Positions 1 to 33,951 of a stretch of 33,951 nt of DNA are shown here, in pieces. Positions within the stretch are counted from its first letter, which is position 1; every line of letters begins with the position of its first letter. The notes under the pieces are model-generated. The model made no database searches and had not been told where the DNA came from. It saw nothing but the letters and a program-made list of their open reading frames with translations. The DNA comes from Acidobacteriota bacterium (GTDB lineage Bacteria; Acidobacteriota; Vicinamibacteria; Vicinamibacterales; UBA2999): contig SHUG01000017.1 of NCBI GenBank assembly GCA_009694735.1, positions 1 through 33,951 of the forward strand. The letters are read 5' to 3'. Made by a program: the position numbers and the translations under genes.

Positions 1-122
1 GCGTGGCAGCTCGCGCACTTACTGCGATACAGCGCCTGGCCGCGATCGGCCTGCGCGGCCGTGTAGACGCCAGCCTTGACCGATTTCGAGGGTGCCTGCG
101 CAGCCAGGGAATGAACGCGCAC
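1..122 (-). CDS. Cytochrome c domain protein, partial (runs off left edge)
   Basis: The minus strand reads from a GTG at 122-120 to the window edge, giving a CASCH heme-binding motif at about residues 36-40, preceded by GVYTAAQADRGQALY. That stretch closely matches the upstream gene's AVYTTAQAERGKAVF, so the two are tandem paralogous class I cytochrome c domains. The fifth ligand histidine is visible; the methionine ligand lies outside the window. The GTG is the codon immediately after the TGA of the upstream cytochrome gene and is in the same frame. No signal peptide follows this GTG, which is odd for a protein that must be exported for heme attachment. It may therefore be the second domain of a diheme cytochrome interrupted by one stop codon, or a gene that has lost its leader. 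Confidence 0.7.
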   Translation of the reverse strand, partial: MRVHSLAAQAPSKSVKAGVYTAAQADRGQALYRSKCASCH

Positions 123-533
123 TCATTTCTTCAGCTTCTCGACCTTGATGTTCGCCATCGCGCCGGCGTTACCCGGCAACTCGGCTTCACCGGTGGCAAA
201 CTCGTTCAGGTGTAGGAAATACGCGATGATATCGCCGTACTCCTGCGGCTTCAGGCTGCCGGGATTATCTTCGGGCATCGTCCCGCTGGCGATATCCCAC
301 ACTTCCTTCAGCGCCTTGCCGTCGAACACCTCGAAGAACGGGGCGCCGGTGAAGCGCGCCGGGTCGTGACAGGCGCTGCACTTCTCGCCGAACACCGCCT
401 TGCCGCGCTCGGCCTGCGCCGTCGTATAGACGGCACTATTGGTGGTCTTCTGCGGCGTCTGGCCGTGCAGGACCGCCGCGCTCACCGAGACGGCGAGGGC
501 GGCGCTGGTGACGAGGATGGCGGAACGAATCAT
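123..533 (-). CDS. Secreted class I cytochrome c, 136 aa
   Basis: The first ~25 residues form a signal peptide with a hydrophobic run (ILVTSAALAVSVSAAV), so the mature protein is periplasmic. The heme site is CSACH at residues 52-56, and M86 in GTMPEDNPG is the likely sixth axial ligand, as in small monoheme cytochromes c. Such proteins shuttle electrons to terminal oxidases or from periplasmic dehydrogenases; the partner here cannot be told. The ATG lies 4 bases after the kinase gene stop, consistent with co-transcription. The stop TGA (125-123) is directly followed in frame by a second cytochrome c domain. Confidence 0.9.
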   Translation of the reverse strand: MIRSAILVTSAALAVSVSAAVLHGQTPQKTTNSAVYTTAQAERGKAVFGEKCSACHDPARFTGAPFFEVFDGKALKEVWDIASGTMPEDNPGSLKPQEYGDIIAYFLHLNEFATGEAELPGNAGAMANIKVEKLKK

Positions 534-537
534 GGTG

Positions 538-1479
538 TTATGCCTTCAGGGTGCCGAAATGCTCTTCGTAACGCGCCGAGAACTCTTTCCAAGTATACGC
601 ATGTGAGGTGCCGCCGAGGTGCTCGAGCGCATAGGTGGCTGCCACCGAGCCCAGCTGTGCGCACACCGGATAAGCCGCGCCCATCGCCAGTCCTTTCATG
701 AAGCCGCCGCGGAAGGCGTCGCCGACGCCGGTGGGGTCTTCCATGCGGTGCGGGGTCACGGCGGCCACGTCGGTGACGCCGTCGCGGGTGTGAATCGTGC
801 AGCCCTTCTCCCCCTTGGTCACGACCAGCAGCGGCACGTGCGCGAGGATCTCGGCCTCGCCCATGCCGGTTTTCTGGCGAATCAGCTCGAACTCGTAGTC
901 GTTGCAAATCACCATGAACGCGCCGGTCACGCCCGCCGTTAGCTGGTCGCCTTCCATGCGCGCACACTGCTGACCCGGATCCCAGATGTACTTCAGCCCG
1001 ATCGCCGCACACTCTTCGGCGTACTGAACCATGGCGCCGGGATCGTTGGGCGAGATGATCACCAGGCCGTCAGCGAGGTCCGACACCGCGCGGAACGATA
1101 ACTCACCGGCATTCGCCATGGCACCCGTGTAGAACGAGGCGATCTGGTTGTTGGCCTGGTCGGTGCTGCAGAAGAACGAGGCGCAGAACTTGCCGTCGAC
1201 GATCTTCATCAACGAGGTGTCGATCTGGGCGGCATCCATCCACGCCTTGTAGTCGGTGACGTCCTGGCCGGCCGTAGCCATCAGGTAGGGCCGCTCGCCG
1301 AGCAGGGCCAGGGTGTAGGCAATGTTGGGGGCGCAGCCGCCCCGTCGCTTGTCCATCGTGTCGACCAGGAAGCTGAGCGACACGCGATGCATGTGCTCGG
1401 GCAGGAAGTGCTCGGTGAACTTGCCGGGGAACGACATCAGGTAGTCGAACGCGATCGAACCGGTGACTATGAGCTTCAT
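538..1479 (-). CDS. PfkB-family kinase, probably adenosine/nucleoside kinase
   Basis: This is a 313-residue ribokinase-fold sugar or nucleoside kinase. The family C-terminal signature is DPTGVGDAFRGG at 248-259, with D254 as the likely catalytic base and GVG forming the anion hole. An N-terminal GGCAPNIAYTLALLG segment (47-61) matches the substrate-side GG(x)NxA motif. The gene lies directly downstream of mtnP in the same orientation, separated by about 50 bases that include a 7-bp repeat array. Because MtnP releases adenine and methylthioribose phosphate, a purine-salvage role such as adenosine kinase is plausible, but a sugar substrate cannot be excluded from sequence alone. Confidence 0.85.
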   Translation of the reverse strand: MKLIVTGSIAFDYLMSFPGKFTEHFLPEHMHRVSLSFLVDTMDKRRGGCAPNIAYTLALLGERPYLMATAGQDVTDYKAWMDAAQIDTSLMKIVDGKFCASFFCSTDQANNQIASFYTGAMANAGELSFRAVSDLADGLVIISPNDPGAMVQYAEECAAIGLKYIWDPGQQCARMEGDQLTAGVTGAFMVICNDYEFELIRQKTGMGEAEILAHVPLLVVTKGEKGCTIHTRDGVTDVAAVTPHRMEDPTGVGDAFRGGFMKGLAMGAAYPVCAQLGSVAATYALEHLGGTSHAYTWKEFSARYEEHFGTLKA

Positions 1480-1500
1480 GCGTGAATTCGTTTCCTCTGC

Positions 1501-1530
1501 CGGATCCCGGATCCCGGATCCCGGATCCCG
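1501..1530. repeat. Heptanucleotide tandem repeat, 4 perfect CGGATCC units
   Basis: Four exact copies of the 7-bp unit CGGATCC plus CG start at 1501, 1508, 1515 and 1522. The array ends at the base next to the mtnP stop codon (TAA complement at 1531-1533) and occupies most of the mtnP-kinase gap. Each unit contains the palindrome GGATCC. A related degenerate array lies at 5881-5936. Confidence 0.95.
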
Positions 1531-2406
1531 TTACTTAAGATACTTGCCGATGATGGGCGCAAGATCGCGCCGGGTCTTCTCTGGAATGACGTCGGGCCGC
1601 GTGATGATGGCGGTGGCGAGGGCGCTGTGAGCGGGGTCGCGCGTCTCGACGTCAAGTTGCTCGACGACGGTGGCAATCACCTGCTGAGCGGTCTTCGCAT
1701 TCTGCGTCAGGTTGTTGATGATCATCGCCACCGTCACCGCGTCGTGGTCCGGATGCCAGCAGTCGTAGTCGGTCACCAGCGCCATGGTGGAATAGGCAAT
1801 CTCGGCTTCGCGCGCCAGCTTGGCTTCTTGCAGATTGGTCATGCCGATGATGTCGGCGCCCCACGACCGATACAGGCGCGACTCCGCGAGCGTGGAAAAC
1901 TGCGGGCCCTCCATGCAGACATAGGTGCCTCCGCGATGGACCCGCGCGCCGGCGTCGGCGGCGCAATCAGCCGCCAGTGCCGACAGGTGATGGCTGAGCG
2001 GATGCGCGAAGCCGACGTGCGCGACCAGGCCGTTGCCAAAGAACGTGCTGATCCGGCCGCGCGTGCGATCGATGAACTGGTCTGGGAAGACCAGGTCCAG
2101 GGGCCGGTATTGTTCCTGGAGGCTGCCGACCGCGCTCGCCGACACGATCCACTCGACGCCGAGCATCTTCATGCCGAAGATGTTGGCGCGATAGTTCAAT
2201 TCGGTCGGCGTCAGCCGGTGGCCGGCGCCATGCCGCGCCAGGAACGCGACGCGCTTGCCGCGCAGCGTGGCCAGCACGTACGGCCCTGAGGGGTCGCCAA
2301 ACGGCGTCGACAGGACCCGGTCCTCGCGATCGGTGAGTTCGGCCATGTCGTACAGGCCGCTGCCGCCGATGATTCCAATGCGCGCCGACGTCGAGGGCTC
2401 CGTCAA
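1531..2406 (-). CDS. mtnP: S-methyl-5'-thioadenosine phosphorylase
   Basis: This 291-residue protein belongs to the trimeric purine nucleoside phosphorylase family and cleaves methylthioadenosine with phosphate to adenine and methylthioribose-1-phosphate in methionine and purine salvage. Visible family features are [12 protein letters not shown] near the N-terminus, the phosphate-site segment [18 protein letters not shown], and [18 protein letters not shown] followed by [18 protein letters not shown]. The likely start is TTG at 2406-2404, which overlaps the TGA of the upstream fusion gene (TTGA) and has a GGAG about 9 bases upstream. Translational coupling is likely. The next gene is a PfkB-type kinase that may continue purine salvage. 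Confidence 0.93.
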
Positions 2407-3668
2407 ATCACTCGCTCCACGAATCGCTTCCCGTCTTTCTCACGCAAATAGCCGGCCGCCATGCTGGGCTCGTGTTCAAAGAACAGCAGGTACTCCCGTT
2501 CGACTGCTTCCTTGGCGAACGCACGCTTGAAAGCGAGCGTGTCCATTGGATACAAGTCGTAGCCCATGATCCACGGATCGGGAATGTGCACCGTCGTCGG
2601 GTACATGTCGGCGGTGAAGACGGCGGTCTTCCCGCCCGACTCGATCATCACCACCTGGTGATTCGGCGTGTGCCCCCCCGACCAGCGGAATGTGACGCCC
2701 GGCATGATCTCGGCGCCCTCGTCCACCAGCGCCAGCACACCGGCATCCTTGAGCGGCACGAAGTTCTCCGGCAGGTAGCTGGCGCGATTCCGCTCGTGCG
2801 GATGCGTGGCGTCGTCCCACTCCCCGCGGTGTGCCACGTAGCGCGCCTTGGGGAAACGGGGGACGAGCGAGCCATCCTTGGCGAGGGATGTGAATCCGCC
2901 CACGTGATCGAAGTGCAAATGACTCGCCAGCACGATGTCGATGTCCGCGGGCGTCAGCCCGGCTTCGGCCAACGAGTGATCGAGGTGGTAACTGCGATCG
3001 AGCGCATAAATGGCCGCGCTCTTGGCGTCCATCTTGTCGCCGCATCCGGCATCGATCAGCAGCGTTTTCTCGCCGCGCACAAGCAGCGGCCGCATGCCCA
3101 GCGGAATCCGGTTGGCATCGTCCGGCGGCAACCGCTTCTCCCACAGCGTCCGCGGCACCGTCCCGAACATGGCACCGCCGTCGAGGCGCAGGAAGCCGTC
3201 CGACAGCGTGATCAACTCGAGGTCGCCGAGCGCCTGGCGTCCGACCGTCCGGAACAACGGCACGGCCGGTGCCGGCTGCTTGAGCTCCACGAGCACACCG
3301 TGCGCCGCCGCGGGATGAATAAACGCGACCAGCGCGCCTTCAGCGCCCGGACGAGGGCGCTCGTCGATCAAACGAACGCCGCGCGACTGGAGGTGCGCCA
3401 GCGCCGCGGCAATGTCGTCGACCCGCAAGGCGATGTGGTGGATGCCAGGACCGCGCTTCTCCAGATACTTCGCAATCGGCGAGTCGGCCGCCGTCGCTTC
3501 GAGCAGTTCGAGCGACGACCGACCGGTCGAGAGAAAATGCGCGCGCACCCGCTGCGAGGCAATCTCTTCACTCGCTTCCAGGTGAAGTCCGAGCGTGTCG
3601 CGAAAGAACGCGAGCGACGCCGGCAGGTCGCTGACGGCGATGCCAATGTGATCGAGGACGGCTTTCAT
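2403..3668 (-). CDS. Methylmalonyl-CoA epimerase fused to an MBL-fold hydrolase
   Basis: Residues 1-133 are a vicinal-oxygen-chelate methylmalonyl-CoA epimerase domain: DHIGIAV at the start, H7, E54, H78 (GIHHIALRV) and E128 (VLVELK) sit where the family binds its divalent metal. Residues ~138-421 are a metallo-beta-lactamase fold hydrolase with SHLHFDH at 249-255, SGGHTPNH at 330-337, TADMY at 352-356 and H399. The two activities usually occur as separate proteins of about 135-150 and 280 residues. I see no stop between them; a GTG at residue 136 could be a relic or internal start of the second half. The ATG at 3668 overlaps the meaB stop (TGATG), supporting coupling in a methylmalonyl-CoA operon. 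The open frame continues upstream, but that part is only the antisense-frame reading of meaB. The substrate of the hydrolase half is unknown. Confidence 0.9.
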
Positions 3669-4714
3669 CACAATTTCGATCTGAGGGCCCGCGACAGGAT
3701 ATCCGACGCAGCCGTGTAAGGGTCCACTTCGCGCGCGGCGATGCGGGCGACCAAGGCGTCGAACTCGCCGGCACCCAGCACCTCGTGCTCGACCAGTTCC
3801 ATGAAGCGATGCGTCAGCAGATCCCGCAGCCGAAACTCGTTGCGGGCCTTCAAGCGGCGAGCCCGGTTGGTCCGGCTGAAGCCGGACGCCACATTCGGTG
3901 ACGAGCGGGACGCCACATTCGGTAGCGAGCCGGACGCCGCATTCGATGACGAGCCGGACGCCACATTCTCCGAGTAGGTCCGGAACTGCTGAACCGTGGC
4001 CCACAGCTCGGCCACGCCGTGGCCGGTCGTCGCTTCGGTCTTGAGGATGGGCGGGCGCCACTCGCCTTCCCCGTAGGCCTGCAGCGCCAGGTTCGACTCG
4101 ATCGACGTGACCATGCGGTCGGCGCCATCGCGGTCGCACTTGTTCACGACGAAGATGTCGGCAATCTCCATGATCCCCGCTTTGAGCGCCTGCACATCGT
4201 CTCCCGTGCCGGGTACCAGCACCACGATCGAGACATCGGCGGTGCGGACGATGTCGACTTCGTCCTGGCCAACGCCGACGGTCTCGATGATGACGAGAGA
4301 CTTGCCCGCGGCATCGAGCACGAGGGCCGCATCGCTGGTCGCGCGCGCCAGGCCACCCATGTGTCCGCGCGTCGCCATGCTGCGAATGAAGACCTGTTCG
4401 TCGTGGACGTGGGACAGCATGCGCAGGCGATCACCAAGAATGGCACCACCCGTGAACGGGCTCGTCGGGTCGACGCAGATGACGCCCACCGTCTCGCCGC
4501 TCGCACGCGTGGCCGCGGTCAGTCGTTCGACCAGCGTGCTCTTGCCGGCGCCAGGCGGACCAGTCACGCCGACCAGGTAACTGTGGCCGGTGTGAGGAAA
4601 GATGTCGCGAACCAGGCCGGCCGCGCTGGCGGCTTCGTCCTCGATCAGCGAGATCGCGCGGGCGATGGCCCGTGCGTCGCCGGACCGCACACGCTCGGCA
4701 AGTGTCAGGGGCAT
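3668..4714 (-). CDS. meaB: Methylmalonyl-CoA mutase-associated GTPase MeaB (ArgK family)
   Basis: MeaB is a G-protein chaperone that gates and protects the B12-dependent methylmalonyl-CoA mutase. The 348-residue product has the P-loop GPPGAGKST (52-60), a switch region with EVDIVRTADV, and the guanine-specificity motif NKCD (191-194). The C-terminal helices used for dimerisation follow (RRLKARNEFRLRDLL onward). Between the G domain and these helices, residues ~249-282 are a repetitive, low-complexity stretch (NVASGSSS, NAASGSLP, NVASRSSP, NVASGFSR) encoded by a 24-bp DNA repeat; normal MeaB has no such segment. The start lies 3 bases after the acyl-CoA dehydrogenase stop, and the epimerase fusion follows with a 1-base overlap. 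The mutase itself is not in the window. Confidence 0.95.
   Translation of the reverse strand: MPLTLAERVRSGDARAIARAISLIEDEAASAAGLVRDIFPHTGHSYLVGVTGPPGAGKSTLVERLTAATRASGETVGVICVDPTSPFTGGAILGDRLRMLSHVHDEQVFIRSMATRGHMGGLARATSDAALVLDAAGKSLVIIETVGVGQDEVDIVRTADVSIVVLVPGTGDDVQALKAGIMEIADIFVVNKCDRDGADRMVTSIESNLALQAYGEGEWRPPILKTEATTGHGVAELWATVQQFRTYSENVASGSSSNAASGSLPNVASRSSPNVASGFSRTNRARRLKARNEFRLRDLLTHRFMELVEHEVLGAGEFDALVARIAAREVDPYTAASDILSRALRSKL
3871..3972. repeat. 24-bp tandem repeat plus palindrome inserted in meaB
   Basis: Units beginning GACGCCRCATTC start at 3886, 3910, 3934 and 3958, an exact 24-bp period, about 3.6 copies. The first unit abuts an 18-bp palindrome, GTCCGGCTGAAGCCGGAC, at 3871-3888, with 8-bp arms around a 2-base centre. 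Because 24 is a multiple of 3, the meaB frame is kept and an 8-residue repeat is encoded. On the plus strand the palindrome region reads VRLKPDATFG, a peptide I remember from repeats in acidobacterial genomes. Confidence 0.9.
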
Positions 4715-4717
4715 TCT

Positions 4718-5860
4718 CTAGGCAGCCAGCAGCTGGCGGGCGATCACGAGGCGCTGCACCTCGCTGGTGCCCTCGCCGATCGTGAGCAGCTTGACGTCGC
4801 GGAAATACTTTTCCGCCGGGTAATCCTTCACGAAACCGTAGCCGCCATGCAGCTGCACACAGTCTTCCGAGGCGCGCACGGCAATCTCGCTGGCGTAGAG
4901 CTTGGCCATGGCCGACTCCAGGGTCATGCGCCGGCCCTGATCCTTGAGCCACGCCGCGCGATAGGTCAGCAAGCGCGCCGCTTCCACCCGCGACGCGTGG
5001 TCAGACAGGCGTTCCTGGACCGAGGGGAACGAACCGATGGCGCGACCAAACTGCTGGCGCTGCGCGGTGTAGGTCACGCTGGCCTCGTACGCGCCCTGGG
5101 CCAGGCCGACCGACAGCGCGGCAATCCCGATGCGGCCGGCGTCGAGCACCTGCAGCGTCTGAATGAAGCCCTGGTTTACCTCGCCAATCAATTGGGACTC
5201 CGAGATGCGGCAATTCTGGAAGATCACTTCTGTCGTCTCGCTGGCGCGCATGCCCAGCTTGTCTTCTTTCTTGCCGGCCAGCAGGCCCGGGGTGCGGCGT
5301 TCGACAATGAACGCGGAGATGCCCTTCGCGCCCTTGCTCTTGTCGGTCACCGCCATCACGACCATGGTGTCCGCCGAGGTGCCGTGGGTGATGAACGCCT
5401 TGGATCCATTCAGGACGAAGTGGTCGCCGTCGGCCATCGCCGTGGTGCGCATGGCTGCCGCGTCGCTGCCAGAGCCCGGCTCGGTCAGGCCCCACGCCGC
5501 GAGTGTCTCGCCCTTGGCCAGCGGCACCAGGTACTTCTGCTTCTGGGCGTCGTTGGCGAACATCGAAATGTGCGCCGCGCCCAAGCCATTGTGCGCAGCC
5601 ACCGACAGCGACACACTGGGATCAACGCGCGCTAGTTCTTCAATGCAGATGCAGTAGTCCACGGCGCTCATGCCGGCGCCGCCCAGGCTCTCGGGAAACT
5701 GAATGCCCATGAGGCCGAGCGCGGCAAGCTTGGGCAGGAGTTCGCGAGGGAAATGCTGCGCGTTATCCCACGCCATGATGTGGGGACGTATTTCGCTTTC
5801 GGCGAACTCGCGGACTGACTTGCGGAGCAGTTCCTGCTCGTCGCTCAGGCGGAAATCCAT
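4718..5860 (-). CDS. Acyl-CoA dehydrogenase
   Basis: This is a 380-residue FAD-dependent acyl-CoA dehydrogenase of the short/medium-chain type, performing alpha,beta-dehydrogenation of acyl-CoA. The N-terminus MDFRLSDEQELLRKSVREFA is typical. AWGLTEPGSGSDAAAM is the flavin/substrate signature, and QLHGGYGFVKDYPAEKYFRD followed by IGEGTSEVQR is the C-terminal signature, whose GEGTSE glutamate is in the usual catalytic-base position. I chose the ATG at 5860 because the frame upstream only translates a repeat (Pro-Gly-Ser rich). With meaB and the epimerase downstream, oxidation of branched-chain or propionyl-yielding acyl-CoAs is likely. A TATAAT box sits 7 bases upstream of the ATG. Confidence 0.95.
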   Translation of the reverse strand: MDFRLSDEQELLRKSVREFAESEIRPHIMAWDNAQHFPRELLPKLAALGLMGIQFPESLGGAGMSAVDYCICIEELARVDPSVSLSVAAHNGLGAAHISMFANDAQKQKYLVPLAKGETLAAWGLTEPGSGSDAAAMRTTAMADGDHFVLNGSKAFITHGTSADTMVVMAVTDKSKGAKGISAFIVERRTPGLLAGKKEDKLGMRASETTEVIFQNCRISESQLIGEVNQGFIQTLQVLDAGRIGIAALSVGLAQGAYEASVTYTAQRQQFGRAIGSFPSVQERLSDHASRVEAARLLTYRAAWLKDQGRRMTLESAMAKLYASEIAVRASEDCVQLHGGYGFVKDYPAEKYFRDVKLLTIGEGTSEVQRLVIARQLLAA

Positions 5861-5867
5861 TACTTCG

Positions 5868-5873
5868 ATTATA
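5868..5873 (-). promoter_or_regulatory. Putative -10 box (TATAAT) of the acyl-CoA dehydrogenase operon
   Basis: A perfect TATAAT lies on the minus strand, 7 bases before the ATG, so the predicted transcription start would be at or next to the start codon. The -35 position falls inside the heptamer array and shows no TTGACA. A weak GGGAG lies further upstream and would be absent from such a transcript. Confidence 0.45.
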
Positions 5874-5880
5874 TCTCCCG

Positions 5881-5936
5881 GGGTCCGGGACCCGGGATCC
5901 GGGGTCCGGGATCCGGGATCCGGGATCCCGGATCCC
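5881..5936. repeat. Degenerate heptanucleotide array, 8 units of GGRTCCN type
   Basis: Eight consecutive 7-bp units: GGGTCCG, GGACCCG, GGATCCG, GGGTCCG, GGATCCG, GGATCCG, GGATCCC, GGATCCC. The array lies between the acyl-CoA dehydrogenase start and the end of the lectin-like gene and fills nearly the whole gap. It is the same family as the perfect array at 1501-1530 but has diverged. Confidence 0.93.
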
Positions 5937-5944
5937 GGCAAGCG

Positions 5945-6571
5945 TCAGTAGTAAACCACCACCCGGAAGTTCCCCGAATTGTCCGTCAGCACATCGTCGT
6001 TGACGCCCAGGAACAGGCGACCACTACCGCGCAGGCGCACGGCGCCGGTTTCGTCGCCGATGAAGAACAGGTCCCCCGAATCGTTGCCGATCTTGCCGAT
6101 CAGCGCCGCGGCGTTGCGATTGGGCATGGGACGACCGGGGTTAGGCGGCGAGTTTCGCTCGCCGGCAGGACCATCCTGGCGATCGCGCCCCCAGCGCACC
6201 CGGCCTAGCGACTCGAAATACACCGTTTGCCCGGGGCGCACATCGATGCCGGTGTCGTTCCAGGAGACGTCGGCCGAGACGACGACCTGCTTTTCGCGCA
6301 TGCCAGTCGGCCGGTTGAGGTTGTTCCACGAGCCGCCTGTGTTGTTTCGATAGGTCTCGAACTCGATGCGCACGACCTCGTCGCGGTCGAAGCGCAAGGT
6401 CCGGCCGGCGCCGAAGTTCCGGCGTTCCTCGAACTCGATGGTGCCGTTTCTGACGGCAATGAGCTCGCCCTGCACCCGCGAACCGTCACGCAGAATCAGT
6501 GTGTCGGCTTGCAGGCTGATGGGCAGCGCGACAATGAGGGCCACGCGCGCGATCCAGCGTTGGGGAACCAT
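5945..6571 (-). CDS. Secreted protein with C-terminal LecA (PA-IL)-like domain
   Basis: The 208-residue product starts with a short signal peptide (IARVALIVALPISLQA). Residues ~23-72 (TLILRDGSRVQGEL ... DEVVRIEFE) form a small beta-rich module seen in exported proteins of unknown role. Residues ~95-206 resemble the galactophilic lectin PA-IL/LecA: VSWNDTGIDVRPGQTVYFES near the start, LIGKIG in the middle, and LGVNDDVLTDNSGNFRV at 188-204, where LecA places its calcium ligands. Sugar binding is an inference; many relatives have no known ligand. The start is firm: AGGAGG lies 7 bases before the ATG. It is divergent from the 6719 gene. Confidence 0.8.
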   Translation of the reverse strand: MVPQRWIARVALIVALPISLQADTLILRDGSRVQGELIAVRNGTIEFEERRNFGAGRTLRFDRDEVVRIEFETYRNNTGGSWNNLNRPTGMREKQVVVSADVSWNDTGIDVRPGQTVYFESLGRVRWGRDRQDGPAGERNSPPNPGRPMPNRNAAALIGKIGNDSGDLFFIGDETGAVRLRGSGRLFLGVNDDVLTDNSGNFRVVVYY

Positions 6572-6637
6572 GTGTAACCTCCTACGGACAGTTTTTCGAG
6601 ACTGACCTCAAACACTTGCGAATTTCATGCCTTTCCA

Positions 6638-6663
6638 CCTTCGCCAAGGCTACGGTGGACAGG
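6638..6663 (+). repeat. 26-bp intergenic repeat (LRQGYGGQ-type element)
   Basis: The stretch beginning CCTTCGCCAAGGCTACGG lies between the divergent genes at 6571 and 6719. It matches 19 of 26 positions of the sequence encoding the last residues of DnaJ (11544-11519, minus). Read in one frame it gives LRQGYGGQ, which I remember as a recurrent spurious peptide in acidobacterial genomes. The rest of the 147-base gap shows no strong promoter to my eye. Confidence 0.65.
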
Positions 6664-6718
6664 TCGCAGTGGCGTATCTCTTGCACTGGGACCATGGGAT
6701 CATAGCACCGGAGGCGGC

Positions 6719-7222
6719 ATGTCACCTGTTACGCGCACACGCACTCTCGCGCCCGTTATCGCACTCACCATCCTGTTCCTGGCCTCGACCGCCGTGCCGG
6801 CGCGAGCCGACGTCACGGCCTTTCTCGGCTTATCACCGACGCCGCAACGCCACACCGTCAAGGGGTTTGCCGGCGGGCTGTCGCTGGTCGTCGTCGGCTT
6901 CGAGTTCGAGTTCAGCCACCTTGGCGAAGACCCGCTCGACGCGCTGCCAGGTCTCAAGACCTACTCCGCCAACGTCTTCGTGCAGACGCCGGTTGAAGTG
7001 AAGGGCACGCAGTTCTACGCCACGGCCGGCGGCAGTGGTTACCGCGAGAACCTCGCCGCGCGCCAGGAATCACACGTCGGCATCAACCTGGGAGGCGGGC
7101 TCAAGGTGCGCGTGCTTGGGCCGGTACGGCTGAGGCTAGACTATCGCGTGTTCCAGCTGCGAGGCGAGCCGCTCCATTCCACTTACCAGCGGTTCTACGC
7201 CGGCGCCAACATCGCGTTCTAG
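6719..7222 (+). CDS. Putative outer-membrane beta-barrel protein, 167 aa
   Basis: A clear signal peptide (residues 1-30, LAPVIALTILFLASTAVPARA) is followed by a sequence of alternating hydrophobic strands rich in glycine and aromatic residues: SLVVVGFEFEFSHLG, ATAGGSGYRENL, VGINLGGGLKVRV, VRLRLDYRVFQLRG. It ends in YQRFYAGANIAF, and a C-terminal phenylalanine is the usual signal for beta-barrel assembly. This pattern fits a small OmpA/OmpW-like barrel, possibly 8 strands. I cannot assign a function. GGAGG lies 4 bases before the ATG, a short but usable spacing. The stop lies 28 bases from the stop of the convergent gene. Confidence 0.75.
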   Translation: MSPVTRTRTLAPVIALTILFLASTAVPARADVTAFLGLSPTPQRHTVKGFAGGLSLVVVGFEFEFSHLGEDPLDALPGLKTYSANVFVQTPVEVKGTQFYATAGGSGYRENLAARQESHVGINLGGGLKVRVLGPVRLRLDYRVFQLRGEPLHSTYQRFYAGANIAF

Positions 7223-7250
7223 CGGCGCCAGTGGACCAGTGGCACGGCGC

Positions 7251-7811
7251 TCACCGGCCGCCCGGTTTCTTGATCGCCGGAGGACTGGCCGGTGTCGCGT
7301 TCCCCGGTGGCACGACCGGCGGACTGAACACCTCGGGGGGGATGGGCGCCAACGCCATGTTGGCCAACTCCTTGAGATCCAGCTTCGACAGTGGGCCTGC
7401 AAACGAGTCCTGATACGGCGACAACAAGTCGGGCGCCAACTCCTTCACCAGCGTGTCCACCAGCAATGACGGACGGTAGTCGTACTCCGGCACGGCCGGC
7501 AGGAAGACGTGGATGTAGAGGGCGTTGCCCTTGGCGTCTGGCGTCGCGGCCTTGAACACCCGCCAACCCTTGGTGGCGGCCTTGCGAACCGGGTCGGTGT
7601 CCGTGTGCAGGGCCGCGTTCAGCGCACGAATGACTGCCTCGTAGTCAGCAGTCGCGGTCGGTTTCACCGCCGCCATGATCAGCCCGGCCTCGCCGATGAA
7701 GGCGGAGGTGGCCGGATCGGGGGGTGGCGGAGGCCCCGGCGTGGAGAGTGATGGCGCGGCCTGGATTAGCAGCGCAAGGAGAGCAATCGCGACGGTCACA
7801 AGAGACAGCAT
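7251..7811 (-). CDS. Secreted protein of unknown function, paralogue of the next gene
   Basis: I place the start at ATG 7811 (MLSLVTVAIALLALLIQAAPS, a signal peptide); an upstream TTG at 7844 would add 11 residues. The mature core (about residues 35-140) matches the protein at 7870-8322: IMAAVKPTATADYEAVIRAL against ITFLIKPDKTADFEGVVTKL, then WRVFKA against LKFFKS, and YQDSFAGP against YKEAFAGR. The C-terminal ~40 residues are proline-rich (SPPVVPPGNATPASPPAIKK) and absent from the paralogue. No catalytic motif is visible. It is the last gene of the run that begins with dnaK. Confidence 0.75.
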   Translation of the reverse strand: MLSLVTVAIALLALLIQAAPSLSTPGPPPPPDPATSAFIGEAGLIMAAVKPTATADYEAVIRALNAALHTDTDPVRKAATKGWRVFKAATPDAKGNALYIHVFLPAVPEYDYRPSLLVDTLVKELAPDLLSPYQDSFAGPLSKLDLKELANMALAPIPPEVFSPPVVPPGNATPASPPAIKKPGGR

Positions 7812-7869
7812 ACAGCGACCGCAGGGGCGTGCCCCAGAGCCCAATCGGACTCCAGGGCCGCTTGGAAAC

Positions 7870-8322
7870 CTACGGGACCTTGTTTAGAATGGTAATCGCG
7901 CGGCCGGCGAAGGCTTCCTTGTACTTCAGGAACACTTCCTGGACTTCCACCGGAAACACTTCGGCGATCAACCGGGTGATGTCGTATTCCTGATCCTTGA
8001 TCACCGGGTCAACCATGAGGACGTAGACAGCGCTGTTGTTCACCGCCTGGGGCGACTTGAAGAACTTCAGACCGGCGAGCTGGGCCTTCCGCTCGGCCTT
8101 GTCGCTCTTGCCAAGCGCTTCCTTAAGCTTGGTGACGACACCCTCAAAGTCTGCCGTCTTATCGGGCTTAATCAAAAACGTGATGACCGCCGCATCACCA
8201 TCCAACGTGAGGACGGGCTTAGCGGGAGCCGCCGGCTCCTGAGCCGACGCTACCCCTACCCCCGCCAGCGTGAACGCCGCCAGCACCATCCCCGACACAA
8301 AGACCTGCATTCCTCGACGCAT
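7870..8322 (-). CDS. Secreted protein of unknown function, 150 aa
   Basis: Signal peptide at residues 1-28 (MVLAAFTLAGVGVASAQ), followed by a compact ~110-residue domain with the pattern beta (AAVITFLIKP), helix (TADFEGVVTKLKEAL), then LKFFKS, a strand AVYVLMVDPVI and a C-terminal helix (VEVQEVFLKYKEAF). The order recalls small alpha/beta dimeric-barrel proteins, but I do not recognise the family. GGAGG stands 8 bases before the ATG, so the start is secure. It lies 28 bases after hemW on the same strand and is followed by its own paralogue. Confidence 0.8.
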   Translation of the reverse strand: MRRGMQVFVSGMVLAAFTLAGVGVASAQEPAAPAKPVLTLDGDAAVITFLIKPDKTADFEGVVTKLKEALGKSDKAERKAQLAGLKFFKSPQAVNNSAVYVLMVDPVIKDQEYDITRLIAEVFPVEVQEVFLKYKEAFAGRAITILNKVP

Positions 8323-8350
8323 TTCCCAGCCTCCTTCAAACGAAAGTTAG

Positions 8351-9502
8351 CTACTCTACCGTACCTGGGTGTCCGATGAACACCGACATCACCTCGTTAG
8401 CCAGAAGCATGCCAGCCCTCGTGAGCGCCAGGCGCCGGTCCGGCTCATGGACCAGCAACCCCGCTTGGACGAACGGAGCTAAGTCTTGTCCGTATCGTGT
8501 CCAAATATCAACGCCATGTCGCTCACGCATCAGTGGCAGGTCCAGGCCATCAACCAGCCGAAGGCCCATGAACAGCGCTTCTTCGAGGCGTTCTTGCGGT
8601 GCCAGCTGCCGCCGATCGAGCTGGACGCTGGCGCCGGCGGCCATGCGCTGGACGTATTCGGCCGTCGAGTTCAGCGTCCGCCACCGCTCGCCGCCGTAAG
8701 TCGAGTGCGCCCCGCAGCCGAAGCCGATCCACTCCCCTTCCTGCCAGTATTTCAAGTTGTGACGCGCGCGGCGCGTTGCCGGCCGGGCCACATTCGAGAT
8801 TTCATACTGTTCGTAGCCGGCTCGATCGAGCCGGCCCAACCCATCCTCATACATCTCCGCGGCATCGTCGTCTGGCGCCACCGACCAACCGCCTCGCGCC
8901 ATCTCATCCTTCAATGGCGCGTTGGGGTAGATCTCGAGCAGGTAAAGCGAGGCATGGTCGGGACCCACGTCGATGAGGGCGTCGACCGAGGCCAGCCAAT
9001 CCGCGGGACGCTGGCCCGGCAACCACATCATCAGGTCGAGGCTGAGGTTGTCGAAGCCCGCGGCGCGCGCCAGCGCCACCGCCGCGCGGGCGGTCGCGGC
9101 GGTATGCAGCCGGCCCAACCGCTTGAGCTCCGCATCATGAAAAGACTGCACACCGAAACTCAGTCGATTGACGCCGGCCGCACGCACACCATCAAGCATC
9201 TCGGCCGTCGATGACTCCGGATTCGCTTCGAGCGTGACCTCGGCATCGGTGGCCAGCGCGAAGCTCTCGCGGCAAGCAGTGAGGATCGCGGCCACTTCGC
9301 CCGGCTCGAGCAGCGAGGGCGTGCCGCCGCCGAAGAAGATGGTGTCTGCAGCCACGCGGGGCGCGGCGTGGCGGCGGATGTCGGCGACCAGCGCGTCAAC
9401 ATAGCGGCGCCGAAGGCCGTCGTCATGCAGCCCGCGGTTAAAGTTGCAGTAGTTGCAGATGGCCGCGCAGAAGGGGATGTGAAGGTAGAGCCCGATCGGC
9501 AC
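8351..9502 (-). CDS. hemW: HemW-type radical SAM protein (heme chaperone)
   Basis: The 383-residue protein belongs to the HemN/HemW radical SAM group. The cluster motif CAAICNYC provides C12, C16 and C19. FFGGGTPSLL, EANPES and LSFGVQSF are the conserved SAM-binding segments, and the HemW-like C-terminal winged domain follows (GFGCGAHSTYGG). Despite old annotations as oxygen-independent coproporphyrinogen oxidase, proteins with this short N-terminus act as heme-binding chaperones. The start is GTG (9502-9500), overlapping the upstream gene's stop by one base (TAGTG). The window also encodes cytochromes c, but a direct link is not shown. Confidence 0.9.
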   Translation of the reverse strand: MPIGLYLHIPFCAAICNYCNFNRGLHDDGLRRRYVDALVADIRRHAAPRVAADTIFFGGGTPSLLEPGEVAAILTACRESFALATDAEVTLEANPESSTAEMLDGVRAAGVNRLSFGVQSFHDAELKRLGRLHTAATARAAVALARAAGFDNLSLDLMMWLPGQRPADWLASVDALIDVGPDHASLYLLEIYPNAPLKDEMARGGWSVAPDDDAAEMYEDGLGRLDRAGYEQYEISNVARPATRRARHNLKYWQEGEWIGFGCGAHSTYGGERWRTLNSTAEYVQRMAAGASVQLDRRQLAPQERLEEALFMGLRLVDGLDLPLMRERHGVDIWTRYGQDLAPFVQAGLLVHEPDRRLALTRAGMLLANEVMSVFIGHPGTVE

Positions 9503-10353
9503 TACTTGCTACCGGCTTTGCCGCCCGACCAGTTCAGTTCGAACTGCGTGCCCGAGTCTTTCAGGCGGGCGCGCGCCATGCCGCCGCTCTTGCCGGGTAA
9601 CGGGCCCTTCTTGCTGAGCCGTTCAGGAGGCTCGGGCAGGTGCCCCGCCTTGGCCGCGGCGGTGACCCGCTCGACGTCGCGCACGTCGGTGCCTTGCACC
9701 TCGACCCATTCGCACATCTCGAGCAATCGCGAGCGGGAGCGGACGCCCAGCTGCACCATGAACGAGTTCATGTCGGTGTTGTCGATGGGATCGCGCAGAT
9801 TGCTGGTGACGATGGTCGCGCGGCGGGCGTTGTAACGGGTGTTGATGACCAAGCCGAGCGTCTCTTGCACCCACTCCGACGTTTTCTCGACGCCCAGGTC
9901 ATCGAGCACCAGGACGTCGGCCTCAAGCACCGGCCGCAGCACTTCCATTTCGGTCTCGTCGACCGAGCGGTTGTAGGTTTCGCGCACCAGGCGCAGCAAT
10001 TCGGTGGTCTGAAAGAAGAAGCCGCGTGCGCCCTTGTCGCGAATCACGGTGCGCAAGAGGCCCACCGCCAGGTGGGTCTTGCCGACGCCGGTTGGACCGT
10101 AGAACACGAGGCCCTTCTGCTCCGCCGGGAAGGCCTCGACGAACTTCTTGGCTAACCGCAGGGCATCGCGCTGCGAGTCAGTGTCGGGCCGATAGTTGCT
10201 CAGGTCGGCCTTGGCAAACTTCGTCGGAATGCGGGATTCGACGAGGTAGCGCTCTTTCACGACGTTGCGCCAGCAGTCGCAGCGCGTCAGGCGCTCGACC
10301 CCGTCGACCGCCACGCTTTTCCAGCGCGATCCGTTGCAAATGGGGCAATCCAT
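9502..10353 (-). CDS. DnaC/IstB-like AAA+ ATPase with N-terminal zinc motif
   Basis: The 283-residue protein opens with a probable zinc knuckle (C3, C6, C25, C27; MDCPICNG and TRCDCW). A DnaC-like AAA+ domain follows: Walker A GPTGVGKTH at 86-94, Walker B LVLDDLG at 148-154, sensor region IVTSNL. This layout matches DnaC/DnaI replicative helicase loaders rather than transposon IstB, since no transposase is near. The C-terminal ~60 residues (basic, SKKGPLPGKSGG) are variable. The ATG has no visible Shine-Dalgarno; the whole 35-base gap to the sigma gene is a repeat. Confidence 0.85.
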   Translation of the reverse strand: MDCPICNGSRWKSVAVDGVERLTRCDCWRNVVKERYLVESRIPTKFAKADLSNYRPDTDSQRDALRLAKKFVEAFPAEQKGLVFYGPTGVGKTHLAVGLLRTVIRDKGARGFFFQTTELLRLVRETYNRSVDETEMEVLRPVLEADVLVLDDLGVEKTSEWVQETLGLVINTRYNARRATIVTSNLRDPIDNTDMNSFMVQLGVRSRSRLLEMCEWVEVQGTDVRDVERVTAAAKAGHLPEPPERLSKKGPLPGKSGGMARARLKDSGTQFELNWSGGKAGSK

Positions 10354-10363
10354 GAAGGCGAAC

Positions 10364-10389
10364 TGGTTCTGGCTACTGGCTCTGGCTAC
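10364..10389. repeat. 13-bp direct duplication between sigma and dnaC-like genes
   Basis: TGGTTCTGGCTAC (10364-10376) is followed by TGGCTCTGGCTAC (10377-10389), one mismatch apart. The pair fills most of the 35-base gap and touches the stop codon of the sigma gene (CTA at 10389-10391). It occupies the place where a ribosome binding site for the dnaC-like gene would be expected. Confidence 0.85.
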
Positions 10390-11030
10390 TAGTTCAGATA
10401 GCTGACCAGCACACTGTGCTGGCGCAGGGCGTGCAGGGCGCCGGCTTCGAACTGGAGGGGGCCCTTGCCCGTCTTGCGGGCCTGGCGCCGCTTGCGGCCT
10501 TCATTCTGCAGGTGCATCTCGAGGTCTTCGGCGTCGCTGGTTGCCGGCTCCCTCGGTTCGCCGCCGGTCGCGGCCGAGTGTGCGTATTCAAGCGCCACGT
10601 GGATCGCTTCCACCTGGCGGCCGGCCACGGTCGCGGCCATCAGGCCCGAGGAACCGACCTCTGGCGTGCGCGACGCTTCCGCCAGCAAGTGCATCATCGC
10701 CTGGCGAATCCACCACAAGGCCGAGGCCTGAAAGGTGTCGGACTGCGCTGGATCGAATCGGCGCGCCGCCTCGATCAGCCCGAGATTGCCCTCGTGGATC
10801 AAGTCGAGCAACGGCACACCGAGCCGGCGAAATCGCTTGGCGTACTGCACCACGACGCGCAGGTTCGACTGCACGAGCCGCCCTAACGCATCTTCGTCAC
10901 CATGCTGTTGAATCTGGCGCCCGAGTTGCTGCTCGTCATCTGGCGTGAGCAACGGGAAGCTGGAAATTTCTCGGAGGTACGCGTGCAGGGTTTCGGATTG
11001 GGATGCCAGTGACTCGAACTTCCTGACCAC
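10389..11030 (-). CDS. Sigma-70-type protein with regions 1.2 and 2 only
   Basis: Residues 12-44 match sigma region 1.2 (LHAYLREISSFPLLTPDDEQ), and residues 48-120 match region 2: LVQSNLRVVVQYAKRF, LDLIHEGNLGLIEAARRFDP and ALWWIRQAM. W106, W107 and Q110 correspond to E. coli W433, W434 and Q437, used in -10 opening, whereas positions equivalent to Y430 and T440 are S103 and M113. From residue ~125 on there is no region 3 or 4; instead a ~90-residue charged, low-similarity tail (GRKRRQARKTGKG). It therefore cannot read a -35 element in the usual way. The GTG start (11030-11028) is 6 bases from a TAAGAT box. It sits between the hspR-like and dnaC-like genes. Confidence 0.85.
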   Translation of the reverse strand: MVRKFESLASQSETLHAYLREISSFPLLTPDDEQQLGRQIQQHGDEDALGRLVQSNLRVVVQYAKRFRRLGVPLLDLIHEGNLGLIEAARRFDPAQSDTFQASALWWIRQAMMHLLAEASRTPEVGSSGLMAATVAGRQVEAIHVALEYAHSAATGGEPREPATSDAEDLEMHLQNEGRKRRQARKTGKGPLQFEAGALHALRQHSVLVSYLN

Positions 11031-11036
11031 GAGCGA

Positions 11037-11042
11037 ATCTTA
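11037..11042 (-). promoter_or_regulatory. Putative -10 box (TAAGAT) of the sigma-like gene
   Basis: TAAGAT on the minus strand ends 6 bases before the GTG start. The 39-base gap to hspR contains no Shine-Dalgarno before the GTG. The -35 position (TTTCTC at 17-bp spacing) is weak. Confidence 0.35.
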
Positions 11043-11069
11043 CCACCGTCCAATCGCCGGAGAAAACTT

Positions 11070-11516
11070 TTAACTTTGTTCGCGGGATTTTTTCGTGGTG
11101 TCTGCGGTACCGACGGTGGCATCAGGACCAGGGGGCGCCGCACGCCCCAAATCTGTCGGTGACGCTTTTACCAGTGCCGTGCCCAGTCGTTGTTCCCAAT
11201 CGTCGATGCCGCGCGCCAGTTCACGCTTCACGTATTCCATGAACTCATTCACTTCGACCTGCATTTGCTCCATCTTGCGGCGCATGTTCAGGATGATCTC
11301 GACGCCCGCGAGGTTGACTCCCAAATCTCGGGTAAGTGCCAGAATTGTTTCCAGTTGTTCCAGGTCGTCCTCGGAATACAGCCGGGTATTGCCTTCCGTC
11401 CGTGAAGGCTTGAGCAATCCTTCCCGCTCGTAGAGTCGCAAGGTCTGCGGGTGGATGTCGTAACGCTGCGCCACCACGCTGATCATGAAATACGCCTTGC
11501 CTTGTCGCTTGGTCAT
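11070..11516 (-). CDS. hspR: HspR-like MerR-family heat-shock repressor
   Basis: The 148-residue protein has an N-terminal MerR helix-turn-helix and wing: MISVVAQRYDIHPQTLRLYE followed by REGLLKPSRTEGNTRLYSEDDL. The IHPQTLR core is typical of HspR, the repressor of dnaK operons in actinobacteria and some other phyla. A helical segment (residues ~70-115) follows, probably the dimerisation coiled coil, then a disordered charged tail. There is no cysteine effector pattern of metal-sensing MerR proteins. Its ATG overlaps the dnaJ stop (ATGA), so it is co-translated with dnaJ, consistent with autoregulation of dnaK-dnaJ-hspR. A candidate operator lies at 14538-14557. Confidence 0.85.
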   Translation of the reverse strand: MTKRQGKAYFMISVVAQRYDIHPQTLRLYEREGLLKPSRTEGNTRLYSEDDLEQLETILALTRDLGVNLAGVEIILNMRRKMEQMQVEVNEFMEYVKRELARGIDDWEQRLGTALVKASPTDLGRAAPPGPDATVGTADTTKKSREQS

Positions 11517-12624
11517 TGTTTATCCGCCGTAGCTTTAGCGGAGGTGGACTCCCTGACGCTTTCGCCGTTGATGCGACCGAATTCCCTGAGCAATTCTTTT
11601 GAGCGCTCGTCGAGCACCTTGGGCAACCGCATGCGCACTTCGGCCACCAGGTCGCCGCGCCGGCGGTTGCGCCCAGGCGCGCCCCGATCGCGCAACCGGA
11701 AGCGCTGACCCGACTGCGTACCGGGCGGCACGCGCAGCCGGACCGGACCGTCCGGGGTTTCGATGTCGATCTTCGCTCCCAACGCCGCCTCATGGACGGC
11801 GATCGCCACTGTCAGGTGCAGTTCGTCGCCTTCTCGTCGATAGACCGGGTGCTCGAGCACATCGACATCGATCAGCAGGTCGCCGGGAAGACCGCCACGC
11901 ACGCCTGCATGCCCCTTCCCGCCAATGCGCACACGCGCCCCGGCGGCCACGCCGGCGGGAATGCGCACGTTCAGCGTTTCCGCGCGCGGCGCCACGCCCT
12001 GGCCGTGACACGGCGAGCACCCTTCCTGCTTCAGCCGGCCGGCGCCGCCGCAGGTGGGACAGTTCTTGGCAAACACCATGTGGCCGCGGACCGACCGCAC
12101 CGCGCCGGTGCCTTCACAGGCGACGCACCGCGTCTCGGCGACACGCCGGAAGCCACTGCCAGCGCACGACCGGCAGGTGTCTTGCCGCGTGACACTGACA
12201 CCCCGTTGCACGCCGTGCCACGCCTCTTCAAAGGTGAGCGACGCGCGGGCGTGAATGTCGGCGCCGTGGTCGGCGCCATCGGATGGTTCGCGACCCACCC
12301 GCCGCGAAAACACTTCTTCAAACAACTCGCCAAAGGTGGTGGTCCGCTCGGCGTGGACGCGGCTGGAAAAATCGAAACCGGCAAAGCCGAACGAAGCCGC
12401 CTCCTCTTCAGTAATGCCACTCAATTGACCGGCGTCATAGCGGCGCCGGCGGTCGGGATCGATCAACGTCTCGTAGGCATCGAGGACCTGGCGAAACCGT
12501 GTCTCGGCCTCACCATCGCCCGGGTTGATGTCGGGATGCAGCCGACGGGCGAGCCGGCGATAAGCCTTCTTGATATCGCCGGACGGCGCCCCCCGCTCGA
12601 CGCCAAGAACGATGTAGAGGTCCA

Positions 12625-12625
<1 letters not shown>
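11513..12625 (-). CDS. dnaJ: Chaperone DnaJ (type I, with zinc centre)
   Basis: The 370-residue co-chaperone has a J domain with HPD at 30-32, a short G/F-type linker (GFAGFDFSS), and the DnaJ zinc centre. Four repeats give cysteine pairs at 151/154, 167/170, 189/192 and 203/206 (CRSCAGSG, CVACEGTG, CPTCGGAG, CSPCHGQG). Beta-sandwich substrate-binding domains follow. It delivers clients to DnaK and stimulates its ATPase. The GTG start overlaps the dnaK stop by one base (TAGTG). The final residues (STSAKATADKQ) are encoded by a short repeat element also found at 6638-6663, so the tail is likely an acquired extension. Confidence 0.95.
11519..11544 (-). repeat. 26-bp repeat element forming the 3' end of dnaJ
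   Basis: The minus strand CCTCCGCTAAAGCTACGG... aligns with the intergenic copy at 6638-6663 at 19 of 26 positions. It supplies codons for SAKATADKQ, just before the TGA. The ends TCCGC and GCGGA can pair. Confidence 0.65.
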
Positions 12626-14535
<1,910 letters not shown>

Positions 14536-14537
14536 GG

Positions 14538-14557
14538 ACTCAGTATGAAATGTGAGT
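14538..14557. promoter_or_regulatory. Candidate HspR operator, ACTCA-N10-TGAGT
   Basis: A 20-base inverted repeat, ACTCA (14557-14553) and TGAGT (14542-14538) on the minus strand, covers the spacer and -10 box of the dnaK promoter. MerR-family repressors bind such dyads. The known HAIR box has the arms in the opposite order (TTGAGT ... ACTCAA), so this is a hypothesis. Confidence 0.35.
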
Positions 14558-14570
14558 GCATTACTGTCAA
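14542..14570 (-). promoter_or_regulatory. dnaK promoter, TTGACA-N17-CATACT
   Basis: On the minus strand TTGACA (14570-14565), a 17-base spacer and CATACT (14547-14542) form a strong housekeeping-type promoter. Only 6 bases separate the -10 box from the dnaK ATG, placing the transcription start at or very near the start codon. Confidence 0.75.
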
Positions 14571-14611
14571 TATCGGGATTATCCCAGCCTGGTCGTGATC
14601 GCCGAACTGAC

Positions 14612-14620
14612 TGGTATACT
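14612..14620 (+). promoter_or_regulatory. Extended -10 (TGGTATACT) of the penicillin-binding protein gene
   Basis: TG, one base, then TATACT (14615-14620) matches an extended -10. The ATG follows 17 bases later. No good -35 is present, which fits an extended -10 promoter. It is divergent from the dnaK promoter, about 42 bases away. Confidence 0.5.
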
Positions 14621-14637
14621 GAGACTTAGCGTCACGC

Positions 14638-16908
14638 ATGACCATCGCCATCAGCTACGCGCGCCACGCTGGCATCGCCGCCCTGTTCGTGGGGGCGGCT
14701 CTTCTCGGTACGTTGGCCGGCGTCCTGTTTGCCTACTCCGACGACCTGCCGCAGGTGAGCGCCCTCGACGATTACTCGCCCCACACCATTACCCGCGTGC
14801 TCGGTAAGGACAATCAGCTGGTCGGCGAGTTCGCCGTCGAGCGGCGCGTCGTCATTCACTACAACGACATTCCCGAGAACCTGCGACAGGCGATTCTGGC
14901 CGCCGAAGACGGCGACTTCTTCGACCATGCCGGCCTGAGCATTTCCCGCATGATGCTGGCGCTGGTCCGCGATATCGTCTCGAGCGGCCGCGTGCCCGGC
15001 GGCAGCACGCTCACCCAGCAGTTGGCCCGCAACCTGTTCGCCTCCAACATCGGATTCACGACCGGCAATCGGTCGTGGGAACGCAAGGTCAAGGAATCCC
15101 TGGTCGCCGTCCAGATTGAAAAGCGATACACGAAGCCGGAAATCTTCACGATGTATTGCAACCAGATCTATTTCGGCCACGGCGCCTACGGCGTGGAAGC
15201 GGCCTCGCAGCTCTACTTCGGGAAGCCCGCGAAGCAGCTCGTCCTCGAAGAGGCCGCCACCATCGCCGGGATCATCCAGGGCAACGTCCGTCAGAGCCCG
15301 TTCGTGAATCCCGAAGCGACCAGGCGCCGCCGCAACTACGCGCTCGATCGCATGGCCGTTGAGGGCTTCATCACCGCCGACGCCGCCGCGCAGACCAAGC
15401 TGAAGCCGATTCTCGTCGCTGGCGACCCCGCCGCCGAGACCAGCCAGGCACCGTACTTCCTCGAAGAAGTTCGCAAGCACCTGGAGGCCAACTATGGCGC
15501 GAAGGCGCTCTACGAGAGCGGCCTCACGGTCCGGACCGCGCTCGACTTGCGATTGCAGCAGGCCGCCAACCGCGCCATCGACCGCGGCCTGCGGCGGGTC
15601 GACAAGCGCCGGGGTTTTCGCAAGCCGCGCCGCAATATCCTCGCGGAGGGGCGCACCCTCGATAATTTCAAGCACGATCGCTGGGCGCGACGAATGGCCG
15701 CCGGCGATATCGTGCCCGCCGTGGTCCGGTCGGTGAATGCCACCAGCGCACAGCTGCGGATCGGCGCGCTCCAGGGTGAGCTCACCAAGGCCGGCATCCA
15801 GTGGACCCGCCACTCGGCGCCGTCGGAGCTCGTCAAGGTCGGCGACCTGATCGACGTGGAACTGACGACGGTCCACGACCGCACCGCGACCGTGACGCTC
15901 GAGCAGACGCCGTTGATCGAAGGCGCGCTCGTGGCCCTCGACAATCGCACCGGCCAGGTGCTGGCGATGGTCGGCGGCTACAGCTTCGGCCGCAGCAAGT
16001 TCAACCGTGCCACGCAGGCGTTTCGGCAGATGGGTTCCACGGTCAAACCGATTCTGTACACCGCCGCGATCGATCGCGGACTGACCCCCACCACGATTCT
16101 GGTCGATGAACCGACCGACTTCGACGCCGGCGCCGGCCAGCCCGCCTATCGGCCACGCAATTACGATCGCAAGTTCCAGGGCAGCATGACCCTGCGGCAC
16201 GCACTGGAACAGTCGCGCAACATTCCCGCCGTCAAGGTGATGGCGATGCTCGGGCCGAACCAGGTGGCGTCGTATGCCAAGAAGTTTGGATTCGCACAGG
16301 ATTTCCGGCCGTTTCTCTCGATGGCCCTCGGCGCACAGGAGGTGACGCTGATGGAACTCACCAGCGCGTTCTCGGCCTTTCCCAATCACGGCATCCGCAT
16401 GCAGCCGTTCCTGGCCCAGACCATCACCGATCGTGAAGGGGGGCTGCTGGAAGAAACGCGGCCCCAGCCCAAGGACGCGATTCGTGCCGACACGGCATAC
16501 GTGATGACCAACCTGCTCCAGGGCGTCGTCCAGCGCGGCACGGCGGCGGCGGCGCTCGCGCTCAACTGGCCGCTCGCCGGCAAGACCGGCACCGTCGACG
16601 ACAACACCGACGCCTGGTTCATCGGCTTCGATCCGAACATCACCGTCGGCGTGTGGATGGGTAACGACGAGAAGAAGCCGATCGGCGGCAATGAGACCGG
16701 CGCCACCGCGGCGTTGCCGCTGTGGATCGACTTCATGAAGGCCTATCTCGATCTCTACGCGGACCGCGAACACCCCCCCGCGTTCGATCCGCCCGGGAAC
16801 ATCGTCTTCATGACGGTGGACCGCGATACCGGCCAGCCCAGCGCCGACGCCGGAGGCCGAGCGATCACCGAGGCGTTCATCGCCGGCACCCAGCCGGCAC
16901 GGCAGTAG
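14638..16908 (+). CDS. Class A penicillin-binding protein (PBP1A type)
   Basis: The 756-residue bifunctional peptidoglycan synthase has a cytoplasmic stub and one membrane helix at residues ~11-32, a GT51 glycosyltransferase domain (catalytic glutamate E90 in AAEDGDFFDH; STLTQQLARN; KESLVAVQIEKRYTKPEIF), an OB-like insert, and a transpeptidase domain. The transpeptidase motifs are complete: S467-x-x-K470 (GSTVKP), S526-x-N528 (SRN) and K649-T-G-T (GKTGT). It polymerises and crosslinks glycan strands in the periplasm. It stands alone on the plus strand and is driven by its own promoter region, shared back to back with dnaK. Confidence 0.96.
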   Translation: MTIAISYARHAGIAALFVGAALLGTLAGVLFAYSDDLPQVSALDDYSPHTITRVLGKDNQLVGEFAVERRVVIHYNDIPENLRQAILAAEDGDFFDHAGLSISRMMLALVRDIVSSGRVPGGSTLTQQLARNLFASNIGFTTGNRSWERKVKESLVAVQIEKRYTKPEIFTMYCNQIYFGHGAYGVEAASQLYFGKPAKQLVLEEAATIAGIIQGNVRQSPFVNPEATRRRRNYALDRMAVEGFITADAAAQTKLKPILVAGDPAAETSQAPYFLEEVRKHLEANYGAKALYESGLTVRTALDLRLQQAANRAIDRGLRRVDKRRGFRKPRRNILAEGRTLDNFKHDRWARRMAAGDIVPAVVRSVNATSAQLRIGALQGELTKAGIQWTRHSAPSELVKVGDLIDVELTTVHDRTATVTLEQTPLIEGALVALDNRTGQVLAMVGGYSFGRSKFNRATQAFRQMGSTVKPILYTAAIDRGLTPTTILVDEPTDFDAGAGQPAYRPRNYDRKFQGSMTLRHALEQSRNIPAVKVMAMLGPNQVASYAKKFGFAQDFRPFLSMALGAQEVTLMELTSAFSAFPNHGIRMQPFLAQTITDREGGLLEETRPQPKDAIRADTAYVMTNLLQGVVQRGTAAAALALNWPLAGKTGTVDDNTDAWFIGFDPNITVGVWMGNDEKKPIGGNETGATAALPLWIDFMKAYLDLYADREHPPAFDPPGNIVFMTVDRDTGQPSADAGGRAITEAFIAGTQPARQ

Positions 16909-16928
16909 CGCGACCCGTCCGCAGCTTC

Positions 16929-18060
16929 CTACTCGTCGTCTGCGTCGGACGACGCCTGGCCCAGGGTGCCCGTCGCCTTCTGCATCAAGTAGGTCTTGAT
17001 GAACATGTCGATGTCGCCGCTCAACACCTTGTCGACCTGACCCTCCGAGAACTTCGTGCGGTGGTCCTTGATCAGCTGGTAGGGCTGCAGCACGTAACTG
17101 CGGATCTGCGAGCCGAACGCAATCTCCTTCTTGGCGCCGCCGATCTGCGACAATTTATCCTGCTGTTCCTTCTGCTTCAGGTCGTACAACTTGGCCTTCA
17201 GCACCTTCATGGCAACGTCCTTGTTCTTGTGCTGCGAGCGTTCGTTCTGGCACGACGTGACGATGCCGGTCGGCAAGTGGGTGATGCGCACCGCCGAATC
17301 GGTGACGTTGACATGCTGGCCGCCGGCGCCGCTCGAGCGAAAGGTGTCGATGCGGAGATCCTTCTCGTTAATGTCAATCTCGACGTCGTCATCGAATTCC
17401 GGCCAGACGTAGACCGACGCGAACGAGGTGTGGCGCCGGGCCGCCTGGTCGAACGGCGAGATCCGCACCAGGCGATGCACACCGGCCTCGGCCGCCATCA
17501 ACCCAAAGGCGTAGGCACCGGCGAGCGTGAAGGTCACGCTCTTCAAGCCCGCTTCTTCGCCCGGTTGATATTCGAGCATCTCGCGCTTGAAACCGCGGCG
17601 CTCCGCCCACTTGAGGTACATGCGCAGCAGCATCTCGGCCCAGTCCTGCGACTCGACACCGCCGGCGCCGGGGTGGATGGTGATGATCGCGTTGGCGAGG
17701 TCGTGCTCGCCGCTGAGCATCTTCTTGGTTTCAGCGGTCTCGACCTGCGTGTCGAGCGCGTCGAGCGCACGCTTCAGATCGTCGGTAACTTCTTCCCCGC
17801 CGTGCGCCCATTCAAGCAGCACGCCGATGTCGTCGGCCTTCACGGCGAGGCTGGCGCCCAGCTCGATGTCCTCGGCGAGCCGGCGTTGACGTTGCAGCGT
17901 CTTCTGCGCGTCGGCCTGATTGTCCCAGAAACTGGACGCGGCAACCTGCTGTTCGAGCTGCGCTAGCTCACCTGGATCATGCGCATCGTCAAAGATAACT
18001 CCGCATGTCGGAGGCCCGCTTCAGCAGGTCGGTGGAGCGGCGGACGAGGTCATCAATCAT
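16929..18060 (-). CDS. prfB: Peptide chain release factor 2, with programmed +1 frameshift
   Basis: Frame 0 runs from ATG 18060 for 23 codons (MIDDLVRRSTDLLKRASDMR then SYL) to TGA at 17991-17989. The product continues in the +1 frame from GAC at 17990 to the TAG at 16929-16931, about 376 residues in all. Downstream sequence is typical RF2: SSFWDNQADAQKTLQRQRRL, the stop-codon-reading tripeptide SPF (RISPFDQ), and the catalytic GGQ (SGAGGQHVNV). RF2 releases peptides at UAA and UGA, so low RF2 favours the frameshift and raises its own synthesis. The gene lies 28 bases after lnt; its stop is 20 bases from the stop of the convergent penicillin-binding protein gene. Confidence 0.96.
17989..18000 (-). 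promoter_or_regulatory. RF2 frameshift site, CTT TGA C
   Basis: The minus strand reads CGG AGT TAT CTT TGA C, the same slip site as in other bacterial prfB genes: a CTT in the P site and an in-frame TGA followed by C. A CGGAG just upstream is a plausible, somewhat weak, internal Shine-Dalgarno stimulator. Confidence 0.93.
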
Positions 18061-18088
18061 GAGTGCCAAGCAGGTCTCCTTGCGGCGT

Positions 18089-19654
18089 TCAACGTTCCGC
18101 CTTTAGCCATGCGGCCACGCCCAGGGCCAGCACCGTGAGCACGGTGGCTACCAGCGCAACCAGATCACCAATTCTGGCATACAGCGTCCGCTCCTGCACG
18201 AAGCGGGCCTCGCCGACCACGGCGACCGTCTCGAACAGCTTGGTCCGGATCAGGACGCGCCCGTAGGGGTCGACGATGCCGCTGACGCCGGTGTTGGCCG
18301 CCCGCACGAGGTACCGGCCCTGCTCCACGGCACGCATGGTGGCCATTTCGAAATGCTGATACGCGGCGGACGACTCGCCGTACCAAGCGTCATTGGTAAT
18401 GGTGGTGAGCAACTCGCTGCCCTGCCGGACGGCTTCCCGGGCCTGGCCGGGGTAGGTCACCTCGTAGCAGATGGCCGTGCTGACCATGTGCTCGCGCACT
18501 GGCAGCATGGTCACGCGCTCGCCGGCCGTGAAGGCCGACACCGCTTCGACCAGCGGGCCGACGAAGAACAGCGCCCGCTGAAACGGCACATACTCGCCGA
18601 ATGGCACCAGGTGAATCTTGCGATACACCGCGGCCGTGGTACCGGCGGTGTCGAGCATGAACGCGGAGTTGTAGTACCGGTTGGGCGAGCCGCGCTCGAG
18701 TTCGTCGCTGCCGAGCAGCAGCGGCTTGCCGAGTTGCCGGACCATGGATCGCACCAGATCGGCGGCCGCGTCATCCTGGAAGAAGAACGGTGTCGCCGAT
18801 TCGGGCCACAACAGGAAATCGGCGCCGCCGTCCGCGGCCTGCCGTGTCAGCTGGAGGTAGCGGTCCAGGATCATGTCGGCGCGGTTGGGGTTCCACTTGT
18901 CGACCTGTGCGATGTTGGCCTGGATCAGCCCCACCCGCACGACCTCGCCCTGCGTCAGCCGGTTGGCCGCCATGCGTTGACCACCCCACACCGACGCGGC
19001 CGCGATCACCGCGATGGTTCCTGCCAAGCACAGCGCTCGCGTGCGTCCGGCCGCAAGCGCCGTCGCCGCGAACCCGGCATTGATCAACGCGACGAAAGCC
19101 GACAGTCCGTAGACGCCGACGAGGCTGGCCAGCTGCACGATCGGCAGCAGCGTGACCATCGTGTTGCCTAGGGGAATCCACGGGAAGCCGCCGAACAGGA
19201 ATCCGCGCGTGTATTCGGCCGCGACCCACGTGGCCGGCGCCAGCGCCAACCCGACGAGCCCGAATCGCCGGATGAAAATAGCCGCGGCCGCCGAAGCCAG
19301 CGCCAGGTAGGTGGCCATGTACAAGACGAGCAGGCCGGTGACGAAGACCGCGACGGGCAACGGCAAACCGCCGAAGGTTTGCACCGTGGCGCCGGTCCAG
19401 TACACGGTGCCCGCGAAGTGAATGACGCCGGCGATCAGGCCAAGCCGGAACCCCCGTCCAGTGGTGACGCCGGGCACCTGTCCCGGCCGGCCGTTCCAGC
19501 CGCTCAGGGCGACATACAGCGGCACCAGCGCAATGAAGGCGAACGCGGGATGGCCGTACCGTGGAAACGACAGCGCCAGTAGCACGCCAGACGCGATGGC
19601 GAACACCGAGGGGGCCGCGGATGACACGGATAACGCAGACCGGAAATTCGTCAC
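18089..19654 (-). CDS. lnt: Apolipoprotein N-acyltransferase
   Basis: The 521-residue inner-membrane enzyme transfers a third acyl chain to the N-terminal cysteine of lipoproteins. The N-terminal half is a series of hydrophobic segments (about 7-8 helices to residue ~215). The C-terminal half is the periplasmic nitrilase-like domain with the E-K-C triad: E285 (LLWPESATPFFF), K346 (YRKIHLVPFGEYVPF) and C396 (STAICYEVTYP). A final hydrophobic helix anchors the end. The start is GTG at 19654, 4 bases after the ppa stop, so the two are probably co-transcribed. Confidence 0.94.
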   Translation of the reverse strand: MTNFRSALSVSSAAPSVFAIASGVLLALSFPRYGHPAFAFIALVPLYVALSGWNGRPGQVPGVTTGRGFRLGLIAGVIHFAGTVYWTGATVQTFGGLPLPVAVFVTGLLVLYMATYLALASAAAAIFIRRFGLVGLALAPATWVAAEYTRGFLFGGFPWIPLGNTMVTLLPIVQLASLVGVYGLSAFVALINAGFAATALAAGRTRALCLAGTIAVIAAASVWGGQRMAANRLTQGEVVRVGLIQANIAQVDKWNPNRADMILDRYLQLTRQAADGGADFLLWPESATPFFFQDDAAADLVRSMVRQLGKPLLLGSDELERGSPNRYYNSAFMLDTAGTTAAVYRKIHLVPFGEYVPFQRALFFVGPLVEAVSAFTAGERVTMLPVREHMVSTAICYEVTYPGQAREAVRQGSELLTTITNDAWYGESSAAYQHFEMATMRAVEQGRYLVRAANTGVSGIVDPYGRVLIRTKLFETVAVVGEARFVQERTLYARIGDLVALVATVLTVLALGVAAWLKAER

Positions 19655-19658
19655 ACGG

Positions 19659-20348
19659 CTAGGCCTTCATCGCCGCGTCGAGCAGCGATTCGAGCGAGCC
19701 GAACTTCTCGTGGTAGTCGGCCTGCGCGCAGCGAATCACCTCGAACGCCTCGTCGCGCCCGTAGACATGGGTAATCTCGCACGGGTTCTCGTTGGTGCCG
19801 GGCGCGAGTTTGTAGGTCTCGAAATAGTGGATCAGCCGTGAGACCAGCGCCTCGGGACAATCCGTGATGTCGCGGAAGCCGCCGTAGGCTGAATCGCCAA
19901 CCAGCACGGCCACGATCTTATCGTCGGCTTCACTGCCGTCAATCATGCGGAGCCCGCCGATCGGAATGGCCTGCAGCAGGATGTCGCCGTGCGACACCGG
20001 CCGCTCTGACAGGACGCAGATATCCAGGGGGTCCTGATCGCCGCTGATCGACGGACGCCCGGTTTTCTCCGCACTAAGCTCGGCGACCCGCGTGCCGCAA
20101 TAGGTCTGCGGCAACAGGCCGTAGAGGGCCGGGCAAACATTCGAGAACCGCTGCGGACGATCGAGCTTGAGCAGGCCGGTCGTCTTGTCGAGCTCGTACT
20201 TGACGGTATCGGACGGCGTGATCTCGATGTAGCAGGTGACGACATCGGAGCCCTTTTCGCCCAGCCGTACGCCGTGCCACGGATGGGCGCGGAACAAGCG
20301 GCCCATCAGCTGCCAGATTGGCTGTCGAGGTTTTGGAGAGGTGGCCAT
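19659..20348 (-). CDS. ppa: Inorganic pyrophosphatase, family I
   Basis: The 229-residue soluble enzyme hydrolyses pyrophosphate to drive biosynthesis. The core signature GDQDPLDICVL contains the aspartates that bind catalytic magnesium, and the FETYKLAPGTN segment resembles the conserved C-terminal motif FxxYK. The substrate-side IEITPSDTVKYELDKTTGLL is clear near residue 45. It is slightly longer than the ~175-residue enzyme of E. coli because of N-terminal and loop extensions. The gene lies between the SPOR gene (7-base gap) and lnt (4-base gap), making a compact minus-strand run. Confidence 0.93.
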   Translation of the reverse strand: MATSPKPRQPIWQLMGRLFRAHPWHGVRLGEKGSDVVTCYIEITPSDTVKYELDKTTGLLKLDRPQRFSNVCPALYGLLPQTYCGTRVAELSAEKTGRPSISGDQDPLDICVLSERPVSHGDILLQAIPIGGLRMIDGSEADDKIVAVLVGDSAYGGFRDITDCPEALVSRLIHYFETYKLAPGTNENPCEITHVYGRDEAFEVIRCAQADYHEKFGSLESLLDAAMKA

Positions 20349-20355
20349 GGGCGCC

Positions 20356-21045
20356 CTAGTGGACGACCCAGGGCTTGAACTGCTCTTCTTTCCGCAGGCG
20401 CGCGGCCACCGTGTCGGCCTCGCGGCGCTCCTTGAACTTGCCGACGCGCACGCGAAAGACTGACGGCGCGCCGTTCGCCGGCGCCAGCACGTAGGCCGGA
20501 TAGCCCTTGCCCTTCAGCCGCTTGACGATCGTGTCGGCTTCGCTGCGCTCGCGCAGCGCCGCCACCTGAATGGCGAAGCCGGTGCCGGCAGGTTCGGTGG
20601 AGGCTGCGGCGGGTGCGGGTGCCGTCGACGCCGACCCGGCGGCCGCCACTGCCGCCGGTGGCGCACTGGCGCTTACCGGCGCTTCAGCCTTCGGCGTTGG
20701 CGCTTCGACGGCCGGCGCGGGCTCGGTGGTCTTCATCGGATCGTTGGCTGCCTCGCTGCCAGTGAGGCGCTCGGCATAACTCAACTTCTCGCCCGCCGTG
20801 ACCGGCGTCTCGCTCGAACCCTGCCCCACTGAGGCCGGCGGCAGTGGTGGTTCCGTCTCGGTCGCCGATGCGACGGTGCCGTCGGCACCGTCCGGCAGTC
20901 CGCGCTCGGCGCGAACCCCGCGGCCGACCTGGACGCCCATCAGAAAAATCCCGACGGCAATCACCACGAATGCCATGGCCATGAACACCAGCTGCTTGCC
21001 GCTCAGCTGAATCTCGCGAAATGCGTCGTCTTGAGTGGTCGCCAT
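20356..21045 (-). CDS. SPOR-domain membrane protein
   Basis: I place the start at ATG 21045 (MATTQDDAFREIQLSGKQLV). A single membrane helix occupies residues ~18-38 (QLVFMAMAFVVIAVGIFLMG). A long Ala/Pro-rich linker of low complexity follows (residues ~50-150). The C-terminal ~75 residues form a SPOR domain with two repeats (FAIQVAALRERSEADTIVKR and FRVRVGKFKERREADTVAAR). SPOR domains bind denuded glycan strands at division sites, so a septal or cell-wall role is likely. The open frame extends upstream, but without a plausible start context. It is followed by ppa. Confidence 0.9.
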   Translation of the reverse strand: MATTQDDAFREIQLSGKQLVFMAMAFVVIAVGIFLMGVQVGRGVRAERGLPDGADGTVASATETEPPLPPASVGQGSSETPVTAGEKLSYAERLTGSEAANDPMKTTEPAPAVEAPTPKAEAPVSASAPPAAVAAAGSASTAPAPAAASTEPAGTGFAIQVAALRERSEADTIVKRLKGKGYPAYVLAPANGAPSVFRVRVGKFKERREADTVAARLRKEEQFKPWVVH

Positions 21046-21070
21046 CAGTGCAGACCTGGGAAGAACTTTA

Positions 21071-22693
21071 TCACGGGCCCCCGCCAATCCTGGCCTTCAC
21101 GGCCAAGGCGTCTGCCGCCTTGGGATCGAGGACCAGCGCCCGGTCAATCTCGCTACGCGCCGACGCGCTGTCCTGAACCTGGAGGTAGGCCTCCGCCAGC
21201 GCGACATGCACCGCCACCGTCTCTTCGCTCCACAGCGCGATTTTCAGCGCCTCCACGGCTTCTTCGCCGCGGCCGCCACGCAGGTGCAGGCGGCCCAACA
21301 GTAGATGCGCCTCCGCGAGGTAGGGAGAGAGATACAGGGCGCGGCGCAGCTCCTGGATCGCCTCGCGATCGGCCTCGCGTTGATAGGCGCGGCGCCCGGC
21401 ATCGAGGTGAAAGGCGGCGAGCGCATCGTGATCGCGCTGGCCGGCGGTCGTCAGGATGCTGTCGACGCGGCTGGCCGAGGGCGTCAGCCCCTCTGCCAGG
21501 CGCTCGAGACCGCGCGGGACCGGATCGCCGGCCACCGCGCGCGCGCCCCACCCGGCGTACTGCGACGACAGGCGCGTCGCCAGCTCGTGTTCGCGCGTGG
21601 CTTCGGCGGTGGCGCCGGTCTGGTGCAAGGCCACGCCGAGAATGAAGTGCGCATCCCCGTCGCCGGGATTGCGACGTACCGCCTCTCGCAACCAGTAGAT
21701 GGTGGCGCGCGGATCGCGATCCAGCCAATAGGCGTAGCCGAGATTGAAGAACAGGTCGCCATCCGCGGGATCGATCTGGCTGGCCTGGCTGAAATAGTAG
21801 GTGGCCCGGCCGGGCTGCGGTGTCGCGGTGCGGCGTAGTTCCGCCACGCCAATCGCGTTGGTCACCGCCGCCGATCGCTCCTCGGCCTGCAGGGCGCGGA
21901 GCGTCTGCAGGGCATCGTCGAAACGCTTCAGGCTGATCAGCGAGAGCGATCGCCGGAACCGGCTCTCGCGGGAGTAACGGCTCTCGGTGCGGATGCCCGA
22001 CAACACGTCCAGCGCGCGCTGGTGCTCCGAGGCGTCCGTGTGGAGATGCCAAATCGCCAGCCGTGCCTGATCGAACTGAGGCGCAGCCTTGAGCGCCTGC
22101 TGGAGAAAGGCGACGGCGGTCGCGGGCACCTCGGCGACCAGGCCCTTGATATAAAGCTCGAAAACTTGCGGCGAGGGCGGCAGCCGGTCGGCCGGCACCA
22201 CTGGCGGGGCGGCACTGGTGCCCCGCACCAGGTTTGCGAGCCGGCTGAACACGGCGAAGACATCGGTCAGGGCGCCCGACGCTTGCACTTCGGGCAACAA
22301 GCGGCCGGTATCGAGGCGCACTACCCGTGCACGCGCCACCAACTGATCGCCGTTGAGATCGAGCGCGCCGATCACGACCACGCTGGCCGCCACCACCTGG
22401 CCGACCTTGAGCGACGAGGCGCGGCTCAAGCCGGCGGTGGCCGGCAGTTGCAGGCGGTCGAATGCGCGCAGCCGTTCTTCCCGACCGATCACCCGTTCAC
22501 CGCTGGCGGCCAGCAACTCGGTCAACAGCACGGCCGCGCCCTCGCGCATCCACGTGAGCCGCGCTTCCCCTTTGGGATTATCGAACGGCAGGACGAGAAC
22601 CGGGGCGCCGGGGGGCACTTGCGCGGCGGCAGCGGCCGGCCAGGTCAGCGCGCCGGTCAACAGGACGGCAACGGCCCAGGGGCGGCCCTTCAC
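21071..22693 (-). CDS. Secreted TPR protein with FlgO-like N-terminal domain
   Basis: The 540-residue product starts at GTG 22693, which overlaps the upstream stop (GTGA). A signal peptide (AVAVLLTGALTWPAAAAA) leads into a domain resembling the FlgO/CsgG-like fold: VLVLPFDNPKGEARLTWMRE, then AVLLTELLAASGERVIGREE and VVIGALDLNGDQLVARARVV. From residue ~220 to the end there are several tetratricopeptide repeats (for example ADGDLFFNLGYAYWLDRDPR and LAEAHLLLGRLHLRGGRGEE). It is likely a periplasmic protein-interaction scaffold. Its partner is unknown; the tightly coupled upstream gene is a candidate. Confidence 0.85.
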   Translation of the reverse strand: MKGRPWAVAVLLTGALTWPAAAAAQVPPGAPVLVLPFDNPKGEARLTWMREGAAVLLTELLAASGERVIGREERLRAFDRLQLPATAGLSRASSLKVGQVVAASVVVIGALDLNGDQLVARARVVRLDTGRLLPEVQASGALTDVFAVFSRLANLVRGTSAAPPVVPADRLPPSPQVFELYIKGLVAEVPATAVAFLQQALKAAPQFDQARLAIWHLHTDASEHQRALDVLSGIRTESRYSRESRFRRSLSLISLKRFDDALQTLRALQAEERSAAVTNAIGVAELRRTATPQPGRATYYFSQASQIDPADGDLFFNLGYAYWLDRDPRATIYWLREAVRRNPGDGDAHFILGVALHQTGATAEATREHELATRLSSQYAGWGARAVAGDPVPRGLERLAEGLTPSASRVDSILTTAGQRDHDALAAFHLDAGRRAYQREADREAIQELRRALYLSPYLAEAHLLLGRLHLRGGRGEEAVEALKIALWSEETVAVHVALAEAYLQVQDSASARSEIDRALVLDPKAADALAVKARIGGGP

Positions 22694-23283
22694 GCAGCGG
22701 CCGCCGACTCGTGGGGATGGCTGCCCTTCACGGTGATTGCCAGGCTCCAGCAGCCAGGCCGATCGCTGGTGACGCACACCTCGGCATCCACCGCGCAGTG
22801 CGCGAACAAGCGCTGAAAGGCCGCCGCGTAAAAGCCCCGCATGGGCACGGTCGCCGGGTCCCGCAGTTGGTTGAACAACGCGGACTCGATCTCGACCAGG
22901 CCGGCGGCGCCCTGGAACTGGCGCTTCACCTTTGATTGGCGCACGGTCGCGAGCACCAGCCACTTGCCCACACCCATCGCCGCGCGCGCGCGCAGGCCGA
23001 GCGGCAGCCGGTGGATGTACCATCGGCGCAGGCGTGAAAGTTCCTGGTAAGTCCAGTCGGCGGCACAAACGCCGGCCCGGGTCGCAATCTGGTCGTTCGC
23101 GGGCGGTACTTCGCGGTGCACGAAACTGAGCACGGCGCCAAGCGGGGCCAGGCCAATGCGCCCATCGCGCATGCCCGACGGGCTCAACCAGTTTTCGTAG
23201 AAGTCGAGCCGGCTTGGTGAGATATCGGCGATGCCCTGGTGCAGACTCGAGATCAGCAGGCGGCCGATTCCAGCGTCAACCAT
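22690..23283 (-). CDS. Protein of unknown function, 197 aa
   Basis: No signal peptide or membrane helix is seen, so it is probably cytoplasmic. I do not recognise the family. The N-terminus (GIGRLLISSLHQGIADISPS, then LDFYENWLSPSGMRDGRIGL) is helical. The C-terminal ~60 residues (AFQRLFAHCAVDAEVCVTSD then CWSLAITVKGS) have a cysteine-strand pattern a little like V4R ligand-binding domains, which is a weak guess. The ATG at 23283 has no Shine-Dalgarno; a good promoter is 28 bases upstream. It overlaps the start of the TPR gene by 4 bases, so the two are coupled. Confidence 0.75.
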   Translation of the reverse strand: MVDAGIGRLLISSLHQGIADISPSRLDFYENWLSPSGMRDGRIGLAPLGAVLSFVHREVPPANDQIATRAGVCAADWTYQELSRLRRWYIHRLPLGLRARAAMGVGKWLVLATVRQSKVKRQFQGAAGLVEIESALFNQLRDPATVPMRGFYAAAFQRLFAHCAVDAEVCVTSDRPGCWSLAITVKGSHPHESAAAA

Positions 23284-23311
23284 GACGAAGGCGTGGGGAT
23301 CTGATAACGTG

Positions 23312-23340
23312 ATCGTACCGCTTCGCTGCGACCGAGTCAA
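23312..23340 (-). promoter_or_regulatory. Promoter TTGACT-N17-TACGAT for the unknown-TPR gene pair
   Basis: On the minus strand TTGACT (23340-23335), 17 bases, then TACGAT (23317-23312). The predicted transcript has a leader of about 20 bases before the ATG at 23283. It lies in the 69-base divergent gap with argS; I see no equally good plus-strand promoter. Confidence 0.65.
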
Positions 23341-23352
23341 CGAACCAGCATC

Positions 23353-25371
23353 ATGATTCTTCCCCTCCACGAACAGCTCAAGGCGCGTGTGCGCGCCGTG
23401 CTCGCCGAGCGCTACGAGATCGCCGACCCGGACTTGGCGATCCCGATCGAGAACCCGCCGAACCGGACGCTCGGTGACCTCGGCACGCCCGTCGCCTTCG
23501 ACCTCGCCCGCCGGCTGCGCAAGGCGCCACGCGCGATCGCCCAGGAGATCGCGACCGCGCTGGGACCGATCCCGGGGGTCATCAAGGTCGCGGCCGCGCC
23601 GAACGGCTACTTGAACGTGTTCCTGGATCGGCCAGCGTTCCTGCTGGCGCGACTTGGCGTCGCTGGCACCTTGCCGCCCGCTCCGCTGCGTACCGGCAAG
23701 ACCATCGTCGAGCACACGGCGATCAACCCGAACAAGGCGGCGCACATCGGCCACTTGCGCAACTCCGCGCTGGGCGACACGCTGGTTCGCGCCCTGCGCT
23801 TCCGCGGCACGCCGGTCGAGGTACAGAACTACATCGACGACACCGGCGTGCAGGTGGCCGATGTGGTCGTCGGCTTCCGTGAGTTCGAGAACATCGACCT
23901 CGCCGGCGCCCGGCACCTCGCCGCCACGACCCGGTTCGATTACTACTGCTGGGATCTCTATGCCCGCGTCACCGAGTGGTACGACGGGGACACGGAACGC
24001 CTGAAAGTTCGCGCCGCCACCTTGCACGACATCGAACACGGCGTGGAGCCCACCGCCAGCCTGGCCGCGTTCATCGCCGACACGGTCGTGCGCGCGCACC
24101 TCAAGACCATGGCGCGGCTGAACATCGACTACCAGCTACTGACCTGGGAAGGCGACATCCTGCGCCTCAAGTTCTGGGCGCGCGCCTTCGACGTGCTCAA
24201 GCAGACCGGCGCCGTCTTCCTCCAGACTGAAGGCCGGCTCGCGGGCTGCTGGGTGATGAAGATCGACGACCAGACCGTCACCGACGCCGACCCTGCGGCG
24301 GGCCCGGCCGTCGACGAGGCGGAAGATCGGGAGAAGGTAATCGTCCGCTCGAACGGCACCGTGACCTACGTCGGCAAGGACATGGCGTACCAGTTCTGGA
24401 AGTCGGGTCTGCTCGGCCACGATTTCCATTACCGCCGGTTCGCCACCCACACGAACGGCGACACGTTGTGGGCGACTACTAGTGATGCGTCGCTGGCGGT
24501 CGCGGAACATCCGGCCTTCGGCGCGGCGGCCGCCACCTACAACGTGATCGATGTCCGGCAGGCGTACCTGCAGAAGCTGCTCAAGCAGGCGTTATCGGCC
24601 ATCGGTCACCAGGCCGAGGCCGACCGCCTGACGCATTTCTCGTACGAGATGGTGGCGCTGTCACACGCGACGGCGAGGGAGCTGGGCTTTGCGCCGCCCC
24701 CCGACTCGGATGAGGCGAAGCGCCCGTTCGTGGAGGTGTCGGGGCGCAAAGGCCTGGGCGTCAAGGCCGACGACCTGATCGACCGCGTGATCGCCAAGGC
24801 GCTGGTAGAAGTGAACCGCCGGCAAGGCGACCTCCCGGACCTCGAACGGCGCCGGATCGCCGAGGACATCGGTATCGCGGCGGTGCGCTACTTCCTGATC
24901 AAGTACTCGCGCACGAAGGTCATCGCGTTCGACATCGACGAGGCACTCAGTTTCGAGGGCGAAAGCGGGCCGTATCTCCAGTACGCGGTCGTGCGCGCCA
25001 ACAACATCTTCCAGAAGCTGCACGACCGGCTCGGCCTCGACGAAGCGGCCATGCTCGCGCCGCTGCCGGCGGCCCCGCCTGACTGCATCAACGGCGACGA
25101 GGGCGATCACGAGCTGTGGGCCCTGGTCCTCGAAGCGGCGCGCCTGGACGAGGTGGTCGAGCAAGTGGTGCGGACGCTCGAGTTCGCGGTGCTGGCGAAG
25201 TACGGCTTCGGCCTCGCCCAGATGTTCAACGCCTTCTATCACCGGGCCCAGATCCTCAACGAAGAACGCGACGATGTGCGACGCTGGCGGGCGGCCGCGG
25301 TCGCGTATTTCCGCCGGCAGCTCACGCGCATGCTCGATCTGATGGGCGTTGCTGTTCCGCCGCGAATGTAG
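23353..25371 (+). CDS. argS: Arginyl-tRNA synthetase
   Basis: The 672-residue class I synthetase has an N-terminal Add-1-type tRNA-binding domain, the HIGH motif HIGHLRN (131-137; NPNKAAHIGHLRNSALGDTL), and a KMSKS-like element SGRKGLGVKADDL near residue 465. A C-terminal DALR-type anticodon domain ends in RQLTRMLDLMGVAVPPRM. It charges tRNA-Arg with arginine. At 672 residues it is longer than the E. coli enzyme (577); the extra length seems to be in the catalytic domain (residues ~195-390). It begins a two-gene plus-strand unit with the amidotransferase. Confidence 0.95.
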   Translation: MILPLHEQLKARVRAVLAERYEIADPDLAIPIENPPNRTLGDLGTPVAFDLARRLRKAPRAIAQEIATALGPIPGVIKVAAAPNGYLNVFLDRPAFLLARLGVAGTLPPAPLRTGKTIVEHTAINPNKAAHIGHLRNSALGDTLVRALRFRGTPVEVQNYIDDTGVQVADVVVGFREFENIDLAGARHLAATTRFDYYCWDLYARVTEWYDGDTERLKVRAATLHDIEHGVEPTASLAAFIADTVVRAHLKTMARLNIDYQLLTWEGDILRLKFWARAFDVLKQTGAVFLQTEGRLAGCWVMKIDDQTVTDADPAAGPAVDEAEDREKVIVRSNGTVTYVGKDMAYQFWKSGLLGHDFHYRRFATHTNGDTLWATTSDASLAVAEHPAFGAAAATYNVIDVRQAYLQKLLKQALSAIGHQAEADRLTHFSYEMVALSHATARELGFAPPPDSDEAKRPFVEVSGRKGLGVKADDLIDRVIAKALVEVNRRQGDLPDLERRRIAEDIGIAAVRYFLIKYSRTKVIAFDIDEALSFEGESGPYLQYAVVRANNIFQKLHDRLGLDEAAMLAPLPAAPPDCINGDEGDHELWALVLEAARLDEVVEQVVRTLEFAVLAKYGFGLAQMFNAFYHRAQILNEERDDVRRWRAAAVAYFRRQLTRMLDLMGVAVPPRM

Positions 25372-25384
25372 GACGCTTGCTGAT

Positions 25385-26077
25385 ATGGCCCTGATTGCGA
25401 TCGCCCAGAACCGCCGGATGTCCGATTACCTGGAATCGGTGCGCCGCGCCGGGGGCGAGCCAATCGAGGTGGCCGCCGGCGGCGAGTTGCCGCAGCACCT
25501 CCTGGCCCGCGTCGACGGCATCATGCTGACCGGCGGCGGCGACATCGACCCGATGCTCTACGGCGAGCCGCCGCACGCCGAGTGCCAGGCGGCGGAAGCG
25601 GATCGCGATGCGTTCGAGACGGCGCTGACGCGTGCCGCCATTGCCGCCAACATTCCCTACTTCGCGATTTGCCGCGGCATGCAATTGCTGAACGTCGCCA
25701 TGGGCGGCACGCTGATCCAGGACATTCCCAGCCAGGTGCCTGGCGCGCTCGAGCATTCCGTGCCGGAGCCGCGCGCGCACGTCGTGCACGAAGTCTGGAT
25801 CGCGAAAGACTCGCGGCTGTCGGCTCTGCTCGCCGATCACATGGAGGATGGCGAGACCTGCCACGTCAACAGCCGCCATCACCAATCGGTCGCCAGGGTG
25901 GCCCCCGGCTTCGACGTCACGGCCACCTCACCCGACGGCGTCATCGAGGCCATGGAAAAACCCGGGGCCGCGTTCTGCATCGGCGTGCAGTGGCACCCGG
26001 AGAACTTCTGGCGCACCGGCGAGTTCCGGTCGTTGTTCGAAGGGTTCGTGCAGGCGGCTAACGCGCGAAAGCGATAA
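25385..26077 (+). CDS. Class I glutamine amidotransferase-like hydrolase (peptidase C26)
   Basis: The 230-residue protein has the catalytic triad of the gamma-glutamyl hydrolase family: C96 in YFAICRGMQLLN, and H204 with E206 in QWHPE. The N-terminal GIMLTGGGDIDPMLYGE (45-61) is the mark of the PuuD-type gamma-glutamyl-GABA hydrolase group. A free gamma-glutamyl substrate is thus likely, not an ammonia-channelling role. No other putrescine genes are near, so I give no symbol. The ATG at 25385 is preferred; an in-frame upstream ATG at 25349 lies inside argS. Its 3' end overlaps that of the convergent methyltransferase by 20 bases. Confidence 0.88.
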   Translation: MALIAIAQNRRMSDYLESVRRAGGEPIEVAAGGELPQHLLARVDGIMLTGGGDIDPMLYGEPPHAECQAAEADRDAFETALTRAAIAANIPYFAICRGMQLLNVAMGGTLIQDIPSQVPGALEHSVPEPRAHVVHEVWIAKDSRLSALLADHMEDGETCHVNSRHHQSVARVAPGFDVTATSPDGVIEAMEKPGAAFCIGVQWHPENFWRTGEFRSLFEGFVQAANARKR

Positions 26078-27320
26078 CCGTCTCGACATGGGCGGTGTTC
26101 GGGAACAGATCGAACGCGCGCACGCTGGTCATGCGATAGCCGGCATCCACCAATAACCGGGCGTCACGCGCGAGCGTCGCGACATCACACGACACATAGA
26201 TCAGCAGGGCGGCGCGAACCGCGACCACACCCGCTAACGCGTCTTTTGACAAGCCCGTTCTCGGCGGGTCGACGATGATGGTCGCGGCCTTCGTGGCGGC
26301 CGGCAGGTAGCGCTCGACTGGTTCGCTGCGCACACCGACGTCATCGCGGGCGGCGGCGTTGCGTCGAAGATCGCTCGCCGCGAAGTGGTCGCCCTCCACC
26401 GCCACCACCGGGCCGTGGCCCGCGTGGGCCGCGGCCAGGCTGAACAGGCCGACACCGGCGTACAAATCGAGCACCGGCCCCTGCATGACATGTGACAGCA
26501 CGTGATCAGCCAGCGGCGGCAGCAGAAAGCGATTGCCCTGGAAGAACGAGCGCGCGTGGCGAGACAGCGTCGCGCCCGACACCAGATCCGTGACCAGCCC
26601 CGAACCCCACAAGTCCATTGTTCGTGTCGACTCGGGCGGCGCGCAGGTCGCGCCGGTCAGGCCTGCGAGCCTGGTCACGCCGGCGAGGCGTGAGGGATCC
26701 GCGTTCGGCAGCAGTTCCAGGTGCAGCGCCCGCTGTGACGCGTCGAGGCTTTCCGACAGCTCGATCTCGCCGACCGTGTCGCGCTCCAGGGTCTTGAGCG
26801 ACTGCTCTAAGGCAGCGAGGACCGCCAGCGTGTCAGGGCGGAGCTGCCGTGTCGGCGCGGCATCGCAGAGGGAATGCGTGGCTTCGCGAAAGAACCCGAT
26901 GCGGCCATTGCGCAGGTGCAGCCGCGCGCGCATGCGATAGCCGTCCACCGGCGAGGCCACCACCTCGACCGGCGCCGCGAGCGTGATCCGGCCCAGGCGC
27001 CGGAACGCGTCTTCGATAATCGCGGCCTTGATCACGCGCTGGCGGTCGTACTCGATGTGCGCGAGCACGCAACCGCCGCAGCCGCCGTCGGATGGCGAGG
27101 TGCCGTCGGCAGCGTCAGGCACGCGGTCCGGGGAACGCTCGATCACCGTTCGCGTGATGGCCCAGCCGGTCCCCCGCTGCACCTTCTCGACCTCGGCCTC
27201 CACTACTTCGCCGGGGATGGCGCCGGCGACAAACACAATGGCCCCGTCGTGGCGAGCGATCATCCGGCCGCCCGCCGCGGGCCGTTCGATGGTGAGCGTG
27301 AGTCGGTCGCCTCTTTGCAT
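26058..27320 (-). CDS. TrmA/RlmD-family RNA (uracil-5) methyltransferase
   Basis: The 420-residue enzyme carries an N-terminal TRAM domain (1-60), then the SAM site LDLYAGVGLFS (284-294), DPPRTG (351-356) and the catalytic cysteine C378 in VSCDVATLARD. The family C-terminal motif FDLFPNTAHVETV (403-415) is intact. It methylates uracil in rRNA or tRNA. RlmD-type members bind a 4Fe-4S cluster by four cysteines; here CGGC supplies C81 and C84, and C152 may be another, but the first cysteine of the usual pattern is missing (DAADGTSPSDGG), so the cluster may be absent or altered. Target site cannot be given. It is transcribed away from the coaX-side genes, 97 bases downstream. Confidence 0.9.
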   Translation of the reverse strand: MQRGDRLTLTIERPAAGGRMIARHDGAIVFVAGAIPGEVVEAEVEKVQRGTGWAITRTVIERSPDRVPDAADGTSPSDGGCGGCVLAHIEYDRQRVIKAAIIEDAFRRLGRITLAAPVEVVASPVDGYRMRARLHLRNGRIGFFREATHSLCDAAPTRQLRPDTLAVLAALEQSLKTLERDTVGEIELSESLDASQRALHLELLPNADPSRLAGVTRLAGLTGATCAPPESTRTMDLWGSGLVTDLVSGATLSRHARSFFQGNRFLLPPLADHVLSHVMQGPVLDLYAGVGLFSLAAAHAGHGPVVAVEGDHFAASDLRRNAAARDDVGVRSEPVERYLPAATKAATIIVDPPRTGLSKDALAGVVAVRAALLIYVSCDVATLARDARLLVDAGYRMTSVRAFDLFPNTAHVETVIAFAR

Positions 27321-27373
27321 ATCTATGTCCGGGCCTGGTACGGATACGTCGAAAACGAAGCAGTTCGTGCGAG

Positions 27374-27392
27374 CGTGGCAGTTGCTGCCACG
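27374..27392. other. Perfect hairpin, CGTGGCAG-TTG-CTGCCACG
   Basis: Eight-base arms around a 3-base loop lie in the 97-base gap between the unknown gene (stop 27418) and the methyltransferase gene (start 27320). There is no following run of T on either strand, so it is not a standard terminator; it could be an mRNA processing or attenuation structure. Confidence 0.6.
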
Positions 27393-27417
27393 AGGTCGAT
27401 CTCAGCGTGCCAAGCCC

Positions 27418-28137
27418 CTACTGGATGGTCGGCAGACCGAAGTGCAGGCGGACGAGGCGGTCGATCGCGGCCCGCCGGGACTGCGCGTATGCCTCGGCCG
27501 CCATCCGCTGTCGGAACGGCGCCAGTTCGGCGTCCGCTTCTTTCTCGATCTCGGTCCGCTCGGTCTCGGCCAGCGCCGCCGCGGCAGCGGCCACCAAGTC
27601 GGCCTCAACGGCCGCGACGCGCAACAACAACGCATCACGAGCTTCTCCGCGGGCGCGCGAGGCTTCCGGCTGCAACGCGTCGAGCGCGCGAACGGCGGCA
27701 TCCAGCGCCGGACCAATCGTCGCGCCTGCCTGATCGCTGCCCCGCAGTACGGTCAGCCGCGAAAGCGCCGCCTCGATCTGCGAGGCCAGCGATCGCCGCG
27801 ACCGGCCAGTGCCCTGCACCGGCTCCTCGACATCCGGCCCGCCCTGCGCATCGGGCACGACGGCGGAAATGCCGAGGGCGCGCCGCCAGTCGTCGAACGC
27901 GTCGAGCACGTCGGCCTCGCAGAAATCGATCCGCACCGGCCGGCGCCGTGGCCCCTTGCGGTAATAGCGCTCGAAGTAGCGATCGATGCCGGCTTCAGCC
28001 ACCTTGACGGGAATACCCTGATGGGCCCACGCGACCACCCGCTCAAACGCCGGCCCCGTGATTCGGATCAGATGGCCGTCATTCTTTCGGCAGAGATACG
28101 CCTCGAGATCGCGGCAGTAGGCATCAACGTCGGTCAC
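27418..28137 (-). CDS. Protein of unknown function, 239 aa
   Basis: The start is GTG at 28137, 5 bases after the coaX stop, so it belongs to the cofactor run. No signal peptide or membrane segment is visible. Residues 1-90 are a charged globular domain (FERVVAWAHQGIPVKVAEAG, YFERYYRKGPRRRPVRIDF). Residues ~110-230 are Ala/Glu/Arg-rich and strongly helical, probably coiled coil (AAVEADLVAAAAAALAETER). I do not recognise the family. It could be a nucleic-acid or ribosome-linked accessory protein, but nothing in the sequence proves it. Confidence 0.75.
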   Translation of the reverse strand: MTDVDAYCRDLEAYLCRKNDGHLIRITGPAFERVVAWAHQGIPVKVAEAGIDRYFERYYRKGPRRRPVRIDFCEADVLDAFDDWRRALGISAVVPDAQGGPDVEEPVQGTGRSRRSLASQIEAALSRLTVLRGSDQAGATIGPALDAAVRALDALQPEASRARGEARDALLLRVAAVEADLVAAAAAALAETERTEIEKEADAELAPFRQRMAAEAYAQSRRAAIDRLVRLHFGLPTIQ

Positions 28138-28142
28138 GGTCG

Positions 28143-28940
28143 TCAGGCTTGGGGCTTGGGACTTGGGGCTTGAGCACCCCGCTCCCAGACGAGCCGCAGG
28201 CCGTACAGTGTCAGCTCGGTATCGACGTGATCGATTAGCGTCGACTCGGGGGCCACCACCACGGCCAGGCCACCGGTGGCGATCACCAGTGCCTTGCCGC
28301 CGAGTTCAGTTTTCATCCGCCGGACGAGGCCCTCCACCATGTCGACGTATCCCCAGAACAAGCCGGACTGCATCGACGCCACCGTGTTCGTGCCGATGAC
28401 CTTCTCCGGTTTCCTGACCTCGATGCGAGGCAGGCGCGCCGCCCGCTGGAACAACGCATCCGCGGAAATCTGCGGACCGGGACAAATCACGCCACCGAGG
28501 TATTCCCCCTTCGCGGAGATCGCGTCAAACGTGGTGGCGGTGCCGAAGTCGACGACAATAATCGGCGTGCCGACGCCCCATTGATCGAGCGCGGCCAACG
28601 CGTTGACCACGCGATCGGCCCCGACCTCGGCGGGATTGTCGTACAGGATCGGCATGCCGCCGTTCACCGCCGGCTCAAACAACAGCGGCGTGCGCTCGAA
28701 GTACTTGACCGCCATGACCTGCAGCGGAAAGGTCAGCTGCGGCACCACGGACGCGAGCACGATGCCCGAAATCTGCTGGCGCTTGATCCCATGGTGTTCG
28801 CAGAGGTCGCACACCAGGATGCCCAACTCGTCCGCCGTTCGCTCGCGAATCGTCGTCAGCCGCCAGCTGTGGATCAGCTCGCGTCCCTCGAAGACGCCGA
28901 TGACGATGTTGGTGTTGCCGACGTCAATTGCGAGAAGCAT
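28143..28940 (-). CDS. coaX: Type III pantothenate kinase
   Basis: The 265-residue ASKHA-fold kinase phosphorylates pantothenate, the first step to coenzyme A. MLLAIDVGNTNIVIGVFEG is the phosphate-binding N-terminus. GADRVVNALAA and VVDFGTATTFD are the second and third conserved motifs. It lies next to birA, a common pairing. The last residues (APSPKPQA) are encoded by a heptanucleotide repeat that runs up to the stop codon, so the native C-terminus probably ended near WERGAQ. Confidence 0.95.
   Translation of the reverse strand: MLLAIDVGNTNIVIGVFEGRELIHSWRLTTIRERTADELGILVCDLCEHHGIKRQQISGIVLASVVPQLTFPLQVMAVKYFERTPLLFEPAVNGGMPILYDNPAEVGADRVVNALAALDQWGVGTPIIVVDFGTATTFDAISAKGEYLGGVICPGPQISADALFQRAARLPRIEVRKPEKVIGTNTVASMQSGLFWGYVDMVEGLVRRMKTELGGKALVIATGGLAVVVAPESTLIDHVDTELTLYGLRLVWERGAQAPSPKPQA
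28146..28173. repeat. Heptanucleotide array, 4 units of GGCTTGG type, inside coaX
   Basis: GGCTTGG (28146), GGCTTGG (28153), GACTTGG (28160), GGCTTGA (28167) are four 7-bp units in a row. They form the last codons of coaX, ending at the base next to the TGA complement (28143-28145). The unit differs from those at 1501 and 5881, but the 7-bp period is the same. Confidence 0.88.
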
Positions 28941-28949
28941 AGGTGTGCC

Positions 28950-29729
28950 CTACAGGTACCAGGCCAGTTCGCCGGCAATTACGCGTTCGGTGCCGGACGC
29001 CGTGCGCACGAGCAGCGCGCCCGAGTCGTCGATGCCGGCCGTGATGCCGTGACGGCCATCCCAGTCGACCCGCGTGCCAGTGGCACTGGGCGACGCCGCG
29101 CGCCACGCCTGCAGAATATCACTAGGGCTTCGCTCGAGGGTGGCGAGGCGGTCCCACAGCGCCGCCAGGATCTCGGCCAGCAGCGGACCGCGCTCGACCG
29201 CGCGGCCGAGCTCACCTTCGAGCGAGGTCGCTCTCGCCGCGACATCGGGCGGGTACGACGAGGGCTGCAGGTTAAGTCCCACCCCAATCACCACGGCCTG
29301 CGATACGGTGCCGACGGCGAGTCCTTCAGCCAGGATGCCGGCCAGCTTGCGCCGATCGATCAAGACATCGTTGGGCCACTTGAGCTGCGGCGCCACCCCC
29401 AGCGCCGCCTGAATGCCGTCCCTCACGGCAACACCGGCAGCCAGCGTGAGCAGCGGCAGTGACGCATTCGCGCGAAGCGGCGGACGGGCGACCAACGAGA
29501 AATACAGGCCTGCGGCGCGTGGCGACTCCCACCCGCGGCCGCGACGGCCACGCCCTGCGGTCTGTTGGTCGGCCACCACCACCAGTCCCTGCGCCGCACC
29601 GCCCCCCGCCAGCGCCGACGCCACATCCATCGTCGACGCCACCGAGTCGTGCCAGCGAACGTCGAGCGATAGGTCTGGACGGCGAACCCCCAGGGCGCCA
29701 AGCGCCGCCGACAGGTCGTCCGGCACCAT
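28950..29729 (-). CDS. birA: Biotin--[acetyl-CoA-carboxylase] ligase
   Basis: The 259-residue protein attaches biotin to carboxylase carrier domains. The biotinyl-AMP loop is GRGRRGRGWESP, the lysine motif is LKWPNDVLID, and GVGLNLQ follows. There is no N-terminal helix-turn-helix, so it is a mono-functional ligase and not a repressor like E. coli BirA. ATG 29729 overlaps the nadC stop (TGATG); a GTG at 29732 is an alternative. The window's propionyl/methylmalonyl genes imply biotin-dependent carboxylation elsewhere in the genome. Confidence 0.93.
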   Translation of the reverse strand: MVPDDLSAALGALGVRRPDLSLDVRWHDSVASTMDVASALAGGGAAQGLVVVADQQTAGRGRRGRGWESPRAAGLYFSLVARPPLRANASLPLLTLAAGVAVRDGIQAALGVAPQLKWPNDVLIDRRKLAGILAEGLAVGTVSQAVVIGVGLNLQPSSYPPDVAARATSLEGELGRAVERGPLLAEILAALWDRLATLERSPSDILQAWRAASPSATGTRVDWDGRHGITAGIDDSGALLVRTASGTERVIAGELAWYL

Positions 29730-30604
29730 CACGCAGGCTCGAGTTCGAAGCTGAGATCGGCGGACGGCGCTGAATGCGTGAGGGCGCCGACCGACACATA
29801 CTGCGCGCCGGTGGTGGCCAGTTCGGGAATGCGGGCGAGCGTCACGCCGCCGGAGATCTCAATCGCGGCCCGGCCCGCCACGCGCGCGACCGCCTCGCGC
29901 ACGTCGTAGGTCGTGAAGTTGTCGAGCAGGATGCGCGGGACGCCTGCCTTCAGCACCTCGTCCAGTTCCGCCAGGGTTTCCACCTCGACCTCCACTGGCA
30001 GGCCGCTCGACTGTTCCATGGCCCGCACGGCCGCCGCTCGGACGCCACCGGCGAGACGCTTGTGGTTGTCCTTGATCAGGATGCCGTCATCCAGCCGCTG
30101 CCGATGATTGGTGCCGCCACCGCAGCGCACCGCGTACTTCTCGAGCACCCGGAAGCCGGGCGTGGTCTTGCGAGTGTCGAGAATCGTGATGCCCCCCGCC
30201 GCCGCCGCGACGAACTTGGCCGTGAGCGTCGCGATGCCGCACAGGCGTTGCAAGAAGTTCAGCGCCGTGCGTTCGGCCTCGAGCAGGGCACGGGCGTCGC
30301 CCGTGACCGACGCCACGGTCTCACCCGCTTGCACGTGAGCGCCATCGGACCAGTGCACTTCGACGACGACCGACGGATCCGCCTGCCGAAATGTCTCGGC
30401 GGCCACCGCGAGGCCGGCGATCACGATGTCGGCGTTGGCGAGGATCACGCCGCGTGCGCGCTGCCCAACGGTGATGGTGGCGGCGCTGGTGACGTCGCCC
30501 TGCCCGCGGTCTTCGGCGAGCGCGCTGCGGACGAGATCACGATAGGCATCGAGCGGTAGCGGTGCCGCCTGCCCGCCGCCCCTCTGGCGCAGGTGAGCCA
30601 TCAT
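29729..30604 (-). CDS. nadC: Nicotinate-nucleotide pyrophosphorylase (carboxylating)
   Basis: The 291-residue quinolinate phosphoribosyltransferase makes nicotinate mononucleotide in de novo NAD synthesis. Signatures are EDRGQGDVTS near residue 30, TRKTTPGFRVLEKYAVRCGG with the substrate-binding Arg and Lys, NHRQRLDDGILIKDNH, and VEVETLAELDEVL. The final ISGGVTLARIPELATTGAQY is the phosphate-binding strand-loop. The start ATG at 30604 overlaps the valS stop (ATGA); a second ATG follows directly. It sits between valS and birA, so three cofactor genes (NAD, biotin, CoA) are co-transcribed with a tRNA synthetase. Confidence 0.95.
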   Translation of the reverse strand: MMAHLRQRGGGQAAPLPLDAYRDLVRSALAEDRGQGDVTSAATITVGQRARGVILANADIVIAGLAVAAETFRQADPSVVVEVHWSDGAHVQAGETVASVTGDARALLEAERTALNFLQRLCGIATLTAKFVAAAAGGITILDTRKTTPGFRVLEKYAVRCGGGTNHRQRLDDGILIKDNHKRLAGGVRAAAVRAMEQSSGLPVEVEVETLAELDEVLKAGVPRILLDNFTTYDVREAVARVAGRAAIEISGGVTLARIPELATTGAQYVSVGALTHSAPSADLSFELEPA

Positions 30605-33192
30605 GCCTCAGCCGGCTTCAGGGTGATTTCGACCCGCGGCTCGCCGGTCTTGAGCACGAGTCCGTCGGCACGGCACGCCGCCTTCAGATCGCGCTCGACC
30701 AGTGCCAGGCTTCTGGCCGCCTCGTCGCCGGCAAAGTAGATCACTTCCCGCACCGGCGTACCGACCGACACTTTCCGGTCGGTCTTGGCCTTGCGAATGG
30801 CATTGAGCGCCTCGGTCAAGTGGAACACCGACCGCTGCGCGGCGTCGTCCGTACCAGACACCGCGATCAGATCCTCGCGGGTCGGCCACTGGGCGCGGTG
30901 CACGGATCCAGCGTTCGACCACGACCACACCTCTTCGCAGACGAACGACAGGTACGGCGCCAGCAACCGCAGCAGCACCGATAGCGCCAGCCGCATGGCG
31001 GTGGATGCGGAGGCCGCGGCGTCAACGCCGAAGTCGCCGTAGCGCCGCGATTTCGCGGCCTCGACGTAGTTATCGCAGAAGTCCCAGAAGAACGACTCGA
31101 TCTTCGCGAGGGCCCTGGCATACTCGTAGTCCGAGAGTTCCTCCGTCGCCTCGTCCACGAGATTGGCGAGGTTCTGCAGCATGCCGCGGTCCAGCGCTTC
31201 GGTGACCGTGCCGACCGGCTGCTCGCCGGCCAGCACGAACTTCGAGACGTTCAGCACTTTCATGGCGAGCTTGCGGCCAATCTTCATCTGACCGACATCG
31301 AAGGCCGTGTCCACGCCGGGACCGCCGCGCGCCGCCCAATAGCGAACGCCGTCTGAGCCGTACTCTTGCAGCAGTCCGAGTGGCGTGACGACGTTGCCCT
31401 TGGACTTCGACATCTTCTTGCGATCGGGATCGAGCACCCAGCCGGAGATGGCGGCGTGGGTCCACGGCACGGAGTCGTTCTCGAAGTGCGCGCGCACCAC
31501 TGACGAAAACAGCCAGGTGCGGATGATGTCGTGCGCCTGTGGCCGCAGGTCCATCGGGAACGTTCGCGCGAAAATGTCGGCGTCGGTCTGCCACTGGCTG
31601 ACCAGCTGGGGAGACACCGACGAGGTCGCCCAGGTGTCCATCACGTCCGGGTCGGCAATGAAGCCGCCCGGCTGGCCGCGCTGGTCGGCGGTATAGCCGT
31701 CTGGCACGTCGGTCGACGGATCGATGGGCAGGCGCGACTCCGCCGGCACCAGTGGCTGGTGGTAGTCGGTGGTGCCGTCAGCAAGCAGCGGATACCACAC
31801 GGGGAACGGCACGCCAAAGAAGCGCTGACGGCTGACGCACCAATCGCCGTTGAGGCCGTTGACCCAGTTCTCGTAGCGCGCCTGCATGTACGCCGGGTGC
31901 CACGCGATCTCGCGGCCGCGCGCGATCAACTGATCGCGATAGTCGATGGTCTTGAAGAACCACTGGCGGCTGGTCACGATCTCGAGCGGCCGGTCGCCCT
32001 TCTCGTAAAACTTGACGTTGTGCGTGATCGGCTTCGGCTCGCCCTGCAGGTCGCCGCTCTCACGCAGTAACTCGACGACCTTGACCTGGGCCTTCTTCGC
32101 CGACAGGCCAACCAACTGGTCGTAGGCCTGTTGCGCGCGCGCCACATCGGCGCATTCCCAGCCCCGATCGCCCCAGGTGACGCGGCCGAGGGTGCCGTCG
32201 GGCTGCACGATGGCGCGCACCGGCAACTTCAACTCGCGCCACCAGGTGACGTCGGTGGTGTCGCCGAACGTGCAGATCATCGCGATGCCGCTGCCCTTTT
32301 CGGGATCGGCCAGGGCATGCGCGAGCACCGGCACCCGCACGCCGAAGATCGGCGTGATCACCTCAGTGCCAAACAGCGACTGGTAGCGCGCGTCATCCGG
32401 ATGCGCCACCAGCGCCACGCACGCGGGAATCAACTCCGGGCGCGTCGTCTCGATGGCAACCACGCCGCTGCCGCCTGCCTGGGAAAAATGAATCCGGTGA
32501 TAGGCACCGGGCTGCTCGCGATCCTCGAGTTCGGCCTGCGCCACCGCGGTGCGGAAGTCCACGTCCCACAGCGTCGGTGCTTCGACCTGGTACGCCAGCT
32601 TCTTCTGCAGCAGGCGCAGGAACATCATCTGCGACACGCGCTGCGCCGGCGGCGCGATGGTCGCGTAGGTCATCGACCAATCCACCGACAGGCCGAGATA
32701 ACGCCACAGGTGCTCGAACAGCTGTTCGTCCTCGACGGTCAGCTTGACGCACAACTCGATGAAGTTGGGGCGCGACACCGAGATGGGCTGCTTTTCGCCC
32801 CTCGACTTCGCTCGGGGCGACCCGGAGCCCGTCGAAGGGTCGGCTTCGTCCGGCAGCCTGAAGTTCGGGTCGTAGGGCAGCGACGGATCGCACCGGACGC
32901 CGAAATAGTTCTGCACGCGGCGCTCAGTGGGCAGCCCGTTGTCATCCCACCCCATCGGGTAGAACACTTCCTTGCCGCGCATGCGCTGGAAGCGCGCGAC
33001 GATGTCGGTGTGAGTGTAGGAGAAGACGTGCCCGACGTGCAGTGACCCGCTGACCGTGGGCGGCGGCGTGTCGATCGCGTAGACCTGATCGCGAGGCTTT
33101 GAGCGATCGAACCGGTAGGTGCCGTCACGCTCCCACCGAGCCGACAACGCGTCTTCGAGGCCTTCCAGCGCGGGCTTTTCCGGAACGGGCAT
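30601..33192 (-). CDS. valS: Valyl-tRNA synthetase
   Basis: The 863-residue class I synthetase has the HIGH-type motif HVGH (52-55; PPPTVSGSLHVGH) and KMSKS at 593-597. WDDNGLPTERRVQN near residue 82 marks the archaeal/actinobacterial-like ValRS subtype. The CP1 editing domain spans about residues 200-400. The C-terminus lacks the long coiled-coil found in E. coli ValRS. Residues ~119-134 (PSTGSGSPRAKSRGEK) are an in-frame insert just before the conserved ISVSRPNFIEL, encoded by a palindromic repeat. GGAGAG lies 2 bases before the ATG. It heads the valS-nadC-birA-coaX run. Confidence 0.96.
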   Translation of the reverse strand: MPVPEKPALEGLEDALSARWERDGTYRFDRSKPRDQVYAIDTPPPTVSGSLHVGHVFSYTHTDIVARFQRMRGKEVFYPMGWDDNGLPTERRVQNYFGVRCDPSLPYDPNFRLPDEADPSTGSGSPRAKSRGEKQPISVSRPNFIELCVKLTVEDEQLFEHLWRYLGLSVDWSMTYATIAPPAQRVSQMMFLRLLQKKLAYQVEAPTLWDVDFRTAVAQAELEDREQPGAYHRIHFSQAGGSGVVAIETTRPELIPACVALVAHPDDARYQSLFGTEVITPIFGVRVPVLAHALADPEKGSGIAMICTFGDTTDVTWWRELKLPVRAIVQPDGTLGRVTWGDRGWECADVARAQQAYDQLVGLSAKKAQVKVVELLRESGDLQGEPKPITHNVKFYEKGDRPLEIVTSRQWFFKTIDYRDQLIARGREIAWHPAYMQARYENWVNGLNGDWCVSRQRFFGVPFPVWYPLLADGTTDYHQPLVPAESRLPIDPSTDVPDGYTADQRGQPGGFIADPDVMDTWATSSVSPQLVSQWQTDADIFARTFPMDLRPQAHDIIRTWLFSSVVRAHFENDSVPWTHAAISGWVLDPDRKKMSKSKGNVVTPLGLLQEYGSDGVRYWAARGGPGVDTAFDVGQMKIGRKLAMKVLNVSKFVLAGEQPVGTVTEALDRGMLQNLANLVDEATEELSDYEYARALAKIESFFWDFCDNYVEAAKSRRYGDFGVDAAASASTAMRLALSVLLRLLAPYLSFVCEEVWSWSNAGSVHRAQWPTREDLIAVSGTDDAAQRSVFHLTEALNAIRKAKTDRKVSVGTPVREVIYFAGDEAARSLALVERDLKAACRADGLVLKTGEPRVEITLKPAEA
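32796..32839. repeat. Palindromic repeat element inserted in frame in valS
   Basis: The plus strand reads CGCCCC(TC...)GGGGCG at 32796-32819, a 6-base-armed hairpin, followed by CCCGTCGAAGGG at 32828-32839. The element encodes STGSGSPRAKSRG in ValRS. In another minus-strand frame it reads FDGLRVAPSEVEG, which I remember as a recurrent peptide from repeats in acidobacterial and other GC-rich genomes. Confidence 0.65.
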
Positions 33193-33222
33193 ATCTCTCC
33201 ATTAAACCATGTCCACGTACGT

Positions 33223-33298
33223 TAGCCACTGGGAACACCGAGCACGCAGAGCGTCTTTTTCAAAACGACTCGGTGTCCTCGGCGTCCTGCTGTGGCTA
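33223..33298. repeat. Imperfect inverted repeat upstream of valS
   Basis: TAGCCAC (33223-33229) pairs with GTGGCTA (33292-33298), and ACACCGAG (33235-33242) with CTCGGTGT (33269-33276). The arms are separated by a T-run region (33256-33260). The element fills most of the 117-base gap between the partial gene's stop and valS. It might end transcription of the former or be an intergenic mobile repeat. Confidence 0.7.
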
Positions 33299-33309
33299 TA
33301 TGGAGGCGA

Positions 33310-33951
33310 CTAGGTTTGTGTCTTCGACTTGATCCGCGCGATTTCGTCGCGGACCAGGCGCTCGGAAGTGTCGGAGACGACCGACCGCACGCTGTCGCAA
33401 ACCGTGGCGGTCATGGCGTCGCGCAATTGCGCGCCGAAGGCGCCGGAATTGAGGCGATCGGCCACGCGCTGCGCAATCTGATCGAGCATGGCATCGGTGA
33501 TCTCAGGTGCCAACGGTGCCACTTCAGGCTTCGCGACTGGCGGAGGGCCAGTCACCGCGGGAACCAACGGCGCCGGCACCAGGTCGTCGAGACCGAAGTC
33601 AAAGTCGAGGCCGTCGGCCGGCGCCGGCGCGTTGGGCACGGGCTCCGCCTCAGGCAGCTCGAGATCGTGAATGCCCATCTCGGCTGCTAGCTCGCGCTGT
33701 TGCGCGCGGCGCGCCTCACGCACCTTCTCGTCCTCGGCAAACCACTCGTCGTCGATCTCGACAATCGGGTGGCCTGGCACATCCGCACGCAGCGGCCTGG
33801 CGGCGCGGGCGTCAGCGACAATGTCCTTCCTCGAGTCGGTGTCGCGCGCCTTGTGCTCATCCGAGAACCAGTCGCTATCGACTTCGAACACGGAATTGGT
33901 TGGCGCGCCACCGCTGGTCGGCGATGGGCGGCGGCCTGGCGATCGCGGATC
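33310..33951 (-). CDS. Protein of unknown function, partial (runs off right edge)
   Basis: The frame is open to the window edge, so the N-terminus is missing; an internal start (GTG 33891) exists but needs not be used. Two copies of an aromatic-acidic motif are seen: FEVDSDWFSDEHKARD and VEIDDEWFAEDEKVRE, about 44 residues apart. A Pro/Ala-rich linker follows, then a C-terminal helical segment (MLDQIAQRVADRLNSGAFGA through DEIARIKSKTQT) that resembles the helical tails of some response-regulator and DUF2497-type proteins. I cannot assign a function. It is transcribed toward valS. Confidence 0.7.
   Translation of the reverse strand, partial: DPRSPGRRPSPTSGGAPTNSVFEVDSDWFSDEHKARDTDSRKDIVADARAARPLRADVPGHPIVEIDDEWFAEDEKVREARRAQQRELAAEMGIHDLELPEAEPVPNAPAPADGLDFDFGLDDLVPAPLVPAVTGPPPVAKPEVAPLAPEITDAMLDQIAQRVADRLNSGAFGAQLRDAMTATVCDSVRSVVSDTSERLVRDEIARIKSKTQT

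What the first reader, a model, noticed from the sequence alone, without database searches (positions are those of the whole stretch)
3871..3972. 24-bp tandem repeat with palindrome inserted in frame in meaB
An exact 24-bp period plus an 18-bp palindrome adds about 34 residues in the linker between the GTPase domain and the dimerisation helices. It keeps the frame, as Rickettsia palindromic elements do. I recall the VRLKPD reading of the palindrome from repeats in related genomes, so this is likely a mobile family caught inside an essential-type metabolic gene.
Basis: partly seen in the sequence, partly recalled or inferred. Interest (0 to 1): 0.7.

Follow-up and report, generated by a model that had tools for sequence, protein, structure and literature searches.

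The report
Mobile palindrome built into meaB linker
A 24-base selfish DNA palindrome, present in about a hundred copies in this bacterium, landed in frame in the gene for the enzyme helper MeaB, and half-copies of it then piled up beside it and lengthened a floppy part of the protein; it is a clear case of a known phenomenon with some new regularities.

Summary
On the coding strand, window 3869-3964 is one full 24-nt REP palindrome (GTGG-C-GTCCGGCT-TC-AGCCGGAC-C) preceded by three 24-nt left-half copies, adding 32 residues (251-282) to MeaB's linker.

It is a GTAG-class REP rather than a long Rickettsia RPE. The own genome holds 103 copies at up to 2 mismatches, and one RAYT gene (NF047646, above cut-off) lies between inverted copies of it.

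Of nine same-genus genomes, four have an empty site with a 24-residue linker (G002, G004, G007, G008). Five are filled: +8, +8, +16, +23, +32 residues. For G000 against the filled G003, G005 and G006, dN/dS is 0.036-0.069 on both sides of the insert. The insert is modelled with pLDDT under 50.

Two regularities go further. In-gene simple REPs read almost only as VASGFSRT or VRLKPDAT (23 of 24 copies, 17 of 18 loci). Left-half copies recur on the GTGG side of full REPs at several loci, although the 24-bp array is unique to meaB here.

Intragenic REPs are already published (PMC3733652).

The parts
3668..4714 (-). meaB, methylmalonyl-CoA mutase-associated GTPase, 348 aa
   Evidence: TIGR00750 320.1 bits, PF03308 289.4 bits; model matches MeaB and MMAA structures 8dpb, 4jyb, 2qm8, 8gju
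3869..3892 (-). full 24-nt REP: GTGG tag, 8-bp stem, 2-nt loop; encodes VASGFSRT
   Evidence: sequence, exact palindrome, 103 copies at up to 2 mismatches in own genome
3893..3916 (-). half-REP unit 3 (GTGG tag and left arm, right arm not recognisable); encodes VASRSSPN
3917..3940 (-). half-REP unit 2; encodes AASGSLPN
3941..3964 (-). half-REP unit 1; encodes VASGSSSN
3869..3964 (-). whole insert relative to empty orthologues, 96 nt, residues 251-282, modelled as disordered
   Evidence: alignment of orthologues; pLDDT under 50 at residues 255-282 between helices 234-254 and 283-312

Best explanation
A REP (GTRGCGTCCGGCTNNAGCCGGACC, 24 nt), a non-autonomous element served by a RAYT (HUH/Y1 tyrosine) transposase, entered the linker codons of meaB in an ancestor of part of this genus. 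Because 24 nt is eight codons and two frames per strand are free of stops whatever the loop bases, the gene stayed open and gained a hydrophilic VASGFSRT segment in a site that tolerates length. Later the GTGG-tagged left half was duplicated next to it, most simply by replication slippage at the hairpin, giving +16, +23 and finally +32 residues. Shown: dispersed family, REP anatomy, RAYT between inverted REPs, empty and filled sites, stepwise lengths, purifying selection on both sides in the pairs that could be compared. Inferred: mobilisation by this RAYT, slippage as the way of growth, neutrality for MeaB.
For: 103 copies at up to 2 mismatches in the own genome and 0 for the reversed control; 73, 90, 15 and 13 exact-degenerate copies in G000, G005, G003, G006 and 0 to 1 in each of the five other same-genus genomes. 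RAYT P0001 lies between inverted REPs, NF047646 83.8 bits against cut-off 80, weak match to TnpArep 4er8, E 1.6e-8. Of 12 Y1-transposase loci looked at, the 6 nearest to P0001 (own and 44-76% identical) carry GTCCGGCTNNAGCCGGAC beside the gene; L133, L135, L217, L218, L033, L034 do not. Linker lengths 24 (empty), 32, 32, 40, 47, 56. dN/dS for G000 against G005, G003, G006: 0.069, 0.050, 0.036 (G domain) and 0.069, 0.045, 0.066 (C-terminal part). Insert disordered in the model. Single REP folds as DNA hairpin, -7.8 kcal/mol, z -2.93. Filler between half and full copy equals the sequence upstream of the half in L169 (6/6), L235 (6/6) and the window (10/12).
Against: No insertion was observed in action. 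G005 has 90 copies but its best RAYT match is only 38% identical, and G003 has none at E 0.001. In L120 and L127 the simple REP was seen on one side of the RAYT only, and in L127 without a recognised tag. The insert is not on one branch of the meaB tree: at least 3 changes, 0% of bootstrap trees with one, G008 empty but sister to G005 (91/92); so either two or more gains or precise loss. In the M28 gene the net gain is 4 residues, not 8. In 11 of 14 half-REP places the filler matches its upstream flank only partly, which simple slippage does not predict unless they are old. The meaB array as a whole does not fold better than shuffles (z -1.28 and -0.36).
Confidence: 0.85

Rival explanations
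1. A Rickettsia-type palindromic element (RPE) family.
For: In-frame presence in conserved genes and palindromic form are shared; RPE-4 and RPE-6 are classed as CGTC REPs in PMC3733652 (section 15).
Against: 24 nt against 105-146 bp (PMC2229807 passages); a GTGG/GTAG tag and a RAYT beside it, whereas PMC3733652 says CGTC repeats are not associated with transposase genes (passage).
Confidence: 0.04
2. An ordinary coding tandem repeat: local 24-bp slippage in a low-constraint linker, with a chance palindrome.
For: The 24-bp array occurs nowhere else in the genome, and copies differ between species.
Against: Unit and palindrome match a family of about 100 dispersed copies; single-unit filled sites exist in G006 and G001.
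Confidence: 0.03
3. The half units are separate RAYT products, for example abortive or one-sided insertions of the GTGG-side half next to a resident REP, rather than slippage duplicates.
For: Half copies lie on the GTGG side and occur at several loci with spacings 17, 18, 21, 24 and differing fillers; the GTAG tag is the recognition and cleavage guide in studied TnpAREP (PMC8266576 passages).
Against: Fillers equal upstream flanks in the three freshest-looking cases; no such product is known to me.
Confidence: 0.25
4. The lengthened linker is adaptive, changing how far the MeaB G domain can swing against its dimer arms.
For: The insert sits exactly between the G domain and the C-terminal helices; the species differ in length stepwise.
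Against: Same-genus species with no insert exist; MFS, PurL, M28 and others carry REPs too, as expected for tolerated insertion.
Confidence: 0.06

Closest known systems
GTAG-class REPs and REPtrons with RAYT (TnpAREP)
   Same: short palindrome with a 5' GTRG tag, high copy number, REPINs (inverted pairs), RAYT gene between inverted copies
   Different: 24 nt long, GTGG as well as GTAG tag, compound forms with an extra insert in the loop; the host lineage is inferred from neighbours to be Acidobacteriota (titles)
Intragenic REPs, 'REP-decorated proteins' (PMC3733652, section 15 and passages)
   Same: REPs inside conserved genes, in frame, suggested there to sit in flexible linkers or loops
   Different: here with empty and filled sites within one genus, a growing half-REP array and a near-fixed reading frame; I saw no such array or frame count in the parts of that paper that I read
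Rickettsia palindromic elements (RPE)
   Same: palindromic, in frame in conserved proteins
   Different: much longer, other lineage, no RAYT link in the passages seen

Membership tests
GTAG-class REP | 20-40 bp palindrome in high copy number | tested here: met
   103 copies at up to 2 mismatches, reversed control 0
GTAG-class REP | GTAG-like tetranucleotide 5' of the palindrome | tested here: met
   GTGG or GTAG followed by CGTCCGGCT: 105 sites in the genome; in 73 of 93 fetched sites a right arm follows within 10 nt
GTAG-class REP | mostly extragenic | tested here: inconclusive
   12 of 70 tested G000 copies and 12 of 47 G005 copies sit in open coding frames by a codon score, a lower bound since meaB, L171 and L175 were missed by it
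REPtron | RAYT gene flanked by its own REP in inverted orientation | tested here: met
   C66 in the own genome; NF047646 above cut-off
REPtron | RAYT binds and cuts this REP | not testable with these tools
   needs biochemistry
Rickettsia RPE | 105-146 bp element | tested here: not met
   24 nt net insert in meaB of G006 and G001
MITE | target-site duplication at empty/filled sites | tested here: inconclusive
   meaB filled sites in G001 and G006 show a net gain of 24 nt with no evident duplication, but the sites have diverged

The most novel reading that the evidence does not exclude
A REP family under selection on its peptide: the element keeps a length of eight codons and two mild peptides (VASGFSRT one way, VRLKPDAT the other), and a polarised half-REP duplication process extends disordered linkers in steps of six to eight residues, so that a mobile element acts as a standing source of linker length variation in many proteins of this genus.
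Probability: 0.3. Interest if true: 0.7.

Novelty: new variant of a known kind. Interest (0 to 1): 0.45.

Why it matters
It gives, within one genus, empty sites, single insertions and growing arrays in the same gene, so the fate of a transposable palindrome inside a conserved protein can be followed step by step. The frame bias says that what survives in genes depends on the peptide encoded or on where the element can land. It also warns that annotated 'indels' and recurrent VRLKPD/SGFSRT-like stretches in proteins from such genomes may be translated mobile DNA.

Tried and rejected
Rejected: RPE membership (size, RAYT); chance palindrome; a mobile 24-bp unit. Weakened: one single origin of the meaB insert. 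Against a strict frame rule: compound REPs in L170 and L193 read in a third way (PADHLRQGYGGQEAGRH-like), and L272 reads WRPASAGP; three further copies had coding scores on both sides but no open frame across. Some 5' hits are not half-REPs but full or compound copies (L161, L165, L259, L279) or doubtful (L157, L198, L272), and the four 3' hits are full tandem copies (three, in L259 and L279) or a chance match (L160). Not every in-gene copy lies in a linker: those in L151, L171 and L193 fall inside Pfam domain matches, while those in L169, L170 and L205 lie between domains. Literature: no paper held the strings VRLKPD, SGFSRT, VRLQPD or LRQGYGGQ; searches for Acidobacteria with REP and RAYT and for intragenic REP with tandem duplication gave PMC3733652 as the nearest. 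Papers: PMC3733652 section 15 in full and passages; PMC8266576, PMC2229807 and PMC6006769 passages only; the rest only as search listings. Not used: one genome search, one structure job.

Full report
Setting. The window is contig C121 of a 3.25-Mb, 182-contig genome of 85.74% completeness. The gene is meaB, 3668-4714 on the minus strand.

The thing itself. Read on the coding strand, the insert is three 24-nt units GTGGCGTCCGGCTCGTCATCGAAT, GCGGCGTCCGGCTCGCTACCGAAT and GTGGCGTCCCGCTCGTCACCGAAT, followed by GTGGCGTCCGGCTTCAGCCGGACC. The last is a tag plus a perfect 8-bp stem with a 2-nt loop. The three others keep tag and left arm and lack a recognisable right arm. The whole reads VASGSSSN-AASGSLPN-VASRSSPN-VASGFSRT.

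A dispersed family. The pattern GTCCGGCTGAAGCCGGACGCCACA has 103 matches at up to 2 mismatches in the own genome and none for the reversed control. The degenerate exact form has 73 copies in G000, 90 in G005, 15 in G003, 13 in G006, one each in G001, G002 and G008, none in G004 and G007; 10 of 60 relatives searched have any. Of 93 tagged left arms in 78 fetched stretches, 73 are followed by the right arm within 10 nt; many of the other 20 carry an extra insert in the loop.

The transposase. PF01797 finds three Y1 transposases in the own genome. One, at C66, is a 173-aa open frame with REPs inverted on its two sides; it passes the NCBIfam model for REP-associated tyrosine transposases (83.8 against 80 bits). 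Homologues were sought in 60 relatives and found in 39. I looked at the flanks of 12 Y1 loci (8 of the 20 loci, two further G005 stretches and the two other own-genome ones): the six nearest relatives carry GTCCGGCTNNAGCCGGAC, six others do not. In L120 and L127 this was one-sided. G005, the richest genome, has no close RAYT (best 38%), and G003 none, so ongoing mobility there is not shown.

Empty and filled sites. In 29 orthologues and 74 (103 rows, some genomes twice), a motif-to-motif distance could be measured in 85: 78 lie at 59-67 residues, seven at 73-97, and the window is the longest at 97. In the direct linker measure, empty orthologues have 24 residues, G006 and G001 32, G003 40, G005 47, the window 56. 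One distant row, L031 (G021), has a 36-residue linker whose sequence does not look like a REP; I did not follow it. The meaB tree needs at least three changes and puts empty G008 beside filled G005, and filled G001 beside empty G002: repeated gain or precise loss cannot be told apart.

The protein is kept. For G000 against G005, G003 and G006, dN/dS is 0.036-0.069 in the G domain and 0.045-0.069 in the C-terminal part; over all computed pairs it goes up to 0.141, and eight pairs, each of G008 or G001 with one of the other four, could not be computed for the C-terminal part because of a length difference. The AlphaFold model (32 sequences, mean pLDDT 82.0) has helix 234-254, residues 255-282 under 50, then helix 283-312; nearly all aligned sequences lack the insert, which itself lowers confidence there. 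Foldseek puts MeaB and MMAA structures first.

Other genes. In a looser codon-score test, 13 further G000 loci besides meaB have a REP or compound REP inside an open coding frame. Eleven of these 13 proteins have a Pfam match at 1e-6 (PLP enzyme, M28 peptidase, beta-lactamase/NamZ, molybdopterin dehydrogenase FAD subunit, PurL, uracil-DNA glycosylase, MFS, S9 peptidase, FAD oxidase, ABC transporter, BNR protein); L141 and L143 have none. In three genes compared with eight same-genus genomes, PurL carries a REP pair in G000, G003, G005 and G008 and is without it in the others; the M28 peptidase has it only in G000, with a net gain of 4 residues; the MFS loop is filled by different repeats in different species.

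Frame. In a stricter test on full simple REPs, 74 copies were found in the G000 stretches and 49 in those of G005, 70 and 47 could be tested, and 24 lay in frames open across with coding scores on both sides: 15 forward VASGFSRT, 8 reverse VRLKPDAT, 1 forward WRPASAGP. Per locus 17 of 18. Two frames per strand are stop-free whatever the loop, so even odds would give 17 or more of 18 with probability about 7e-5 (my arithmetic; loci shared by descent between the two genomes were not removed). The meaB copy itself, L171 and L175 did not pass this stricter test. Compound REPs do not follow the rule (L170, L193).

Half-REPs. Extra left halves just 5' of a full REP were listed for 8 of 74 G000 and 11 of 49 G005 full copies by pattern, extra right halves 3' for 1 and 3. 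By eye, about four of the G000 and eight of the G005 cases are real half copies (L147, L150, L169, window; L243, L250, L253, L254, two in L263, L265, L004); none of the 3' ones is. L189, L205 and G008's purL (L235) add cases. Spacings are 17, 18, 21 and 24. So the window's array is the longest example seen of a recurrent polarised structure, though its 24-bp form is unique in the genome. Where the copies look fresh (L169, L235, window) the filler repeats the upstream flank, as slippage would give; elsewhere it matches only partly.

Verdict. A GTAG-class REP caught in frame in meaB and enlarged by half copies. The phenomenon of REPs inside genes is in print (PMC3733652, section 15 and passages); what is added here is the within-genus series of empty, single and multiple states, the frame bias and the half-REP arrays, none of which I saw in the parts of the papers read.

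Noticed in passing
window 32802-32837 (- strand), in valS 30601-33192: An imperfect palindrome reading DPSTGSGSPRAKSRGEKQP lies in frame in the valyl-tRNA synthetase frame; 5 copies of the pattern at up to 3 mismatches in the own genome: a second repeat family inside a conserved gene. Orthologues were not compared.
   Followed up: partly
window 6639-6666 and 11513-11550: LRQGYGGQ-like and STSAKATADKQ-like stretches, resembling the insert in the loop of compound REPs.
   Followed up: no
window 1500-1530 and 5878-5935: 7-bp tandem arrays CCGGATC (4.4 copies) and CCGGGAT (8.3 copies); the MFS loop of G003 reads like a translated array of this kind.
   Followed up: no
L235 (G008 purL): Two 18-bp half-REPs in tandem before a full REP, reading SDVASGSDVASGSDVASGFSRT.
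   Followed up: yes
L035:1336-1395: Beside the RAYT, a REP whose loop holds a further insert, a nested insertion.
   Followed up: partly
L031 (G021 meaB): A 12-residue longer linker of other sequence at the same place.
   Followed up: no
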